Shown: one piece after another, positions 1-64,000 of the stretch | Layout: each line of letters opens with the position of its first letter | Numbering within the stretch: position 1 is the stretch's first letter | Assembly: GCA_035502855.1 (NCBI GenBank) | Contig: DATJTX010000024.1 | Location: 1 to 64,000, forward strand | Reading direction: 5' to 3' | Length of the DNA: 64,000 nt | Origin: Candidatus Baltobacteraceae bacterium | GTDB taxonomy: Bacteria > Vulcanimicrobiota > Vulcanimicrobiia > Vulcanimicrobiales > Vulcanimicrobiaceae | Notes under the pieces: generated by a model | The model's database searches: none | What the model was told of the DNA's origin: nothing | What the model saw: the letters and a program-made list of their open reading frames with translations, nothing else | Made by a program: the position numbers and the translations under genes

Positions 1-2
1 CG

Positions 3-227
3 TGGGGCGACGGCCAAACGCTCGATTACGCGGATTCGGTGCTGCGTCATTACTCGCAGCTCGGGGCAAGCGCGCCGGTGCCGCTGCCGCAAGCGCCGCG
101 CATGCATTTCCACCACCATCAACACGGTCATTGGCGTTCCGTCACGGGAACCGACGCGACGGGCCATCGCGCCGGCGGCGGCATGTCGATCGACGACTAC
201 GTCAACGGAGGCAATTCTTCATCATGA
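3..227 (+). CDS. C-terminal fragment of an unknown protein (truncated by window edge)
   Basis: An open frame enters from the left edge and ends at the TGA at 225-227. The visible 74 residues begin WGDGQTLDYADSVLRHY and contain a His-rich patch (HFHHHQHGHW) and a Gly/Ser-rich end. I do not recognise a family. The stop overlaps the next start as ATGA, so it is translationally coupled to the gene at 224. Together with the two genes after that it forms a four-gene run of small proteins. The start and true length lie outside the window. Confidence 0.5.
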   Translation, partial: WGDGQTLDYADSVLRHYSQLGASAPVPLPQAPRMHFHHHQHGHWRSVTGTDATGHRAGGGMSIDDYVNGGNSSS

Positions 228-466
228 GTTTTCTGGTAAGCGCCATCACCGGCGGCGTCGAGGGCGTGCTGAGCGGCCTCACCGGCGGCTTGTCGTCATC
301 GGGCGCATCGTCGTCCTCGATCGATCCGCTCTCGCTCGAAAGCGCGCTCAGCCAACAGTCGAGCGCGTTCACCAACATCAACACGCTCTCGTCGCTCGCG
401 CAGTCGTCGCCGCAAAGCAACAACCTCATGTCGAGCCTGATCGACGGCGACGACGACAGCAACTAG
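224..466 (+). CDS. small Gly/Ser-rich protein, unknown
   Basis: 80 residues. It begins MSFLVSAITGG and has an amphipathic N-terminal segment followed by long Ser/Gly runs and an acidic end (DGDDDSN). No signal peptide or catalytic motif is visible. The ATG overlaps the upstream TGA, and GGAGG lies about 12 bases upstream. The next gene starts ten bases after its stop and also begins MSFL with a Gly/Ser-rich hydrophobic segment, so the two may be distant duplicates. The composition resembles secreted substrates or structural subunits, but no function can be assigned. Confidence 0.55.
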   Translation: MSFLVSAITGGVEGVLSGLTGGLSSSGASSSSIDPLSLESALSQQSSAFTNINTLSSLAQSSPQSNNLMSSLIDGDDDSN

Positions 467-475
467 GAGGGACAG

Positions 476-838
476 ATGAGCTTTCTCGCACCGATGCTCG
501 AAGCGGCTGCGCCTTCGATTCTCGGGAGCCTCGCCGGCGGCGCTACGTCGAGCCTGCTCGGCAACGGACTCAGCGGCCTTTCTTCAGGCGCGATGGGCGG
601 CTCGAACGCGAGCCTCTCCGCAATGCTCAGCGCGAACGACGCGTTCAACACCGGCCTCATGGGCCAAGAGATGGGCGCGCAAGATCAATTGGATCTGCAG
701 GCCACGCTTTTCGACGAAGCGATGGATCAGCAATCCGAGAACATGCGCGAGATCAACTCGCTGCGCGACGCGCAGATGGCGCAGCGCAAAGCCGACGACG
801 GCATCACCAAGAAGTTCATCCAGAGCATCAGCGAGTGA
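476..838 (+). CDS. small protein with Gly/Ser-rich N-terminus and helical C-terminus, unknown
   Basis: 120 residues. The N-terminal third is small-residue-rich and hydrophobic (MSFLAPMLEAAAPS). The C-terminal half is a charged amphipathic helix rich in Gln, Met and Asp (QENMREINSLRDAQM). A very good Shine-Dalgarno (AGGAGG at 466-471) precedes the ATG, and the stop overlaps the next gene's GTG. A hydrophobic head with a helical tail is common in secretion-system substrates and in some virion proteins, but nothing here decides between them. Confidence 0.6.
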   Translation: MSFLAPMLEAAAPSILGSLAGGATSSLLGNGLSGLSSGAMGGSNASLSAMLSANDAFNTGLMGQEMGAQDQLDLQATLFDEAMDQQSENMREINSLRDAQMAQRKADDGITKKFIQSISE

Positions 839-1104
839 TCGACGGTACATCTCTTGCGGCGCGCCCACCGCGCGCGCCGCAAGCCAAACCCGCGGCCGAT
901 CCGGCGACGGGCGCTGCCTCGGCGGCGCCCGACGACACGACCGCTCAGGAACATGCCCTCGCGCTTGCCAAGACCGCCTTCGACTTCGAAGCCGAGCAAG
1001 ACGCCGAGTTCGAGCGGGAGCGCGAGGCCCTCGAAGCGCTGCTTTTGGCGCAGCTCAAAGACGAGGACGAAGTGATGAAAAAATGGATCGCCATGATCGG
1101 CTAA
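835..1104 (+). CDS. small acidic helical protein, unknown
   Basis: 89 residues from a GTG overlapping the previous stop (GTGA). The first 40 residues are Pro/Ala-rich and probably disordered. The rest is a strongly charged helix (FEREREALEALLLAQLK) ending DEVMKKWIAMIG. This gene closes the four-gene small-protein run; the following 98 bases hold a dispersed repeat and the tRNA-Ile promoter. No family recognised. Tight coupling with its neighbours supports translation and a shared assembly. Confidence 0.5.
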   Translation: MIDGTSLAARPPRAPQAKPAADPATGAASAAPDDTTAQEHALALAKTAFDFEAEQDAEFEREREALEALLLAQLKDEDEVMKKWIAMIG

Positions 1105-1120
1105 CCATGGTACCGTCTAC

Positions 1121-1158
1121 GTCACCCTGAGGTGCGCCGAAGGCGCCTCGAAGGGCCG
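1121..1158. repeat. dispersed palindromic repeat, copy 1
   Basis: Begins GTCACCCTGAG and ends CTCGAAGGGC around a palindromic core (GGTGCGCC / GGCGCC). The same end signatures recur at 7477-7499, 7615-7653, 20278-20318 and 48760-48830. Intergenic here, between a protein gene and tRNA-Ile. Confidence 0.7.
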
Positions 1159-1177
1159 GGAGGGACTTGCGGGCGTG

Positions 1178-1186
1178 TGCTATATT
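1178..1186 (+). promoter_or_regulatory. extended -10 promoter for tRNA-Ile
   Basis: TGCTATATT matches an extended -10 element (TGn followed by a TATAAT-like hexamer) and sits 16 bases before the tRNA 5' end. No clear -35 is visible at the right distance, as expected for extended -10 promoters. Confidence 0.5.
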
Positions 1187-1202
1187 CTCACTTGTCCCCT
1201 CC

Positions 1203-1279
1203 GGGCCATTAGCTCAGCTGGTTAGAGCGCATGCTTGATAAGCATGAGGTCCCTGGTTCGATCCCAGGATGGCCCACCA
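1203..1279 (+). tRNA. tRNA-Ile (GAU)
   Basis: 77 bases with a 7-bp acceptor stem (GGGCCAT/ATGGCCC), discriminator A and an encoded CCA. The anticodon stem CATGC/GCATG holds loop TTGATAA, giving anticodon GAT. The D arm and T arm (GGTTCGATCC) are canonical. No rRNA genes flank it. Confidence 0.97.
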
Positions 1280-1281
1280 AT

Positions 1282-1306
1282 CGCGCCTTCGGGCGCGTTT
1301 GTTTTT
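1282..1306 (+). terminator. intrinsic terminator after tRNA-Ile
   Basis: Stem CGCGCC-TTCG-GGCGCG (UUCG tetraloop) followed by TTTGTTTTT. Confidence 0.85.
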
Positions 1307-1417
1307 CCGCCGGCGTTCGAATGGTGCGCATGGCTTATTATTGTCGGGCCCACTCTTACGTGCTACCGTGGACGCACGCCGCGTATCGTTAGAGAGACGC
1401 GGCATGGAGGTGTGAGC

Positions 1418-1765
1418 ATGTCTCTGTACGTCATCTATCGTACGAAGAGCGGCGAGATCGTCGATCTTCAGCATGAAGCCGTTAGCGTCATCGAAGTTCC
1501 AACATCCGAAAAATTACGCGTCGGCGAGCGAATCAAGGTTGATGCAACGAGCGGCACCGTTCAACGGCAGGCGTTCCTCGACAGCACGACGGGCGGCCAC
1601 ACCGGGGGCGGTAGCGGCGGGAGCGGAGGAACCGGCGGCAGCGGAAGCGGCGGCGGCCCCGCCGGCGGCGGAACGACTGGCGGCGGAACGACCGGAGGCG
1701 GTGGCGGCGGTACCGGTGGAAGTGGAGGTGGTACCGGCGGAAGCGGCGGCGGCCGCGTCCGCTAG
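1418..1765 (+). CDS. small protein with glycine-rich repeat tail
   Basis: 115 residues. The first ~60 form a short, probably beta-strand-rich domain (MSLYVIYRTKSGEIVDLQ). The remainder is almost entirely Gly/Ser/Thr repeats of the GGGTGGSGG type. The ATG at 1418 is preceded by GGAGG at 1406-1410; the frame stays open further upstream but runs through the tRNA and terminator, so that part is not used. It ends tail to tail with the next minus-strand gene, their stops sharing CTAG. No family recognised; the tail may be a flexible linker or surface segment. Confidence 0.6.
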   Translation: MSLYVIYRTKSGEIVDLQHEAVSVIEVPTSEKLRVGERIKVDATSGTVQRQAFLDSTTGGHTGGGSGGSGGTGGSGSGGGPAGGGTTGGGTTGGGGGGTGGSGGGTGGSGGGRVR

Positions 1766-2529
1766 CGCGTAGCGAATAGCGTGCCCGACGGCGGCACCGA
1801 ATCGAAGCGATAGTTCGAGAAATCGTATTCGGCGTCGAGCGTGCTGCGCTGGCTATAGACGCGGAATGAATACGACCAGGTGACGCGGCGCAGGACCGTG
1901 TAGCCCTCGATGTTTTCCACGTCGATCGCAAAATCGACGAGTGGATGCTCCAGATTCCAACTCTCCGTGTAGATCGAAAGAAATTCGGCAACGATCACGC
2001 GTGCGATCGCATGCGAGCGCGGATCGATCCAGATCTCCTTGAGCGCCGGCCGATCGAGCGGTGCATCGGGTATCACGATGTGAACGGCGCTGATTCCGTT
2101 TACCGTTTCGTTTCCGCGAATCTCGCAGAGGCGATAGGGCTGGTTGTGCACGTCGGCGATCGTCGGCAGCGCGAGCGGGCCGGTCGCCTCACTCAGCCAG
2201 TCGCCGCGCCGCGAGCCGTAGGGCCCGAGCACGGGCGGGCCCGGCTCGAGCCGGGTGCTCATGAACGGATGCACCCAGCGATCGTCGTCGATCGAAGCGG
2301 TCCCGTCGTCGCGGTAGGTGATATTTGCATTTGCGCGTTCGTAGCGCGCGCCGTCGTTGTTGAGGTTGACCGACTCGGCGTAACTTATGTACGCTGCGTG
2401 CGGAGCCGCGGCGTTGTGTTGGATCGCGCTATACAGCAACTGCCAGCACGCGTCGTCCGGCAGGGCGGCGGCGGTGGTGGCAAACAGGAACGCGGCCAGT
2501 AGCGCGCCGCAGAGCACCCAGCGGATCAT
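1762..2529 (-). CDS. secreted protein, possible LolA-like fold, unknown function
   Basis: 255 residues with a clear Sec signal peptide (MIRWVLCGALLAAFLF, cleavage near AAALPDD). The mature protein alternates beta-strand segments, such as IWIDPRSHAIARVIV, in a pattern reminiscent of outer-membrane-lipoprotein-carrier-like domains. Two other secreted or LolA-like proteins at 20383-21150 and 48005-48754 have similar size and strand layout, including an IDP-x6-A segment, and may be paralogues. It is monocistronic. Function unknown; periplasmic or extracellular location inferred. Confidence 0.7.
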   Translation of the reverse strand: MIRWVLCGALLAAFLFATTAAALPDDACWQLLYSAIQHNAAAPHAAYISYAESVNLNNDGARYERANANITYRDDGTASIDDDRWVHPFMSTRLEPGPPVLGPYGSRRGDWLSEATGPLALPTIADVHNQPYRLCEIRGNETVNGISAVHIVIPDAPLDRPALKEIWIDPRSHAIARVIVAEFLSIYTESWNLEHPLVDFAIDVENIEGYTVLRRVTWSYSFRVYSQRSTLDAEYDFSNYRFDSVPPSGTLFATR

Positions 2530-2633
2530 CTCGGGAACCCCTTGTAGATGCTATCCTCTCGCTACCCCGGCGTGGTTGCAAGGGGGCAGGTGTCGCCGGT
2601 GGACTGGGACAATGAGGGATGCCGCCCGCAAAC

Positions 2634-2706
2634 GGGGACGTAGCTCAGCTGGTAGAGCGCCTGCTTTGCAAGCAGGATGTCAGGGGTTCGAGTCCCCTCG
2701 TCTCCA
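2634..2706 (+). tRNA. tRNA-Ala (UGC)
   Basis: 73 bases. The acceptor GGGGACG/CGTCTCC contains the G3:U70 identity pair of alanine tRNAs. Anticodon loop TTTGCAA gives TGC. Discriminator A; CCA is not encoded (CAA follows). Confidence 0.97.
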
Positions 2707-2764
2707 CAATCCTTTAGCCGCTGCGGCAACAGCGTCCGGGGGGCCGGCCGTGACGGTGATAGGG

Positions 2765-2785
2765 GTCGCCGCGGGATGCGGCGAC
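2765..2785 (+). other. GC-rich stem-loop between the two tRNA-Ala genes
   Basis: Perfect 8-bp inverted repeat GTCGCCGC / GCGGCGAC with a 5-base loop, followed by TTAGTGAAAT. It may aid termination of tRNA-Ala(UGC), but lacks a real U tract. Confidence 0.4.
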
Positions 2786-2812
2786 TTAGTGAAATAGCTA
2801 CAGGACGTGCGG

Positions 2813-2835
2813 TTCCAAATGCGCAGCATTTGGAA
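2813..2835 (+). other. perfect 10-bp palindrome just upstream of tRNA-Ala(GGC)
   Basis: TTCCAAATGC-GCA-GCATTTGGAA ends eight bases before the tRNA. It is AT-richer than the surroundings. It could be a processing signal, a terminator remnant or a protein-binding site. Confidence 0.45.
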
Positions 2836-2842
2836 ATTTCAC

Positions 2843-2918
2843 GGGGGCATAGCTCAGCTGGTAGAGCATCACGCTGGCAGCGTGAGGGTCAGGAGTTCGA
2901 GTCTCCTTGCCTCCACCA
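2843..2918 (+). tRNA. tRNA-Ala (GGC)
   Basis: 76 bases including encoded CCA. The acceptor GGGGGCA/TGCCTCC keeps the G3:U70 pair. Anticodon stem TCACG/CGTGA with loop CTGGCAG gives GGC. Together with the UGC isoacceptor 137 bases upstream it covers all alanine codons. Confidence 0.96.
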
Positions 2919-2922
2919 ATCG

Positions 2923-2953
2923 ATCGCCCGTTTTTACGGGCGATTTTCTTTTC
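2923..2953 (+). terminator. intrinsic terminator after tRNA-Ala(GGC)
   Basis: ATCGCCCGT / ACGGGCGAT stem with a T-rich loop, followed by TTTCTTTT. From here to 3198 I see no convincing gene. Confidence 0.88.
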
Positions 2954-3198
2954 GCGGATCGCGCGCTGCGCCCCACCGCTGCATCTCCATCAGCATCGCT
3001 GACGGAGTGAACGGCGTGAAGTCTGCGGCGGTGCGGCCGGTCATGGCCACGTCAACGGAGAGGCGGGTAAGGGTAAGGAGCCGCTGCCAATCCCGCGGAC
3101 GGAACCGGATCCCATCGTCGTTGAACACGCCTCGATGCTAGCAGGGCCGCAGCGCGCGAGCGTGGGCTGTTCGGCCCTACCGCATAGGGAATTATGCT

Positions 3199-4623
3199 CT
3201 ACGAGTTGACGGTGACGGTAACCGGATTGGTAATGACCCAAGTGGCGTAGTCGTAGAGCACGAACGTGCATGTCCCCGCGTTTTCCGGCGTGATCGTGAA
3301 CGGCTGCTGCCCCGTGGTCTGGTTCATGCTTCCCGCCGCTGCAACGGTCGCGTCGACAGTCGACGTATTGACCGTGTCGTAGCAGTCGCCGTCGTTCATC
3401 CCGTACGCCGATTCCGCCTCCAATGCGTATGAAGTATTAGCGCCGTAATCATAGCCGGTGACGCTCGCCGTGGTCCCCATCGCGACGGAAACGGTCGATG
3501 GAAAAGCCGCGATCGGGACGACGGAGAACGTAAGGCTAAACGTATACGGGCCCGGTGTAGCCGTAAACGGACTGGGCGGCGTTGCCGAGAGGTTATTGGC
3601 GAAGACGACGGTCGGCGGGGACGCACCGGCCGACGGTGTCGGCAAGGCGGCCACGTTCACGTTGAAAAAGAAGGCGCAGTCGTACAGATAGTCGGCGTCG
3701 GTTGCGATCGATCCCGACGATGCATACGACGTCGGGCTTGCCGAGGGCGCCGGCTCGATTCCGATCTGAATGCTCGACGTCGAGGCGGCGTAGGTAATCG
3801 GCTCGGGACTGCCGTTCACGTCGACGAAATCCTGTGGGACCGGCGAAAAGCCGGGATACGGTGTGGGAAGCGCGTCATACCACCCGCCGGCGGCGTCGGC
3901 GAACTCGACGCTCATCACGCCCGTCGTAGCGGTATTGGCGGTCACGACGACTCTTTCAGTGCTGTAGTCGTTACCAAAATTCTGCGGATCCGACGGGGGC
4001 GAAACGTAGCCTTCGCAATCGTAAAGAATTGCCGCGACCGGCCCGAGTCCAAGTGCGACCGTATTGACGCCACCGGTCGTCGTCACGGTCGTACTTCCCA
4101 CCGCCAAAACATTACCGGAGCCCGACGCAAATCCCGTGCCGAATCCGGTTGTCGCGTTCACATCCGTCGGCGCGGCGTCGGTTTCGACCGCGGTGACGGT
4201 CTCTTGTGCGGCCAAGGCCGGCACCGGGATCGTGCAGAGCTCTTCGCTGCCGCCGTTCGTTTCGTTGTAGTTACTCGTTTCCACACACAACGGCGCCGAG
4301 GTCGCCAGCGAAGCGTACAACGTCTGCGCCGAGCCCGATCCGGACGGGGTGATCGTGAGCTGCAAACCCTCCGCGTCCGTCGAGACGTACATGCGGCGCG
4401 ATTTTCCACGACTGGCCGAATGCTTTCCGCTGCGCGCAACGTTGCGCGGAACCAAAATCTGAACCTTGATCCCCGGTTGCGACGCCGTAGTTCCCGGCTG
4501 CGTTGCGCCGGGCGCTTGCGCGGTCGCCGGCATCGACGAGCCGCCGCCGCCGCAGGCGGCAAGCAGCGCCCCCGCCAGGAGCGTGCCGAATCCGAGTGCG
4601 AGATACGTTGTCCTGCGTTTCAT
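3199..4623 (-). CDS. secreted lipoprotein with Thr/Ala/Pro-rich beta domains
   Basis: 474 residues. The lipoprotein signal MKRRTTYLALGFGTLLAG ends in a lipobox (LLAAC) followed by GGGGSS. The body is rich in Thr, Ser, Ala and Pro with spaced cysteines (for example ILYDCEGYV and CTFVLYDYATW) and probably forms Ig-like beta domains. It starts 13 bases after the stop of the lipoprotein gene at 4637, with AGGGAGA upstream, so the two form an operon. Probably surface- or outer-membrane-anchored; no enzymatic motif seen. Confidence 0.75.
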   Translation of the reverse strand: MKRRTTYLALGFGTLLAGALLAACGGGGSSMPATAQAPGATQPGTTASQPGIKVQILVPRNVARSGKHSASRGKSRRMYVSTDAEGLQLTITPSGSGSAQTLYASLATSAPLCVETSNYNETNGGSEELCTIPVPALAAQETVTAVETDAAPTDVNATTGFGTGFASGSGNVLAVGSTTVTTTGGVNTVALGLGPVAAILYDCEGYVSPPSDPQNFGNDYSTERVVVTANTATTGVMSVEFADAAGGWYDALPTPYPGFSPVPQDFVDVNGSPEPITYAASTSSIQIGIEPAPSASPTSYASSGSIATDADYLYDCAFFFNVNVAALPTPSAGASPPTVVFANNLSATPPSPFTATPGPYTFSLTFSVVPIAAFPSTVSVAMGTTASVTGYDYGANTSYALEAESAYGMNDGDCYDTVNTSTVDATVAAAGSMNQTTGQQPFTITPENAGTCTFVLYDYATWVITNPVTVTVNS

Positions 4624-4636
4624 CGATCGCGTCTCC

Positions 4637-5614
4637 CTAATGCCGCTTCCGGTCGTAAATGATGACCTGATCTTCGCCGACCGCTACCGAGATCGTCGCG
4701 GTCGCAGCGTTGCTGTCGGTGACCGTGATCGTGCACGAACCGGTCTCGTAACCGGGGGTAACGGTGAACGAAACCGCCGCGCCGGCGCTGCTCGGCGTTG
4801 CCGATGACGGGCTCACCTCGGCGACGAACGGGCTCGACGTCGGAACCGGCGAGGGACTCGGGCTCGCCGCGCAACTCGTCGACTGCGTGAAGGCGCCCGC
4901 GTAACCTACTTCGGAGACCGAGAACGTTTGCGGGGCTGGGCTGTTCACGTCGAAGACGAGCGCATCCGGCGATGCGACCGGCGTGGGAGTGGGTACCGGC
5001 GTGGGAGTGGGTGATGCGGTCGGTGATGGGGTCGGCGTCGCCGTTGCAATCGCATAGAGCGCAAACACCGCCGGCTGCGTCGGTGTGATCGGTACCGATC
5101 CCGTCGCACTTGCGAAGCTCACCACATCGCCGCTGATGGTGCCGGGGCCACTCACCGGCGCTTGCCATCCGCTGCCCGTATTGAGCGCAAGATAATACGA
5201 GTCGCCGCTCGTCACCGATGGAAGGGTAAAGGTCAAGGCCGGAATCGCGCTCAGCGTTACCGACGACGTACTCGAGAGCGTCAAATACGCGATGGGAGAG
5301 GGGCTCGGACTCGGATTCACTTCGCGTTGTTTCGCGAAGGGGGTGGTTCCCGACGGTGCGTTGACGGTGAGTGTCTCCGTAACCGACACCGCGACGTTCG
5401 CCTCGGGTAACGTTCCCGTAACGCTGATACCTTCTGTGCTAACGGTCGGCAGCGTAACCGTCGAGGTGGTCGACGTGGTGACCGTAGCAGCAGCCGGCGA
5501 TACAGAAGACGCAGGGCCGGGCACGAGCCCCCGTGAGTTGCTGCACGCAGCAAGTGTCACTGCCGCGAGAAAGAGCACCGCGCAGGCGACACGAGAAAAG
5601 CCGAAGGAGCGCAT
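4637..5614 (-). CDS. lipoprotein with Pro/Thr spacer, upstream gene of lipoprotein pair
   Basis: 325 residues from the ATG at 5614. The signal MRSFGFSRVACAVLFLAAV leads into lipobox LAAC. An upstream in-frame start at 5656 would bury the signal peptide and is unlikely. A Ser/Thr-rich N-terminal domain with beta strands is joined by a PTPTPVPTPTP spacer to a C-terminal Ig-like part ending in a TATISVAVG strand. Two 15-base direct repeats lie 70-99 bases upstream. Probable surface lipoprotein expressed with its downstream neighbour. Confidence 0.72.
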   Translation of the reverse strand: MRSFGFSRVACAVLFLAAVTLAACSNSRGLVPGPASSVSPAAATVTTSTTSTVTLPTVSTEGISVTGTLPEANVAVSVTETLTVNAPSGTTPFAKQREVNPSPSPSPIAYLTLSSTSSVTLSAIPALTFTLPSVTSGDSYYLALNTGSGWQAPVSGPGTISGDVVSFASATGSVPITPTQPAVFALYAIATATPTPSPTASPTPTPVPTPTPVASPDALVFDVNSPAPQTFSVSEVGYAGAFTQSTSCAASPSPSPVPTSSPFVAEVSPSSATPSSAGAAVSFTVTPGYETGSCTITVTDSNAATATISVAVGEDQVIIYDRKRH

Positions 5615-5683
5615 GTGAGAAATTCCACCGTCCTCGGAAAGCGATTGTTCGACCACTTTTCCCGAGTCGAAGCCTTCTCCTGC

Positions 5684-5713
5684 GGTGAATTCGTAACCGG
5701 TGAATTAGTAACC
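5684..5713 (-). promoter_or_regulatory. tandem 15-base direct repeats upstream of lipoprotein operon
   Basis: On the minus strand GGTTACTAATTCACC is followed immediately by GGTTACGAATTCACC (14 of 15 bases identical). The site lies 70-99 bases upstream of the start at 5614 and downstream of the DsrE-like gene. The geometry suits two protomers of a DNA-binding regulator, but no regulator is identified. Confidence 0.4.
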
Positions 5714-5729
5714 CAGGTGCTAATCTGAG

Positions 5730-6377
5730 TTACGCGCCGAGATATGTGTAGCCCGCCTCCTGTGCGAGTACGATTGCAGCAACGCCTGCCGGCACGAGCA
5801 CCGCGCCCGGCACGAGGTTTTGCGCCAGTTCGTCATGGATGCGAGCGGCGTCGGCTTGTTGATTCTGTGCGATCGCCTTCGCAAGCGTCGTTAGCGCGTT
5901 GTTGCAGACGATCACCGCAACGCCGCGGCGAAGAAGCGTCTCGATCGATGCATCCTCGCGACCCGCCGCGGGATTCGCTCGCAAGAACGGATTCTGAGGC
6001 GTGTGCAGCATCATCGGCAAGCCGTCCTGAGCCTGCGCCAGCACATCGAAAAGATGGAACTTCCCCCACATTGCATCGCTCAGTGCCGCGACCAGCGACG
6101 TCCCGTAGAACACGCACGCGACCCGGATCGCGCCGCGGCCTTCGTGGTACGTGTCCTCGAAGGCGTTGAGCACGTTCGCCGCATGATGCAGCGGTATACC
6201 GTAATCGACCTTCGTCGCCGCGATAAGCGTTTTATGCCGAGCGCTCTTCCGTAGGATGCTCTCGAGTTCGTGCAGGTCCAACGTGGCGGCCGCCGATGCG
6301 CGAGCAGATGCGGCCAGCATCGCGCCACCGGCACCGGCAGCAAGGAATGCGGCCCGCGTCGTCCGTGAATTCTTCAT
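5730..6377 (-). CDS. exported DsrE/DsrF-like family protein
   Basis: 215 residues from the ATG at 6377 (AAGGAA just upstream). The N-terminus MKNSRTTRAAFLAAGAGG is a long signal with an RT-R start and Ala-rich cleavage region, Tat-like although not a canonical twin arginine. The rest matches the DsrE-like fold: VACVFYGTSLVAALSD, a Cys strand motif GVAVIVCNNAL, and the C-terminal VPAGVAAIVLAQEAGY that typifies the family. Family members handle sulfur or act as small redox proteins; the single conserved Cys is compatible. Divergent from the DUF4397 lipoprotein gene. Confidence 0.75.
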   Translation of the reverse strand: MKNSRTTRAAFLAAGAGGAMLAASARASAAATLDLHELESILRKSARHKTLIAATKVDYGIPLHHAANVLNAFEDTYHEGRGAIRVACVFYGTSLVAALSDAMWGKFHLFDVLAQAQDGLPMMLHTPQNPFLRANPAAGREDASIETLLRRGVAVIVCNNALTTLAKAIAQNQQADAARIHDELAQNLVPGAVLVPAGVAAIVLAQEAGYTYLGA

Positions 6378-6489
6378 TAGAATTCCTTCAAGCCCTCGGC
6401 TGTGATCTACTGCGCCAGGGTAAGAGAGCCCGGTTGCCGGGCATGCAAGCGTGTTTTGGACGCAGGGGCCGCTGGTAAAGCGTTCCTCC

Positions 6490-7326
6490 ATGAAGCACTC
6501 TACTCTCGGGATCGTCGCGATACTTGCGATAACACTCGCGGGATGCGGCGGCGGATCCGTCGGCAATTCGCTCGGTCTCAATAACAATCACGGTTATTTC
6601 CGCTTCGTTAACGGATCGGCGGACTCGGGCAGCGTCGACGTGTACGTCGACGGAAACAAGATCAACACCAACGGTCCGGTGGCGTACGGCGAGATGACCG
6701 GCTACGAACAAGTCGGCGTCGGTTCGCACACGATCGCCGTCGACGCCTCGGGGACGCAGACCGCAATCGCGGGCATACCGACCGCATCGCTGACACAAGG
6801 CGTGAACGGCGGCTCGTACGTCTCGCTCGTGCTGGTTGGCGAACAGCATCCAACGGTCGTCACCGATACCCCGAACATCGTCGCGTATGTCGACACACCC
6901 TACAGTACGCCGAGCGGCGGATTCGCGGTCAACTTCCACAACGCCGCGCCCGTAACCGGAACGGGCACGACCACGTTCGGCATCACCTCGGCGACCGGGA
7001 CGCAGCAGCTCGGCGCGGCGCTGAACGTCGGCGGCGTCTCACAGCCGGTCGGCATTCCGAGCACGTTCATCAGTCCGAGTGAAACGGTATCGTTTACCGC
7101 GACGCCGAGCAATACCACGATCGCGGCGGTTTCGCTCACCCCCAGTCAAATCGACGCGAGCGGCTGCGCGGCGAACACGCTGCCGTGTAACAGTGGGAAC
7201 CTCTCCCTCTACTTCATCGACGGTCCCGCCGCGTCGACGGCCGCGAGCGCCGGTCCGTATCCCGACGGCATCACCGCGTCGCAGACCGCGACGTTCGCCG
7301 GGCTCTTCGACGCCAACGGCCAGTAG
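6490..7326 (+). CDS. DUF4397 domain lipoprotein
   Basis: 278 residues from the ATG at 6490. The lipoprotein signal MKHSTLGIVAILAITLAGC is followed by GGGS. The mature N-terminus GYFRFVNGSADSGSVDVYVDG is the hallmark of DUF4397, found in secreted bacterial proteins with an immunoglobulin-like beta-sandwich. A second similar domain appears to follow (FAVNFHNAAPVTGTGTTTF). Likely envelope-anchored; function unknown. RNase P RNA starts 23 bases after its stop. Confidence 0.85.
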   Translation: MKHSTLGIVAILAITLAGCGGGSVGNSLGLNNNHGYFRFVNGSADSGSVDVYVDGNKINTNGPVAYGEMTGYEQVGVGSHTIAVDASGTQTAIAGIPTASLTQGVNGGSYVSLVLVGEQHPTVVTDTPNIVAYVDTPYSTPSGGFAVNFHNAAPVTGTGTTTFGITSATGTQQLGAALNVGGVSQPVGIPSTFISPSETVSFTATPSNTTIAAVSLTPSQIDASGCAANTLPCNSGNLSLYFIDGPAASTAASAGPYPDGITASQTATFAGLFDANGQ

Positions 7327-7334
7327 CGGCATCA

Positions 7335-7343
7335 TGCTATACT
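7335..7343 (+). promoter_or_regulatory. extended -10 promoter of rnpB
   Basis: TGCTATACT is an extended -10 element whose hexamer ends seven bases before 7350, the first base of the P1 helix, so the predicted transcript starts where RNase P RNA should start. No clear -35 seen. Confidence 0.6.
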
Positions 7344-7476
7344 ACGCGGGCGAAGTACGCCGGGCGATCGCGCAGGTTCTCGAAATCTGTGAGGAAAGTC
7401 CGGGCTTCATCGGGCAGGGTGCAGGATAACGTCCTGTCGGGGCAACTCGAAGGAAAGTGCCACAGAAACATACCGC

Positions 7477-7499
7477 CCCTTCGACAGGCTCAGGGTGAC
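7477..7499. repeat. dispersed repeat, copy 2, inside rnpB helix P12
   Basis: CCCTTCGACAGGCTCAGGGTGAC. Its CCTTCGACAGGCTC half (7478-7491) pairs with GAGCCTGTCCAAGG (7507-7520), 13 of 14 positions, so the repeat itself makes the P12 stem. Confidence 0.7.
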
Positions 7500-7614
7500 A
7501 CACTCAGAGCCTGTCCAAGGAGCAAGGGTGAAATCGTGAGGTAAGAGCTCACGGAGCGCCGCGGTGACGCGCGCTCGGGTAAACCCCACCTGAAGCAAGA
7601 CGCTCGATCGTTGG

Positions 7615-7653
7615 TCCTGAGCGGACTCGGCGCAGCCGAGTCCAGTCGAAGGG
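7615..7653. repeat. dispersed repeat, copy 3, inside rnpB P16/P17 region
   Basis: Starts TCCTGAGC and ends GTCGAAGGG around a perfect 9-bp hairpin GGACTCGGC-GCA-GCCGAGTCC. It sits between the GAAGCAAGAC segment and the conserved 3' part of the RNA. Confidence 0.7.
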
Positions 7654-7757
7654 CCCGGACGGCCCGTCCGCACGAGCAATGTCGCACCGAGGCGCATGGT
7701 AACATGCGCCCCAGAGAGATGATCGCCGCGGCCCGAAAGGGCCGGCACAGAATCCGG

Positions 7758-7897
7758 CTTATAGGCGTACTTCGCAGCTTTAGCCCGCCTTAGCACCCGC
7801 AGGGTGCGATCGTACCGCAGCCGCGAACGCGGCGAGGAACGATCTTATAGGCGTACTTCGCAGCATTAGCCCGCCTTAGCACGTACTTCGCAGCATT
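7758..7897 (+). repeat. duplicated 3' end of rnpB
   Basis: A 39-base unit beginning CTTATAGGCGTACTTCGCAG and ending CGCCTTAGCAC occurs at 7758-7796 and 7844-7882 with one mismatch. A third partial copy (CGTACTTCGCAGCATT) is at 7882-7897. The second unit repeats the 3' strand of P1 beyond the expected RNA end. Confidence 0.85.
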
Positions 7898-7927
7898 CTT
7901 TCGCGCGCGCGACTAATGTAGGCGCTC

Positions 7928-9556
7928 ATGCGCGTTGTGTGGCAGGGCTCGATGCTCGTGCTGATCGCCTTCGGTTTGTTCTGGGCGATCACATCGGTCG
8001 TGCATCCGAACATCGGCACGATGAGCGTGCCCGCTAAAGCGCGCCTCGAGCGATCGTTCGATAACGTCCTGCGGGCGTCGACCCTGCGCCCCGGCGATGC
8101 GATTACGCTCGTTCGACCCGATGGCTCACACACCGTCATCGTGGCCCGGCGCGCGCAGATCCCGCTCGCCTTGACCATTGCCATTCTCGCATCGCGTCTT
8201 TCGTTTCTGCTGGTCGCGGCGCTGATCGTTTGGCGCCGGCCCGATGATCCGGCCGCGCGCGCGCTCGCGACGTTCTTGGCCTGTTACGGTGCCGCGATGA
8301 ACACCGGCGCGCCGCTCTGGGCGGGACCACCGCTCGCGCGTTTCTTTGGACTCGTCGCCGAACAATGGCTCTTCGTGATCGGCGCCGGCGGCTTCGTCCT
8401 CTTCGCCTGTCGCTTTCCCGAGCGCGCGAGATCCGGCTGGAAAGTATCGCTCGAACGCGCGGTGGCTCCGCTCGTCGCCTTTGGGCTTGCCCTCTCGCCG
8501 TTTCAAATCTATTCGGAGATCCTCCACCACGCGAGCCTCGCCGCTCGCATCGTCCTGTCCACGTTCATCGTGTATTACGCCGCGCTGCTCGTGACCGCTT
8601 TGGCGCTGCTCCTCGCCTCCTTCCGCAGCGCGGCCGGCGCCGACCGGGTACGCATGTCCTGGGTGCTGGGCGTCTTCGCATTCGGGTTTTCCGGCTTGAT
8701 CGTGATGCTGCTGGTAACGAGCGCGCTCGGCACGACGCCCGCGTGGGCACAATACTTCTCGCTCACGATCGTCGCGATGCCCTTCGGTCTGGCTTACGTC
8801 ATCTTGCGCCATCGCATGCTCGACATCGGCTTCGTCGTCAATCGCGCGCTGGTGTACACCGGGGTCTCGCTCATCGTGGTCGCCTCGTTCATCATCTTCG
8901 AATGGCTCGTCGGCCACGTCGTCGAGCAGAACAGCCGCGCGTCGACGATCCTCCAGCTCGGCGCGGCACTCGTTCTCGGCCTCTCGGCGCGCGCCATCCA
9001 CGCGCACGTCGATCGCTGGGTGGACGACCTCTTCTTCCGCGAACGTCATGCAGCCGAAGCGGCGGTACGCAAGTTCGCGCACGAAGCGCTGCTGATCACC
9101 GAGTCGAGCGATCTCGTCGCCAAAACCGTCGAAGTCGCGCAGCAGAACATGCGACTCGACGGATGCGCGTTCTATGCCTCCCGCGAGAACCGCTACGCCG
9201 CGTTGCACTCGACCTTTTCCGATGCACCCGCGGTCGACGAGAACGACTACGCCGTTCTCGACATGCGCACGTGGCACGGGCCGGTCGAAATTCTGCGCGT
9301 GCAAACGCCGCTGCCGGGCGAACTCGCCCTTCCGATGATCGTCCGCGGCACGCTCTTGGGCTTCTTGCTTTGCGGCGAAAAAGCAAGCCACGAAGCCTTT
9401 GCCCCCGATGAGCGCGAAGCGCTCGCTTTGCTCGCCCGCGACGCCGGCATAGCGCTCGACTCCCTACGCATTCGCGCCATCGAGCGGGACTTCAATCGCC
9501 TTGCCGGGCATCGAGAGCTACCGGGCGCAACCGGCGGGTCCTCGGCCGCGTCTTAG
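7928..9556 (+). CDS. polytopic membrane sensor protein with GAF domain, no output domain
   Basis: 542 residues. One N-terminal membrane helix (MLVLIAFGLFWAITSVV) is followed by an external segment with a PDZ-like LRPGDAITL stretch. Then come about eight membrane helices (residues ~80-345), a charged linker (HVDRWVDDLFFRERH) and a C-terminal GAF-like domain (~390-520). This is the sensor half of many membrane histidine kinases, but HisKA/HATPase domains are absent and the frame simply ends. It may act through a partner protein. The following DUF1858 gene starts eight bases later. Confidence 0.72.
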   Translation: MRVVWQGSMLVLIAFGLFWAITSVVHPNIGTMSVPAKARLERSFDNVLRASTLRPGDAITLVRPDGSHTVIVARRAQIPLALTIAILASRLSFLLVAALIVWRRPDDPAARALATFLACYGAAMNTGAPLWAGPPLARFFGLVAEQWLFVIGAGGFVLFACRFPERARSGWKVSLERAVAPLVAFGLALSPFQIYSEILHHASLAARIVLSTFIVYYAALLVTALALLLASFRSAAGADRVRMSWVLGVFAFGFSGLIVMLLVTSALGTTPAWAQYFSLTIVAMPFGLAYVILRHRMLDIGFVVNRALVYTGVSLIVVASFIIFEWLVGHVVEQNSRASTILQLGAALVLGLSARAIHAHVDRWVDDLFFRERHAAEAAVRKFAHEALLITESSDLVAKTVEVAQQNMRLDGCAFYASRENRYAALHSTFSDAPAVDENDYAVLDMRTWHGPVEILRVQTPLPGELALPMIVRGTLLGFLLCGEKASHEAFAPDEREALALLARDAGIALDSLRIRAIERDFNRLAGHRELPGATGGSSAAS

Positions 9557-9564
9557 CCAATGAA

Positions 9565-9981
9565 ATGATCATGGACCAGCAGCGTTTTACCCCGGAAATG
9601 ACCGTCGACCAAGCCTTCACCGTGCATGCCGGCGCACGGCGCGTCTTCGCCCGCTTCCATTTGGGCGGATGCTCGAATTGCGCGATCAGCGAGACGCACA
9701 CGATCGGTCAGATCAGCGAGGATTACGGGATCCCGCTGCCGATGCTGCTCGACTCGCTCAACGCGCTCTTCGATCAGGGATCCTTCGCGATCGGCGACAA
9801 AGTCCGCATTCCCGACGAGATCCGCACGAAGATTCCGCAACTCGCCAACGTGCCGGAGACCGGTGAGATCACCGGCGCGGAAAACGGCGCATACACCGCC
9901 GAGTTCGGCGACGTGCGCCTCCAGGGTCTCGCCGAAGATTTTCTTCCGGTCGAGGCGCAAGCCACGAGAGCGGTAGGCTAA
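9565..9981 (+). CDS. DUF1858 domain protein
   Basis: 138 residues. After MTVDQAFTVHAGARRVFARF comes the signature CSNCAISETHTIGQI with a CxxC pair and the ED/YG-IPL helix, typical of DUF1858 (a small helical domain often found with hybrid-cluster or disulfide proteins). The C-terminal ~55 residues are an acidic beta-rich extension. A second in-frame ATG at 9571 is possible. It is probably cotranscribed with the membrane/GAF gene and ends tail to tail with the DUF2203 gene, overlapping by four bases. Confidence 0.78.
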   Translation: MIMDQQRFTPEMTVDQAFTVHAGARRVFARFHLGGCSNCAISETHTIGQISEDYGIPLPMLLDSLNALFDQGSFAIGDKVRIPDEIRTKIPQLANVPETGEITGAENGAYTAEFGDVRLQGLAEDFLPVEAQATRAVG

Positions 9982-10379
9982 AGGTTCTTTCTTTCCGCGA
10001 AACCCTCGTCGAGGGCGTGCCAATACAGCACGCGCGTTTCGCCCGCTTTCCAGCAGAGATAGATCGGCTCGCCCCGCCGGGTCGACGGGAAATCGAGCAG
10101 TCCCAAGTCGAGATCCTTGACGATGCACCCGAAGGACTCGATGCGATGGATGAGCCGCACGATCTCGCTTTTGAGTTCGCCAAAACGCGGCGTCGGAAAG
10201 GGTGAGCGCAGGCCGGCCAGACGGGTCGAGCGGATCGACGACGGCGGCGGCACGCGCAGTGCCGGATCACTCTCGAGCAGCTTGATCGCAAGGTCGCGGC
10301 GCTTGGTCAGCAGTTCATCGACCAGGGGCGCCAACTTCGGAATGAGGGCGTTGGCCTTCTCGGGCGAAAAGAACTTCAT
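9978..10379 (-). CDS. DUF2203 family protein
   Basis: 133 residues. MKFFSPEKANALIPKLAPLV is the conserved N-terminal helix. The C-terminal part has the family signature GCIVKDLDLGLLDFP followed by IYLCWKAGE and a late WHALDEGF. Members are small cytoplasmic proteins of unknown role found in Cyanobacteria, Chloroflexi, Actinobacteria and Firmicutes. It is divergently oriented to rapZ, 27 bases away. Confidence 0.85.
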   Translation of the reverse strand: MKFFSPEKANALIPKLAPLVDELLTKRRDLAIKLLESDPALRVPPPSSIRSTRLAGLRSPFPTPRFGELKSEIVRLIHRIESFGCIVKDLDLGLLDFPSTRRGEPIYLCWKAGETRVLYWHALDEGFAERKNL

Positions 10380-10406
10380 GCGGCTGCAACGCTCCCTCTA
10401 CCGGCC

Positions 10407-11261
10407 ATGAGCACGGCTCGAATCGTCTTCGTGACCGGACTCTCCGGCGCCGGAAAGAGTCAGGCCATCAAGACGCTTGAAGACTTGGGCTTCTACTGCG
10501 TGGAACACCTGCCGCCGGCCGCGTTGGATGCGACGCTGCAGGCACTCGACGCCGCTCGCACGCCCGACATCGCCATCAGTCTCTACGAGCATGGCGACCC
10601 GTTGCTGGGCGACGCGCTCGCCGCCATCGAGCGTGCAGCACGCACGCGTTCCGTCGACGTCCTCTATCTCGAAGCCCGAAACGACGCCCTCGTGCGCCGC
10701 TTCAGCGAAACGCGCCGCCGCCATCCGTTCGAATCGCGCGGCTCGTTGCGCGACGCCATCGCCGCCGAACGTGCGGCGCTGCTGCCGCTGCGCGAGCGCG
10801 CGACGATGACGATCGACACGACCGTGCTCACCCATGGCGGTCTCAAGGAGCGGCTGGCCGCGGCCTTTGCTCCCAACGAGCGTGCGCAACTCGCCGTGAC
10901 CATCGTTCCGTTCGGCTTCAAGTACGGGCTGCCGCTCGATCTCGATCTGCTCTTCGACGTGCGCTTTCTGCGCAATCCCAATTACGACGACGTGCTGCGC
11001 CCGCTCACGGGGCAAGATGAAGCCGTCGTGAAATTCATCGAAGATGACCCGGCATGCGCCCCGTTCGTGGCGAAGCTCAACGAGCTGATGGACTTCCTCA
11101 TCCCGCGCTATATTGCGGAAGGCAAGGCTCGCTTGACGGTCGGGATCGGCTGTACCGGCGGCCGGCATCGTTCGGTCTACGTTGCGAACCGGCTCTACGA
11201 TCACTTGGCCACGAACGAACGCGTCGCGCTCGCGGTCGATCCGCGCGACGTTGGGAGATAA
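10407..11261 (+). CDS. rapZ: RNase adapter protein / nucleotide-binding protein RapZ
   Basis: 284 residues, the usual family length. A P-loop GLSGAGKS at residues 11-18 opens the N-terminal kinase-like domain. The C-terminal domain contains the family's conserved GCTGGRHRS (~248-256). In E. coli RapZ delivers GlmZ sRNA to RNase E and senses glucosamine-6-phosphate; in Gram-positives YvcJ/RapZ has nucleotide-binding roles. Immediately followed by yvcK (one base between stop and GTG), the order seen in Firmicutes and Actinobacteria, although no whiA follows here. Confidence 0.95.
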   Translation: MSTARIVFVTGLSGAGKSQAIKTLEDLGFYCVEHLPPAALDATLQALDAARTPDIAISLYEHGDPLLGDALAAIERAARTRSVDVLYLEARNDALVRRFSETRRRHPFESRGSLRDAIAAERAALLPLRERATMTIDTTVLTHGGLKERLAAAFAPNERAQLAVTIVPFGFKYGLPLDLDLLFDVRFLRNPNYDDVLRPLTGQDEAVVKFIEDDPACAPFVAKLNELMDFLIPRYIAEGKARLTVGIGCTGGRHRSVYVANRLYDHLATNERVALAVDPRDVGR

Positions 11262-11262
11262 C

Positions 11263-12615
11263 GTGCGCCGCCGCGTCATCGCACCGCTGCAATGGCTCTT
11301 GCCGGGACTGGGCATCAAGCGCTGGGTTGTGTTGGCGGTCTTCGGGATCATGCTCGTTCTCGACGGCGTCGACCGTTGGCTCGTCGCCCAGGGTGGGAGC
11401 GGGTTCCATGTCAACGAGATCATCGACGGCATCGTCTATGATTATTTCCCACCCTCGTACCTTACATGGATCTTCGTCGGCGCGGGTTCGCTTGCAATTC
11501 TCGTCGGCGTTCGCCAGTGGCTGCAGGCGCTGGTGCACGCCGCGCGCGCAGGCGATCACGGCTTGCTCGATTCGCTGCTGGTGCGACGGCTGGAGCAAGG
11601 CTACAAAATCGTCGCCATCGGCGGCGGCACCGGTCTCTCGACCCTGCTGCGCGGGCTCAAACGGCGCACCAGCAACCTCACTGCCGTCGTAACCGTGAGC
11701 GACGACGGCGGCTCGTCGGGCCGTTTGCAGAAGGAACTCGGCGTGCTGCCGCCCGGTGACGTACGCAACTGTTTGGTCGCACTCGCGGACGACGAAGCGT
11801 TGGTCACCGATCTCTTTCGCTACCGCTTCGAGGAAGGCGAGGGCCTCATCGGTCACTCGTTCGGCAACCTGTTTCTCGCGGCGATGAGCGGCATCACCGG
11901 CAATTTCGATGCGGCAATCAAGGAATCGAGCCGCGTGCTCAACATCGTCGGGCGGGTGCTGCCGGCGACGCTGTCGATGGCGCGGCTGTGCGCCGAACTC
12001 GACGACGGCACGATCCTCGAAGGCGAGTCAAATATTCCCAAGGCCACGCGGCCGATCCGCCGCGTCTTCTTAGAGCCCGAAACCGCGGCGCCGCTCGACG
12101 AAGTGATCGAAGCGATCCGCCGCGCCGACGCGATCGTGCTCGGCCCGGGGTCGCTCTTCACCTCGATTCTGCCCAACTTCCTCATCGATCGCATCACCGC
12201 CGAAGTTTCGCGCGCGAGCGCGGTGAAAATTTACGTGTGCAACGTGATGACGCAGCCGGGTGAAACCGATCGGATGACCGCGGCCGATCACGTCGAGGCA
12301 CTCTTCCGTAATGCGGGCGCGCGCGTGTGCGACTACGTGATCGTCAACGATGAGCCGCCGCGCAAACTGCTCGAAACCTACGCCGAGGAGCGGCAAGAGC
12401 CCGTCGTGCCCGACGTCGACCGGATCGAGGACATGGGACTGACCGCGGTGCGCGAGCAGATGATCAGCGAAACCGAGACCGTGCGGCACGACCCGGAAAA
12501 ACTCGGAGCGACGGTGATCGACGTCATCGACCGCGCGGTCGCCGAGCGCGCGACCTACGTGAAACCCGCCCGCGCCTACACTAAGGCGGGGTCGGCTGCT
12601 GCATCGCGACGTTGA
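11263..12615 (+). CDS. yvcK: gluconeogenesis factor YvcK-like protein with N-terminal membrane anchor
   Basis: 450 residues from the GTG at 11263 (GGGAGA upstream); an earlier ATG at 11182 lies inside rapZ and is unlikely. Two hydrophobic helices (around residues 15-35 and 65-85) precede the CofD/YvcK Rossmann domain. That domain has VAIGGGTGLSTLLRGLK, TVSDDGGSSGRL and PPGDVRNCLVAL. YvcK binds UDP-GlcNAc and adjusts carbon flow and cell-wall synthesis. The membrane anchor is also known in some homologues. Coupled to rapZ. Confidence 0.93.
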   Translation: MRRRVIAPLQWLLPGLGIKRWVVLAVFGIMLVLDGVDRWLVAQGGSGFHVNEIIDGIVYDYFPPSYLTWIFVGAGSLAILVGVRQWLQALVHAARAGDHGLLDSLLVRRLEQGYKIVAIGGGTGLSTLLRGLKRRTSNLTAVVTVSDDGGSSGRLQKELGVLPPGDVRNCLVALADDEALVTDLFRYRFEEGEGLIGHSFGNLFLAAMSGITGNFDAAIKESSRVLNIVGRVLPATLSMARLCAELDDGTILEGESNIPKATRPIRRVFLEPETAAPLDEVIEAIRRADAIVLGPGSLFTSILPNFLIDRITAEVSRASAVKIYVCNVMTQPGETDRMTAADHVEALFRNAGARVCDYVIVNDEPPRKLLETYAEERQEPVVPDVDRIEDMGLTAVREQMISETETVRHDPEKLGATVIDVIDRAVAERATYVKPARAYTKAGSAAASRR

Positions 12616-12928
12616 GCTGGAACGTTTTCCCCGGCTCGACCTGAACCGTAGACGAAACGTCGGCGTAACCCTTCGCTTGCACCACGTAATCGACGATGCC
12701 GCTCGGGACTTTTGCGACCTTGAACATTCCTTTGTCGTCGGTCGTTACGATGAGGACGGTATCGACGATGACCGTCGCACCGGCAATCGGCTGATGCGTC
12801 ACCGAATCGGTCACGGTCCCGGCAAGCGGCGAGAATTGCGTCGCGGGCGGCAAATCGCTGTTATTGCACGCGGTCAGCGCGGACAACGCAAATGCGAATG
12901 CAGCCAGAGCGCGAGCGACCTTCCTCAT
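12581..12928 (-). CDS. small lipoprotein with carboxypeptidase-regulatory-like domain
   Basis: 115 residues from the ATG at 12928. Signal MRKVARALAAFAFALSAL with lipobox LTAC. The mature part is one CarboxypepD_reg-like beta-sandwich: LAGTVTDSVTHQPIAGATV, then DDKGMFKVAKVPSG, then YVVQAKGYA. It ends in a PTPP tail and overlaps the 3' end of yvcK by 35 bases (convergent). Such single domains occur in envelope proteins and resemble the N-terminal domain of the TonB receptor at 21215-23728. Confidence 0.78.
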   Translation of the reverse strand: MRKVARALAAFAFALSALTACNNSDLPPATQFSPLAGTVTDSVTHQPIAGATVIVDTVLIVTTDDKGMFKVAKVPSGIVDYVVQAKGYADVSSTVQVEPGKTFQLNVAMQQPTPP

Positions 12929-12984
12929 TTGGCGAAATCTTCGCGCGGAAGGCCCGCTCTCCCCGGTTGCGGAAGCGCTCGCCC

Positions 12985-14382
12985 ATGTCCCTGACCGCCT
13001 CCGACCGGGCAACCGGGCCCATCTATTGCGAAACCGCGCTCGACGCGATCGGCAACACACCCCTGGTCAAACTGAACAAAGTGACCGACGGTGCGCAGCC
13101 TCTGGTGCTGGCGAAAGTCGAGTACGTCAATCCCGGTGGAAGCGTCAAAGACCGCCCAGCGGTCGCCATGCTCGAGGCCGCCGAACGCGCGGGCCTGCTG
13201 CGACCGGGCGGAACGATCGTCGAACCGACCAGCGGTAACACCGGCTCGGGCCTGGCGATGGCGGCCGCGATTCGCGGCTATCGGTGCATCCTGGTGATGC
13301 CCGACAAGATGGCGAAGGAAAAGATCGATTTGCTCAAAGCGTACGGAGCGGAGGTCGTTGTGACACCGACCAACGTGCCGAACGATTCGGCCGAGTCCTA
13401 TTACGGTGTCGCGAACCGATTGGCGTCCGAGATTCCGGGGGCGTTTCAGCCCAATCAGTTCCACAACCACGAGAACCCCGAGGCGCACTACCACACGACC
13501 GGCCCCGAAATCTGGCAGCAGACGCGCGGGACGATCACGCACTTCGTCGCCGGCATCGGTACCGGCGGCACGATCTCGGGCACGGCCCGCTATTTAAAGG
13601 ATCAAAATCCGAAGATCCACGTGATCGGCGCCGATCCGGAGGGCTCGATCTACTCGGGCGATACGCCGCGCTCGTATGCGGTCGAAGGCATCGGCATGAG
13701 CTATCTGCCGGAAACCGTCGATCTCAAAGTGATCGACGAGATGGTGCGCGTGTCGGATCGTGATTCGTTTTTGATGGCGCGCCGCATCACGCGCGAAGAG
13801 GGCCTGCTCGTGGGCGGATCGTCGGGCACGGCGGCCGTCGCCGCGGTCAAGCTCGCGCGCACGCTGCCGAAAGAGGCGATCGTGGTCGTGCTCTTTCCGG
13901 ATTCGGGGCGCGGCTACATGTCGAAGATTTTCAACGACGAGTGGATGATCGCCAACGGTTTCCTCTCCGAGGGCAAACGCAAAGCGACGGTCGGCGACGT
14001 GCTGCGCGGCAAAACGCCGTTGCCGCCGATGATCACGGTCAAGCCAGACGACACCGTGAAAACCGCGCTCGATTTGTTGCGCAAGTACGAGATCTCACAG
14101 TTGCCGGTCATGAAGGGCCATGAGAGCGTCGGAAGCGTCAACGACGTCGGCGTGATGCAAGCGGTCTTCGATCAGGCCGACATCCTGCATAAACCGGTCA
14201 CCGAGGTCATGGGCCGGGCCTTCCCCTCGCTCGAACAGCACGAGGAAATCGAGCGCGCCTACAAACTGCTCACACTCGCCAACCCCGCGGTCGTGGTGAC
14301 GGACGACGGCGAGCCGATCGGCGTACTCGCGCGCCAAGACATCATCAGCTTCCTCTCGTCCAGCATCGCCGATACGAAATAA
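12985..14382 (+). CDS. cystathionine beta-synthase (PLP domain plus CBS domain pair)
   Basis: 465 residues from the ATG at 12985. A fold-type II PLP domain contains NPGGSVKDRPAV (PLP lysine K55), EPTSGNTGSGLAM and GIGTGGTISGTARYL. A tandem CBS pair follows from about residue 335. The architecture matches bacterial cystathionine beta-synthases rather than simple cysteine synthases, which lack the CBS pair. It condenses serine and homocysteine to cystathionine. The next gene, one base downstream, completes reverse transsulfuration. O-acetylserine-dependent activity cannot be excluded. Confidence 0.9.
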   Translation: MSLTASDRATGPIYCETALDAIGNTPLVKLNKVTDGAQPLVLAKVEYVNPGGSVKDRPAVAMLEAAERAGLLRPGGTIVEPTSGNTGSGLAMAAAIRGYRCILVMPDKMAKEKIDLLKAYGAEVVVTPTNVPNDSAESYYGVANRLASEIPGAFQPNQFHNHENPEAHYHTTGPEIWQQTRGTITHFVAGIGTGGTISGTARYLKDQNPKIHVIGADPEGSIYSGDTPRSYAVEGIGMSYLPETVDLKVIDEMVRVSDRDSFLMARRITREEGLLVGGSSGTAAVAAVKLARTLPKEAIVVVLFPDSGRGYMSKIFNDEWMIANGFLSEGKRKATVGDVLRGKTPLPPMITVKPDDTVKTALDLLRKYEISQLPVMKGHESVGSVNDVGVMQAVFDQADILHKPVTEVMGRAFPSLEQHEEIERAYKLLTLANPAVVVTDDGEPIGVLARQDIISFLSSSIADTK

Positions 14383-14383
14383 T

Positions 14384-15550
14384 ATGAAATTCTCGACCAA
14401 GGCAATTCACGTCGGACAGGAAGCCGATCCGGCGACGGGCGCGACCATCGTGCCGATCTACCAAACCTCGACCTACACGCAGGAAGCCGTCGGAAAACAC
14501 AAAGGCTTCGATTACTCTCGAACGATCAATCCGACGCGTCTCGCGCTCGAGAAGCAACTCGCCTCGCTCGAAGGCGGCGATTACGGCTATGCGTTCGCAA
14601 GCGGGATGGCGGCGACGGCCGCCGTGCTCAACCTGCTCTCCGCGGGCGATCACGCCGTCGTCACCGACGATCTCTACGGCGGAACCTATCGTCTCTTCTC
14701 GCGCGTGTTCGAACGCTACGGGCTCGAGTTCAGCTACGTCGACATGACCAACTTCGACGCCGTTCGCAGTGCGATACGGAAAAACACGAAATTGTTCTGG
14801 CTCGAGACGCCGACCAATCCGCTGCTCAAACTCATCGACATCGCCGCCATTTCATCGCTGCGCGGCGCCGGACAAATCGTCGCCGTCGACAATACGTTCG
14901 CGACGCCGTATTTTCAGCAGCCGCTCGCGCTCGGCGCGGACGTCGTGGTCCATTCGACGACCAAGTATATCGGCGGCCATTCCGACGTGGTCGGCGGGGT
15001 CGCGATCACCAGCGACGGAGCGATCGCCGAGACGATCAAGTTTCATCAGAATGCGGTCGGCGGCGTGCCCGGCCCGAGCGACGCGTGGCTCACGATGCGC
15101 GGCGCGAAGACGCTGGCACTGCGGATGCGCGCTCACGCGGCCAACGCGCAAGCCGTCGCCGAATTTCTCGAGGCACATCCGCAGGTGGCGAAGGTGTACT
15201 ACCCCGGGTTGCCCTCGCACCCTCAGCACGAGCTCGCCAAACGCCAGATGAGCGGTTTCGGGGGCATGGTTTCCTTCGTGCTCAAAGGCGAGCCCGGGCG
15301 CGCGCTCGATTTTGCGCATCGGCTGCGGTACTTCAGTCTCGCCGAAAGTCTCGGCGGCGTGGAATCCTTGATTTGCCATCCCGCCCGCATGACGCACGGC
15401 TCGATTCCGAGCGACGTTCGCGAGCGGCGCGGCGTGACCGACGCCCTCTTGCGGCTCTCCGTCGGCATCGAAGACGTCGACGATTTGCTCGAGGATCTCG
15501 AACAGGCGTTAGGGCATGTTGACGGGGTACTGGACCGCGCTCACGTCTGA
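14384..15550 (+). CDS. cystathionine gamma-synthase / gamma-lyase
   Basis: 388 residues, full length for the Cys/Met-metabolism PLP family (fold type I). Key motifs are YSRTINPTR, the glycine-rich FASGMAATAA, VDNTFATPYFQQP, and the PLP lysine in HSTTKYIGGHSD (K194), with LGGVESLICHPA near the C-terminus. Its start lies one base after the beta-synthase stop, so the pair is an operon converting homocysteine to cysteine. Synthase and lyase are hard to separate by sequence; context favours lyase. Its last 42 bases overlap the convergent gene. Confidence 0.92.
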   Translation: MKFSTKAIHVGQEADPATGATIVPIYQTSTYTQEAVGKHKGFDYSRTINPTRLALEKQLASLEGGDYGYAFASGMAATAAVLNLLSAGDHAVVTDDLYGGTYRLFSRVFERYGLEFSYVDMTNFDAVRSAIRKNTKLFWLETPTNPLLKLIDIAAISSLRGAGQIVAVDNTFATPYFQQPLALGADVVVHSTTKYIGGHSDVVGGVAITSDGAIAETIKFHQNAVGGVPGPSDAWLTMRGAKTLALRMRAHAANAQAVAEFLEAHPQVAKVYYPGLPSHPQHELAKRQMSGFGGMVSFVLKGEPGRALDFAHRLRYFSLAESLGGVESLICHPARMTHGSIPSDVRERRGVTDALLRLSVGIEDVDDLLEDLEQALGHVDGVLDRAHV

Positions 15551-16093
15551 GAGCATCATGCGCGCGGTGGGTGCGTCGATGTTATCGCCCAGCTTCGTTT
15601 GCAAGACGATCGCAACCCCGCGCTGACCGTCGGCCCACATCAAGATGAAGAGCCGCTGAACGTCAAACCCTTCGCCCGTCGACATCGTGACGAAGATCGC
15701 CGGCATACCGTTGCGAAGCGACGTGTTCTGCTTGTCCTTGAAGAGCGCTTCCTGATACTGGCTGCGCATCTGCTCTTCGAGAACGCCGTCGAAGTCGTGG
15801 ACGTCGCCCTCGTAATATTCTTGCTCGATGAAGAGGCGGCGCGGGTGATCGGGGTTGGGGTAGACCCAGCCGGCGACGAGCTCGGGATCTTCGCCGAGCT
15901 TACTGACGTCGACTTTCCGGACACCGGCCAGATAGAAGCCGGCCGGCGCTTGAAAGTGCATCGCCGGATCGTCGTAGACCATCGGATTGGGCGTCGGCGT
16001 CGGTGCGGGCGTCGGAATCTGCGCGCGCACCACTGCCGGGGATGCGATCGCTACGGCGAGCGCCAGAGAAAGAAAAACAACAGCCCGTTTCAT
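15509..16093 (-). CDS. secreted protein of unknown function
   Basis: 194 residues. Clear signal peptide MKRAVVFLSLALAVAIASP, then a PTPAPTPTPNP spacer and one alpha/beta domain (MHFQAPAGFYLAGVRKVD, RRLFIEQEYYEGD, VQRLFILMWADGQRG). The layout resembles small PsbP/Mog1-like or DUF1795-type domains but I cannot assign one. The start overlaps the upstream esterase stop as ATGA, so they are coexpressed; it may be an accessory to that enzyme. Confidence 0.65.
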   Translation of the reverse strand: MKRAVVFLSLALAVAIASPAVVRAQIPTPAPTPTPNPMVYDDPAMHFQAPAGFYLAGVRKVDVSKLGEDPELVAGWVYPNPDHPRRLFIEQEYYEGDVHDFDGVLEEQMRSQYQEALFKDKQNTSLRNGMPAIFVTMSTGEGFDVQRLFILMWADGQRGVAIVLQTKLGDNIDAPTARMMLSDVSAVQYPVNMP

Positions 16094-17127
16094 GCGTCCT
16101 TATCGAGTACGTCGGCCAAGGCCGGGAGAGAGATTTCGTACCGGTATCCCACGTTGCGGTGGTCGTCGTCGAACTCCTCGTGCCGGACCGGGAGCCCGAG
16201 CTCGCGGATGCGCTGCGTCACCAATCGGGCGCCGACATCGAGCCCGTATTCATCGCGGCGCCCGCAGTCGAGATAACGCAAACGCAGGCGCCGCAGTTCC
16301 GCCGCGCGGCCCGGCACGCGCTCGACCGGGTCGAAGGCCAACCAGCGTGCGAACACGTCCTCGCGAAATTGCCCGCTCTCGAGCGCGAACGGCAGATCGA
16401 GATCGAACGCGTTCGCCGATCGCGGCGAATACGCGGCCGCATATCCGAGAATCTCCATCGTCGTATACTCGGCCTGCGCGCGCTTGTGCTTCTTCTCGAA
16501 CGATTCGACGAATGCCGGAACGGAGAACTCGTGTTTCTCGAGCATGCGCTGCACGAGGGGGAACGACGGCGGGTACGCATAGAGGAAATACGAATCGCCG
16601 CTGTGCGAAGCAAACGCCGCGAACGTGCCGGGATACTCCATCACCAGGTGCATCGAGCCGAAGCCGCCCGACGATTTGCCCAGCACGGCGCGCCCGCCTT
16701 CGCGCGCCAGCGTACGATACGAACGATCGACGTGACCGATCACGTCGCGCACGACGTAGGTCGCGTAGTCGCCGTTGTGGACGGAGTTGACGTACTGCGA
16801 ACCGCCAAGGCGCGTGAACCCATCGACGATGACCAGCAGCACCGGCGGCATGCGCCCCTCGCGCATGAGCCCGTCGGCCCACTGGACGACGTTACGCTCC
16901 CAGGGGCGCGCCGCGATCAGCGCGGGCGCGTCGCCCGTATAACCGTGGAGCACGTAGAGAACGGGATAGCGCCGCGAGCCTTGCGGGTCGTACCCGGGTG
17001 GCGTGTACACGATGATCGGGCGCTCGTGCGGATCGCCGAGCGCGTTACCGGCGAGCGCATCGCTCGCGATGCGATCGAAATGCAGCGCGCCGTGCAAACC
17101 CAGCAATTGGCCGTAACTCGTCTCCAC
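16090..17127 (-). CDS. esterase family protein (enterochelin-esterase / esterase D-like alpha/beta hydrolase)
   Basis: 345 residues from the GTG at 17127; a longer frame to 17232 would run into the divergent gene. Alpha/beta hydrolase features are RPIIVYTPPGYDP, YPVLYVLHGYTGD, the nucleophile elbow LGKSSGGFGSMHL (GxSxG), and a late DDDHRNVGYRY carrying the likely catalytic His. The family includes enterochelin esterase Fes, antigen-85-like acyltransferases and feruloyl esterases. No signal peptide is evident. It sits beside a GH35-like hydrolase, so a carbohydrate ester substrate is plausible. Confidence 0.82.
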   Translation of the reverse strand: METSYGQLLGLHGALHFDRIASDALAGNALGDPHERPIIVYTPPGYDPQGSRRYPVLYVLHGYTGDAPALIAARPWERNVVQWADGLMREGRMPPVLLVIVDGFTRLGGSQYVNSVHNGDYATYVVRDVIGHVDRSYRTLAREGGRAVLGKSSGGFGSMHLVMEYPGTFAAFASHSGDSYFLYAYPPSFPLVQRMLEKHEFSVPAFVESFEKKHKRAQAEYTTMEILGYAAAYSPRSANAFDLDLPFALESGQFREDVFARWLAFDPVERVPGRAAELRRLRLRYLDCGRRDEYGLDVGARLVTQRIRELGLPVRHEEFDDDHRNVGYRYEISLPALADVLDKDA

Positions 17128-17182
17128 GATGGAGCTTGCTTCGCCGCCAGGGAACGCGCATCCTGAGGAAAATGGATGCGCG

Positions 17183-19387
17183 ATGCATCTCGCGCTCGTC
17201 CTTTGCGCGCTCCTCTGGAAAACGTGGCACACCTCGGCCGTGATCGAGCGGAACGGAACGCCGGTCTTTACCGTCGACGGCCGCCCCTTCTTCGTCTACG
17301 GCGCAGCGTTCTTCTACGAGCGCACGCCGGTCGCGCGCTGGCGTACCGATCTCGAGCGTTACCGTGCGATGGGAATCAACACCATCGATCTCTATCTGAT
17401 TTGGAATTGGCACGAACCCGATCCGCACACCATCGACTTCGACGGTCACACGAATCCGCAGCGCAACCTGTACCGGCTCTTCGCGCTGATCCATCAGCTC
17501 GGATTCAAAGTCATCGTCCGGCCGGGGCCGGTGATTCGCAACGAGTGGCGCAACGGCGGTTATCCCGACTGGCTGCTCGAGCGGCCGGCCTATAACATGC
17601 CGCTGCACGACATTCTCGAGGGGCGGTATCCCGCAACCGCGACGCTGCAGAACGCGCATGCCGACGCCGCGGCGAACGAGTGGCTGCACAATCCGGTGCA
17701 TTTGCACTACGCGGCTCGCTGGCTGCACGACGTGCTCACCGCGATCGAGCCTTGGTCGCATGACGTGATCGCGATCGCGCTCGACGACGATCAGGGCGCG
17801 TACCTCGACAACGACACCTACCCCGCCCCGCATTGGCACGCGTACATGAACTGGCTCAAAGCGCGCGTGCAATCGACGGTGGGTACGCGCGTCCCGCTCT
17901 TCATCAACACCTATCAAATGAAAGAGACGGCCTCGGCCCCCGTGTGGGCATGGGGCAATTGGTACCAGAGCGACGCGTATCGCATCGGCGAGCACGATAT
18001 CTTGCAGCTCGCGTTCTCCTTCGGCTTGTTGCAGACGCAGGTCGGCCTGCCGGTGATGGCGAGTGAGTTTCAGGCCGGCTGGCTGCAAGGCGCCGACCAG
18101 ACGTCGCCGCGCCCCTCCGCACCGCAGAACACGACGATCGCGCTGCACGAGATGCTGCACATGGGTTTACACGGCGTCGTGAACTTCCCGGTCCAAGATA
18201 CGCGCAACCCGGCCGGGTACGAAGCGCCTTGGGCTAACTGGTTCTACGGTTGGGACGCCGCCCTCGACGTGAACGGCAATCCGTCGCCGCGCTACGCGCC
18301 GACCGCCGCCTTCGGCCGGTTCGTGGAGCGTTACGGTCCGCTGCTGGCGACGATGCAGCCGAAGGTCGATCGCTTCATTGCCTGGCGCGGCAACCCCGAT
18401 GCGACGATCGCGCAGTTCGCGCGCTGCCGCGCGCTCGCCCTGACGTGCCGCGTGTACGACCCGCGCTATCAGCCGCACGTGCCCGCGCTGCACGGTCCCT
18501 CGAGCACCGGCGGCCTGCACGACGCGGCGCTGCTCGTCACGCCCGACGGCAGGCGCGCGCTGCTCGACATCTTCAATCCAAGTATGACAAGCGAAGTCAC
18601 ACCGCGAACGAGCGTGACCGTCGGCGGACGCCGTTATCCGATTGCGCCGCAGCGCATCGCGGGCGGCGGCGCGCTCGACATTCCGCTCGGCTTCACGCCG
18701 CCGCCGGCGCCGCGCGCGATTCCGCTGCCGCGTCTGACGCCGCTGCCCGTCGCCTGGCGCGCGGTCGCGCCGGGTGAGGCAATCGTCTACGCACTCGACG
18801 TCTTCCACGACGAGATGCCGACCTACGTGCTCGACAACGGCATCGTACGAATCGTCGTATCGGCGGACGCCGGCGCGCGCTCGTTCATCTATGAAGACGA
18901 TCTCACCGGGAAGAACTATTTCAACTCGATCGGCGCGGCGCGCGACGATGTCGCGAACCCGCCGACGCCCTCACCACGCGATTACATCGCCGCCTACACC
19001 CACCCGATTCCGGCCGGCACGTTCAACCGCCCGTATCGCTGCCACATCGATGTGAGCGGTGCATATGCGGCGCTGACCTGTACCTATACCGCGCCGGACT
19101 TCGGGCCCAAGCCGGTGACATTCACGAAAACGTTTAGCTTGCTGCCGGACGCCGACGATTTCACCGTGACGCGGCCGATCCCGAACGGCATCACGACGAC
19201 GTATTACCGACGAGGCGAATCCTGGACGATAACGGGAATCCGACAGAGCACCCCGCAAGGAGCTGCAACCGCCACCCCGATTCCGCGCGCGGCGCACGCA
19301 TTGTCTACCAAGCGGGAAAGACCGCACACATCCACTTCACACCGCTTCACACCGCGCGGCGCAGGGCTCGTCTCCGCTCCAACATAA
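17183..19387 (+). CDS. GH35-like beta-galactosidase family glycoside hydrolase
   Basis: 734 residues from the ATG at 17183 (GAGGAA at 17165-17170); an ATG at 17129 is less likely. A weak signal peptide (MHLALVLCALLWKTW) is followed by a TIM barrel opening with PFFVYGAAFFYERTPVARW, then INTIDLYLIWNWHEP and VIVRPGPVIRNEW, as in GH35. The nucleophile region is VMASEFQAGW (E295). The acid/base position, normally ENEYG, reads DDDQG (201-205), so the usual Glu is Asp. C-terminal beta domains follow. The last ~50 residues appear shifted out of frame and back (see findings). Confidence 0.8.
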   Translation: MHLALVLCALLWKTWHTSAVIERNGTPVFTVDGRPFFVYGAAFFYERTPVARWRTDLERYRAMGINTIDLYLIWNWHEPDPHTIDFDGHTNPQRNLYRLFALIHQLGFKVIVRPGPVIRNEWRNGGYPDWLLERPAYNMPLHDILEGRYPATATLQNAHADAAANEWLHNPVHLHYAARWLHDVLTAIEPWSHDVIAIALDDDQGAYLDNDTYPAPHWHAYMNWLKARVQSTVGTRVPLFINTYQMKETASAPVWAWGNWYQSDAYRIGEHDILQLAFSFGLLQTQVGLPVMASEFQAGWLQGADQTSPRPSAPQNTTIALHEMLHMGLHGVVNFPVQDTRNPAGYEAPWANWFYGWDAALDVNGNPSPRYAPTAAFGRFVERYGPLLATMQPKVDRFIAWRGNPDATIAQFARCRALALTCRVYDPRYQPHVPALHGPSSTGGLHDAALLVTPDGRRALLDIFNPSMTSEVTPRTSVTVGGRRYPIAPQRIAGGGALDIPLGFTPPPAPRAIPLPRLTPLPVAWRAVAPGEAIVYALDVFHDEMPTYVLDNGIVRIVVSADAGARSFIYEDDLTGKNYFNSIGAARDDVANPPTPSPRDYIAAYTHPIPAGTFNRPYRCHIDVSGAYAALTCTYTAPDFGPKPVTFTKTFSLLPDADDFTVTRPIPNGITTTYYRRGESWTITGIRQSTPQGAATATPIPRAAHALSTKRERPHTSTSHRFTPRGAGLVSAPT
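19336..19355 (+). repeat. 10-bp tandem duplication near the 3' end of the GH35-like gene
   Basis: TTCACACCGC occurs twice in direct succession (19336-19345 and 19346-19355), adding one base to the reading phase. Confidence 0.9.
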
Positions 19388-19396
19388 GTCGCTCGC

Positions 19397-20242
19397 ATGG
19401 CTGTTGTAATCGTGACCGACAGCGGGTGTGACCTTACTTTAGATGAGGCGCGGAGCCTCGGCGTGGAGATCGTACCGGTTTGGATCGTCATCGGCGATAC
19501 GAAGTACCGCGACTGCGTCGACTTGGAGATCGCGCGCTTCTTCGCGCTGACCGAGTCGTCGGAGGCGCTGCCGAAAACCGAATCGCCGCAAGTCGAACAA
19601 TTCGCGGAAACATTCCAGCGGCTCACCGCTGCCGGGAACTCGGTCGTCGCGATCTTGCTTTCGTCACGCATCTCACAGTCGGTCGCGAACGCGACGACGG
19701 CTGCGGCACCGTTTGGTGACCGGGTGCGGATCGTCGACAGCCTCAGCTCCGCCGGCGTCGAATATCTGCTGGTCGCACGGGCGCTCGAACTTGCGCGCGG
19801 CGGTGCGACCGCAGCGACGATCGCCGACTCGCTCGATCCCGGCAAGATGAAGTCGGTCGCCTTTTTCACCGGCCCGAACGTGGGGAATCTCGGTCGTACC
19901 GGGCGTGTCGCACAATCCGTTGCGGCCCTTAGCCAAACGCTCCACGTCTACGTCGTGCTCAAGATGAACGAAAACGGCGCGATCGTGCCCGCCGGACAAA
20001 GCCGCGATGAGCCGCATGCACTCGAGATCATGGTGGATTCCGCGTTGCGTGCCCTACGCGGCAGCCGCGAGATGCGGTTCTGCGTCAGTCACGCGCGCGC
20101 TCCGGAAGCCGCGCGAGCCGCGGCCGAACTGCTGCGCGCGCGCGAGCCCGCGGCGAGCGAGGTGCCGATTCGCGAGTACACGGCGACGATTGCGTTGCAT
20201 CAGGGCGTGGGCGCCGTCGGAATATACGGCATCGCGCCGTAG
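19397..20242 (+). CDS. DegV family fatty-acid-binding protein
   Basis: 281 residues. MAVVIVTDSGCDLTLDEA is the DegV N-terminal motif with the TDSxxDL loop. VEIVPVWIVIGDTKYRDCVD, then SSRISQSVANA, then VRIVDSLSSAGVEYLLVARA follow the family order. DegV/FakB proteins bind fatty acids and, where FakA exists, present them for phosphorylation; no fakA is in the window. It lies nine bases after the GH35-like stop and may be cotranscribed. Confidence 0.9.
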   Translation: MAVVIVTDSGCDLTLDEARSLGVEIVPVWIVIGDTKYRDCVDLEIARFFALTESSEALPKTESPQVEQFAETFQRLTAAGNSVVAILLSSRISQSVANATTAAAPFGDRVRIVDSLSSAGVEYLLVARALELARGGATAATIADSLDPGKMKSVAFFTGPNVGNLGRTGRVAQSVAALSQTLHVYVVLKMNENGAIVPAGQSRDEPHALEIMVDSALRALRGSREMRFCVSHARAPEAARAAAELLRAREPAASEVPIREYTATIALHQGVGAVGIYGIAP

Positions 20243-20277
20243 CAAGGAGCCCATCCGGCGGCCCCGAACCCCGCCCC

Positions 20278-20318
20278 GTCATCCGGAGGTGCGAGCCGTA
20301 GGCGAGCCTCGAAGGACG
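20278..20318. repeat. dispersed palindromic repeat, copy 4
   Basis: GTCATCCGGAGG ... GCCTCGAAGGACG with an inner GCGAGCCGTAGGCGAGC palindrome. It ends three bases before tRNA-Leu. Confidence 0.65.
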
Positions 20319-20320
20319 TG

Positions 20321-20404
20321 GGGGAAATGGCGGAACGGCAGACGCAGCCGCCTCAAAAGCGGCCGGGGCAACTCGTGTGGGTTCAAATCCCACTTTCCCC
20401 ACCA
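20321..20404 (+). tRNA. tRNA-Leu (CAA)
   Basis: 84 bases with encoded CCA. Acceptor GGGGAAA/TTTCCCC; anticodon stem GCCGC/GCGGC with loop CTCAAAA gives CAA. A long variable arm (CGGGGCAACTCG) and discriminator A identify leucine. Its 3' 22 bases are antisense to the end of the secreted-protein gene at 20383. Confidence 0.96.
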
Positions 20405-21150
20405 GCGAGCATGGCGGTACGATAGAACGTTTCGCCGGCGGACGCGTCGGTGAAGCGATGGAAATGATCGAGCACTTCGGTCACCGTGCCGCGCCCTGGG
20501 ATGAAGAGCACGCGTCCGACGTACGTGCTGTCGCTGCGCACAGTAGTCCAAAGGCCCGGCACCGGTTCACCGAAGGTCTCGTCGATCGTGCCGCCGGTTG
20601 CGTACTCCGGAAGAACGTTCGGCGAATAACTTAGCGCGAGAACCCTTCCGGTCGACGGGTCGATCCGCATATCGCCGCGTCCATGCTGGTTGTCGTGCAC
20701 GTCACTGCTAAAACGCACGTCGACGGCATTGCCCGAGCACGCGCACGGAACGATCGCGTAGCGGTAGTCGGCAAGGTAGCGGCCATCGAACGGCTCTTTG
20801 AAAAAATCCTTGCCGGCTTCGAGATCGCGATTGTTCTGGTCGTCGCGCCGGCTGGTCTGCGCCGGGTCGAGCGGCCGCCCGTTGACGTCGATCCACAAGT
20901 AATGGATGCGCCGGTACGCGCCGTTGGTCATCAGCAGCACCGCGTCGCTGCGCTGCTCGTAGTGCGCGGGTCCGGCGCTGGCAAGAATCGTGATGTGCCG
21001 TTCGAAGACGACGGCGCCGGCACTCGTGCTAGCGGCGGTTTGCGCGGCGGCTTGAACGATCGCAGGCACGTTTGCCGCCGGCGGCGCGGCCGGTGCAAGG
21101 AGCGGCGTCGCGAGAATCGTTAGCAGGCAAACCAGTACCCGGACGTGCAC
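20383..21150 (-). CDS. secreted protein, unknown (possible paralogue of 1762-2529)
   Basis: 255 residues with signal peptide MHVRVLVCLLTILATPLLAP. The mature part has strands VVFERHITILAS, YRRIHYLWIDVNG and MRIDPSTGRVLALSYS, similar in spacing to the proteins at 1762-2529 and 48005-48754. A CACSG pair may form a disulfide. The last codons run through the T arm of tRNA-Leu on the opposite strand. The TonB receptor gene ends 64 bases upstream of its start in the same direction. Function unknown. Confidence 0.68.
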   Translation of the reverse strand: MHVRVLVCLLTILATPLLAPAAPPAANVPAIVQAAAQTAASTSAGAVVFERHITILASAGPAHYEQRSDAVLLMTNGAYRRIHYLWIDVNGRPLDPAQTSRRDDQNNRDLEAGKDFFKEPFDGRYLADYRYAIVPCACSGNAVDVRFSSDVHDNQHGRGDMRIDPSTGRVLALSYSPNVLPEYATGGTIDETFGEPVPGLWTTVRSDSTYVGRVLFIPGRGTVTEVLDHFHRFTDASAGETFYRTAMLAGGESGI

Positions 21151-21214
21151 GTTGCGCTTGTACCCCGTGCTCCTCCTGTCGTTCTATACCTATCGGCCTA
21201 TCGCCGCATGGGAC

Positions 21215-23728
21215 TTACGTCTTATGCGTTACGATTATTAGAAAGCGGCGACCTGGGAGCGCATAGGCAGGCGTCAGGAGCGGACCGGTGGTCTGCGGGT
21301 ATGGCACGCCCCCGTTCTCTCGCGTCGTCAGGAAGTCGTAGGCGTTGGTGAGATTCTCGCCCGTCAGCGCCACGTCCAAGCCGTGCGGCAGATGCCAGGT
21401 GATCCCGGCGCGCAGCGTCGCGTACGGCGGCAAATTGAGCTCGTTGTACTGACCTTCATAGAGCAGGCCCGCGTAGTACGAAAGCCCGCTGTTCGGCTGA
21501 TGTTCGATCGTCAGGTTGATCTTGTGCAGCGGAACGCCCAGATCTTGGACGTAGGGAACCACGTCGTCGGCGGCCAGCGTTGGGAACGAGACGATGTACG
21601 CGCTGTCGATATCATAATCGAGGTGCAACTGGGTCTTCGCGGTGAGCGCGTAGTCCGTTCGCAGTTCGATCCCTTCGTAAACCTCGTGCGTCACGTTCAC
21701 GGGATACGTCAGGCAATTTTCCGACGTCGCTTCGGCGAGCGTAACCGATCCCGCGCAATCGCCAGGCCCGATGAAGTCGGCGACGCCGTTGTGCAGATTC
21801 GTCCGGTAGGCGTCGAGCGATACGTGAAAAGGACGCCCGTCCGGATGGAAGAGATGCTCTACGCCGACGTCCATCGAGGTCGCGCGCTCGGCCGTCGCGT
21901 TCGGATTTCCGACGCTGGCTTTTCCATCGACAACCGGAATCGCCTCGTCCGGGCCGGGCATGATAAACGTCGGCAGCTGCGGCGACTGGAACGTATTGCC
22001 GATCGAGCCCCGCACCGTCGTATCGCTGGTCGGCGTCCAGACGATGCCCAGACGCGGATCGAAGCTATACCCGAACGAGCTGTAGTCGCTGTAGTACGTG
22101 GCGAACGAGTAGTGCAGCTTGGCTGTCGGATTGACTTCGTAGCTCAAGCCGACCCACCGCTGCGTCTGCCCCAACCTCTGCACGGTCGAATCGGAATAAT
22201 TGTCCGAGACCGAATCGAACGGCAGAGCGTTCGCGCCATAGCGGGTAACGGCGTCGGGCACGCCCCGCAAAACCGAATCGGCATAGATCGTGCCAAGCAC
22301 GTTGTCGGTTACGAGGGCTTCGTTGGTGACCGCGAACTTGAGGTCGAGCGAGCCTTTCGGCAGCGCATGATCAAACTCGAGCGTGTCGTCGGCGATGAGA
22401 TCGCGGTCGTTGTACAGGTACGGTGAGGAGCCGGCCGCTTGACCGTTCACGTCCTGGGTCACGAGCGAGGTTTGATGGCGAAAGATCGCGGTCGTCAAGG
22501 GCGTTCCGTCGAGCGCGCGCTGCAGCGGAAGCTCGAGATCGAGCCCGTACGCGTCGTTGTTCGAAGACACCGAAGAACCGCCGGCGTTGTCGAATTGTTC
22601 GGTGGTGTTCGGCAACCCGGTATTCGGAATCGTGCAATCCCCGGGAGCGCAGGTCGACGACAGCACGGCCGAGAGATCGCGGTAGACCGCCTGATTGTGA
22701 AACGAGATGCCGGCAAACCCGCCATTTCCGAACTGATAGCGGAGGTTCGCGAGCGTCGAGCTTGCCGTCATGTCGTTGCCGATCGGCGACGTGCCGACAC
22801 TGCTGCCGTTGTTGTCCGACGTATTCGGGAAGGGCGTGTTATCGAGCTGACCCGCCGAATCGTAGCGGTGAAACGAGAGCGCGTAGCCGAAGCGTTGATC
22901 GCTCCCGGTTGCTTCTAACGTACCGTTCTCGGTACCGAAGGAGCCGAACGAAAAACGCTCGAGCGCATGTTCCTGTGTCGTCGGCTGCAGCGTGACGACG
23001 TTGAGCGCTCCGCCGAGCGTATTGGGGCCGTAGAGCGCGGAGGGGGCGATGCCGTAAACGATCTGGATGTCCTGCAGATCCGCCGGATCGAGCAGCGAAA
23101 GATCGAAATCGCCGGTGTTTCCGTTGTTGACTTGATGCCCGTCGACGTCGACCAATGTCTCGCTGGGATCGGGACCGCGCAATGCGACGACCGCGGGAGC
23201 GTTGAGTCCGCCGCCGAGAATCGGATACACGGTCGTCGATAGTTCGGATTCGAGAATGTCGCTGGTACGCTCGACACCCTGTGCCGCGTAGGCTTGCGCG
23301 TTCACGTTCACGCTCGGCACCGATGAGGTCGAGAGCAACGGCGCACCGTTGCTGGTGACGTCGACGATCGTCGTGAGCGCGCCGACTTGCTGTTTCGGGA
23401 GCGCAAATCGCACTTCGAGCGTTCGCCCGCCGCCGATCGTCACCGTCCGGCCCGCGACCGTTTCATATCCACGCGCATAGACGGAGATCGTGTACGTTCC
23501 GGGCGGCTCAGCGGCAAAGATGAATTGGCCGTTCTTGTCGCTGCGAACCGTCGCGCCCGGACCGTCACCGCGAAGCTGCACGATCGCGCCGGCAATGAGC
23601 GCGCCGTCCGAACTCGCCACCGTTCCGACGATCGCCGGACTCGCGTCGGCCAGGGCGCGTCCTGCCGGCAGCAGGGCGAGGACGCACAGCGCGATGGCTA
23701 AGGCGGCCGGGTGGCGGTGATGCAGCAT
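21215..23728 (-). CDS. TonB-dependent outer-membrane receptor
   Basis: 837 residues. After a signal peptide (LAIALCVLALLPAGRALA) comes a CarboxypepD_reg domain (SDGALIAGAIVQLRGDG, PPGTYTISVYARGYE). A plug domain follows (TLVDVDGHQVNN, VYGIAPSALYGPNTLGGALNV), then a ~600-residue barrel ending in a strand of alternating hydrophobics (FLIIVTHKT). It imports siderophores, vitamin B12, sugars or other ligands across the outer membrane using TonB energy. No exbBD/tonB genes lie nearby. A promoter whose spacer is an iron-box-like palindrome lies 39-66 bases upstream, pointing to metal control. Confidence 0.93.
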   Translation of the reverse strand: MLHHRHPAALAIALCVLALLPAGRALADASPAIVGTVASSDGALIAGAIVQLRGDGPGATVRSDKNGQFIFAAEPPGTYTISVYARGYETVAGRTVTIGGGRTLEVRFALPKQQVGALTTIVDVTSNGAPLLSTSSVPSVNVNAQAYAAQGVERTSDILESELSTTVYPILGGGLNAPAVVALRGPDPSETLVDVDGHQVNNGNTGDFDLSLLDPADLQDIQIVYGIAPSALYGPNTLGGALNVVTLQPTTQEHALERFSFGSFGTENGTLEATGSDQRFGYALSFHRYDSAGQLDNTPFPNTSDNNGSSVGTSPIGNDMTASSTLANLRYQFGNGGFAGISFHNQAVYRDLSAVLSSTCAPGDCTIPNTGLPNTTEQFDNAGGSSVSSNNDAYGLDLELPLQRALDGTPLTTAIFRHQTSLVTQDVNGQAAGSSPYLYNDRDLIADDTLEFDHALPKGSLDLKFAVTNEALVTDNVLGTIYADSVLRGVPDAVTRYGANALPFDSVSDNYSDSTVQRLGQTQRWVGLSYEVNPTAKLHYSFATYYSDYSSFGYSFDPRLGIVWTPTSDTTVRGSIGNTFQSPQLPTFIMPGPDEAIPVVDGKASVGNPNATAERATSMDVGVEHLFHPDGRPFHVSLDAYRTNLHNGVADFIGPGDCAGSVTLAEATSENCLTYPVNVTHEVYEGIELRTDYALTAKTQLHLDYDIDSAYIVSFPTLAADDVVPYVQDLGVPLHKINLTIEHQPNSGLSYYAGLLYEGQYNELNLPPYATLRAGITWHLPHGLDVALTGENLTNAYDFLTTRENGGVPYPQTTGPLLTPAYALPGRRFLIIVTHKT

Positions 23729-23766
23729 TGGACCCCGTTTCCGAACGAGAAGTAGGTGTACAAAAT

Positions 23767-23794
23767 AGTATAATTAGTCTTTCCTAATCTGCAA
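23767..23794 (-). promoter_or_regulatory. sigma70 promoter with DtxR/IdeR-like operator for the TonB receptor
   Basis: Minus strand: -35 TTGCAG (23789-23794), 16-base spacer, -10 TATACT (23767-23772). The spacer is exactly the palindrome ATTAG-GAAAGA-CTAAT. The 19-mer TTAGGAAAGACTAATTATA (23769-23787) matches the DtxR/IdeR consensus TWAGGTWAGSCTWACCTWA at 14 positions by my count. A bound repressor would cover both hexamers. Confidence 0.55.
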
Positions 23795-23850
23795 GCCACC
23801 CAAGTCGGGATCCCAAACCGAGCAGGCCTCTCCTCTACGAACCCGGGGCC

Positions 23851-24018
23851 TTAGACCCTCGCGCCGCGGCCTGTGAGGAGGTTGACGATGATCAGCACCA
23901 CCGCGACCACGAGCAAGATGTGAATCAGCGCGCCGCCGACGTGGAGCAAAAAGCCGAGCAACCATAACACGAACAAGATTACGATCAGCGTCCAAATCAG
24001 GCTTGCGAGTCCTGCCAC
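23851..24018 (-). CDS. small two-helix membrane protein, lmo0937/DUF5670-like
   Basis: 55 residues from the GTG at 24018, chosen because AAGGAA lies eight bases upstream; the frame extends further but that part is charged and unlike the family. Two helices (LIWTLIVILFVLWLLGFLL and IHILLVVAVVLIIVNLLTG) joined by a short turn fit the lmo0937-type family, widespread inner-membrane proteins often tied to stress responses. Monocistronic. Confidence 0.72.
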   Translation of the reverse strand: MAGLASLIWTLIVILFVLWLLGFLLHVGGALIHILLVVAVVLIIVNLLTGRGARV

Positions 24019-24131
24019 GTTCGTTTTCCTTTCCGCGCCCGAAACGGCGCCGTGCATTTCGTCATCTGCATCTTCTTCCCGCGATACGTGCGCTCTCAAT
24101 CGGGGAATGATGAGTGGGGAATGATGCATTC

Positions 24132-24377
24132 ATGAAAAACGACGTGCGCGAGGTGTCACACACCCGAGTTTGCCAGATTTCGCTTTCGTTATTGCGGGCG
24201 CTGCTGGGCGCGCCGAATGAAGCAAAACGGCATTTTACCGATATTGCGGCGTCGGGGCATCCGCACGTGATCCGCATGCTGCAGTGGAAATGCGGCTGCC
24301 GAGCGCTCTCCGTCGAATCCGAAGAAGTGCCGATCGTTCCGTGCGAATTTCACACCGCCTACTTGCGCGGTACCTAG
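24132..24377 (+). CDS. small Cys/His-containing hypothetical protein
   Basis: 81 residues from the ATG at 24132 (an earlier in-frame ATG at 24114 is possible). The C-terminal half has WKCGCRALSVESEEVPIVP followed by CEFHTAYLRG; the CxC...CxxH spacing could bind a metal. No family recognised and no strong Shine-Dalgarno. Flanking genes lie on the other strand, so it would be monocistronic. Confidence 0.42.
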   Translation: MKNDVREVSHTRVCQISLSLLRALLGAPNEAKRHFTDIAASGHPHVIRMLQWKCGCRALSVESEEVPIVPCEFHTAYLRGT

Positions 24378-24412
24378 GGAAGCTCTAGCGTCAAAGCACA
24401 CGCATAGCGAAT

Positions 24413-25084
24413 CTACGCGAACTCCCACAACGCGGCGCGAGTCCACGCACCGCTGCAGTCGCGCAGCTTGACGGGAGCGCAGACGAAGAGTCTGCGTTTT
24501 CCGTCCATGACCTCGTCCGGAAAGAACAGCTCCTCGACGATGAAGCGGCCGGCGCCGAGCATGGCACGATGCCCCGGACCGGCTTTGGCAGGGTCGTCGT
24601 AGCCGCCGAAGCTCACCGCGTCGATGCCCGCGCCCTTTGCGCCGCTGCGCACGATCAGCTCCGCCGCTTCCCCGCCGCAATACACGTATTGGGTGAGAAA
24701 CTCGCCGGTATTCGCGCGCTTGCCTCCCCAACCCGTATTGAGCAACACCACGTCGCCCGGTGCAATGCGAGCGAGATGCGGTTCGATGTCGCGCGCCTCG
24801 ATCGCCGAGCCCGGGGCTTTGCCGCGCAGGTCGATCACGCTCGCCCAGCCGACGTATTGTTCAAGCGGCACGCGATCGATCGTGGCGCCCTCGGCAAAAA
24901 AATGGAACGGCGCATCGCAATGGGTGCCCGTGTGCGTACTTATTTCCACGATCTCTTTGTTCACCGGTGCAACGCCCTGGATATACATCCAGTGCACCTG
25001 CGCCGGGCGCGGGTTCTTGTCCGGATACTGCGGACAGTTCGTGTACACCGGCTGGCTCAGGTCGATGATCCGGCTCGGAATCAT
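24413..25084 (-). CDS. cyclase family protein (kynurenine-formamidase-like metal hydrolase)
   Basis: 223 residues from the ATG at 25084 overlapping the upstream TGA. The zinc-binding motif STHTGTHCDAPFHFF (HxGTHxDxPxH) is intact, preceded by IIDLSQPVYTNCPQYP and followed by VVLLNTGWGGKR, all typical of the cyclase/KynB superfamily. Members hydrolyse cyclic amides, formamides or lactone-like bonds. Last gene of a long coupled sugar-oxidation block, so lactone or sugar-derivative hydrolysis is more likely than tryptophan breakdown; no kynureninase is near. Confidence 0.85.
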   Translation of the reverse strand: MIPSRIIDLSQPVYTNCPQYPDKNPRPAQVHWMYIQGVAPVNKEIVEISTHTGTHCDAPFHFFAEGATIDRVPLEQYVGWASVIDLRGKAPGSAIEARDIEPHLARIAPGDVVLLNTGWGGKRANTGEFLTQYVYCGGEAAELIVRSGAKGAGIDAVSFGGYDDPAKAGPGHRAMLGAGRFIVEELFFPDEVMDGKRRLFVCAPVKLRDCSGAWTRAALWEFA

Positions 25085-25953
25085 ACCAGCGCCTCGCTCT
25101 CCTGCCAGAAGCGCTCGAACGCGACGACGTTGCGCTCCAGCATCGCGTCCATGTCCCCGTTCCACAGCGAGTCCGGCAGCGTTTGCGCCGAAAAGATTTC
25201 GATGACGTAAGGCCGGTCGTATCCGGCGGCGCGCAGCGCGCTGAGCAACTTCACCGTCGGAATGCAGCCGTCGCCGAGCACGATCCGGTCGGCATTGTTG
25301 CGCGGCCTGCGCCAGTCGCTGAGCTGAACCAGAAAGATGCGCTTGCCGCACGCGCGGATGACCGACGCAACGTCGGGCGTCTCGAAGATGTTCCACGTAT
25401 CGCAGCAGATGCCGAGCGCGGGGTGATCGATGTTCTCCACGAGTTCGAGCGCGGCGTCGAGACCCCACAACGCCGTGTCGGTATGGAACAGGATCGGATT
25501 GAGCGGTTCGAACGCGACGCGCATGCCGGACTCCGCGGCGAAGTCGGCGAGCCGCGGCAGCGCTTCCCGTGCGAACTCGTACACGTACTCACAATTTCCC
25601 TCGGGCGCCGCGCCCGTGATCACCACGAAGGGCGTTCCCTGCGGAACGTGTCGCGAGATCCGGTCGACCGACTCGAACATCGCACGCAATCGCTCTCGCG
25701 GATCGGCGGGTGTAGGCGCGAGCGAATCGGGGAAGAGCGAGTGCACCGTGGTTTGCACCGAGCTCACCATCAACCCGGCGGCTTCGATGCTCTTCAATTG
25801 CTTTCCGAAGCCCTGCCCTTGTTTCAATTTGAACTCGCAGACCTCGATCGCGTCCAGGCCGTGCGCCGCGTAGCGCTCGACGTCGCGCTCGAACGGCCAC
25901 GGGTTGGTGGTGAACTCGCTTACGCCGAGCCGGTACGAACTCGTGGCGATCAT
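25081..25953 (-). CDS. sugar phosphate isomerase/epimerase family TIM-barrel protein
   Basis: 290 residues of AP endonuclease family 2 (xylose-isomerase-like) fold. Strand-ending residues include GLDAIEVCEFK, MRVAFEPLNP, LGICCDTWNIFE and IFLVQLSDW, the pattern of acidic residues and a His/Trp that bind divalent metal in this superfamily. It overlaps both neighbours by ATGA, so it is translated with the glycosidase before it and the cyclase after it. Candidates are a keto-sugar epimerase or inosose dehydratase-like enzyme; substrate unknown. Confidence 0.85.
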   Translation of the reverse strand: MIATSSYRLGVSEFTTNPWPFERDVERYAAHGLDAIEVCEFKLKQGQGFGKQLKSIEAAGLMVSSVQTTVHSLFPDSLAPTPADPRERLRAMFESVDRISRHVPQGTPFVVITGAAPEGNCEYVYEFAREALPRLADFAAESGMRVAFEPLNPILFHTDTALWGLDAALELVENIDHPALGICCDTWNIFETPDVASVIRACGKRIFLVQLSDWRRPRNNADRIVLGDGCIPTVKLLSALRAAGYDRPYVIEIFSAQTLPDSLWNGDMDAMLERNVVAFERFWQESEALV

Positions 25954-28385
25954 CCGGCGCGCGTCCGCAACTCCGCGACCGAGAACCCGCGCCGCTCCAC
26001 CTGCACGGGAATGCCGCGGTAAAGGTCGTCACCGGTGACGTCCGGTTGGTCGATCCACTCTCCTCGCATATTGTTGAAGACGCGTACGCTGAATCTCGTC
26101 TTGAGCCGCCGCTTGAACACGATCGAGGTACTGACGGTGCGATCGGCCGTGTTCCCGACGAAAAGTACGAGCTCGTCGCCGCGCGCGAGGAGAATCGTCG
26201 ACACGTCGTCGCTGGCGGTGCCGACCAGCTCGTCGGTCACGTCGCGATCGTACGCCTGATACTCGAGTTCGCTCTTGAACCGGAAGTTGGCGTACATCGC
26301 GAGCGCCGGTGTGCGCACGACGAACCAGGTGACCAAGGTGTCGCGAAACCGCAGCCTCCGCACGCCGAACCATCGCCAATCGGGCGCAAGGCGTGGATTG
26401 CAGCTTGGCTCGTCGCCTGAAAGACTGAGCCCGCCGGCACCGGCAACCGCCGCCCAAAGGTAACGCGGCGGAAACCAGGGCGAGAGCATCATTCCTTGAT
26501 TGACGAGTGTTTCGCCGTGCAGCCACTCCGAAAACTGTCCGGGGACGGTATTGTTACGCCGTGGGTCGCTCGAGTAGTGACGAAAGCTGTCGCGCAGCGC
26601 CGACGCCATGAAATCCGGATTGAAGCGCGCCGCGGCGAACGCGTACCAGAACGTCGCGCCCTCCCACACTCCACCGAGCAGTCCGTACCCGCGCGTCGGT
26701 CCGTAGCTGATGTCGTCTCGCGGAATCGTTCGCATCCCGGCATCGGTCCAGAACGCGGCGACGCTCAAACGGCTGATGATATTCGCCGCGCGCTCGCGAT
26801 CCGCGACGCCGAACATCACCGGGAAGACCAAATCGCAGCTGACGTCGGTGCGCTTCGCGCCGTCTACGTCGATGGTCAGGTAGTATAGTCCCGTTTGGGG
26901 GTCGACCAAATGCGTGTTGATCGCCTCACGCAGCGCGTCGGCCTCGCGCGCGAACCGGTCGCGATCCTCCATCTTCCCCAGCTCCGCTGCCATTCTCGAG
27001 GCGGCGCCCAGCGCGGCATAGCATTCGGAATTCAGCTCGGTCGTCGCACCGCTTATCCGATATCCCTTGATGACGTTGCGCCACCCGCAGATACCCTGTT
27101 CACCCGTCCCCGTAGCCGTACACCATACGAGCCCGGCGCTGTTGCGCTGCGAGAGAATGTACTCGGCGGCGCGTTTCGCGCCTTTGTAGATCCGCCGCAG
27201 AAACGCGCGGTCACGGGTCGCGGCATAGTGGTGCCAGAGTGCGAGCATCAACAGCGGCGTGTCGTCGTTGATGTTCAGCTTGTAATCGGCGGTCTTCCCG
27301 GTGCGGATGTCGTAATACTCGACCACCAGCCCTTTGCGCTCCATGTTCGAAACGTAAGCAAGCAACGCTTCGCGTGAGAAGTCGGGCGTCACGTAGTCGG
27401 ACCCGAACGCGAACCACGCGGTGTCGCGGCCGACGCTGTTATTGGTCCGCGTCGGGTCGTTGACGAAACACCATCCGGTCGGCGCGAGCGTCTCGACCCG
27501 CAGCATGTTGGCCTTGGCCCAGAGCACGCCGCGGTTGACGTCGGCGTCCGGCGTCATGACCACCGCTCGGCGCAAGATCGTCTCGTAGCGCTTGCGCGTG
27601 CGTTCCATTGCCGTGCTGACGTCGGGCGCGCGATCGAGAATCGCCCGCAGCGCGCGTACGCCGTCCGTCGTCACCGCTAGGGTATAGGTGATTTCGACGG
27701 TCGATCGCGCCGGGATGTCATGCTGGTGCTCGAAGAGCGCGATGTGCTCGGGGCCGCCGTTCACCGCACGATCGCAGAGCGGCCCGGGGAAAACGACGCG
27801 AACGCATTTTCCGTGGTCGCCGGTCACCTCCCAGTGGACGGGCTTGCGCGAGCAGACGAAGGCTCGCGCGAGGCCGGAGTGCCGGCCGTTGGTTGCGATG
27901 AACGCAGCCCTACGCTCGTCGTAACGCACCCGCACGTCGTCACCGCAGCTTCCCTGCATGTCGGCCGCCGCGATCGAGCGAATTCGCACGTCCTCGTTGC
28001 GTGAATTTTCCAGTTCCACGTGATAGTATGCGATCGCCGGGTCCGCACGCTCGAGCCGCGGCTGGCTGTTGAGCATGAAGACACGCTCGCGCACGAGGAT
28101 GCCGTCGTGCAGCTCGTAGGCGTGTTCCTGGCGATCCGGATGGAGGGTGAATTCGCCGGGAATCGTTCCCAACGTCAGGCCGCTGGCGGAGTCCCAGTAG
28201 CGAATCTGCATGCCGCCGATTGCGATCTCGCCCGCGTCGCTCGAAAAGAAGCGGTCGATGGCGCCGTTGGCCTTGAGAATGATGGTCCCTTTTGGAGCGC
28301 CGATCGTGCTTCCGACCGCCATCTCCGTATCCTCGACATGATATGTCGAGATCGCCTCGCCCGAGCCGGTGAACTTCGCGATCAC
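25950..28385 (-). CDS. large (alpha/alpha)6-barrel glycosidase, glycogen-debranching/GH63-like
   Basis: 811 residues from a GTG at 28385 that overlaps the SDR stop (AGGAAG five bases upstream). The N-terminal ~300 residues form a beta-sandwich domain. The C-terminal barrel has RTNNSVGRDTAWFAFGSDY, YKLNINDDTPLLMLALWHH, a TELNSECYAALGAAS helix and LLGGVWEGATFWYAFAA, features of amylo-alpha-1,6-glucosidase, GH63 and GH78-type enzymes. Acidic residues in these segments are the likely catalytic pair. No signal peptide, so it probably acts on imported oligosaccharides. Confidence 0.8.
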   Translation of the reverse strand: MIAKFTGSGEAISTYHVEDTEMAVGSTIGAPKGTIILKANGAIDRFFSSDAGEIAIGGMQIRYWDSASGLTLGTIPGEFTLHPDRQEHAYELHDGILVRERVFMLNSQPRLERADPAIAYYHVELENSRNEDVRIRSIAAADMQGSCGDDVRVRYDERRAAFIATNGRHSGLARAFVCSRKPVHWEVTGDHGKCVRVVFPGPLCDRAVNGGPEHIALFEHQHDIPARSTVEITYTLAVTTDGVRALRAILDRAPDVSTAMERTRKRYETILRRAVVMTPDADVNRGVLWAKANMLRVETLAPTGWCFVNDPTRTNNSVGRDTAWFAFGSDYVTPDFSREALLAYVSNMERKGLVVEYYDIRTGKTADYKLNINDDTPLLMLALWHHYAATRDRAFLRRIYKGAKRAAEYILSQRNSAGLVWCTATGTGEQGICGWRNVIKGYRISGATTELNSECYAALGAASRMAAELGKMEDRDRFAREADALREAINTHLVDPQTGLYYLTIDVDGAKRTDVSCDLVFPVMFGVADRERAANIISRLSVAAFWTDAGMRTIPRDDISYGPTRGYGLLGGVWEGATFWYAFAAARFNPDFMASALRDSFRHYSSDPRRNNTVPGQFSEWLHGETLVNQGMMLSPWFPPRYLWAAVAGAGGLSLSGDEPSCNPRLAPDWRWFGVRRLRFRDTLVTWFVVRTPALAMYANFRFKSELEYQAYDRDVTDELVGTASDDVSTILLARGDELVLFVGNTADRTVSTSIVFKRRLKTRFSVRVFNNMRGEWIDQPDVTGDDLYRGIPVQVERRGFSVAELRTRAG

Positions 28386-29149
28386 AGGCTTCCTGATTGC
28401 TTCGTCATTCCACCGTCGATGATGAACGATGCCCCGGTCACGTAGGATGCCTCCTCCGAGGCCAAATACACGCACATCGAGGCCACTTCCTCGGGCTTGC
28501 CCATGCGATGCAGCGGAATCTCGTCGAGCAAGGCTTCGTACTGTTTTGGACTGCGCTCGAGCCGCGCGTCCATCGGCGTGTCGACCGCGCCCGGGCAGAC
28601 GTTGTTGACCGTGATTCCATGTGGCGCAAGCTCGACGGCGATCGTACGCATCAGCATCCGCAAGCCGCCCTTGGCGGCGCAGTACGGCGCATTGGTCGGC
28701 ATCGTGATGTCCTCGTGCACCGAGCTGATGTTGATGATCCGGCCGCCTGCGCGCTGATGAACCATCTGCTGCGCGGCGCGCTGCGAGCACAGCCAGGGAC
28801 CGGTCAAATCGATCGCGATCACTTTTTTCCAGACCTCGAGCGGCATTTCCAGAAACGGATGCTTCTCCTCGACGCCGGCGTTATTCACCAGCACGTCGAG
28901 CTGTCCGAAATGCACGACCGCAGCCTTGACGAGCTCGTCGACCTCGTCCGCCTTTGAGATGTCGGCAGCGACCGCATAGGCGCGGCCGCCGAAATTCTCG
29001 ATTTCCTCCACCAGCGCGGTCGCCGGCTCAGCGTCGCCGTGATAATCGATGACGACGCTGGCGCCCTCACGAGCCATGCGGGCTGCGATTGCCTTGCCGA
29101 TTCCGGTGTCGCCGCCGGTAACGATCGCGACCTTATCGTGAAGGCGCAT
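28382..29149 (-). CDS. SDR family oxidoreductase, glucose 1-dehydrogenase-like
   Basis: 255 residues of classical short-chain dehydrogenase. The cofactor loop is TGGDTGIGKAIA, followed by NNAGVE and the catalytic Ser (INISSVHED) with YCAAKGG (YxxxK). The C-terminal ASFIIDGGMTKQ is typical of glucose 1-dehydrogenases. DYHGD after the second strand suggests NADP or mixed cofactor use. It overlaps NDH-2 by 17 bases and the glycosidase by four. Likely oxidises a sugar released by that glycosidase, with NDH-2 able to reoxidise NADH. Confidence 0.9.
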   Translation of the reverse strand: MRLHDKVAIVTGGDTGIGKAIAARMAREGASVVIDYHGDAEPATALVEEIENFGGRAYAVAADISKADEVDELVKAAVVHFGQLDVLVNNAGVEEKHPFLEMPLEVWKKVIAIDLTGPWLCSQRAAQQMVHQRAGGRIINISSVHEDITMPTNAPYCAAKGGLRMLMRTIAVELAPHGITVNNVCPGAVDTPMDARLERSPKQYEALLDEIPLHRMGKPEEVASMCVYLASEEASYVTGASFIIDGGMTKQSGSL

Positions 29150-30413
29150 ACGGCTTCTCCGTCAGCGGCAACCGCGCGAGCGTGGGCCCGAACGCGAGAC
29201 CGAGCGCCCAGTCGAGCGCAACGCGCGTTTTACTCTTCGCGCCCTTGAGACGGCCGAGATAATACGTTCGCCACAGCAACCAGCCCGCGGTTCCGCTGAG
29301 CATTCGATTGCCCGGGAGCTGCACCAGCGCCCAATGGTCGCCCAGCGAGGCCATCTGGCCGACCCTCTCGTAGCGCATCGGCTTCGTGCGCCTTCCGCGC
29401 AGACGCGCGATCACGTTGCGCGCAACGAGCGGTCCTTCGCGGGTCGCGTTCTGCGCGAGCGGCGCGTAGACGCCGCCGCTGCGTTTGGGAATCGCAGCGC
29501 AATCGCCGATTGCCCACAGATGCGGGTGCGCCGTAATCGAACAGTCGCGCTCGGTTTCAATCGCGTTGCGATCCGAGAGCCGCAGCCCCAGGTGCTCGAC
29601 GAACGGCGCGGGCTTGGCACCGGCGCACCACACGATCGTGCGCGCCTCATGACGCTCCCCATTTTTGAGGGTGAGCCCGGCGGAATCGACGGCCTCGACC
29701 TCCGCGCCGAGTTCGATCTCGATACCGCGCTCGCGCAGCACGTGCGCCGCCTGCTTCCCGAATCGCTCGGGCAGCTCGGGCAATAGCCGCGCTTCCGACT
29801 GGATCAGCGTGATACCGAGCAGCGAAGGGTCGAGCGCGGGATAGAACCGCAGCAACGAACGAACGAAAGCGGACAGTTCGCCCGCGGCTTCGACGCCGGT
29901 GAATCCTCCGCCGACCACGATGAAGTGGAGGAGCCGGTCCCGTTCGACGAGATCGTTGCCCTGGGCGGCAACTTCCAGTGCACCGATGACCGTATTGCGC
30001 AAACGCAGTGCGTCGTCGACCGTCCGCAGCGGAAGCGTGCACCGTTCGACCCCCTCGATACCCAACGTCGAGGGGGTCGAGCCGAGTGCAAAGATCAACT
30101 CGTCGTACTCGAGCGCGCTGGTCTGGTTGGTGAGAGGGTGGGTGAGCGTGAGCGAGCGCGCTTGCTCGTCGACGGCGATCGCTTCGCCGAGTTCGAATCG
30201 CACGTGCCGCAGCTGGGCGCGGAAGGGCTGCATGATGTGGCGCGTCTCGACCGCGCCGGTGGCCGCTTCGGGCAGCATCGGCGTGAAGAGCATGAAGTTG
30301 TGGCGATCGACCAGCACGGTTTCCAGATCGCGCACGGCTCTGCGCCGCTGCGAGAGTTCGCGCGCCGCCGAGAGCCCGGCAAAGCCGCCGCCTAAAATTA
30401 CGACGCGAGGCAT
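29133..30413 (-). CDS. type II NADH:quinone dehydrogenase (NDH-2)
   Basis: 426 residues. FAD site VVILGGGFAGLSAARELS at the N-terminus and NAD site FIVVGGGFTGVEAAGELS mid-protein. HNFMLFTPMLPEAATGAVE and the C-terminal HLWAIGDCAAIPKRSGGVY (second FAD motif) are diagnostic. The C-terminal region (GTAGWLLWRTYYLGRL) provides the membrane-attachment helix. Transfers electrons from NADH to quinone without pumping. It shares one base with the upstream dehydrogenase stop (TGATG) and lies in the same block as the bc1 genes that reoxidise quinol. Confidence 0.92.
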   Translation of the reverse strand: MPRVVILGGGFAGLSAARELSQRRRAVRDLETVLVDRHNFMLFTPMLPEAATGAVETRHIMQPFRAQLRHVRFELGEAIAVDEQARSLTLTHPLTNQTSALEYDELIFALGSTPSTLGIEGVERCTLPLRTVDDALRLRNTVIGALEVAAQGNDLVERDRLLHFIVVGGGFTGVEAAGELSAFVRSLLRFYPALDPSLLGITLIQSEARLLPELPERFGKQAAHVLRERGIEIELGAEVEAVDSAGLTLKNGERHEARTIVWCAGAKPAPFVEHLGLRLSDRNAIETERDCSITAHPHLWAIGDCAAIPKRSGGVYAPLAQNATREGPLVARNVIARLRGRRTKPMRYERVGQMASLGDHWALVQLPGNRMLSGTAGWLLWRTYYLGRLKGAKSKTRVALDWALGLAFGPTLARLPLTEKPYAPSR

Positions 30414-33331
30414 CAGCGCATGTACCTCCGTTCGGGAAAGGATTCGGTCGCCGCGACGCCGCGTTGATCGAGCGCGAGTTTGAGCACCTGCGCCGGATGC
30501 AGCGCCAGACGATTCGTACTCTGCGCGATCTGTTCGCGGCAGCTAAACCCGTCGGCAACCACGATCGTCTGCTCGGACGCTGCCCGGACTTTCGGCAGAA
30601 GCACGCGTTCGCCGATCGCCATCGAGACGTCGTAGTGCCCCTGCTCGAATCCGAATGCGCCGGCCATACCGCAGCAGCCCGAATCGAGCACTTCGCAGTC
30701 GAGTCCGGTCTTATCGAGCAATTTGGCCTCTGCCTGTGGATCGAGAATCGCCTTGTGGTGGCAATGCTGATGCACGATCGCTTTGCCGTCGAGTTTCGGC
30801 AGCCGGTACTCCGGCGCGTAGTTCGCCAGGAATTCCGAGAAGAGAAACGTCTGCTTGGCCAAACGTTCCGCATCCTTGTCGTTTCCGAGCAGGTCCGCCA
30901 TCTCGTCGCGGAAGACCGACACGCAACTTGGCTCGAGTCCCACCAGCGGTGTCCCGGCACGAATCTCTTCGCGCAGCGAGTCGAGGATGCGTTTCAGCAT
31001 CGACTGCGCGAGCGCCAGCATGCCGTAGTCGTAGAGCGGGCGTCCGCAGCAAAGCATGGACTTGGGAATCGTCACCTGAAATCCGGCATCCTCGAGCACC
31101 TCGACCGCCGCCATCGCCGTCGAGGGATGGAAGCGGTTGTTCCAGGTATCCGGCCAAAGAATCACCTTGCTCTTGCCGGCGTTGCGCACCGGCCGCTGCT
31201 TGAACCATTGCCGGAACGTCTTGGGCGCGAAGGCGGGAATGCGCCGCCGCTGGTCCATGCCGGCAGCAAACTTGAGCGCCGGACCCACGACGGGCGCACT
31301 CGCCAAGGCGTTGACGGCCATTGGCGCGACCGCCGCCAAGCGCGCCCACAACATCATCAGACCAAAGGCGTACGCGGTACGCGGCCGGACGCGGCCGGCG
31401 TAGTAGTGCGAGAGAAACTCGGCCTTGTACGTCGCCATATCGACGTTGACCGGGCATTCACTCTTGCATCCCTTGCACGCAAGACACAGATCCAGCGCCT
31501 CTTTGACCGCACGGTCCCGCCACTTCTTGCCCGACGGATCGCCCTGCATCATTTCGAAAAGCAATCGGGCGCGTCCGCGCGTGGAGTGTTGCTCCTCACG
31601 CGTGGCCATGTAGCTCGGGCACATCGTGCCGCCTTCGTGTTTGCGGCACGCGCCCGCTCCCACGCAGCGGTTCGCGGCGTACGCAAAGCTGCCGCGATCT
31701 TCCTTGAAGTGGAAGCGCGTGGGCGGATCCCACGGTTCGTAGTTCGTTCCCCAGCGCAGATTCTGATCGATATGATAGGGATGCAAGACCTTGCCGGGAT
31801 TCATCTTGTCGGCCGGATCCCAGGCGTGCTTGAATTCCCAAAACGCCTGTACCAGCTCCTGACCGTACATGATCGGCAACAGCTCGCCGCGCGATTGCCC
31901 GTCGCCGTGTTCGCCCGAAAGCGATCCTCCGTGCTCGACGCACAGCTTTGCTGCCTCGTACACGAAGCGTTTGTATTTTTCGATCCCCTCTTTGGTGAAG
32001 AGATCGAAGTTGATACGGCAGTGCACGCACGCCTGGCCGAAGTGACCGTAGAGCGACGCGTGATATCCGTAACGGTCGAAAAGCTTGCGCAGCTTACGCA
32101 GGTAATCGCCGAGGCGCTTCGGATCCACGGCAGAGTCTTCCCAGCCCGGATAGGTGTCGGCCTCGTCGGGAACTTTGGCCGTGATCCCGAGGCCGGCTTC
32201 CCGCACGTCCCAGACCGCTTTCATCTTCTCCCGATCGCTCACGATACGGTGCGCGATTTTCGGATCGAGCGCGCCGATCGCAGCGCACAGTTTTTCTGCT
32301 TTGGCGATCGCCTCCGCGCGCTCGTCGGCGCCGAACTCGACGATCAGCCACGCCGAGCCGTCCGAGAAGTCTTCGCGCGCCGCCGTCGACTTATGCTTGA
32401 GCTGCAGGTGCCGAAACATGCTCTCGTCCATGCCTTCGAGCGCGATCGGGCCGAACTCGTCACAGAAGGGTACCCAGTCGGCTGCGTTCGCGATATCGTC
32501 GAAACCGAGGATGCACAAAATGCGCTGCGGGGGACTATGAACCAAGCGGCATTTCGCCTCGAGTACGACGACGCACGTTCCCTCGGTTCCGACGAGCGCG
32601 CGCGCGACGTTGAATCCATTCTCGGGCAGCAGCTGGTCGAGCGCAAAGCCGGAGACGCGGCGCGGAATCTTCGGGAAGCGTTCGCGAATCCGGTCGCCGT
32701 AACGATCGCGGATCTCACGCATCTTCGCGTAGATCTCACCGCGCCGCCCGCCGGACGCGATGATCGCCTCCAACTCCTCCTCGGAGGTCGGGCCGACCCG
32801 CATGCGCACGCCGTCGTAGGTGATGATCTCCAGCTCGTCGATGTTCGCATCCGTCTTGCCGGCCATCTGCGCGTGCATCCCGCAAGAATTGTTGCCGATC
32901 ATTCCACCGAGCGTGTTGTGATCGTGCGTGGCAGGATCGGGCCCGAAGGTGAGGTTCCGGCGTTCGGCCAGATCGCGCAGGTCGTCGAGCACGCAGCCGG
33001 GCTGCACGCGCGCAAACCGGTTCTCGTAGTCGATCTCGAGCACCGCGTTCATGTATTTGCTGAAATCGAGAACCACCGCGGCGTTCGTCGCCTCGCCCGC
33101 TAGGCTGGTCCCGCCGCCGCGGCTCACGACCGGCATGCCGTGCCGGTGCGCTATCGCCAAGGCATGCTCGACATCTTCCGCATTCTTCGGGAGAATGACG
33201 CCGAGCGGTATCTGTCGATAATTGGACGCATCGGTAGAATAGAGCGCGCGAGAGCCGCTATCGAATCGCACTTCGCCGCGAATCACCGTGCGCAGTTCGG
33301 TCTCGGCGCCGTTTGTCATAACCTTGATCAT
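30413..33331 (-). CDS. FAD-linked oxidase/Fe-S oxidoreductase fusion (YdiJ/D-2-hydroxyacid dehydrogenase type)
   Basis: 972 residues. The N-terminal VAO-type FAD domain (PVVSRGGGTSLAGEA, GGMIGNNSCGMH) and FAD-oxidase C domain (GYHASLYGHFGQACVH) cover ~1-540. A ferredoxin-like section has CVGAGACRKHEGGTMCPSY and CLACKGCKSECP for two 4Fe-4S clusters. CCG domains follow (SMLCCGRPLYDYG, LDSGCCGMAGAFGFE). This matches YdiJ-like D-lactate or D-2-hydroxyglutarate dehydrogenases (~1000 residues) passing electrons to quinone. A second ATG at 33319 is possible. Nine bases after the dehydratase gene. Confidence 0.9.
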   Translation of the reverse strand: MIKVMTNGAETELRTVIRGEVRFDSGSRALYSTDASNYRQIPLGVILPKNAEDVEHALAIAHRHGMPVVSRGGGTSLAGEATNAAVVLDFSKYMNAVLEIDYENRFARVQPGCVLDDLRDLAERRNLTFGPDPATHDHNTLGGMIGNNSCGMHAQMAGKTDANIDELEIITYDGVRMRVGPTSEEELEAIIASGGRRGEIYAKMREIRDRYGDRIRERFPKIPRRVSGFALDQLLPENGFNVARALVGTEGTCVVVLEAKCRLVHSPPQRILCILGFDDIANAADWVPFCDEFGPIALEGMDESMFRHLQLKHKSTAAREDFSDGSAWLIVEFGADERAEAIAKAEKLCAAIGALDPKIAHRIVSDREKMKAVWDVREAGLGITAKVPDEADTYPGWEDSAVDPKRLGDYLRKLRKLFDRYGYHASLYGHFGQACVHCRINFDLFTKEGIEKYKRFVYEAAKLCVEHGGSLSGEHGDGQSRGELLPIMYGQELVQAFWEFKHAWDPADKMNPGKVLHPYHIDQNLRWGTNYEPWDPPTRFHFKEDRGSFAYAANRCVGAGACRKHEGGTMCPSYMATREEQHSTRGRARLLFEMMQGDPSGKKWRDRAVKEALDLCLACKGCKSECPVNVDMATYKAEFLSHYYAGRVRPRTAYAFGLMMLWARLAAVAPMAVNALASAPVVGPALKFAAGMDQRRRIPAFAPKTFRQWFKQRPVRNAGKSKVILWPDTWNNRFHPSTAMAAVEVLEDAGFQVTIPKSMLCCGRPLYDYGMLALAQSMLKRILDSLREEIRAGTPLVGLEPSCVSVFRDEMADLLGNDKDAERLAKQTFLFSEFLANYAPEYRLPKLDGKAIVHQHCHHKAILDPQAEAKLLDKTGLDCEVLDSGCCGMAGAFGFEQGHYDVSMAIGERVLLPKVRAASEQTIVVADGFSCREQIAQSTNRLALHPAQVLKLALDQRGVAATESFPERRYMR

Positions 33332-33340
33332 GGCGAGGTC

Positions 33341-34459
33341 CTACAATTGGTATCGCCGCGCGTCGGCACGGCGAAGTTGCAACCCGATGCCGGGTCGGGA
33401 AGGATCGGGATAGAGCGAACCGTCGATCGGCTCGCTCGCACCGTCGAAGAACATGCGCTCGATGCGCGCATGATCGTAGAAATACTCCATATGCCGCAGC
33501 ATCTTGCAACCGAGCGCGGCGTGCAATTGCACGTGCGGGCCGCAGTGCGTCGAGAGCGGGAGCATCGCGCTCTGGCACAGTCCGTCCACCGCCAGCAAAC
33601 CGCTGAACCCGCCGCAGCGGGTTGCATCGGCTTGCAGGCAGTCGACAGTCTTCGCCTCGAGCATGCGCCAAAAATGGGCCGGCTCGTAGCCGTACTCGCC
33701 CGCGGCGATATCCATACCGGCCGGCGCGCGCTCGCGCACTTGGCTCAATCCCTCGAAATCCTGGTGATAGACCGGCTCCTCGAACCAGGTTACCCCAAGC
33801 CGTGCGAGTTCGTCGGCAAAGCGCATGGCCTGCTTGCGCGAGTACGCGCCGTTCGCATCGACGAACAGTTCGGTGCGATCGCCGATCGCGCGACGCGCCT
33901 CGGCAACACGCGGGATGTCGGCCGCCGGATCGCTTCCGATCTTCATCTTGACACGCGGGATGCCCGCGTCGACCCACGCGCGCAGCTGGCGGCGTAATCG
34001 ATCCGCGCCATACGAGGTAAACCCGCCGCTCCCGTATACCGGAGCGGAATCGCGCGCCGCGCCGATCAGCGCGTACACCGGCACGCCGAAGATCTTGCCG
34101 CGTAAATCCCACAGCGCGATATCGACCGCCGAGATCGCCATCGCCGCAATACCGTCGCGGCCCATATTGCGGACGGCCGTTTGCAGTTCGTGGTATCGCC
34201 GCGCGGTTTCGAGCGCGTCGGCGCCCTCGAGCACCGCGCGCAGTTCGCGTTCGACGACGAGCGCGGTCGCTTCGTCCGCGTAGGTGTATCCCATCCCCGT
34301 CTTGCCGGCGGCGTGGATTTCGACCAGCACCATCGTGGTCGCGTCCCAGCGCGCGGTGCCGTCGCTCTCGGCGCCGCCGTCGGTCGGCACGCGATACACC
34401 GAGACGTCGAGTCCCGCGACGGGACAACCGTGACCCTGCCGCGCAACTGCGACGCTCAT
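33341..34459 (-). CDS. mandelate racemase/muconate lactonizing enzyme family (enolase superfamily) sugar-acid dehydratase candidate
   Basis: 372 residues. The capping domain is followed by the barrel with PRVKMKIGSDP (KxK), LFVDANGAY, TWFEEPVYHQD and AGEYGYE as metal-ligand strands, then STHCGPHVQLHAA supplying the His of the mandelate-racemase subgroup. KxK plus this His is the pattern of acid-sugar dehydratases (gluconate, galactonate, fuconate and similar). Overlaps the upstream TPP-enzyme stop as ATGA. With the SDR gene it suggests non-phosphorylative sugar-acid breakdown; substrate unresolved. Confidence 0.87.
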   Translation of the reverse strand: MSVAVARQGHGCPVAGLDVSVYRVPTDGGAESDGTARWDATTMVLVEIHAAGKTGMGYTYADEATALVVERELRAVLEGADALETARRYHELQTAVRNMGRDGIAAMAISAVDIALWDLRGKIFGVPVYALIGAARDSAPVYGSGGFTSYGADRLRRQLRAWVDAGIPRVKMKIGSDPAADIPRVAEARRAIGDRTELFVDANGAYSRKQAMRFADELARLGVTWFEEPVYHQDFEGLSQVRERAPAGMDIAAGEYGYEPAHFWRMLEAKTVDCLQADATRCGGFSGLLAVDGLCQSAMLPLSTHCGPHVQLHAALGCKMLRHMEYFYDHARIERMFFDGASEPIDGSLYPDPSRPGIGLQLRRADARRYQL

Positions 34460-36240
34460 GTGCGCTCCCGGTGCGGGAGCATGCCCGCGAGCACACCCTT
34501 GATCGACTCTTTGAGCACCGAGGCCTCATCGGGATCGCCCTTGGCCATCGCCGAGAAAAGATTGTGCGCCTCTTCGAACGTGATGTGGGGCGGCAACTGC
34601 GCAATGTCAGCGGATACTCTGGCGTCTAGGATCGCGGGCCGGTCGGACGCAAACGCACGGTCCCACGCCGCGTCGACGTCTTCCGGACGCTCGACGCGAA
34701 TGCCGAGAAATCCGAGTTGCTCGGCGTAGCGCGCGTAGTTGAACTTCGGCAGATCCTGCGACGGCTCGAACTTCGGATCGCCGTTCATGATCCGCATCTC
34801 CCACGTGACCTGATTGAGGTCATCGTTGTCGAGCACCAAAAAGATGATGCGCGGGTCGTGCCAGCTCTTCCAATATTTCGCGACGGTGAGCATTTCGGCG
34901 TTGCCGTTCATCTGCATCGCACCGTCGCCGGTGCACGCTACCGCGACGCGGTCCGGAAAGGCGAACTTTGCCGCGATCGCATACGGAACGGCCGAGCCCA
35001 TCGTGGCCAAGCCGCCCGAGAGCGACCCTTTCATGCGCCCGCGCATCATGATGTTGCGCGCGTACCAATTGGTCGCCGTGCCCGCGTCGCCGGTGAGGAT
35101 TGCGTCATCAGGCAGATGTTCGTTCAACCGAACGAAGAGCAACTGCGGATTGATCGGATCGGCGCTCACGTTGGCGCGCGCCATCTCCTCCTCGTGCCAC
35201 CTCCGCTTGGTCTTCGCCAGGTGCTCGACCCACGTGCGGTCCTGCTTCTCTTCGAGAAGCGGCAACAATTCGAAAAGCGTCGCGGACGCATCGCCGACGA
35301 GATTCAATTCCGTCGGATAGCGCAGCCCCAGATTCTTGGGGTCGATGTCGATCTGAATTCCGCGCGCCTGACCTTCTTTCGGCAAGAACTCGGCGTACGG
35401 AAACGACGTGCCCACCATCAGCAGCGTGTCGCACTTCTCCATCATCTCGAAGCTGGGCGCGGTGCCGAGCAGGCCGACGGTGCCGGTCACATAGGGGAGG
35501 TCGTCGGGAAGGACGGCTTTGCCGAGCAGCGCTTTTGCCACGCCCGCGCCCAGCCGCTCGGCCACCGCGATGACCTCGGCGCGAGCTCCGAAGGCGCCGG
35601 CGCCGACCAGCATCGCGACACGCTCGCCGCTATTGAGAATCTCCGCCGCCGCGCGCAGATCGACCGCCTGGGGAACCACGACCGGCGGCAAATAGCCTAC
35701 GCTCGAGTGGAGCGTGTTGTGCTTGTGCGGCGGCTCCTCGAATTTTTCTTCTTGAACGTCCTTGGGCACGACGATGGCCGTGACGCCGCGATAGCCCATC
35801 GCCGTCCGCAATGCGCGGTCGACGATGTGCCGCACCGCCATCGGACTCGAGACCGTGTAGACGTAATCACAGACGTCCTCGTAGAGCTGCTGCAGATCGA
35901 CTTCTTGTTGATACGAGCCTCCGAGTGCCGTCGTTGCCGCCTGGCCGACGATCGCGACAACGGGAACGTGATCCATCTTCGCGTCGTACAGGCCGTTCAG
36001 CAGATGAATCGCGCCCGGACCCGAGGTCGCCATGCAGACGCCGACCTCGCCGGTGAACTTCGCATGCGCGCACGCCATGAACGCGGCCATCTCTTCGTGG
36101 CGCACCTGAACGAATTCGATCTTCCCGTCGATGCGGCCGAATGCGCCCATGATGCCGTTGATTCCGTCGCCCGGATATCCGTATATGCGCTTCACGCCCC
36201 ATTCGATAAGACGCCGCATGAGGAAATCGCTCGTGTTCAC
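34456..36240 (-). CDS. thiamine-pyrophosphate enzyme, pyruvate oxidase / pyruvate:quinone dehydrogenase-like
   Basis: 594 residues from the GTG at 36240. The three TPP-enzyme domains are present: a PYR domain with RHEEMAAFMACAHAK (activating Glu), a middle domain (MLVGAGAFGAR), and a PP domain with the TPP/Mg motif GDGAMQMNGNAEML...DNDDLNQVTWE. Similarity is to PoxB-like and pyruvate oxidases rather than acetolactate synthase. The FAD and quinone features cannot be confirmed by eye. It starts 16 bases after the qcrC stop, linking the respiratory and catabolic halves of the block. Confidence 0.85.
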   Translation of the reverse strand: MNTSDFLMRRLIEWGVKRIYGYPGDGINGIMGAFGRIDGKIEFVQVRHEEMAAFMACAHAKFTGEVGVCMATSGPGAIHLLNGLYDAKMDHVPVVAIVGQAATTALGGSYQQEVDLQQLYEDVCDYVYTVSSPMAVRHIVDRALRTAMGYRGVTAIVVPKDVQEEKFEEPPHKHNTLHSSVGYLPPVVVPQAVDLRAAAEILNSGERVAMLVGAGAFGARAEVIAVAERLGAGVAKALLGKAVLPDDLPYVTGTVGLLGTAPSFEMMEKCDTLLMVGTSFPYAEFLPKEGQARGIQIDIDPKNLGLRYPTELNLVGDASATLFELLPLLEEKQDRTWVEHLAKTKRRWHEEEMARANVSADPINPQLLFVRLNEHLPDDAILTGDAGTATNWYARNIMMRGRMKGSLSGGLATMGSAVPYAIAAKFAFPDRVAVACTGDGAMQMNGNAEMLTVAKYWKSWHDPRIIFLVLDNDDLNQVTWEMRIMNGDPKFEPSQDLPKFNYARYAEQLGFLGIRVERPEDVDAAWDRAFASDRPAILDARVSADIAQLPPHITFEEAHNLFSAMAKGDPDEASVLKESIKGVLAGMLPHRERT

Positions 36241-36256
36241 GATTGCGTCTTACCCC

Positions 36257-36931
36257 TCAGCGCGTTGTTCCAATACCGCGCACGAAGAGCACCAACGCGC
36301 CGATGCCGAAAAACCAAGCCACGAAGCCCTCGGCGGCCGGGCCGACGTGTCCGAGCGATAGCCCGCCCGCATTCTCCTGCTGCGCACCATCGGTCTGCGT
36401 TTGAATGGCGTTGACGTACCGGGCGATGTCGTCGACGTCTCGATCGCTGAGCACGTCGCGCCCGAAGCGCGGCATGATCCACGGTCCGGCACGGATCGCC
36501 TCGGCGACTTGGAATACGGTCGCATGCATCAGCGACGGTGCGACGTCGTCGGATCCGACCGACGCCCCGTTGCCGGTGGGACCGTGGCACATGGCGCAGT
36601 TCTCGGCGAAGAGCGTGCGCCCGTGGGCGGCGTTTCCGTCCATGACGAGCGGAAGCGAGCGATCCGCGTGCGGTGAGAACGAGAGAACGTAATTCACGAT
36701 CGCGGTCATCTGCGGCTGCGTGAACCGCGGCCGCTGATGGATTTCGTCCACGTATGGAACCGAAGCCGGCATTCGCCCGGTGTCGAGCATGAGGTGAATG
36801 TCCGCGGCGGATCGTCCGATGAGCGGCGGCGCAACGTTCGAGCCCTGGCCGCGGGCGCCGTGACACGACGCGCAGGTCATCATGTAGAGCGTTTTGCCGG
36901 TGAGCAGCGCGGCGAAGAGCAGCGCGCTCAT
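36257..36931 (-). CDS. qcrC: diheme cytochrome c subunit of bc1 complex (QcrC type)
   Basis: 224 residues with two CXXCH heme sites (MMTCASCHGARG near residue 20 and NCAMCHGPTGNG near 110) and a C-terminal membrane anchor (GFVAWFFGIGALVLFVRGI). This is the actinobacterial QcrC plan, in which the diheme cytochrome passes electrons directly to the oxidase. Start overlaps the upstream cytochrome stop (ATGA). Confidence 0.87.
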   Translation of the reverse strand: MSALLFAALLTGKTLYMMTCASCHGARGQGSNVAPPLIGRSAADIHLMLDTGRMPASVPYVDEIHQRPRFTQPQMTAIVNYVLSFSPHADRSLPLVMDGNAAHGRTLFAENCAMCHGPTGNGASVGSDDVAPSLMHATVFQVAEAIRAGPWIMPRFGRDVLSDRDVDDIARYVNAIQTQTDGAQQENAGGLSLGHVGPAAEGFVAWFFGIGALVLFVRGIGTTR

Positions 36932-37287
36932 AACGACTGCACGTAGGCGGCGACGTCGCGCACCTGCGCCTGCGTGAGCGATTGCGGATAGAGTTTGGGC
37001 ATCGGCGGCTCCGGGTCTTCGATCCACGAGACCGTGCCGTTGTAGTCCATGCGCGTCTTCTCGTCGCGAAGCGACGGTCCGATGGTTCCGCCCTCGACCC
37101 CGGTCGCACCATGGCAAGCGGAGCAGTTCTTCGCAAAAATCTGCGCTCCGGTCTTCGCATCGCCGCCGATCGTTGCCGCGGTCCCGGCGTTCGCGCTGCT
37201 CTTCGCCGTGACCGCCGGTGAACAGGCGCACAGCACGGCGCCGGCGATCGCCCATGCAACCGCCAGCGGCCGGCACGCTACAAACAT
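36928..37287 (-). CDS. monoheme cytochrome c, probable lipoprotein or membrane-anchored
   Basis: 119 residues. Hydrophobic N-terminus (PLAVAWAIAGAVLCAC) whose final Cys could be a lipidation site, though LCAC is not an ideal lipobox. Heme motif NCSACHGATG and a C-terminal axial-Met region (PEPPMPKLYPQSLTQ). Its start lies inside the end of ctaG (10-base overlap). Probably shuttles electrons between bc1 and the aa3 oxidase or from other dehydrogenases. Confidence 0.85.
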   Translation of the reverse strand: MFVACRPLAVAWAIAGAVLCACSPAVTAKSSANAGTAATIGGDAKTGAQIFAKNCSACHGATGVEGGTIGPSLRDEKTRMDYNGTVSWIEDPEPPMPKLYPQSLTQAQVRDVAAYVQSL

Positions 37288-37955
37288 AACGGCTCCCGCG
37301 CCGTGCCGCTTTCGCGCGCCGCCCATACGCCAAACGTCGCGAGGAATGCGGTCAGCACCGCCAGTCCGCCGCCGATCCACATGACCGCTGCGCCGTTGCG
37401 CTGATCGGCAAGCGCCGCCTGCATTCCCATGACGGCCGCGTAGTGCGGGTAGAGCGGCGCACGCGCCGCGCCGAGCGCAAATCCGAGCAACGCTCCCTGC
37501 GGCAGTGCGAGCAGCAGGTAGAACAGCCGCACCGGGAATGCCGGCGGCCGCAGCGGCGGCGGCGCGAGCACGGGCAGCCAAAAGAGCGTCCCGACGACCA
37601 CGAGCAATAGATGCTCGCCGGCGTGCACCAGCGGATGCTCCAGCGCGCTCTCGTAGAGCGGTGAGAAGTGAAGGAGCCAGAGATAACCGACGAAGAGCGA
37701 AAAGGTGAGCGCCGGATGCGCGAGCACGTGCAGCGGCCGCGTCACGCGCACGAACGCGGCGGTCGCGCGTTTGCCCGCAACGATCCGAAATGCCGTGAAC
37801 GGTTGCGAGAGCACGATCAATAGCGGTACGAGGAAGAGCAGCACGAGATGCTCGCCCATGTGCCACGCGAACGACGCGTCGCTGAGCGCGTCGACCGGCG
37901 GCGAGAGCACGAGCGTGGTACACGCGACGGCGCCGGCCGCGGCAGCGATCTTCAT
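37278..37955 (-). CDS. ctaG: CtaG-family cytochrome c oxidase assembly protein (Caa3-type)
   Basis: 225 residues, about six membrane helices. FAWHMGEHLVLLFLVPLL and LVHAGEHLLLVVVGTLFW carry the paired His-containing helices typical of the caa3-type CtaG family, which helps insert copper into oxidase. This is not the Cox11-type protein sometimes also called CtaG. Coupled to qcrB by ATGA. Confidence 0.85.
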   Translation of the reverse strand: MKIAAAAGAVACTTLVLSPPVDALSDASFAWHMGEHLVLLFLVPLLIVLSQPFTAFRIVAGKRATAAFVRVTRPLHVLAHPALTFSLFVGYLWLLHFSPLYESALEHPLVHAGEHLLLVVVGTLFWLPVLAPPPLRPPAFPVRLFYLLLALPQGALLGFALGAARAPLYPHYAAVMGMQAALADQRNGAAVMWIGGGLAVLTAFLATFGVWAARESGTAREPLCL

Positions 37956-39316
37956 GAGAGCGGACCTTCCTCGAACCCGCCGCGCGCATTCTTGCGCAGG
38001 CGAACGCGAGGCGCTCGGTGCACGCCTCCGCGCGCGCGCAGGTCCGACGTGAGCGCATAGGTGATCCCGAAGCCGATCGGCGGGGCGATGATGCAGAACC
38101 ATTGATAGAACCGCGTGATGACCGTGATCGATTGGTGGACGTATCGCGCTTGCACGTCGTCGCTTCCGGCCAGGGTCAGGCCGAGTGCGAAGAGGAACAG
38201 CGCGACGCCGAAGGACGTGCGCAGCGGCACGTCACGCGGAATATCGAGCAGATGGTGCGACGCATGATCCCGCCGCAGGGTCGCATCGATCCACGGCCAG
38301 AGCAACAGCAGCGCGAAGAGCACCGCCGGGAGCGCTACCGACGGCCAGAACGGCGAGGGTATCGTGCGGCCCCACAGGTGAATCGCGAGCGGCGGCCCGA
38401 TTCGCAGCGCGCCCTCGAGCCAGCCGATGTACCAGTCCGGCTGTGCGGGGCTCGAGACTTGCCAGGCATTGTACGGGCCCCATAACCAGATCGGATTGAT
38501 TTGCACGAACGCGCCGAGCGCCATGACCACCGAGCCCACCGCGAACATCAGCGCGATCGACTTTGCCGCGTAGCGCGGAAAGAGCGGCGAGCCGACGACG
38601 TTGTGCTCGGTCCGGCCGGGTCCGGGAAATTGGGTGTGCTTCTGTCGCCAGACGAGCGCGAGGTGTATCAGGATCAGACCCGCGATCGCCGCCGGCAGCA
38701 GATAGACGTGAACGACGAAGAGCCGCGGCAGCAGCGCACTGCTCGGAAAGGTCCCGTTGAGGATGAACGAGGACAGCCAGGTGCCGATCACCGGGATCGA
38801 GAGCACGACCGAATCGGCGATGCGCAGCCCGGTTCCGCTGAGCAGATCGTCGGGAAGCGAATAGCCGGTAAACCCTTCCAGCATCGCGAGGAGAAAGAGC
38901 AGGACGCCGACGACCCAGTTGATCTCGCGCGGCTTGCGAAAGGCGCCGGTGAAAAAAATCCGGCCCATGTGCACGATGATCCCGGCGACGAAGATCAGGG
39001 CGGTCCAATGGTGGACTTGGCGAATCAGCAAGCCGGCGTTCACCGCAAAACTCAGGTTGACGGCCGACGCGTACGCGTGCGACATCGTGATGCCGTCGAG
39101 AAGTTTGTACGGCCCGTGATAGACCGTCTTGCTCGCGCTCGGATCGAAGAAAAACGCCAGGAAGGTTCCGGTCGCGATCAGGATCAGAAACGCATACGCG
39201 TTGATCTCGCCGAGCATGAACGACCAGTGATCCGGAAACGCCTTGCGCAGCGCGTGGCTGACGAAGTGCGCGCTTCCCAGCCGGTCGTCGACCCAACGCA
39301 GCAGTCGTTCGATCAT
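37952..39316 (-). CDS. qcrB: cytochrome b subunit of bc1 complex
   Basis: 454 residues, eight to nine membrane helices. Paired heme ligands lie in QVHHWTALIFVAGIIVHMGR and in FVVHVYLLPAAIAGLILIH. The quinone-site PEWY-like segment reads PDWYIGWLEG. The long cytoplasmic C-terminus (FEEGPLS end) is as in actinobacterial QcrB. Coupled to the Rieske gene by ATGA. Confidence 0.93.
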   Translation of the reverse strand: MIERLLRWVDDRLGSAHFVSHALRKAFPDHWSFMLGEINAYAFLILIATGTFLAFFFDPSASKTVYHGPYKLLDGITMSHAYASAVNLSFAVNAGLLIRQVHHWTALIFVAGIIVHMGRIFFTGAFRKPREINWVVGVLLFLLAMLEGFTGYSLPDDLLSGTGLRIADSVVLSIPVIGTWLSSFILNGTFPSSALLPRLFVVHVYLLPAAIAGLILIHLALVWRQKHTQFPGPGRTEHNVVGSPLFPRYAAKSIALMFAVGSVVMALGAFVQINPIWLWGPYNAWQVSSPAQPDWYIGWLEGALRIGPPLAIHLWGRTIPSPFWPSVALPAVLFALLLLWPWIDATLRRDHASHHLLDIPRDVPLRTSFGVALFLFALGLTLAGSDDVQARYVHQSITVITRFYQWFCIIAPPIGFGITYALTSDLRARGGVHRAPRVRLRKNARGGFEEGPLS

Positions 39317-40143
39317 GTCGAGCGGATCGGACCCTCCCCACGTTGCCAGAATCCCGGCCCGACGGGTTCGGGATAATCGCCGAGCGCAATCACATAGCCG
39401 TCATTCGTCGTCGCGATCGGCAGGCGCGGCAAGCTGTGGTCGGCCGGACCCGACACGACGCGCCCGTTCTCGAGGACGTCGAAAACCGACTGATGGCACG
39501 GACACATCAGCTCTTTAGCAGCCTGACGATAGAGGGCGACCGGACAGCCCGCATGCGTGCACACCTTCGAATACGCGATGTATCCCTGCGTGCTCTGCGC
39601 AAGATCCGGCGGCACGCGAATCAGCGTGGTCGTTGAAAGCGCATCGTCCAGTGCGCCTTCCGGGAAAACCGTGACGACCGAGTTGATTTCCAGATCCCCG
39701 ACGCGTACCGCGCTCCCGTCGGGACGCACCAGGCGCAAACCCTTGCGCCATCGCGTGTGAAAGAGCGTCGAGTCGAGCGGTGGTCCGAACGATCGTATCG
39801 GCACGAGCAATGCCAGACCGAACACGCCGACCGCCGCATACACGAGGCGCAGCAGTGCGCCGTTGCGCGAGAGGCCGCGCTCGACCCGCTCGACCTGCCG
39901 GTCTTCTTCGCTCCGCAGCGGCGCTTGCGATGGATATTCGTCGCGCCGATCGACGACCTCGGCCTGTGGAAGAATGCCGAACGCCCAGCCCAGCGCCGCG
40001 GCTGCAAACGCGGCCGAGGCGACCGCCAGCGAAAATCCCTCCCACAACGTGCCCGCATCGGCGGCGTAGGCGGCGATGAATCCCATGCTGCCCACGATCG
40101 CGACCGAGAGCGCGACCACGATCGCGCGTTCCGCCCGGCTCAT
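39313..40143 (-). CDS. qcrA: Rieske iron-sulfur subunit of bc1 complex, three-helix actinobacterial type
   Basis: 276 residues. Three N-terminal membrane helices (AIVVALSVAIVGSMGF, FSLAVASAAFAAAALGWAF, LVYAAVGVFGLALLVPI) precede the Rieske domain with CTHAGCPVALY and CPCHQSVFDV (Cys-His pairs for the 2Fe-2S cluster). The three-helix plan is known from actinobacterial bc1-aa3 supercomplexes. ATGA-coupled to subunit III upstream and qcrB downstream. Confidence 0.93.
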   Translation of the reverse strand: MSRAERAIVVALSVAIVGSMGFIAAYAADAGTLWEGFSLAVASAAFAAAALGWAFGILPQAEVVDRRDEYPSQAPLRSEEDRQVERVERGLSRNGALLRLVYAAVGVFGLALLVPIRSFGPPLDSTLFHTRWRKGLRLVRPDGSAVRVGDLEINSVVTVFPEGALDDALSTTTLIRVPPDLAQSTQGYIAYSKVCTHAGCPVALYRQAAKELMCPCHQSVFDVLENGRVVSGPADHSLPRLPIATTNDGYVIALGDYPEPVGPGFWQRGEGPIRST

Positions 40144-40730
40144 CGGATGATGTACACGGAGAGATAGATGCCGACCCACACGAGGAACACGAAGTGCCAA
40201 TAGTACGTCATTGCTTCCGCGCCTTGGCGATGATACGCCCGCAGCGTAGGACTGCGCATCCCGATCAACAGCGCGAGCAGAATTCCGATACCGACGGTGA
40301 CATGCGCCAGATGGAAGCCGGTGAGCGTGTAGTAGATCGAGCCGTACGAGTTGGTCGCGATCGTGAACGTGTTCTCCAGATAGCCGTGCACCGAGAGCAG
40401 AATGAATGAGAGCGCGGCGATAATCGCGGTAGCCGTCCACCAGCGCGCGGCCCGAATCGCACCCCGGTCCATCGCATGCGTCGCCAGCACCATCACGACG
40501 CTCGAGATGAAGAGCAGGAACGTCCCGATCGAGCCCTCGACCACGTTGACGTGCACGCCCGGCGGCGGCCAAACCGCACGGTTCGCGCGCAGATCGTAGT
40601 ACGTTGCGAAGAGCGCGGCAAAGAACATCATCTCGGAAGCAAGGAAGAGCACGGTCCCGAGCACGGTGGGATGCGCCCGAACCTGAAATGGCATCCATTG
40701 ACGAGAAGTATCACCCGCGTTGACGGCCAC
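40140..40730 (-). CDS. ctaE: cytochrome c oxidase subunit III
   Basis: 196 residues from a GTG at 40730; an ATG at 40769 would overlap the divergent coxB region and adds Arg-rich residues. Five or six helices with LGTVLFLASEMMFFAALF, ENTFTIATNSYGSIYYTLTG and HLAHVTVGIGIL, then the terminal YYWHFVFLVWVGIYLSVY, all family hallmarks. First gene of the 16-kb minus-strand block, divergent from the coxB-coxA-ctaF operon. Confidence 0.92.
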   Translation of the reverse strand: MAVNAGDTSRQWMPFQVRAHPTVLGTVLFLASEMMFFAALFATYYDLRANRAVWPPPGVHVNVVEGSIGTFLLFISSVVMVLATHAMDRGAIRAARWWTATAIIAALSFILLSVHGYLENTFTIATNSYGSIYYTLTGFHLAHVTVGIGILLALLIGMRSPTLRAYHRQGAEAMTYYWHFVFLVWVGIYLSVYIIR

Positions 40731-40789
40731 GTTGAATGCTACCCGACGCGACGATATTTTATGCGCCATACGGGTATCGTTTCGAAACG

Positions 40790-41440
40790 ATGCGATGGCT
40801 GCTCGATCCGGCGTCGGTGCAGGGCGTTACGATGCGTGGGGATTGGTACGTCTTTCTCATTGCCGCCGCGTGCGTCGGACTCTTCGTCTACGGTTGCATT
40901 TTCTGGTGCATCTTCGCGTATCGGCGTTCGCGCAATCCCCAGCCCGCGCAGTTCAGCGGCAATAAACCGCTCGAAGTCCTCTACGTCGTCATCCCGCTGC
41001 TCATCGTCATCGGCCTCTTCATCGTAACGATGATCGCCGAAATACCGGTCGATCGCGTAGCTGCCGATCCCGCGAACAAAGTCGGCGTGATCGCGTTCCG
41101 CTGGTCATGGCGCTTCGATTATCCCGGCGGGATCACGACGATCGGCACGCCGTTCGCGCCGCCGACACTCTACCTTCCGCTGCGGGAAGCGACCGAGATC
41201 GACTTGACCTCGGCCGACGTCACGCACTCGTTTTGGGTTCCCGCGTTTCTCTTCAAGCGCGATGCGATACCGGGTATGCAGAACCTTTTCGCGATCACGC
41301 CGACGCGAGTCGGCACCTTTCGCGGGCGCTGTGCGCAGTTCTGCGGCCTCGATCACGCGCTCATGACGTTCCAGGTCAAAGTCGTTCCCGATCCGGCGTA
41401 CGAGCGGTTCATTGCCTCTCGTGGAGTGGAGGTCCCATGA
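40790..41440 (+). CDS. ctaC: cytochrome c oxidase subunit II
   Basis: 216 residues from the ATG at 40790; a start at 40736 would add a tail unlike the family. Two membrane helices, then the cupredoxin domain with RWSWRFDYPGG, THSFWVPAFLFKRDAIPG, and the full Cu-A set CAQFCGLDHALM plus the earlier His. No heme c is fused, consistent with electrons arriving from QcrC or the separate cytochrome. ATGA-coupled to coxA. Confidence 0.92.
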   Translation: MRWLLDPASVQGVTMRGDWYVFLIAAACVGLFVYGCIFWCIFAYRRSRNPQPAQFSGNKPLEVLYVVIPLLIVIGLFIVTMIAEIPVDRVAADPANKVGVIAFRWSWRFDYPGGITTIGTPFAPPTLYLPLREATEIDLTSADVTHSFWVPAFLFKRDAIPGMQNLFAITPTRVGTFRGRCAQFCGLDHALMTFQVKVVPDPAYERFIASRGVEVP

Positions 41441-43011
41441 TCGAATGGATGACGACCACCGATCACAAGAAGATCGGCATCATGTATATGGTCGCGACGA
41501 TGACGTTTTTCGTCATTGCCGGGATCTTAGCGATGCTCATCCGCGCGCAGCTCGCGCGCCCCGAGAACGATTTCCTCTCCGCCCACGCCTACAACCAGAT
41601 CTTCACCCTGCACGGAACCGCGATGATCTTCTTCGTCATCGCGCCCTTCGGACTCGGTCTGGCGAATTTTTTGGTGCCGCTGCAGATCGGCGCACCGGAC
41701 GTAGCGTATCCGCGCCTCAACGCGACCGCGTTCTGGATGTTTGCGCTCGCCGGCATCGTCGTCTTCAGCGGTTTCGCCATGTACGGCGGCGCGGCGGCGA
41801 CGGGATGGACGGCATATGCGCCGCTCTCCGAGATCGCCGAGGGCACCGGCGCCGGTCAAGACCTCTGGTTGCTCGGACTGCTGCTCGCGAGCGTGTCGAC
41901 GATCTTGACGGCGCTGAACTTGATCGTCACGATCTTTCTCTTTCGCGCCCCCGGCATGACGATGTGGCGCATCCCCATCTTCGAATGGGAGATCGTTGCG
42001 ACCGCGGTTTTGATTCTGATGGCGTTCCCGTCGCTGACCGCGGTCCTGGCGATGCTGTTGATCGACCGGCATCTCGGCGGTCACTTCTTCGATCCCGCTT
42101 TCGGCGGAAATCCGATTCTCTATCAGCACCTCTTCTGGTTCTTCGGCCATCCGGAGGTCTACGTGATGATCTTGCCCTACTTCGGGATCATCACCGAGGT
42201 CGTCGCCACGTTTTCGCGTAAGCCGGTCTTCGGTTACGTCGGGCTGGTGATCGCGGCCTTCGCGATCGCGGGTCTGTCGATCGGCGTCTGGGCGCATCAC
42301 ATGTTCACGACCGGCGCAGTGAACAATCCGTTTTTCTCGGCGGTATCTTTCCTCATCGCCGTGCCGACCGGCGTCAAATTCGTCAATTGGATCGGAACGA
42401 TGTGGAAAGGTTCGATCGAATTCTCGACGCCGATGCTTTTCGCCGTCGGATTCATGCTCAATTTCCTGATCGGCGGTATCACCGGGGTGATGCTCGCTTC
42501 GCCGCCGATCGATTATGACGCCCACGACTCGTACTTCATCGTGAACCACTTTCACTACACGCTCGCGGGCGGCAGTATGTTTGCGCTCTTTGCCGCGCTC
42601 TATTTCTGGTTCCCCAAGATGTTCGGCGTCCGGCTCAATGAAACGCTGGGCAAATGGTGCTTCGCCTTGATGTTCGCCGGCTTCAATGTGACGTTCATCC
42701 CGATGGCCTTCATGGGCTTGGAAGGCATGGCACGCCGCGTGTACACCTATCCCAACATCGCGCACTTGGGACTGCTCAACGCGATCGCGACGGGCGGTTC
42801 GGTGATCCTCGCGATCGGTGTGATGGTCTTCTTCGCCGACGTGGCAACCAGCGTGTTCGCGGCCGCCCGGCGGCGTGTTCCGGTGGCCGCGAATCCATGG
42901 GGCGGGTACAGCCTCGAATGGGCGACGACCTCACCGCCGCCGGAGTTCAACTTCGAGGAACTGCCGCCGATTCGCAGCCGGCGTCCGGTCTTGGACACGG
43001 TGAACTCGTGA
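41437..43011 (+). CDS. ctaD: cytochrome c oxidase subunit I (aa3, heme-copper A family)
   Basis: 524 residues, about twelve helices. Heme a ligand in FTLHGTAMIFF (H59). The Cu-B/tyrosine cross-link segment is WFFGHPEVYVMILP (H238, Y242; E240 typical of type A1). Cu-B His pair in VWAHHMFTTG (287/288), and heme ligands in VNHFHYTLAGG (371/373). All redox ligands are present. Coupled to coxB (ATGA) and to ctaF (GTGA). Terminal oxidase for the adjacent bc1 complex. Confidence 0.96.
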   Translation: MIEWMTTTDHKKIGIMYMVATMTFFVIAGILAMLIRAQLARPENDFLSAHAYNQIFTLHGTAMIFFVIAPFGLGLANFLVPLQIGAPDVAYPRLNATAFWMFALAGIVVFSGFAMYGGAAATGWTAYAPLSEIAEGTGAGQDLWLLGLLLASVSTILTALNLIVTIFLFRAPGMTMWRIPIFEWEIVATAVLILMAFPSLTAVLAMLLIDRHLGGHFFDPAFGGNPILYQHLFWFFGHPEVYVMILPYFGIITEVVATFSRKPVFGYVGLVIAAFAIAGLSIGVWAHHMFTTGAVNNPFFSAVSFLIAVPTGVKFVNWIGTMWKGSIEFSTPMLFAVGFMLNFLIGGITGVMLASPPIDYDAHDSYFIVNHFHYTLAGGSMFALFAALYFWFPKMFGVRLNETLGKWCFALMFAGFNVTFIPMAFMGLEGMARRVYTYPNIAHLGLLNAIATGGSVILAIGVMVFFADVATSVFAAARRRVPVAANPWGGYSLEWATTSPPPEFNFEELPPIRSRRPVLDTVNS

Positions 43012-43394
43012 AATCGTTCGTCGGGATCTTCGGCTGTTCGGCCGGATTCGGGTTCGTGATCGCACTCGTCTATTGGTGGGTCGCGCACGAGGAGACCGTG
43101 GGCACGGTCCTGCTCGGCGTGATGACCGCCGCGCTCGTCTTCGCCGCGATCTATGCGGTCATCGGTGAACGCAGCGCGCGCCTGGACGGCGACGAGCCCG
43201 ATCTCACCAATGCCGATGCTGCCGGCGAAGACCTCGGCGTCTTTACCACGAGCAGCCCCTATCCAATTTTGATTGCGGCCGGCGCTGGGCTCGGTTTGCT
43301 TGGTCTCCTGTGGTCGCCCCTGATCGGCATCGCCGGGCTCACCGTGGTCGTTCTCTGCCTGTGGCGGATGGGGGCCGAAAGCTCGCGCGTCTAG
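43008..43394 (+). CDS. ctaF: CtaF-like cytochrome c oxidase subunit IV
   Basis: 128 residues, GTG start overlapping the coxA stop. Four hydrophobic helices arranged two plus two around a charged acidic loop (GERSARLDGDEPDLTNADA). This two-plus-two layout and the position after coxA are those of actinobacterial CtaF, a small subunit needed for oxidase assembly. Confidence 0.75.
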   Translation: MKSFVGIFGCSAGFGFVIALVYWWVAHEETVGTVLLGVMTAALVFAAIYAVIGERSARLDGDEPDLTNADAAGEDLGVFTTSSPYPILIAAGAGLGLLGLLWSPLIGIAGLTVVVLCLWRMGAESSRV

Positions 43395-43412
43395 AACATC
43401 CGGCTCGGTCTC

Positions 43413-44699
43413 ATGTCGAGTCTCAAACTCCGCTCGCGCAGCTTTGAACCCGGTCCCTTACGCGGCACGATTTCCGTTCCCGGCGATAAGTCGGTTTCGC
43501 ATCGCGCGCTGATGCTCGCCGCCGCCGCGGCGCAGCCGGTGGAGATTCGCCGGCTCAATCCCGGCCGCGACGTCCGTGCGACGATGGAGGCGCTCATCGC
43601 GCTCGGTGCACGGGTCGAACATGCCACCGACGCCGTCACGATCGGTGCACGAAGTTTGCACGAACCAATGGGACCGCTCGATTGCATGAACTCCGGGTCG
43701 ACCGCGCGCATGATGCTCGGCGTATGCGCGGGCGCCGACGTCCCCGCGACCTTCGACGGCGACGAATCGCTGCGGCGCCGTCCGATGGAACCGGTTGCCG
43801 CGCAGCTGCGTGCCTTCGGTGCCAAGATCGAGACGACCGGCGGAAAGCTTCCGGTCCGGTTCGAGGGCACTCCACGGATCGAAACGCAGCGTTTCATTCT
43901 GCTCTCTCCCTCGGCGCAGGTGAAGTCGGCGCTGCTGCTCGCGGGCCTCTTTTCAAAAACACCGGTCACGATTTTCGAGGACCGCGGCTCGCGCGATCAC
44001 ACCGAGCGGCTGCTCACGTATCTCGGCGCCGACGTCACCTGGGATGGAAAGACGATCGAGCTGCGCAGCGGGATTACACAAGCGAACCCGATCGCCGTGT
44101 GCGGCGATTTCTCCGCTGCCGCGTTCTTCATCGTTGCCGCAACCGTCGCTCCCGGCAGCGAGCTCACCATCACCGACGTCGGCGTCAATCCGACACGCAC
44201 CGGGTTGCTCGATGCATTGCTCGCGATGGGCGCGGCGATCGAACTGCGCAATCCGCGCGAGCAATCCGGCGAACCCGTAGCCGATCTGTTCGTACACCAC
44301 GCGCCTTTGCACGGAACGACGATCGGCCCCGACGTCGCGTTGCGCGCGATCGACGAAATCCCGGTGCTCGCCGTCGCTGCCGCCTTCGCGCAGGGCGAAA
44401 CGAAGATCACGGGCGTGCGTGAACTGCGCACGAAGGAATCGGACCGCCTCGCGGCCATCGAACGGCTGCTGAGCGCGGTCGAGATCGCGGTCGAGGTTGC
44501 AACCAACGGCCTCGTGATCCGCGGCGCGCGACCGCGCGCGACCGGCGCGGACATCGACACGCACGACGATCACCGCATCGCGATGGCCGCCGCGACGCTG
44601 GCGACGGGCGCAGGACCGCTGCGAATCGACAGCGATGCTAGTATCGACGTGAGTTTCCCGTCCTTTCTCGAAACGCTGGGGAGCGTTCAACGCACGTGA
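43413..44699 (+). CDS. aroA: 3-phosphoshikimate 1-carboxyvinyltransferase (EPSP synthase)
   Basis: 428 residues, full length. Conserved ISVPGDKSVSHRALML near the N-terminus, MNSGSTARMMLG, SAQVKSALLLAGL, DEIPVLAVAAAFA and RTKESDRLAAIE, then HDDHRIAMA near the C-terminus, cover the shikimate-3-phosphate and PEP sites. Sixth step of the shikimate pathway. No other aro genes are nearby; its stop overlaps the GTG of the methyltransferase gene. Confidence 0.95.
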   Translation: MSSLKLRSRSFEPGPLRGTISVPGDKSVSHRALMLAAAAAQPVEIRRLNPGRDVRATMEALIALGARVEHATDAVTIGARSLHEPMGPLDCMNSGSTARMMLGVCAGADVPATFDGDESLRRRPMEPVAAQLRAFGAKIETTGGKLPVRFEGTPRIETQRFILLSPSAQVKSALLLAGLFSKTPVTIFEDRGSRDHTERLLTYLGADVTWDGKTIELRSGITQANPIAVCGDFSAAAFFIVAATVAPGSELTITDVGVNPTRTGLLDALLAMGAAIELRNPREQSGEPVADLFVHHAPLHGTTIGPDVALRAIDEIPVLAVAAAFAQGETKITGVRELRTKESDRLAAIERLLSAVEIAVEVATNGLVIRGARPRATGADIDTHDDHRIAMAAATLATGAGPLRIDSDASIDVSFPSFLETLGSVQRT

Positions 44700-45874
44700 A
44701 CGAACAGCCGGTCTACACGGTGGACGAATTTGCGTCCGAAGCGCACTATTTGGAGACCTTGATCTGGGAAGCGATCGTCGTGCTTCCCGAAGCCAAGGTG
44801 CTCATGTGCGGATACGGTCCCGACGGATCGCAGGTGCAGCGGGCGATCGACTGCGGCGCGAAGGTCACCGTCATCGAGCATCGCAGCGAACCGATCAACG
44901 CCTTCTCCAAGCTCGACGCGCGCTTGTTGCGCGGAAGCACCTCGGTTATTCCGGCCAAGGACAACAGCTTCGATCTTGCGATCGCGCACCATTATCTGCA
45001 CGAGATCGATCCCTTCTTCCATTCGCAGGTGCTCTCGGAGTTGGCGCGCGTCGCGCGGCGGGTGGCGGTGATCGAGCCGGCGCCGCCGGCGGATCCACTC
45101 GGCAAGCGCATCGCGTTGCTCTATTCACAAGCCAAACGCGAGCTGGGACAATTCGAATACTATCAGCCGCTCGAGTATTGGAAGAAATTGCTGCACGGCG
45201 TGAAGGCCGACGTTTCGCAGCACGTATTCGCTTTCAGTAAGGTACCGCCGCGGCACTATCTGATCGACACGATTCAACTCTTACTCGACACGATCGAAGT
45301 GGAAGACGCGCCGCGCGAGTACATGGACGAGCTGCGTCAAATCGCGCGGCGTTCGGACGCGCAGTTGCTGCCGCCGCCGCGATACGTGCTGGTCGGTGCT
45401 GCCGCGGGCGACTTGCTCGTGCCCAGTTTCACCCCGCGTCTTCCCTCGCGCCCGCCGCTTCCAGCCCCCGCACCGGCGGCTGCGCCGGCGAGCGCCCAGC
45501 CCGCGCCGCGCCGCCGCCGCGGACGGCCGGCCGAAGTGAGCGCGCAGAGCGGATACGAGCTGCCGCCGGTCGAGGCCGCGCCGCGCCTCGTCACCCCGCC
45601 CGATACGATCGAGCCCGAGCCGGCCGTTGCCCAGGCCCCGCCGCCGCCACCACCGGCGCCGCCGAAGCCGAAACCCGCACCCGCGCCGTTCGGCGCTCCG
45701 GCTCCGCCGGCACCGGGCGCGCCGGGTCCGGGTGCACCCTTTGGGATGCCCTTTGCCACGCCTCCGGGCGCGCCGCCCGAACCGCCGGGCTTCGGCTTTT
45801 CCAGCGGTACGCCGCCCGCGCAGGGTTGGGAGTGGGAACCGCCCGAAGGCGATGAACCGCCGCCGCTGCCTTAG
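44696..45874 (+). CDS. SAM-dependent methyltransferase with long proline-rich C-terminal tail
   Basis: 392 residues from a GTG overlapping the aroA stop. The first ~200 residues form a class I methyltransferase (VLMCGYGPDGSQVQRAI, a V-x-VIEHRS strand end, FDLAIAHHYLHEID). After ~245 the chain is Pro/Ala-rich and low in complexity (PPPPPPAPPKPKPAPAP), ending in acidic EWEPPEGDEPPPLP. The glycine motif is GYGPDG rather than GxGxG. Substrate unknown. The tail might bind SH3- or GYF-like partners or the cell wall, but this is speculative. Confidence 0.75.
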   Translation: MNEQPVYTVDEFASEAHYLETLIWEAIVVLPEAKVLMCGYGPDGSQVQRAIDCGAKVTVIEHRSEPINAFSKLDARLLRGSTSVIPAKDNSFDLAIAHHYLHEIDPFFHSQVLSELARVARRVAVIEPAPPADPLGKRIALLYSQAKRELGQFEYYQPLEYWKKLLHGVKADVSQHVFAFSKVPPRHYLIDTIQLLLDTIEVEDAPREYMDELRQIARRSDAQLLPPPRYVLVGAAAGDLLVPSFTPRLPSRPPLPAPAPAAAPASAQPAPRRRRGRPAEVSAQSGYELPPVEAAPRLVTPPDTIEPEPAVAQAPPPPPPAPPKPKPAPAPFGAPAPPAPGAPGPGAPFGMPFATPPGAPPEPPGFGFSSGTPPAQGWEWEPPEGDEPPPLP

Positions 45875-45895
45875 AGGGTTCGGCCCCTCGTGCGG

Positions 45896-46204
45896 CTAGG
45901 CAGCCGGGTCGGACGTGCTGGTCTTGGACTCGCTCGAGGTGCTTGCCGAGCCTGTGCCGGCCGCGCTCTGCGATGACGACGTCGAGTCGGTCTTCGAATC
46001 CGTCTTGGACTCGGGCTTCGAACCGGACGGCCGCGAGTCGGTCTTATAAAAACCCGACCCCTTGAAAACGATCGGCGCCGGATTAAAAACGCGCGTCAGC
46101 GCGCCGCCGCAATGCGGGCACGGCTCGCGATTCGTCTCGTTGAACCCATGACGAATTTCGGTCAGCTTGCCGCAAGCGGCGCAGCGGTAGTCGTAGAGCG
46201 GCAT
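45896..46204 (-). CDS. FmdB family zinc-ribbon protein
   Basis: 102 residues. MPLYDYRCAACGKLTEIRH and CPHCGGALTRVFNPAP give the CxxC...CxxC zinc ribbon of the FmdB family. The rest is a long Ser/Thr/Lys-rich disordered tail. A strong promoter (TTGACC, 17 bases, TATAAA) ends only nine bases before the ATG, implying a leaderless mRNA, and no Shine-Dalgarno is present. Probable small regulatory or accessory protein. Confidence 0.88.
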   Translation of the reverse strand: MPLYDYRCAACGKLTEIRHGFNETNREPCPHCGGALTRVFNPAPIVFKGSGFYKTDSRPSGSKPESKTDSKTDSTSSSQSAAGTGSASTSSESKTSTSDPAA

Positions 46205-46213
46205 ACGCGTTCT

Positions 46214-46242
46214 TTTATACCAAGCTTGGCACTCTTGGTCAA
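46214..46242 (-). promoter_or_regulatory. sigma70 promoter of the FmdB gene
   Basis: Minus strand: -35 TTGACC (46237-46242), 17-base spacer, -10 TATAAA (46214-46219). Transcription should start about 2-4 bases before the ATG. Confidence 0.72.
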
Positions 46243-46248
46243 TGACTG

Positions 46249-46728
46249 CTAGCGCTCATACTCCGCCAACCCCTTGAACTGCAGCAGCGCGTCGCCGAGC
46301 CAGCGCTCGAACCGCCGCCCGCGTCTCCAGGCGTCCAGCAGCGCGCCGAGCCGCCCCCCGTACGCGGGGTAGCTGAACTTGACGCGAAGCTTCGCTCGCG
46401 AGGTCTTGCGCTCGATCCGAAAATCGAGCGTCCGGCGCACGGAGTACGCACCGACCAGGGAGAGATGGAAGTTCGTGATGAGCTGGTCGACTTCGTAGAG
46501 CTGCTCGGCGTACCCCGGCAGACTCGAACGTACGATCACTTCGCTTCCCACCTGCAGCGGAGATGCCGGATCCGCCAGGGAGGCGCTGCGCAAGAAGGGG
46601 AGCCACACGGGCCACTTTTCAACGGAACAGAGCAGCGCGAACGCCTCTTCGACGGGTGATTCGATATCGAGACTCGCGCTGTACGACCGCAGCCCGGGGC
46701 GGGCAAGGGCATCGGCCATGATCGCCAT
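46249..46728 (-). CDS. SRPBCC (START-like) family protein
   Basis: 159 residues. SASLDIESPVEEAFALLCS then EKWPVWLPFLRSASL is the N-terminal pattern of polyketide-cyclase/START-like domains. TLDFRIERKTSRAKLRVKF gives the central strands and a long C-terminal helix (WLGDALLQFKGLAEYE) closes the cavity. Members bind hydrophobic ligands; ligand unknown. An alternative ATG at 46719 exists. Confidence 0.8.
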   Translation of the reverse strand: MAIMADALARPGLRSYSASLDIESPVEEAFALLCSVEKWPVWLPFLRSASLADPASPLQVGSEVIVRSSLPGYAEQLYEVDQLITNFHLSLVGAYSVRRTLDFRIERKTSRAKLRVKFSYPAYGGRLGALLDAWRRGRRFERWLGDALLQFKGLAEYER

Positions 46729-46769
46729 GGGCAGATTTCTTCTCAGGCCCTATCTATAGTGCCTGCCGG

Positions 46770-47951
46770 TCAAGCAACCCCCAAGATATCGCCCGCTCCT
46801 CCGGCAACCGCAAAGGCGACCAGGGTCTGCACCCCGACCGGCAACGCGTCTTCGTCGAGCCGGAACTGCGCCCCATGCGCGGGGTGAACCGCGCCCGCCG
46901 CCTCGCCGGCGATCCCGAGGCGCACCTGCACGCCCGGCACGCGCTGCGCAAAGTAGGCGAAGTCTTCGGCGCCCATCGTCGGAACGTAACGCTCCACCGG
47001 AAGCGTCGTATTCGCGCGCAGGTAGCGCACGAACTTTTCGCTGAGTTCGACGTTATTGACGACCGGCGGATAACCGTGCACGATCCGAACCTCCGCGCTC
47101 GCGCCGTATGCCGCTGCCGCATGATCGATGATGCGGCGCAGACGCGCTTCCAAGCCATCGCGCACCTGTGGATCGTGTGCGCGCAGCGTGCCCGACATCC
47201 GCACTTCATCGGCGATGACGTTGTTGCGGTAGCCGCCGGCGATCGTGCCGATCGTGACCACGACCGCTTTGAGCGGATCGATCTCGCGCGCGACGATGTT
47301 TTGCAGCGCAAGCACCACCGCGCTCGCCGCAACGATCGCGTCGATCGAGGTATGCGGATACCCGCCGTGTCCGCCTTTGCCGCGTACCGTGATGTGCAGC
47401 TCGTCGGCCGATGCGTTGACCGGACCCGGTGTGATGCTGATCGTGCCGGCGGGAAGGCGCATGTCGACGTGCTGCATCATCACCGCCTCGACTTTCGGAT
47501 CGTCGAGCGCGCCGGCTTCGATCATCGGCAGCGCACCGCCCGGCCCTTCTTCGGCCGGCTGAAAGAGCAATACGATCGTTCCGTGCAGTCGCTCGCGCAT
47601 GGTCTGCAGTTCGCGCGCGGCGCCGAGCAGCATCGCAGTGTGCGCGTCGTGACCGCAAGCGTGCATCTTCCCAGCGCTTTCCGAGGAAAACGGAAGACCC
47701 GTCCGTTCGGTGATCGGCAGCGCGTCCATGTCTGCCCGCAAACCGACGACGTGACCGGGAAGCGCGCCCCGCACGACGCCCACCACGCCCGTCAGCGCGA
47801 TGCGCCGATGTTCGATGCCGAGCGCATCGAGCTCGCGCTCGATCAAGGCCTGAGTCTGGTGCTCTTCGAAGCCGAGTTCGGGATGGCGGTGAATGGTGCG
47901 GCGCAGTTCGACCACGCGCTCGATCGTCGGTGCGGATGGTTCTTCGATCAC
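46770..47951 (-). CDS. M20 family amidohydrolase (hippurate hydrolase / N-acyl-amino-acid deacetylase type)
   Basis: 393 residues. RRTIHRHPELGFEEHQT, LRADMDALPITE, then the metal motif GKMHACGHDAHTAMLLGAA and PAEEGPGGALPMIE are diagnostic of the M20D subgroup. The dimerisation domain begins at HITVRGKGGHGGYPH and the late metal ligand is in TMGAEDFAYFA. It removes acyl groups from amino acids or related amides. Monocistronic; divergent from the gene at 48005. Confidence 0.92.
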   Translation of the reverse strand: MIEEPSAPTIERVVELRRTIHRHPELGFEEHQTQALIERELDALGIEHRRIALTGVVGVVRGALPGHVVGLRADMDALPITERTGLPFSSESAGKMHACGHDAHTAMLLGAARELQTMRERLHGTIVLLFQPAEEGPGGALPMIEAGALDDPKVEAVMMQHVDMRLPAGTISITPGPVNASADELHITVRGKGGHGGYPHTSIDAIVAASAVVLALQNIVAREIDPLKAVVVTIGTIAGGYRNNVIADEVRMSGTLRAHDPQVRDGLEARLRRIIDHAAAAYGASAEVRIVHGYPPVVNNVELSEKFVRYLRANTTLPVERYVPTMGAEDFAYFAQRVPGVQVRLGIAGEAAGAVHPAHGAQFRLDEDALPVGVQTLVAFAVAGGAGDILGVA

Positions 47952-48004
47952 CTCGGCCTCTGCGGCAGCAGTACGCCCGTTCCCTGCGGGCGAAAGCGCC
48001 CGGT

Positions 48005-48754
48005 ATGATCGGAGCCGATGCCGCGCTCGCCGCGCTGATCGACCGCGCGGCGAACACCTATCTCACCGCCGCGCCCGCGTATATCACGTTTCGCGAGAGC
48101 ACCCACGTCGAAGGCGCCGACCGCAGCGAGGACATCAATCGCTACGTCGCCGTGCGCGTGGCCGATGACTATGCGGTGATGCAGGATCTTCCGAACGGCG
48201 CGGTACGCACCGGCGATGCGTTCCCGGTGATCCCGTTCTTCGATCCGTTCTCGTCGTTTCAGTTCAGCTACTTCGCGAATCTGAAGAAAATCGAGATCTC
48301 CTTCTCCCCCGGACAGCCGTTTCAACTTCAAGAACCGGCGCCGGATCCCAGCGTCGACGCGGTCGTTCCGTATTTTTCCGAGTGGGCGCCGCGCTACGCG
48401 CCGGACTCAACCGCCGAGGCGCTGCATCTCCTGATCGACCCGACGCCGCGCACCGGAAACAACACATTCTACCCGTCGGAAGTGATCGAGGATCCGGCAA
48501 CGCAGTTGCCTTCGCACGTGACGCTGCAAGACAACGGCAGCGATATGGTGATCGGGCTGGACTACTCGATGGTCGACGGCTACTGGGTGATCACGCGCGG
48601 AACCTGGAGCGCCACGCAGCACGTCGCGATCATCGGCGCGTTCAAAGTCGCGGCGGTCACGACGTTCAGTGATTTCACCTTTCCTGCGACCGCTCCCGAT
48701 CCGCGCCTCGCCGGCACGCCGCGCCCAAGCCCCAGCCCCAGCCCCAGTCCATAG
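48005..48754 (+). CDS. LolA-like domain protein of unknown function with Pro/Ser tail
   Basis: 249 residues from the ATG at 48005, chosen because upstream starts lie inside the divergent M20 gene. Strand-rich sequence (TYLTAAPAYITFRESTHVEG, LLIDPTPRTGNNTFY, SDFTFPATAPDP) resembles the secreted proteins at 1762 and 20383. It ends PRPSPSPSPSP. No signal peptide is visible, which is odd if it is exported; the real start may differ. Function unknown. Confidence 0.6.
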   Translation: MIGADAALAALIDRAANTYLTAAPAYITFRESTHVEGADRSEDINRYVAVRVADDYAVMQDLPNGAVRTGDAFPVIPFFDPFSSFQFSYFANLKKIEISFSPGQPFQLQEPAPDPSVDAVVPYFSEWAPRYAPDSTAEALHLLIDPTPRTGNNTFYPSEVIEDPATQLPSHVTLQDNGSDMVIGLDYSMVDGYWVITRGTWSATQHVAIIGAFKVAAVTTFSDFTFPATAPDPRLAGTPRPSPSPSPSP

Positions 48755-48759
48755 CTTTT

Positions 48760-48830
48760 GTCATCCTGAGCCCTTCGACTCGCTGCGCTCGCTCAGGACG
48801 AGCTCCGCGGAGCGCCGTAGTCGAAGGACG
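48760..48830. repeat. dispersed palindromic repeat, copy 5 (longest)
   Basis: GTCATCCTGAGC ... GTAGTCGAAGGACG with two inner palindromic arms (GACTCGCTGCGCTCGCTC; GAGCTCCGCGGAGC). The most complete copy in the window. Lies between a protein gene and the tRNA-Ser terminator. Confidence 0.75.
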
Positions 48831-48833
48831 AGA

Positions 48834-48868
48834 AACAAAGAAGCCGCGCACATTGCTCGGCTTCTTCG
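48834..48868 (-). terminator. intrinsic terminator after tRNA-Ser(CGA)
   Basis: On the minus strand, AAGAAGCCG pairs with CGGCTTCTT and is followed by TGTTT, just after the tRNA 3' end. Confidence 0.8.
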
Positions 48869-48872
48869 TTTA

Positions 48873-48963
48873 TGGCGGAGAGGGTGAGATTCGAACTCAC
48901 GGTACCCTCATCAGGTACGCCCGCTTTCGAGGCGGGTGCCTTCAACCACTCGACCACCTCTCC
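48873..48963 (-). tRNA. tRNA-Ser (CGA)
   Basis: 91 bases including encoded CCA. Acceptor GGAGAGG/CCTCTCC, long variable arm, anticodon stem CCCGC/GCGGG with loop CTCGAAA giving CGA, discriminator G as usual for serine. Confidence 0.96.
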
Positions 48964-49016
48964 GAATGGATTTTGCCACCTATGGTGGCACCGGGCATCC
49001 TGCCCTAAATCCACAT

Positions 49017-49116
49017 GCATCACCCTCCGGGTGATGCGGCTCTTGCATCACCATCCAGGTGATGCCCTCATCACCTTCCGGGTGATGCGGCTTCTGCATC
49101 GCCCTCCGGGTGATGC
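49017..49116. repeat. array of four 21-base hairpin units
   Basis: Units at 49017-49037, 49045-49065, 49068-49088 and 49096-49116 follow GCATCACC-CTCCG-GGTGATGC. Stems are 7-9 bp with few or compensated changes. The array fills much of the gap between tRNA-Ser and tadA; no gene lies in it. A further hairpin (TGCCACCTATGGTGGCA, 48974-48990) precedes it. Confidence 0.85.
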
Positions 49117-49152
49117 GGTTTTGCCGCTTGGCGACACCGTATCTACACGCGA

Positions 49153-49632
49153 TTAGGCGTCGATACCTTCCCGCTCGTGCGGAAGGCGCTTGCGACGGAA
49201 GAACCGCCGCAGTTGTTCGGCCGCTTCTTCTTCCAAGACACCCGACGTGACTTCGAGCCGGTGATTCGTTTTCCACGATTGCAGCACGTCGAACGCGCTG
49301 CCGTCGGCCCCGCCCTTCGGATCGCGCGCCGCATAGACGATGCGCTTCAACCGCGCCGCGATGATCGCGCCGGCGCACATCACGCAAGGTTCCTTGGTGA
49401 CGTAGAGCGTCGCCTCGTGCAAGCGCCACGCGCCCAGACGGCGCGAGGCTTCGCGGATCAGCAGCATCTCGGCATGCGCCGTCGGATCGGGCCGCGCTTC
49501 TTTCTCGTTCTTCGCTTCGAGAATCAACTCGCCGCTGACGAGCACCGCGCCGACCGGAACGTCGCCGTCGTCAGCCGCGTTTTCAGCCAGTTCGATCGCT
49601 CGCCGAATATACTTCTCGTCCTCCGTCATCAT
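49153..49632 (-). CDS. tadA: tRNA adenosine(34) deaminase
   Basis: 159 residues. Zinc deaminase motifs PTAHAEMLLIREA (HAE) and TKEPCVMCAGAII (PCxxC), with N-terminal MRRAIELAENA-like helix (EKYIRRAIELAENAADDGD) and VPVGAVLV. TadA converts A34 of tRNA-Arg(ACG) to inosine; a tRNA-Arg(ACG) lies 2.5 kb away. Second Met at 49629 is an alternative start. Confidence 0.95.
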   Translation of the reverse strand: MMTEDEKYIRRAIELAENAADDGDVPVGAVLVSGELILEAKNEKEARPDPTAHAEMLLIREASRRLGAWRLHEATLYVTKEPCVMCAGAIIAARLKRIVYAARDPKGGADGSAFDVLQSWKTNHRLEVTSGVLEEEAAEQLRRFFRRKRLPHEREGIDA

Positions 49633-49653
49633 CTACACACCCGGCAAAAGAAT

Positions 49654-49727
<74 letters not shown>

Positions 49728-49730
49728 ACG

Positions 49731-49964
49731 CTATTCCGGCGTCGTTCCCGTTCCGGCACTGGGGATGTGCTTGAACAGGTCCAATTTGTGATCGACCAGC
49801 GTACGGTAGAACTTGCGCACGCAGTCGGGATGGCCGAAGAAATACGTCCGCGCGTAGGCGAGGTCGTCGCCCGAGCTGTCGGGCACGTAGTGCGAGATCT
49901 CGATCTCTTCCATCTGATTGCGATCGACCGGGTGGGGGCAGAAATCGCACGGGATCGTGGACAT
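49731..49964 (-). CDS. small Cys-containing protein, unknown
   Basis: 77 residues. MSTIPCDFCPHPVDRNQM carries a CxxCxH motif, and HPDCVRKFYRT supplies another His/Cys, so a small zinc site is plausible. The acidic middle (DSSGDDLAYARTYFF) and helical C-terminus suggest a folded domain. It lies between two tRNA genes on the same strand. No family recognised. Confidence 0.62.
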   Translation of the reverse strand: MSTIPCDFCPHPVDRNQMEEIEISHYVPDSSGDDLAYARTYFFGHPDCVRKFYRTLVDHKLDLFKHIPSAGTGTTPE

Positions 49965-50080
49965 GGTTCCTAACTTTACCTCTGGATAGGGGAACGGCCG
50001 CCGAGACGGCGGCCCTCCGCTTGGCCCCGGGAACCGGGACCTGCTGCAATCCTAGCGCAGCCCCCCAATTCCCTGCGCGA

Positions 50081-50108
50081 AGAACCCCCGCACAACGTTG
50101 CGGGGGTT
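50081..50108 (-). terminator. stem-loop terminator after tRNA-Met
   Basis: Perfect 10-bp stem AACCCCCGCA / TGCGGGGGTT with a six-base loop, just beyond the tRNA 3' end on the minus strand. Only a short U-rich run (TTCTT) follows. Confidence 0.65.
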
Positions 50109-50114
50109 CCGAAG

Positions 50115-50189
50115 TGGTGACTCGGGGGTGATTTGAACACCCGACCAAGGGCTTATGAGTCCCCTGCTCTACCGCTGAGCTACCGAGCC
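50115..50189 (-). tRNA. tRNA-Met (CAU)
   Basis: 75 bases with encoded CCA. Acceptor GGCTCGG/CCGAGTC, discriminator A. Anticodon loop CTCATAA gives CAT. The anticodon stem GGGGA/GCCCT has an A-G mismatch at 31:39 where an A-U pair is usual. An Ile2-type (lysidine) identity cannot be excluded by eye, but the sequence is closest to elongator tRNA-Met. Confidence 0.88.
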
Positions 50190-50219
50190 ACATCGGCCGA
50201 AGGCGGTTTTCGACAACTG

Positions 50220-50248
50220 ACTTTACCAGAACCCGCTATAGGTAACAA
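50220..50248 (-). promoter_or_regulatory. sigma70 promoter of tRNA-Met
   Basis: Minus strand: -35 TTGTTA (50243-50248), 17-base spacer, -10 TAAAGT (50220-50225) with an upstream TG. It lies 31 bases before the tRNA 5' end. Confidence 0.6.
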
Positions 50249-50308
50249 GTCCGAAGGGAGGCCTGCTTCCCCCGCTTAAGTCGCCGCCATTCCGACGAGG
50301 GGGACGCT

Positions 50309-51844
50309 ATGCACTCGCTCCGCTCTTTTGCCGTTGTTGCCGGGCTCGTTCTGCTTTGCGCGTCCTCGGCGTTCGCGGATGACGGCAACGCCCTCAAAGC
50401 CAAGCACGTGGCCTATACCGGCTGGCAGTTCGGTTCGGATGCGGTCTCGTCGCTCGACATAACCGAAACGATCACGCGTGACAGCGACGCCAAAGTGCTG
50501 CGTACCGAACACTGGAAATCCATCGGCGCGCTCTTTCGTCAGGACACAGCCGAAAAACAAAGCGCCGAGAATTTTTCGACCGGCTTCACGGGAAACGTCT
50601 TTTGGCGCTCAGACGCCAGCGGCTTCACCGTCCCGCTTATCGGTAAAGTCGATAAATACATTTTGGCGAGCGATCTCGTCTTCACCGACGCCGTGACCGC
50701 GCTTCCCTGGATCGTGCGCGGCAGCAGCACGGTTGACGGCACAGCCTGTACGATCGTTCACGTCGAACAGCAGAACTCGCTCCCGATCGACCTCTGCGTC
50801 GACCCGGCCAGCGGCGCCTACAAGCGCGTCACCATCGGCCCCGGCACGGATTACGAAACGACGTTCGACGTGCTCGCGTACGGCGAGGTGACTGCGGGGC
50901 GGCGCATCATCACGAGATACAAATACGAAGGCAGCACGGCAACGCACACCGTCACCGCGATGTCGGCCAACGACGTCACGACCGGCGAACTGCACCCGCC
51001 GGTGCAAACCGCCGCCTGGGATTTCAGCAACCCCAAGCCGTTCCCGATCGAACTGAGCCCCCATCGCATCGTCGTCAACGCCACCGTCAACGGGGTCCAG
51101 GGGAAGTTCATGCTCGACACGGGCGCGTCGGAGATCTTTTTCTCGCGCGAATTCGCTGCGAAGGCGCATCTGAAAAGTGCCGGTTCCTTCGAGGCACACG
51201 GGATCGTGTCGGCGCTGGACGTGCAAACCGCGCGCGTCGATAGCTTGACGGTCGGAGGCAATACGCTGCACAACGTGATGGTGGCCTACGGCGGCGATGT
51301 CCTGGACCCCGCTGTGCCGGACGGGCAGCTCGGGTTTAGCTTGTTGGCCGGCGCCGACGTCACGCTGGACGTAAGCAACCAAACGATGCAGATTCAGCCG
51401 CCCGGAACGCTCGATCTCACCAAGATTCCCGGCGTCCGTGTCGGCGTCGACCTCGTTTCGGGTCAGCCGAGCGTACCGATGAAACTCGATGACACGATCG
51501 ACGTCGACGCCACCATCGACTCAGGCAATCCGCAGGAAGTGCTCATCTCGCCCGACCTCGCCACGAAATATGGATTGAAGATGCTCGTCGACCCCAGCCT
51601 CGCCGGGTACTTCAGCTCGCACCGCGGCATGCGCGGAATCGGCGCGAACTACGAAGTGGTTGAATGCGGGCACATCGATGAGATGGAACTCGGGCCGATT
51701 CACTATACCTATGTCGGTGCGTGCAAATCACCCTCGTTCAGCGGTCGCGCCGCATTGGTCAGCCTGGACTTCCTGCGCAACTTCGATACCATCTACTTCG
51801 CCTATCCGCGCGCGACGATGGTTCTCGTCCCGCCGAAATCATAG
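50309..51844 (+). CDS. secreted two-lobed retropepsin-like aspartic protease
   Basis: 511 residues. Signal peptide MHSLRSFAVVAGLVLLCAS, then a ~230-residue N-terminal beta domain reminiscent of the LolA-like proteins in this window. The C-terminal half holds two aspartic-protease lobes: GKFMLDTGASEIFFS with QLGFSLLAGADVTLD, and a second lobe VDATIDSGNPQEVLIS. Both lobes keep an Asp-[TS]-Gly, so a pepsin-like pair within one chain is possible instead of the usual homodimer. Gene is monocistronic, GAGGGGGA upstream. Confidence 0.82.
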   Translation: MHSLRSFAVVAGLVLLCASSAFADDGNALKAKHVAYTGWQFGSDAVSSLDITETITRDSDAKVLRTEHWKSIGALFRQDTAEKQSAENFSTGFTGNVFWRSDASGFTVPLIGKVDKYILASDLVFTDAVTALPWIVRGSSTVDGTACTIVHVEQQNSLPIDLCVDPASGAYKRVTIGPGTDYETTFDVLAYGEVTAGRRIITRYKYEGSTATHTVTAMSANDVTTGELHPPVQTAAWDFSNPKPFPIELSPHRIVVNATVNGVQGKFMLDTGASEIFFSREFAAKAHLKSAGSFEAHGIVSALDVQTARVDSLTVGGNTLHNVMVAYGGDVLDPAVPDGQLGFSLLAGADVTLDVSNQTMQIQPPGTLDLTKIPGVRVGVDLVSGQPSVPMKLDDTIDVDATIDSGNPQEVLISPDLATKYGLKMLVDPSLAGYFSSHRGMRGIGANYEVVECGHIDEMELGPIHYTYVGACKSPSFSGRAALVSLDFLRNFDTIYFAYPRATMVLVPPKS

Positions 51845-52076
51845 CGAGCGCAGGTACTCATCGGCCAGCCGCGCCGGGGCACGCGCTAGCCACGCTTCCA
51901 GGATCAGGTCGCGCAGTTCGCCGGCTTTGATCTTGCCGAGCCGCACCAGTACGGCCGGATACCCATCGAAGTGCGGGGTCGTGAAATACACGCCCGGATC
52001 GCATGCCGTGCTTGGCCGTCTCGCACGTTTGCGGCAGGGCCATCGCAAGACGCGCGACGTCGTTCCACGTCGCCAT
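51839..52076 (-). pseudogene. decayed MmcQ/YjbR family gene
   Basis: The frame from 52076 begins MATWNDVARLAMALPQTCE, the N-terminus of the MmcQ/YjbR family, then loses similarity after about residue 30. A second frame continues GVYFTTPHFDGYPAVLVRL and ILEAWLARAPARLADEYL, the family's C-terminus, to 51839. The ~35-40 residues that normally join these parts are missing, so an internal deletion of roughly 100 bases with a frame change is inferred. Normal members are about 115 residues. Overlaps the end of the protease gene by a few bases. Confidence 0.78.
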
Positions 52077-52100
52077 GCGTTATGCTTCGCCGTCGCAAAC

Positions 52101-52132
52101 AAAAAAGACCCGGTGCAAACCGGGTCTTTTTT
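52101..52132. terminator. bidirectional intrinsic terminator
   Basis: AAAAAAGACCCGG-TGCAAA-CCGGGTCTTTTTT is symmetric with A and T tracts on both sides; on the minus strand it terminates the tRNA-Ser/tRNA-Arg transcript. Confidence 0.92.
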
Positions 52133-52139
52133 GTACATC

Positions 52140-52213
52140 CGCGGTCGGAGGGACTCGAACCCCCAACCTACAAGTTCGTAGCCTGTTGCTCTATCCAATT
52201 GAGCTACGACCGC
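52140..52213 (-). tRNA. tRNA-Arg (ACG)
   Basis: 74 bases. Acceptor GCGGTCG/CGACCGC, anticodon stem ACAGG/CTTGT with loop CTACGAA giving ACG, the substrate of TadA. Discriminator G; CCA not encoded. Downstream of tRNA-Ser(GCU) on the same strand. Confidence 0.95.
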
Positions 52214-52274
52214 CCGATGCGACCCACGAAGATACGGGGTCGTTTTTTTATTCCCTGCCCGCGGGTCGGGAATT

Positions 52275-52364
52275 CGGAGAGAGAGGGATTCGAACCCTCG
52301 ATACGACTTTACATCGTATAACGGTTTAGCAAACCGCCGCCTTCAGCCGCTCGGCCATCTCTCC
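52275..52364 (-). tRNA. tRNA-Ser (GCU)
   Basis: 90 bases. Acceptor GGAGAGA/TCTCTCC, long variable arm (TATACGATGTAAAGTCGTAT), anticodon loop TTGCTAA giving GCT, discriminator G; CCA not encoded. Confidence 0.95.
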
Positions 52365-52451
52365 GTACCTTCGGCGAATCAGCCCCGTGCGTTCGACTCG
52401 TTCGCTCGGCGTGCCTGCGCCTGGGCGTCCGCGACAAGCTCGACCGCCTTA

Positions 52452-52492
52452 CTCGGTGCTCCGGTCCCGATGAGTGGACCGGCAGCACCGAG
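52452..52492. other. strong stem-loop downstream of the NHL lipoprotein gene
   Basis: CTCGGTGCTCCGGTCC pairs with GGACCGG-CAGCACCGAG. It lies just past the gene's stop on the minus strand but has no U tract; it may protect the mRNA 3' end. Confidence 0.45.
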
Positions 52493-52502
52493 GGCGCAGC
52501 TA

Positions 52503-55166
52503 CTACGGAGAGAGGACGATACCCATGCCGCTGAGTTGTTGGCTGCTGGTCACGTTGCGAATCGGGGTGGCGCTTCCGTTCGCAGTCGGTCCGTACACCG
52601 CAAAGCCGGAGCCGGTGCTCACGTAGAGGTTTAGCTGCTTATCCACCGCGAGCTGGAAACCGCTGCCGTCGTAGACGGTGATGATCCGCGACGGCGTCGC
52701 CGCGCCGTTCGACCCCGGCGGGAAAACCGAGACCGAGCCGGATCCCGACGAATTATAGACGTAGATGTTCCCAACATCGTCGACCGCGATCCCGGTGGGT
52801 GAAGCGATGCTGCCGCCGCTGCTCGTGATCGTCGCGAGCGGCGTTGCAGCGCCGCCGGCACCCGCAGGATAAATTACAACGCTATTATTGCTCTCGTTCA
52901 AAACATAAAGGTTGTTGTTCGCGTCGAGCGCGATCTGCGTCTGGGCACCAAGCCCTGATACCTGCAGCGTTCGCACCGGCACGGAATTCGACGTGAACGG
53001 TGGCGCGAAGACCGACACGACCTGCCCGCAGACGTCGGCGACATACATGTTGCCGCTGGCGTCGAACGCGAGACCTACGGGGCAGCCCAGGTTTGGCGGC
53101 GCCAGAAGGGCTGCGAAGCTCAAGGCCCCGCCGCTCGGCGAGAATTCGGCAAGCGTAGCGTTGCTATTCGGCGTCCAGAGATTTCCGGCGTTGTCGAAGG
53201 CGAGCTGCGCCGGACCGAAAACGGTATCCGGCCCTTGCGTGATCGTCGTTGAAGCGGTCGGATTGTTTACGGTCCCCGAAAGCCCGGCGATAGCATACCC
53301 CGTGATCGTCGTGGTGTAATCGTTGGCCGTCCAGACGTTGCCCGATGGGTCGACTGCCAGCCCGTTGCCCGAGCCCCACTGCATTATTCCGGGGTTAAGA
53401 GCAAGCACGGGGGCCTCAACGACCGACCCCGTCGTTCCCGAAGCGACGGGGGCAAACTCGACTATGGATTGCTGCGAGGTTCCGCATTCAAACGTAAGCA
53501 TCCACATGTTCCCGGCGTTGTCGACAGCCACCGACCACAGCCCGCATCCGTTTCCAGCGTACGTGCTAAGCGTGTATGTTGGCGTCGTCACCGCCGTCGA
53601 CGGGGGGAACACGGCGATTTCGGGATTATTGCCGTTACCGACATACAGATTGCCGCTGCTGTCGGTAGCGATTCCACCGAGGCATTCCTGCGCAGCTAGA
53701 CAGCCGGGGATCGTACGCGAAGGTGCCGGCGTCAGCGTCCCGGTCTGCGTCCCGATCGGCGCGAACTCGAGTACCGACGAGCCGTTGCCGGAGTTCGCAA
53801 CGTAGATGTTTCCGCTCGGGTCGACCGCGATCGAGTTCACGCTGCCCAAACCGGTATCGATGACTGCCGTCGGCGTCGGGGCTGTTCCAGACCAATTGGT
53901 CGGGAATACCGACACGGCGCCGGAGCTGCCGCACGGTCCTCCCGCAACGTAGAGCACGCCCGCCTGCACGGCTATCGCCGTCGCGCCGCCGCCGCAGAGC
54001 GGCCCGGGTCCGATCGTGCGTGTCGCAATCGATGCGGCACTCAGCGGCGCGGGATAGAACGCGACGCCCTGATTTCCCTCGGCGACGTAGAGATTGCCGC
54101 TCGCATCGAAAGCGATCCCCCGAGCGTGCTTACCGCCGACGAGCGCTTGCGTCGGCGTCACGCTCCCGTTTGCGTTTGCCGCATAGTGCAGCAACTGGTT
54201 GCCGCCAAATGCGTCGCCGATCCACACGGGCGACGTCGGCGCTGCCGACGGCGCGGTGTTTTGCACGACGGCGTTTTGTTGGAGCTGGAGGTTCTGCCCG
54301 TCCGCGATCACCGAGCCGCCGACGACGGCGTTTTGCTGTATTTCGACGTTCGGGCGCGAAAGGGCCAAAATCGAGCCCTGAAACGACACGCCTTGCTGAA
54401 GTTGAATCTCGCCGTTCGCGCCGGTGAAGTTGAACACGACGTCACCCGCCGTGATGCCGCCGCTCACGCGTACCTGGGCATTTTGCTGCACGTTCGCTTC
54501 GCCGGCCACGTTCACGACGAACGACTCTCCGGCCGCGCCGCTGAACGTGAGGCTGGAGTTTTGCGCCAGGTCGAGCGCGCTGAGGTCGACGACGTTGACC
54601 GAGGCGGTTCCGGTGATCGTCACACTCTGTCCCTGGGTCGTATCGATCGTCGTCGGCGAAGCGATCGTTACGGGGAGGCTCGCGTCGGAAGCGCTGGTCG
54701 TCTGTGCCGCCGCGACCGCTGAAGCAATCGAAGGAACGGGCGCGGCGTTCGAGACGCCGCCGCCGATCGAAGCCCCTTGCTGCACCTGAACTTGGGTTCC
54801 CGCCGGCACGTACGCCGTTCCGCTGATCGAAGCATGCTGTTCCAAACTCAGCGTAGTTTGCGAAGCGATGGCTCCCACGTTACCGTTGATGCTCGCGTTC
54901 TGCTGAAGCTCGATAGCCGCTTGCCGAGCCGCTGATGCGGCAACGTTGCCGTCGATATTCGTGCCTTGCGCGAATTGCAATTTGGCGGTTTGCGCATCGG
55001 TCGCCAAAATGGCGAAGGACTGGGTCGTCGTCGCAACGCTCGTGGCTCGGCGTACCGCATTTCCCAGTGGCTGGACCTGCGGTGTCGTTCGCGTGCCTCC
55101 GTTGCAAGCGGTGAGCGCTATGAGAACAACGGTCGACGTGAGATGGGGAACTCGTCGGTGCGTCAT
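52503..55166 (-). CDS. large lipoprotein: QQNA-repeat beta domain plus NHL-type beta-propeller
   Basis: 887 residues. Lipoprotein signal ending in lipobox LTAC (MTHRRVPHLTSTVVLIALTAC). Residues ~60-310 contain at least eight short repeats of the type LQQNASINGNV / IQQNAVVGGSV around a choice-of-anchor-A-like section (SFVVNVAGEANVQQNAQV). From ~315 on there are repeated GIAFDASGNLYVAE / SIAVDPSGNIYVANS units typical of NHL propellers. Likely exposed on the cell surface. A good promoter lies 55-83 bases upstream. No catalytic motif. Confidence 0.85.
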   Translation of the reverse strand: MTHRRVPHLTSTVVLIALTACNGGTRTTPQVQPLGNAVRRATSVATTTQSFAILATDAQTAKLQFAQGTNIDGNVAASAARQAAIELQQNASINGNVGAIASQTTLSLEQHASISGTAYVPAGTQVQVQQGASIGGGVSNAAPVPSIASAVAAAQTTSASDASLPVTIASPTTIDTTQGQSVTITGTASVNVVDLSALDLAQNSSLTFSGAAGESFVVNVAGEANVQQNAQVRVSGGITAGDVVFNFTGANGEIQLQQGVSFQGSILALSRPNVEIQQNAVVGGSVIADGQNLQLQQNAVVQNTAPSAAPTSPVWIGDAFGGNQLLHYAANANGSVTPTQALVGGKHARGIAFDASGNLYVAEGNQGVAFYPAPLSAASIATRTIGPGPLCGGGATAIAVQAGVLYVAGGPCGSSGAVSVFPTNWSGTAPTPTAVIDTGLGSVNSIAVDPSGNIYVANSGNGSSVLEFAPIGTQTGTLTPAPSRTIPGCLAAQECLGGIATDSSGNLYVGNGNNPEIAVFPPSTAVTTPTYTLSTYAGNGCGLWSVAVDNAGNMWMLTFECGTSQQSIVEFAPVASGTTGSVVEAPVLALNPGIMQWGSGNGLAVDPSGNVWTANDYTTTITGYAIAGLSGTVNNPTASTTITQGPDTVFGPAQLAFDNAGNLWTPNSNATLAEFSPSGGALSFAALLAPPNLGCPVGLAFDASGNMYVADVCGQVVSVFAPPFTSNSVPVRTLQVSGLGAQTQIALDANNNLYVLNESNNSVVIYPAGAGGAATPLATITSSGGSIASPTGIAVDDVGNIYVYNSSGSGSVSVFPPGSNGAATPSRIITVYDGSGFQLAVDKQLNLYVSTGSGFAVYGPTANGSATPIRNVTSSQQLSGMGIVLSP

Positions 55167-55220
55167 AAATGACTTCCGCCTCCATCTAACAGTGGCGAGG
55201 AGCCGCCTCAGCGTCTGCTG

Positions 55221-55249
55221 ACTATAGCACTTGCTCGAAGAGGAGACAA
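55221..55249 (-). promoter_or_regulatory. sigma70 promoter of the NHL lipoprotein gene
   Basis: Minus strand: -35 TTGTCT (55244-55249), 17-base spacer, -10 TATAGT (55221-55226) with an upstream TGC. Confidence 0.68.
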
Positions 55250-55290
55250 GCGTCGTTTCGTGGGTATTTCACGCACCGACCCCTCGTCGT

Positions 55291-56859
55291 TCAGGCGTGG
55301 ACGGCGGCTTCAGCGCCGGAGCGTGCCGCAGGGGCCGAGCCCGGTGCAGCGATCGCACGGCGGCGCCGCATGAACAGCACGAGCGGCGTGCATAGCAGAC
55401 AAACGAGCGCGATCACCATCGTCGCATCTGCGTACGCAAGGATGGCGGCCTGGGCGTTGACCAGCCGCGCGAGTTCACCGGTGGTGCCGCCGTGCTGCAA
55501 AAACAATGCAACCGCCGGCGCCTGCAGGTTCGCGTTGGCGCCGAGAACCGACGAGTGGAACGACCAGCGCCGGTCGATGATGACGTCCAGTGCGGCAACC
55601 GAAATCGAGCCCCCAAGTTGCAGCGAGAGATTGATGAACGCCGCCGCTTTCGGGCCTTCCTGCGGCGTCGTGGCGCCGAGCACCGCGATCGAAAGCGGGA
55701 TGAAGAGCAGCGCAGATCCGATACCGGTGGTGATCAGCGCCGGCGCAAAACTCCAAAAGTTCGCCTGCGGGTTGGTGACGAGCGCCTGCAGCCAGCTGCC
55801 GAAGCTCACCAGCACGAAGCCGGAACCCAGCACGAGACGCGGATCGAAGCGTCCCGCGAAACGCACGATCAGCGGCGTCATGAACATGATCGGCAGCGCA
55901 CGCAAAATGAAGAGAAAACCGCTGAGGGAGGGCGTGAAGCCGAGCGGCCCTTGCGTGAATTGAGGCAGGATGTAGGTCGTGCCGAAGACCACGGTTCCGA
56001 GCGAGAGTCCGAGAATCGAGCCGGCCGCGACGCTCCGATTTCGCAAGATGCGCAGATCGACGATCGGGGTTTGCGTTCGAAACAGTTCCCAGTAGACGAA
56101 CGAGCACAAGCTGATGACCATGACGACGGTCAAGATCAACACGGCGGGATCGGCGAGCCAGTAGTGGGGTTCACCTTCGGTCAGCACATATTGCATCGAC
56201 CCGATGCCCGCCGCAAGCAGAAGGAGCCCGACGAAATCCACCTGCCCCGCGCGCCCCGGTTCGGGATCGCGGAGCATCAAGCCGAGTACGATCGCCGAAA
56301 AAATGCCCGGGCCGATGTTGATGTCAAAGACCCAGTTCCACGAATAGTTGTCCACCAAAATGCCGCCCAGCGGCGGCCCGAGTGCCGGTCCCATGATCGC
56401 GCCGAGCGCGAAGATGCCTTGACTGAGACCAAGCTGCTCGGGTGGAAACGTGTCGCGAAGAATCGACTGTGCGGTTGCCAGCAAACCGCCGCCGAACGCG
56501 CCCTGCACGATGCGCGCGACAACCAAAACACCCAAACTGCTCGCCGATCCGCAGACCACCGACGCGATGGTGAAGCCCGCGATCGAAGCAACGAAATAAT
56601 TCTTACGCCCGAAGCGGTTCTGAAGCCATGGCGTGAGCGGGATCACGACGAGCGCGGCAATCGTGTACCCGGTGACGACCCACGTGCCTTCCTCTTGAGT
56701 CGCGCCGAGGTTGCCCTGAATCGTCGGCAGCGCCACGTTGGTGATCGTCGAGTCGAGCGTCTGCATCAGCGCCGCCGCCATCACCCCGGCCACGATCAGC
56801 GCGCGGCGCAGACCGGTCTCGGTGACATCCACCCGCGATGGGGTCGGCGACGCGCTCAT
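55291..56859 (-). CDS. DHA2-family (EmrB/QacA type) multidrug exporter, 14 helices
   Basis: 522 residues. MQTLDSTITNVALPTIQGNL (motif D1 LDxTIxNVALP), WLQNRFGRKNYF (motif A) and GAIMGPALGPPLGG (motif C, antiporter) identify the DHA2 drug:H+ antiporters; the helix count fits 14. The C-terminus is Arg-rich then Ala-rich. It probably exports hydrophobic toxic compounds. No EmrA-like adaptor or regulator is adjacent, so it may work alone in the inner membrane. Confidence 0.92.
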   Translation of the reverse strand: MSASPTPSRVDVTETGLRRALIVAGVMAAALMQTLDSTITNVALPTIQGNLGATQEEGTWVVTGYTIAALVVIPLTPWLQNRFGRKNYFVASIAGFTIASVVCGSASSLGVLVVARIVQGAFGGGLLATAQSILRDTFPPEQLGLSQGIFALGAIMGPALGPPLGGILVDNYSWNWVFDINIGPGIFSAIVLGLMLRDPEPGRAGQVDFVGLLLLAAGIGSMQYVLTEGEPHYWLADPAVLILTVVMVISLCSFVYWELFRTQTPIVDLRILRNRSVAAGSILGLSLGTVVFGTTYILPQFTQGPLGFTPSLSGFLFILRALPIMFMTPLIVRFAGRFDPRLVLGSGFVLVSFGSWLQALVTNPQANFWSFAPALITTGIGSALLFIPLSIAVLGATTPQEGPKAAAFINLSLQLGGSISVAALDVIIDRRWSFHSSVLGANANLQAPAVALFLQHGGTTGELARLVNAQAAILAYADATMVIALVCLLCTPLVLFMRRRRAIAAPGSAPAARSGAEAAVHA

Positions 56860-56927
56860 AGCTCACAAGAACACGCTCAAACCAACGGCGGATGCCGAGG
56901 ACGATGCCAAACCATGCTTGCTTGATT

Positions 56928-58628
56928 CTACCGGTCGCCGCCGATAAACCGATCGATCTCCGCCTTGACCAGGGTGAGCGGCATGCCGCCGTTTTGAACG
57001 ATCCGCTCGTGGAAAGCGCGCACGTCAAACGCCGAACCGAGTTGTGTACGTGCCTTTTCGCGTAAGTCGGCGAAGGTCAGCGAGCCCAGCTTGTACGACA
57101 GGCTCTGCGCCGGAAGGTCCGTTGCATAGCGCAAGAGTTCCGAATCGATTTCCGTTTCCGACATCAGCGTGTTCGTGCGCATGAACTCGGCGGCACGCTC
57201 GAGGCTCCATCCCAGAGCGTTCAGGCCGGTGTCGACGACGAGACGAGACGAGATAAAGATGTCGAGCGCGTAGCGCCCGTATAGGTCGTACGGATCCTCG
57301 TAAATTCCGAGTTCCTTGCCGAGATCGGCTGCGTATTCGGCCCAACCTTCGTGATAGGCGGCGATGTACGTCGAGATCGATTGAAACGCTCGAAAACGCG
57401 GCAGCGATTCGTTTTCCCGGGAAATGCTGATTTCGTAGTGGTGACCGGGAACGAGTTCGTGCAACGCAAGCGACGCCAGGCTCAAGAGCGATCGTTCTTC
57501 GAGCTTCGAGCCGTTGTAGATATAGTAGCCGGTTTCGCCGGCCTTTGCGCCGGGCTGGTAATACCCGAACGTCATCCCGCCCTCGAGATCGGGCGGCAAG
57601 CGTTTTACGCCGAACGGCGCCGACGGTTTCTTCGAGAACAGCGCCGGCATCACGTCATCGGCTCGCCGTGCGAACAGCTCTAGGCGGTCACCGATTTGTT
57701 CGGCGCGGGTCGGCACGAAGCGCGCGTCATGGCGAAGCGAGAAATGAAACTCCGGCGCGGAGCCGCGAAAGCCGAGCCGCTCTCGCTGCTCGGCCATCGA
57801 GTTGCGAAGCGCATCGACGGTCGAAAGACCGCGCTCGTGGATCGTTTTCGCATCGAGATCGAGCGTCGTATTCGCGCGGACGAGGTAATCGTAATAGCCG
57901 GCACCGCCCGGGTACGATGACTGCCCGATCGTATCGGATGCCGCAGCAAGATAAGCCCCCGCGAGATCGTCTGCCAATTCCTGGAGAGCGGGCGAGACTT
58001 CTGTACGAATCGCATTTTGCGCATCGTTCAAAAAGCGCGCACGAAGCGTCTCGTCGAGAACCGCCAATTTTTCGGGCGGCGGAAGAAACGGGCTCCTCAC
58101 GGCGTCGACGGCGGCGCGATGCAGCGCGACGATCGGAGGAATCGCGCGTCGCGGAAGCACGATCCCGCGCTCGACTTGGCCGGCGACCTTCGCTCGTACC
58201 GCCCGCGCGTAAAGGCCGACGTCTCTGATGACCGCGAGGTAACGCGTTCGAGCTTCGTCCGACTCGACGTCGAACGCGCGAAAGATGCTCCGAAAGGTCC
58301 CGATAAACGAGCGATACGGCGTAACGCACGGTTCGTACCAATAATATCGGCTCGCTGCTTCGCGCCGCTCGATGGCCGAGCGGAGCACGGCGAGCGAAAG
58401 GCGCTCTTGCCCCTCGAGAGCCGATCCGTCGAGTTCGTCCAGTTGCGTGAGGAAGCGCCGGCAGAACGCAGCGGCCTCCTCGTTACCCTCTTCGGTTACC
58501 GGCGCGATCCGCGAAACCGCCAGGCCTTGTCCCGAACGATAAAAGGCCGAGAATCCGGCGGTCGCCAAGGGACCGTGTTCATCGAGGTTCGCGCGCTCGT
58601 ACGCCGCGATGGCATCGGATAGTCTCAC
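56928..58628 (-). CDS. DUF885 family metallopeptidase-like protein
   Basis: 566 residues, the family's usual size. The zinc-like motif LALHELVPGHHYEISI (HExxPGHH) and a downstream EGWAEYAADLG supply the expected ligands. YYDYLVRANTTLDLDAKTIH and QSLSYKLGSLTFADLREKA are also family-typical. No signal peptide. Last gene of the ten-gene minus operon, 12 bases after the preceding stop. Probable peptidase; substrate unknown. Confidence 0.88.
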   Translation of the reverse strand: MRLSDAIAAYERANLDEHGPLATAGFSAFYRSGQGLAVSRIAPVTEEGNEEAAAFCRRFLTQLDELDGSALEGQERLSLAVLRSAIERREAASRYYWYEPCVTPYRSFIGTFRSIFRAFDVESDEARTRYLAVIRDVGLYARAVRAKVAGQVERGIVLPRRAIPPIVALHRAAVDAVRSPFLPPPEKLAVLDETLRARFLNDAQNAIRTEVSPALQELADDLAGAYLAAASDTIGQSSYPGGAGYYDYLVRANTTLDLDAKTIHERGLSTVDALRNSMAEQRERLGFRGSAPEFHFSLRHDARFVPTRAEQIGDRLELFARRADDVMPALFSKKPSAPFGVKRLPPDLEGGMTFGYYQPGAKAGETGYYIYNGSKLEERSLLSLASLALHELVPGHHYEISISRENESLPRFRAFQSISTYIAAYHEGWAEYAADLGKELGIYEDPYDLYGRYALDIFISSRLVVDTGLNALGWSLERAAEFMRTNTLMSETEIDSELLRYATDLPAQSLSYKLGSLTFADLREKARTQLGSAFDVRAFHERIVQNGGMPLTLVKAEIDRFIGGDR

Positions 58629-58640
58629 GGACCGCTGGCC

Positions 58641-59162
58641 TTAGAGCAAATCTCTTCGACGGCGTTCCAGCTCTTCGCAGAACTGCTTGCGCTGCTCGAC
58701 GGCGGCTGCGGCTACCGGCTCGAGCGACGCGTTTCGCGACGGTATTTCCTCGCGAAGCTTCGCTACGTTTCGTGCGATCACGCCGGCGATCTGCTCGTGA
58801 ATGTGCCTGGTCGCTCCCGGTTGCAGATGGGCGCGAAACTTGAGCGTCATCCGATCCTCGGTCAGGTGAACCTCGTAGGCATGCTCGATCGTTCCCGCGC
58901 TCGTGGGCTGGCAATGAAACGCCTGCGGGTTCTTGATCTCGTGAACGTAGGTTGCGTACTCGCCCTGATCGTCCAGATCGGCGGCAATCGCCTTCACATC
59001 GAACTCGGGAAGGGCAACGGCGTGCGCTTCCAGGATCCGGCGTATCAGGTAGGCGTCATCGGCGCTCTTGCAAGGGATCGCGGCGGCCTCTTCTTGGATC
59101 GCGCGGCGCGCGGCGCTGAACACCTCGTGCAGCGGGTGCGCGAACAGCCGCTCGTCGGGCAC
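58641..59162 (-). CDS. conserved hypothetical protein
   Basis: 173 residues, no signal peptide. A mixed alpha/beta start (YLIRRILEAHAVALPEFDVKAIA) is followed by strands (TIEHAYEVHLTEDRMTLKF) and a long charged helix (AAVEQRKQFCEELERRRRDLL). It starts four bases after the DoxX stop and is followed 12 bases later by the DUF885 gene, so it is in the operon. I do not recognise a family. Confidence 0.65.
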   Translation of the reverse strand: MPDERLFAHPLHEVFSAARRAIQEEAAAIPCKSADDAYLIRRILEAHAVALPEFDVKAIAADLDDQGEYATYVHEIKNPQAFHCQPTSAGTIEHAYEVHLTEDRMTLKFRAHLQPGATRHIHEQIAGVIARNVAKLREEIPSRNASLEPVAAAAVEQRKQFCEELERRRRDLL

Positions 59163-59166
59163 CGCC

Positions 59167-59712
59167 TTACGGGCTCGGCGCGCTCGGTCCGGTCATCGGC
59201 GGTTCCTCGACAAAGACGGCAGCCGGTTCAGCTTTGCGGTGGTGCCGCAAGCGCGCGAGGATTCCGTCGACGCCGAGCATGCGGCCGGTCGGGAGCACCA
59301 AATTCACGGCGGAGAGCACCAGCGCGGTGGAATCCAATCCGGACCACACGCTCAGATGTGCGAGGCCGCCCTTGGCCGAGATGTAATTGAGCGCGAGCAA
59401 GATACCGATCAATCCGCCCAGGCGCGTATAAAATCCGAGCAGCAGCAATGCGCCGGTCACGACTTCACCCAAGCGCACGAGCTCGGCGAAGAACGATGCA
59501 TTGGGCAGCACGACGTGGATCAGGAACGACTGATACGGACCACTTACGTGCGAGATCTGCGTATTGAGGAACTCCACCATCATGCCGTTGGGCGGCATGA
59601 AGTCTTGGCTGTTCAGGAATTTCGGGATGCCGTGCATCAGCCAGAACGCGCCGGCGTAGATGCGCAGGAGCGAGAGCCAGAACGCGTAGGTCGAGGAAGA
59701 TGGGAGCTTCAC
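59167..59712 (-). CDS. DoxX family membrane protein
   Basis: 181 residues, four helices. LRIYAGAFWLMHGIPKFLN is the DoxX N-terminal helix with the conserved G/K; FFAELVRLGEVVTGALLLLGFYTRLGGL gives the middle helices; a conserved AxGGLAHLSVWSG stretch follows. DoxX-like proteins are tied to quinone and redox stress functions. Its ATG overlaps the glycosyltransferase stop. Confidence 0.86.
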   Translation of the reverse strand: MKLPSSSTYAFWLSLLRIYAGAFWLMHGIPKFLNSQDFMPPNGMMVEFLNTQISHVSGPYQSFLIHVVLPNASFFAELVRLGEVVTGALLLLGFYTRLGGLIGILLALNYISAKGGLAHLSVWSGLDSTALVLSAVNLVLPTGRMLGVDGILARLRHHRKAEPAAVFVEEPPMTGPSAPSP

Positions 59713-60845
59713 GCTGGAACCTCCTTCGCTGCCGTCGCAAGCCCAAAGATGAGTGATGCGGCTTCACGTGCGGCATTCGGGCGCCCATGCCGCCCTGCCG
59801 CCTGAACCATTCGCTCGCGGCGCGCCGAATCCGTCAGAACGGCGGTAAGCGCCGCGGGTAGATCGTCGATGCGCCGCGCGCGCAGCGCGACACCCCACTC
59901 CGTAAGCACACGCACATTTCGTTCTTCCTGTCCCGGCAGCGGTTTAAACAAAACCATCGGAACGTGGGCGGCGAGCGCCTCCGCGGTACTGAGGCCACCT
60001 GGTTTGGTGACGAACACGTCCGCTGCATGCATGTAATCGTAGACGTTGTCCACGAAGCGAACCACGCGCACCGGATAGCTCACGCTCTCGGCAGCGGCAA
60101 GCACGCGCTGTTCGACGCGCGAATTACGTCCGGCGATTACCATTGCCGCAATCGGTGTGCCCACGTTTTCCATGGCGCGCAGCATATGCTCGAGCGGGCC
60201 GATCCCGAGGCCGCCGCCCATCACGAGCGCGATCTGCCGGTCGGGCGGCATGCCGAGGCGTTCGCGAATCGCGGCCCGCGACTGGCAGGGTTGACCGAAG
60301 CGCGGGTCCACCGGAATGCCGCACACGAGAATCCGTTCCGGACAGACGCCGCGCGCGATCATCAGCTCGCGCATTGTTTCGGTCGCCACGCAGTAACCGT
60401 CGAGATTGTCGTGGATCCAGAACGCGTGGACCGCGAAGTCGGTCACGATCCCGATGACCGGCGGGCACTCACCGTACAGCCGCTTGTATTCCGCCATCGC
60501 GCCGCTCGGGAATGCATGCGTGCACACGATCGCATCGGGGCGCTCGCGCTGGACCACGCGGCGAAGATTGCTCGCGGTGAACTGATGAGCCCAAGTTCGA
60601 AACGGACCGACCTCGGTCGCGCGTTCGGCGCGATCGTAGATGTAACGATACATCTGCGGAATCGTTTTGACCATCTGCAGGTAGCCGTCGGAAACCACGC
60701 GCGAAACGACAAGCGCGGCATACTCGTACGAATCGACGACGTTGGTGCGCGCGAATGGATCGATCTCGCGCAACCCGGCGCAAACGGCATTGGCCGCCGA
60801 AAGGTGGCCGACGCCGACGCTCGCCGAGAGAAAGAGTATTCGAAT
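59709..60845 (-). CDS. MGDG-synthase/MurG-like (GT28) glycosyltransferase with an ATT start
   Basis: 378 residues if started at ATT (60843-60845). The N-terminal motif ILFLSASVGVGHLSAANAV is the MGDG-synthase/DAG-glucosyltransferase signature that holds the nucleotide and glycine loop. The C-terminal GT domain has LVMGGGLGIGPLEHML, then KPGGLSTAEALAAHVPMVL and PLPGQEERNVRVL, binding UDP-sugar. The first in-frame ATG/GTG/TTG is a TTG at 60773, which would delete the motif. GGGGAGG lies eight bases before the ATT. Probably makes a membrane glycolipid. Confidence 0.85.
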   Translation of the reverse strand: MRILFLSASVGVGHLSAANAVCAGLREIDPFARTNVVDSYEYAALVVSRVVSDGYLQMVKTIPQMYRYIYDRAERATEVGPFRTWAHQFTASNLRRVVQRERPDAIVCTHAFPSGAMAEYKRLYGECPPVIGIVTDFAVHAFWIHDNLDGYCVATETMRELMIARGVCPERILVCGIPVDPRFGQPCQSRAAIRERLGMPPDRQIALVMGGGLGIGPLEHMLRAMENVGTPIAAMVIAGRNSRVEQRVLAAAESVSYPVRVVRFVDNVYDYMHAADVFVTKPGGLSTAEALAAHVPMVLFKPLPGQEERNVRVLTEWGVALRARRIDDLPAALTAVLTDSARRERMVQAAGRHGRPNAAREAASLIFGLATAAKEVPA

Positions 60846-61148
60846 TTAGGGAGCCTCCCCGCCTTCGTCGCCGGCCTCCTCGGCGAAGACCAGAAACTCA
60901 TCGAGGATTTCCTGTGCGAGCGCGTCGTCTTCGAGCAGATTGCCCTCGAGGTCGGTGACGATGAATTCGCTCTCGGCTTCTTCGTCTTGCGGCTCGTGCA
61001 TCAGCACGGCATAGGAGGTGCCGTCGTCGGGGTCCTCGAGAATGCCCACCACCTCGAACGGCAGCTCGCCGCCGTCCTTGGTTTCGATGTAGAGCACTTC
61101 GCTCAATTCGAGCGGTCCGCTCCTGGTTTCACCGTTGTTGGACGACAT
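60846..61148 (-). CDS. DUF1292 family small acidic protein
   Basis: 100 residues, strongly acidic. LYIETKDGGELPFEVVGIL then YAVLMHEPQDEEAESEFIV matches the DUF1292 core (a small beta domain common near ruvX/mltG genes). The C-terminus is acidic (AEEAGDEGGEAP). Its TAA stop is immediately followed, in the same frame, by the ATT of the glycosyltransferase, with GGGGAGG lying within its last codons. Confidence 0.85.
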   Translation of the reverse strand: MSSNNGETRSGPLELSEVLYIETKDGGELPFEVVGILEDPDDGTSYAVLMHEPQDEEAESEFIVTDLEGNLLEDDALAQEILDEFLVFAEEAGDEGGEAP

Positions 61149-61165
61149 CTTGGCTCCTTAAGTAT

Positions 61166-62164
61166 CTAATGTAAGCAGCGTGCGACGTTGGCTTGATGCT
61201 GGGCAAGTGTACTCGCAAAGGCATGGTGCCCATTACCGCAATAGACATAGTACAGCGCATCGGTCTTCGCCGGGTGAAGCGCAGCCTCCAGCGAGGGGAG
61301 GCCCGGGTTGGCGATTGGGGTCGGCGGCAAGCCGTCATGCCGGTACGTATTATAGGGTGAATCGACCTGTAAATCGTGCAGGGAAAGCTCGCTTTTGTAG
61401 CGCGGCAACGCATACTCGATCGTCGCGTCGATTTGCAGGGGCATCCCCAGCCGCAGCCGGTTGTAGATAACGGCGGCGATGAGCGGGCGATCGGCATCGA
61501 TCTTGGCCTCGCGTTCGACCAACGATGCCACCGTCACTGCCTGCGGTACGGTCACGTGCAGCGCCCGCGCCCGCTGCGCAGCATCGGAAGGTAGCTCTTT
61601 GAAGAACTGGTCGGTGAGCTGGCGCGCGACCTGCGCCGGCGTCGCGTCCAGCGGTACGAGATAGGTGCTCGGAAACAAGAAGCCCTCGAGGCCGCGGGTT
61701 CGCGTGCCGTCGACGTCCAGACTCGTCGTACGGAACGAGCGCTCGAAAGCCTCGGCAGCCCCAACTCCCTCCGCCGCGAGCCGGTGCGCGATCTGACTGT
61801 CGCGATACCCTTCGGGGATCGTAACCCACGTCGCGATCTGCGCGCCGCCGGTCACGAGTTGCTCCAAGATTTCGGCGGCGGTGGCGTGCGGCGCGAACGC
61901 ATACGCACCCGCTCGCACTTCGACGTCCGCATGACGCAGGCGCGCAAGAATGCGAAACGCGAACGAGTTGCCGATCACGCCGCGCTCTTCCAGCAGCGCT
62001 GCGATGTCGGAAAAGGATGCACCGGGCGGCACGATCACGTCGGTTTTTTCCGTCGGATGCGAACGATCCAGATAGACCAACGCCGACCAGGCGCCCACCG
62101 CGCCGAGCCCCAGGATCACGACCAGCGCCACCAGCGCGCCGAGTATCTTCGAACGCTGCGTCAT
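61166..62164 (-). CDS. mltG: endolytic murein transglycosylase MltG
   Basis: 332 residues. One N-terminal membrane helix (LVALVVILGLGAVGAW), a LysM-like region (VIVPPGASFSDIAALLEE), then the YceG domain with LEGFLFPSTY, catalytic VASLVEREA and PTPIANPGLPSLEAAL. It cuts nascent peptidoglycan and ends its chains. ATGA-coupled to ruvX upstream; the typical ruvX-mltG-DUF1292 order is kept. Confidence 0.94.
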   Translation of the reverse strand: MTQRSKILGALVALVVILGLGAVGAWSALVYLDRSHPTEKTDVIVPPGASFSDIAALLEERGVIGNSFAFRILARLRHADVEVRAGAYAFAPHATAAEILEQLVTGGAQIATWVTIPEGYRDSQIAHRLAAEGVGAAEAFERSFRTTSLDVDGTRTRGLEGFLFPSTYLVPLDATPAQVARQLTDQFFKELPSDAAQRARALHVTVPQAVTVASLVEREAKIDADRPLIAAVIYNRLRLGMPLQIDATIEYALPRYKSELSLHDLQVDSPYNTYRHDGLPPTPIANPGLPSLEAALHPAKTDALYYVYCGNGHHAFASTLAQHQANVARCLH

Positions 62165-62568
62165 GCGTTCCGGCGGCGCGCAAGAAAGGTCTCGAGGATC
62201 AGTGCAGCCGCCATCTTGTCGACGACTTCCTTGCGCCGCTTGCGCGAAACGTCGGCGGCAATGAGCGTCTTGGTCACCTGCGCCGTCGTCATCCGTTCGT
62301 CGACACGATGAATCGTTCCGGCGAACACGCGGCGAAGGGCTTCGACGAACGCATCCATTTTTTCCGCTGCGATTCCGCGCTCGCCGGAGAGCGCAACCGG
62401 ATCGCCGACAACCAGTTCGCGCACGTCGTACGATTCGACGTACTCCGCGATCTGCGCCAGATCGGCGCGCAGATTGCTGCGTTCGATCGTGCCGAGCGGC
62501 AAAGCGAAGCTCTGCGTCGGATCGGCGATCGCGAGACCGATCCGTTTGCTGCCGACGTCGAGTGCCAA
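62161..62568 (-). CDS. ruvX: Holliday junction resolvase-like YqgF/RuvX
   Basis: 135 residues from a TTG at 62568. ALDVGSKRIGLAIADP (RNase H-like, first Asp), RELVVGDPVALSGE, and DERMTTAQVTKTL are conserved in YqgF/RuvX, which also processes pre-16S rRNA. The family usually begins M-x-I-LALDVG; here that needs an ATA at 62575-62577 overlapping the recO stop (ATAG), so the start is unusual either way. Coupled to mltG. Confidence 0.88.
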   Translation of the reverse strand: MALDVGSKRIGLAIADPTQSFALPLGTIERSNLRADLAQIAEYVESYDVRELVVGDPVALSGERGIAAEKMDAFVEALRRVFAGTIHRVDERMTTAQVTKTLIAADVSRKRRKEVVDKMAAALILETFLARRRNA

Positions 62569-62573
62569 GATGC

Positions 62574-63326
62574 CTATGACGCGGCCTTGGGCTTTCTGCC
62601 CAGGTGATGCGTCACGATCTCCGCGATGGCTGCGGCCACGCGCGGGCGTGCATGCACGCTCGCACGCGCCGCGCCGCGCGGTGCGCCGAGGTCGGCGAGA
62701 TTGCGAACGTCGACCTCGTCGAGTTCGATCAGATCGCGCCAGGATTCGCGGCACGATGCGCCGATGAGTCCGCCGTTCTGCGGATCGACCCAAACACGCG
62801 GGCCATCGAGCGGTTTGCCGCAGCGCACGCACCGCTCGAACGGAGGCTCGATCCCGAGCGAGGAGAGCAGCCGCAGTGAAAAGCGGGGCACGAGCGTGCG
62901 CGGCTCCTGGCTGGCGGCGATGGCGCGCAACACCCCGGCGAGCAGTTCGTACACGTCGGGCATCGCGAGCTCGGGTTCACAGAATGCGTCGATCAATTCG
63001 GCCGCCAGTTGCGCGGTCGCAAACCGGTCCGGCTCGACCAGACGCTCCCACGGGGCATGCACGATGTCGGCGCCGACGATGACGTCGAGCGAACGCCCTT
63101 GATGCATCTGTAGATCGCATTCGTTGCCGAACTCGAGCCTGCCGGCGAAATGGCTTTTGGCACGGCGCACGCCTTTCGCCACCGCGTCGAGTTTTCCGCG
63201 GTCGGTGGTATACAGGCGGATGATGCGATCGGCTTCGCCCAGCGGCCTGGCGCGCAGCACGATGCCGCGCGTCTTATACGAACGGGCCGAAGGAATGGGG
63301 AAGCAGCTCCTCGAGCGTGGCGGCAA
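62574..63326 (-). CDS. recO: DNA repair protein RecO
   Basis: 250 residues as drawn from a TTG at 63326, which overlaps cdd by 53 bases. SYKTRGIVLRARPLGEADRI is the OB-fold start; CVRCGKP and SCRESW supply part of the usual zinc-finger Cys set. The family starts just before YKTR, so a shorter product from ATT at 63294-63296 (GAGGAG ten bases upstream) is also possible. Works with RecF/RecR in gap repair. The Cys pattern is reduced relative to the usual four. Confidence 0.88.
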   Translation of the reverse strand: MPPRSRSCFPIPSARSYKTRGIVLRARPLGEADRIIRLYTTDRGKLDAVAKGVRRAKSHFAGRLEFGNECDLQMHQGRSLDVIVGADIVHAPWERLVEPDRFATAQLAAELIDAFCEPELAMPDVYELLAGVLRAIAASQEPRTLVPRFSLRLLSSLGIEPPFERCVRCGKPLDGPRVWVDPQNGGLIGASCRESWRDLIELDEVDVRNLADLGAPRGAARASVHARPRVAAAIAEIVTHHLGRKPKAAS

Positions 63327-63675
63327 CCGGCCCGTCGGGCGCCGTGAAGATCACCGTCATCGCCGGATTGAATTCGGCCAGCACTTGCCGGCATGCGCCG
63401 CAGGGGCTGGTGAGCACACCGTCGGGACCGGCGATTGCGATCGCCGTGAAGTTGCGAAAGCCTGCGGTTACGGCCGATGCCACCGCCGCGCGCTCGGCGC
63501 AGATCGAGAGGCCGTAGCTCGCGTTCTCGACGTTGCACCCCAGGAACACCGCACCGTCACCGGTATCGAGCGCGGCCCCGACCCGAAATTTCGAATACGG
63601 CGCGTAGGCGCGTTCACGCACTTCGCGTGCAGCGGAGAGCAGCGCCTCATATTCACCGAGCAAGATCGTCGACAT
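63274..63675 (-). CDS. cdd: cytidine deaminase
   Basis: 133 residues from the ATG at 63675 (GAGG four bases upstream). The zinc motifs are NVENASYGLSICAERAAV (CAE) and TSPCGACRQVLAEF (PCxxC). VRERAYAPYSKFRVGAAL is the usual N-terminal. Converts cytidine to uridine in pyrimidine salvage; the tetrameric short form. It overlaps the CorC gene end by 23 bases and the recO frame. Confidence 0.94.
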   Translation of the reverse strand: MSTILLGEYEALLSAAREVRERAYAPYSKFRVGAALDTGDGAVFLGCNVENASYGLSICAERAAVASAVTAGFRNFTAIAIAGPDGVLTSPCGACRQVLAEFNPAMTVIFTAPDGPVAATLEELLPHSFGPFV

Positions 63676-64000
63676 GCACCTCTTCCCCACCGGGGACCAC
63701 GCCATTGGGACTGGTGAAGATGCGCACCGAGAGAATCCGCCGGCCGCGCGTGCGCTCGACCTTCAAACGCGTGCGCGCGTCGGCCTCGATCTCCTCTCCC
63801 TCGCGCGGGAGACGGCCGAAGAGCCCGACGATGTAGCCGCCGATCGTTTCGAAATCCTCGGTCGGCAGATGAGTGCCGAGCTTTTCGTTTACGTCTTCGA
63901 TATTCGTGCCCGCCTCCACCACCGCTTCCGCGTCCGAGACTAGGTGGATCGGTTCTTGTTCGTCGATGTCATGCTCGTCGCGGATCTCACCGACGATCTC
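63653..64000 (-). CDS. C-terminal part of a CorC/HlyC-type (CNNM-like) membrane protein, truncated by window edge
   Basis: 115 residues visible. EIVGEIRDEHD then GTNIEDVNEKLGTHLPTED and FETIGGYIVGLFGRLP are the end of the second CBS domain and the CorC_HlyC transporter-associated domain, which closes with VRIFTSPNG. The N-terminal membrane and CBS parts lie beyond the window. First gene seen of the ten-gene operon. Members are linked to Mg/Co efflux or hemolysin-like names without proven haemolysis. Confidence 0.9.
   Translation of the reverse strand, partial: EIVGEIRDEHDIDEQEPIHLVSDAEAVVEAGTNIEDVNEKLGTHLPTEDFETIGGYIVGLFGRLPREGEEIEADARTRLKVERTRGRRILSVRIFTSPNGVVPGGEEVHVDDLAR

Follow-up and report, generated by a model that had tools for sequence, protein, structure and literature searches.

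A dispersed hairpin repeat in peripheral helices of the RNase P RNA of a Baltobacteraceae bacterium and its relatives

The RNase P RNA gene (rnpB) of a Candidatus Baltobacteraceae bacterium carries copies of a repeat that is dispersed through the genome, and the same repeat occupies rnpB arms of several relatives. We consider it very probable that a non-autonomous hairpin repeat of the REP kind, tagged with CGTC or TGTC, was inserted into rnpB at the tips of peripheral helices, with the ribozyme core left intact. The DNA analyzed (the window) comprises 64,000 nucleotides of contig DATJTX010000024.1 from this soil bacterium, whose genome is 3.33 Mb (96.6% complete).

When the window was searched with the RF00010 covariance model (gathering score, 100 bits), a class A rnpB was detected with a score of 246.6 bits over model positions 1-367, that is, at full length. 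This was the only rnpB match in the 3.33 Mb genome. The RNA is presumed to be active, because its gene is the sole copy in a genome that is 96.6% complete. Named relatives with a similar rnpB were Candidatus Eremiobacterota MAGs. The features of the gene were as follows.

7352..7777, forward strand: rnpB, RNase P RNA class A (RF00010 covariance model; single genomic copy)
7473..7523 (ends approximate), forward strand: entire P12 arm (RF00010 alignment; fold of -31.3 kcal/mol, z = -5.35)
7477..7500, reverse strand: exact 24-nt repeat copy with a TGTCAC tag, forming the P12 5' strand and loop (identical to L004 and L015; 17/17 match)
7504..7520, forward strand: diverged inverted repeat copy, P12 3' strand (14/17; tag-to-tag, minus-then-plus dimer with the copy at 7477-7500)
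7613..7655, forward strand: accessory arm with the second repeat copy, CCTGAGCG-hairpin-AGTCGAAGG (insertion relative to RF00010; exact pattern match; fold)

The 3' end of rnpB (7758-7796, including the P1 3' strand GGCGTACTTC) was duplicated 86 bp downstream at 7844-7882 with 97% identity, and a third, partial copy was found at 7882-7897. The duplicate P1 strand could compete with the first one. In each of four relatives (G027, G051, G058 and G066), two rnpB matches were found, of which the second was in some cases incomplete or lay at the end of a contig; contamination, split genes and genuine duplication are possible explanations.

In P12, positions 7477-7500 read CCCTTCGACAGGCTCAGGGTGACA, which is identical to the reverse strand of the dispersed repeat TGTCACCCTGAGCCTGTCGAAGGG. 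The opposite strand, TCAGAGCCTGTCCAAGG, matches the repeat in the other orientation, and this resemblance of the 3' half is partly due to its forced pairing with the 5' half. The initial annotation described the P12 stem as formed by the repeat itself. Its 13 pairs were counted, four in CCUU/AAGG and nine in GACAGGCUC/GAGCCUGUC; the stem is, however, best read as an inverted pair of repeat copies rather than one copy, because the tag-to-tag layout is the usual arrangement of close pairs in this genome.

The second copy, with CCTGAG and TCGAAGG at the ends of 7616-7652, bears the same end signatures as the copy in P12, as had been claimed. The covariance model confirmed the placement in P12, but the second site, initially assigned to the P16/P17 region, proved to be an accessory helix that is neither P16 nor P17, because the insertion falls between the P16 5' strand and P17. 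The P16/P17-arm copy of the window genome (G000) belongs to a longer class of the repeat and was found through the exact two-ended pattern.

The repeat is widespread in the host genome. The pattern CCTGAGN{0,30}TCGAAGG had 98 matches in the whole genome, in contrast to 5 for the same pattern reversed, in agreement with the genome-wide family that had been predicted. The three intergenic copies noted initially at 1121, 20278 and 48760 exist, the second with CCGGAG in place of CCTGAG.

1126..1154, forward strand: intergenic repeat copy (pattern match)
20281..20315, forward strand: intergenic repeat copy, CCGGAG variant
48764..48827, no strand assigned: intergenic, nested or inverted repeat copies (pattern match)

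These three copies adjoin tRNA genes. We regarded this as coincidence, because none of 30 other genomic copies lay within about 1.5 kb of a tRNA gene.

The consensus of 30 copies was (T/C)GTCA(T/C)CCTGAG...TCGAAGG(G/A), with an inner part that ranged from CTTG to long hairpins. Within the tag, 24 copies had G at position -5, 26 had T at -4 and 24 had C at -3; the base before these was in most cases T or C. The outermost pair varied among C-G, T-A and T-G (about 30 copies, loci L002-L031), and a tandem G-A mismatch (5'-TGAG/CGAA-3') was retained within the stem of the same copies. The retained mismatch together with the varying outer pair suggests a constraint on folded RNA or single-stranded DNA. 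Further, 7 of 10 close repeat pairs in the host genome were arranged minus-then-plus and none plus-then-minus, and six tag-to-tag dimers were found (control, 0). It has next to no probability that the rnpB arms are merely G+C-rich hairpins sharing short end motifs by chance: the seven-base motifs are weak alone, TCGAAGG occurring 21 times in the window when 12 are expected, but the exact 24-nt match in P12, the controls and the shuffles refute this explanation.

The bacterial family comprises 99 genomes, and rnpB was extracted from 88 of them; the search for carriers covered the phylum. P12 was about 16-40 nt long in most of these 88 genomes. A loose two-motif scan allowing two mismatches was uninformative, because conserved P10 letters, CTCGAAGG, match it; it was dropped, and 422 peripheral arms were instead scored one by one against the 17-nt repeat core, with the reversed core and shuffles as controls. 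At a threshold of 13 matching positions, 14 arms were recovered, against none with the reversed core and 0.75 predicted by shuffles; at a threshold of 14, 12 arms were recovered, against 0.05 predicted. The 14 arms comprised six in P12, six in the P16/P17 arm and two in P19, and no P3 or P13/14 arm among the 422 matched at 13 or more positions.

Six carriers were members of the genus g37: G094 and G090 carried the repeat in P12, G087, G088 and G089 in both P12 and the P16/P17 arm, and G091 in P19 with a further weak match in P12. In genus g20, the P16/P17 arm of G049-G051 held a decayed copy, and G080 had a weak match in P19. Both orientations occurred among the carriers. Strict patterns combining P12 with the repeat detected G000, G087, G088, G089 and G094 in the phylum, with none in controls. 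Core motifs were intact in the repeat-carrying genes, which scored 211-263 bits with RF00010, and RNase P RNA with these inserts most likely still works.

The initial annotation had raised the question whether close relatives lack the arms. The rnpB cores nearest to that of the window (G046 and G020) had no copy of this repeat in their arms, and a closer comparison was provided by G094 and G096, whose rnpB cores are about 99% identical with well conserved flanks. At P12, nine nucleotides in G096 correspond to about 37 in G094, the latter containing GTCATCCTGAGCTTGTCGAAGGAC. Of all the evidence, this pair shows most directly that the repeat arrived and that the arm did not simply evolve. No clean target-site duplication was seen; in G094, about 37 nt had taken the place of about 9. 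Directly 3' of rnpB, G094 (L103) has another repeat unit, and G096 does not have it.

The genomic copy numbers, obtained from pattern searches and a 400-kb sample, were higher in carriers. Each of the seven strong carriers had at least 62 genomic repeat copies, with a median of 145 versus 32 elsewhere (Mann-Whitney P = 0.003). High copy number alone does not place the repeat in rnpB, because the repeat-free rnpB of G096 resides in a genome with 210 copies. The same observation bears on the possibility that an rnpB arm was the source, from which the dispersed repeat escaped. The conserved P10 letters do resemble the 3' end of the repeat, but many relatives with tens to hundreds of genomic copies have a repeat-free rnpB, as does G096, and similar CGTC-tagged repeats are known from five phyla (PMC3733652). 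We consider such an escape very improbable.

The repeat was dense in rnpB. In g37, the three variable arms (1277 nt) held nine sites that agreed with the core at 14 or more of 17 positions; a 400-kb sample of five g37 genomes contained 13 such sites (control, 3). The arm density was thus about 217-fold above the genome average, or about 26-fold if all genomic copies are intergenic (12% intergenic DNA, an assumed figure), and common descent of the carriers inflates this enrichment. The differing sites and orientations argue for several insertion events, whose number is approximate because about 205 nt underlie the rnpB tree; the repeat may therefore have been inserted or retained preferentially. 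The enrichment would also be expected if the arms had been recruited because they benefit the ribozyme, by stability or protein contact, and selection kept the repeat there. We regard such recruitment as unlikely, although less so than an origin of the repeat in rnpB. The site, orientation and copy number of the repeat vary between sister species, the closest relatives are without it, the g20 copies look decayed and shared ancestry raises the apparent enrichment. Further, P12 is sometimes dispensable (PMC2858038). The insertions are probably near-neutral and tolerated rather than functional.

Insertion of a mobile repeat would account for these arms as follows. The dispersed repeat would enter helix tips that are free in length and sequence (P12, the accessory P16/P17 arm and P19). 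The insert would be the hairpin itself or two inverted copies folding into a hairpin, and the ribozyme core would remain intact because the insert folds alone or as such a pair. In the plus orientation (P12 of G094 and G087, P19 of G091), the repeat's own hairpin could form the tip. In the minus orientation (P12 of G000 and G090, P16/P17 arm of G087 and G089), the tag would lie in the loop and the body would pair with a complementary 3' strand, a layout that either an inverted pair or template switching at the tag would be expected to produce. Later mutations would preserve arm pairing. The repeat may have moved as DNA via an enzyme, or by replication slippage or template switching.

The initial annotation called the presence of a repeat in this ribozyme unusual. 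This was too strong, because repeats in RNase P RNA have been described before: the kind of event is known from the RPE repeats of Rickettsia and the STRR repeats of heterocystous cyanobacteria. STRR repeats were reportedly found in P12 of rnpB of heterocystous cyanobacteria by Vioque in 1997. As in those cyanobacteria, repetitive genomic DNA lengthens P12 here and differs between close relatives; unlike STRR, which are short tandem repeats, the present units are hairpin repeats, single or in inverted pairs, and occupy other helices too. In Rickettsia, tmRNA and M1 RNA contain inserted RPE repeats (Ogata et al., 2002, as cited in PMC2229807). There, as here, a dispersed palindromic repeat resides in the RNase P RNA gene and is apparently tolerated. 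In contrast to Rickettsia, as far as the review describes that case, up to two rnpB helices are affected at once here, three genera are involved, a second element family is present and there is a near-identical sister without the insert.

RPE-4 and RPE-6 belong to the CGTC-tagged REP superfamily, which has no dedicated transposase and occurs mostly as inverted pairs (PMC3733652). The present repeat shares with this superfamily a TGTC or CGTC tag at one end, inverted pairs and the lack of a dedicated transposase; AT or AC at the first stem positions, an eight-position stem and, for the short class, a loop of 5 nt are possible further similarities. It differs in that the host phylum is not in the published list (PMC3733652), a tandem G-A mismatch is kept in the stem and many copies have long inner hairpins instead of a 5-nt loop. 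We compared the 30 copies with the defining features of the superfamily. A tag of the prescribed form (CGTC, or TGTC/CCTC, at one end) was present, and the minus-then-plus arrangement of close pairs (7 of 10) corresponds to its HH dimers. The superfamily stem (8-9 bp, A-T in the first two positions, loop of 4-5 nt) can be matched to the short class only when the tandem G-A pairs are treated as stem, and the long classes have inner hairpins larger than that loop. No CCA consensus followed the repeat. Thus, the repeat resembles the CGTC-tagged family and we call it CGTC-like rather than a member, because the tag and pair orientation agree, the CCA tail does not and the stem and loop are ambiguous. 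We found no match to the exact repeat sequence in a literature search.

A GTAG-type REP/REPIN mobilized by a RAYT was also considered and rejected: none of the 30 copies had a GTAG tag, and no Y1_Tnp was found in the host genome. Y1_Tnp was absent from 95 of the 99 family genomes, including all seven strong carriers, and present in four; no RAYT that might act as mobilizer was found in the strong carriers, and we linked no transposase to the repeat.

A second element, E2, unrelated to the repeat, also occupies rnpB arms. E2 is hairpin-rich and roughly 100 nt long, with the core GGGG(G)CCCC-hairpin-GCGCAGGTGCGAAGCACCGGAGTGC-GGGGTCCCC. It was present, in some cases in two or more copies, in P12 of eight relatives from three genera (G012, G019 and G020; G067 and G071; G064, G065 and G066), among them one of the two whose cores are nearest to that of the window. 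It also occurred in P3 of G006, the P3 of whose relatives is without E2. Thus, one rnpB helix, P12, is used by two unrelated element families.

L040, L055, L057, L061, L092, L112, L113, L114, L120: rnpB loci with E2 in P12 or P3
L187:1410-1640, L143:1380-1670, L196, L184, L191, L188: further E2 loci noted

A covariance model search detected E2 in 39 of 147 phylum genomes, all within this one Eremiobacterota family, at 1-9 copies each. Of 24 loci inspected outside rnpB, 7 had a tRNA gene no more than about 60 nt away; at L187 and L143 the tRNA 3' end was repeated on the far side of E2 (about 26 and 20 bp, respectively). E2 is possibly a new miniature mobile element linked to structured RNA genes. 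Because the REP-like repeat is much denser in rnpB arms than in the genome and E2 occurs in P12, in P3 and 3' of tRNAs, we tentatively raise the possibility, which we hold to be rather doubtful, that hairpin elements of this bacterial family land preferentially in structured RNA genes (rnpB arms and tRNA 3' ends). If so, E2 would represent a novel type of miniature mobile element that targets such genes.

Bacteria differ widely in the peripheral helices of their RNase P RNA, and the origin of new helix sequence is rarely known; here, its source can be named. What is new is the lineage, the repeated occurrence across several helices and genera, the involvement of a second element family and the pair of genes with and without the insert. 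The near-identical genes of G094 and G096 make the insertion step directly testable by RNase P assay. Further, the several sites, both orientations and two element families are natural replicates for asking whether structured RNA genes tolerate or attract hairpin repeats. The rnpB genes of this family are a clear case of mobile repeats reshaping an essential RNA machine without obvious breakage.
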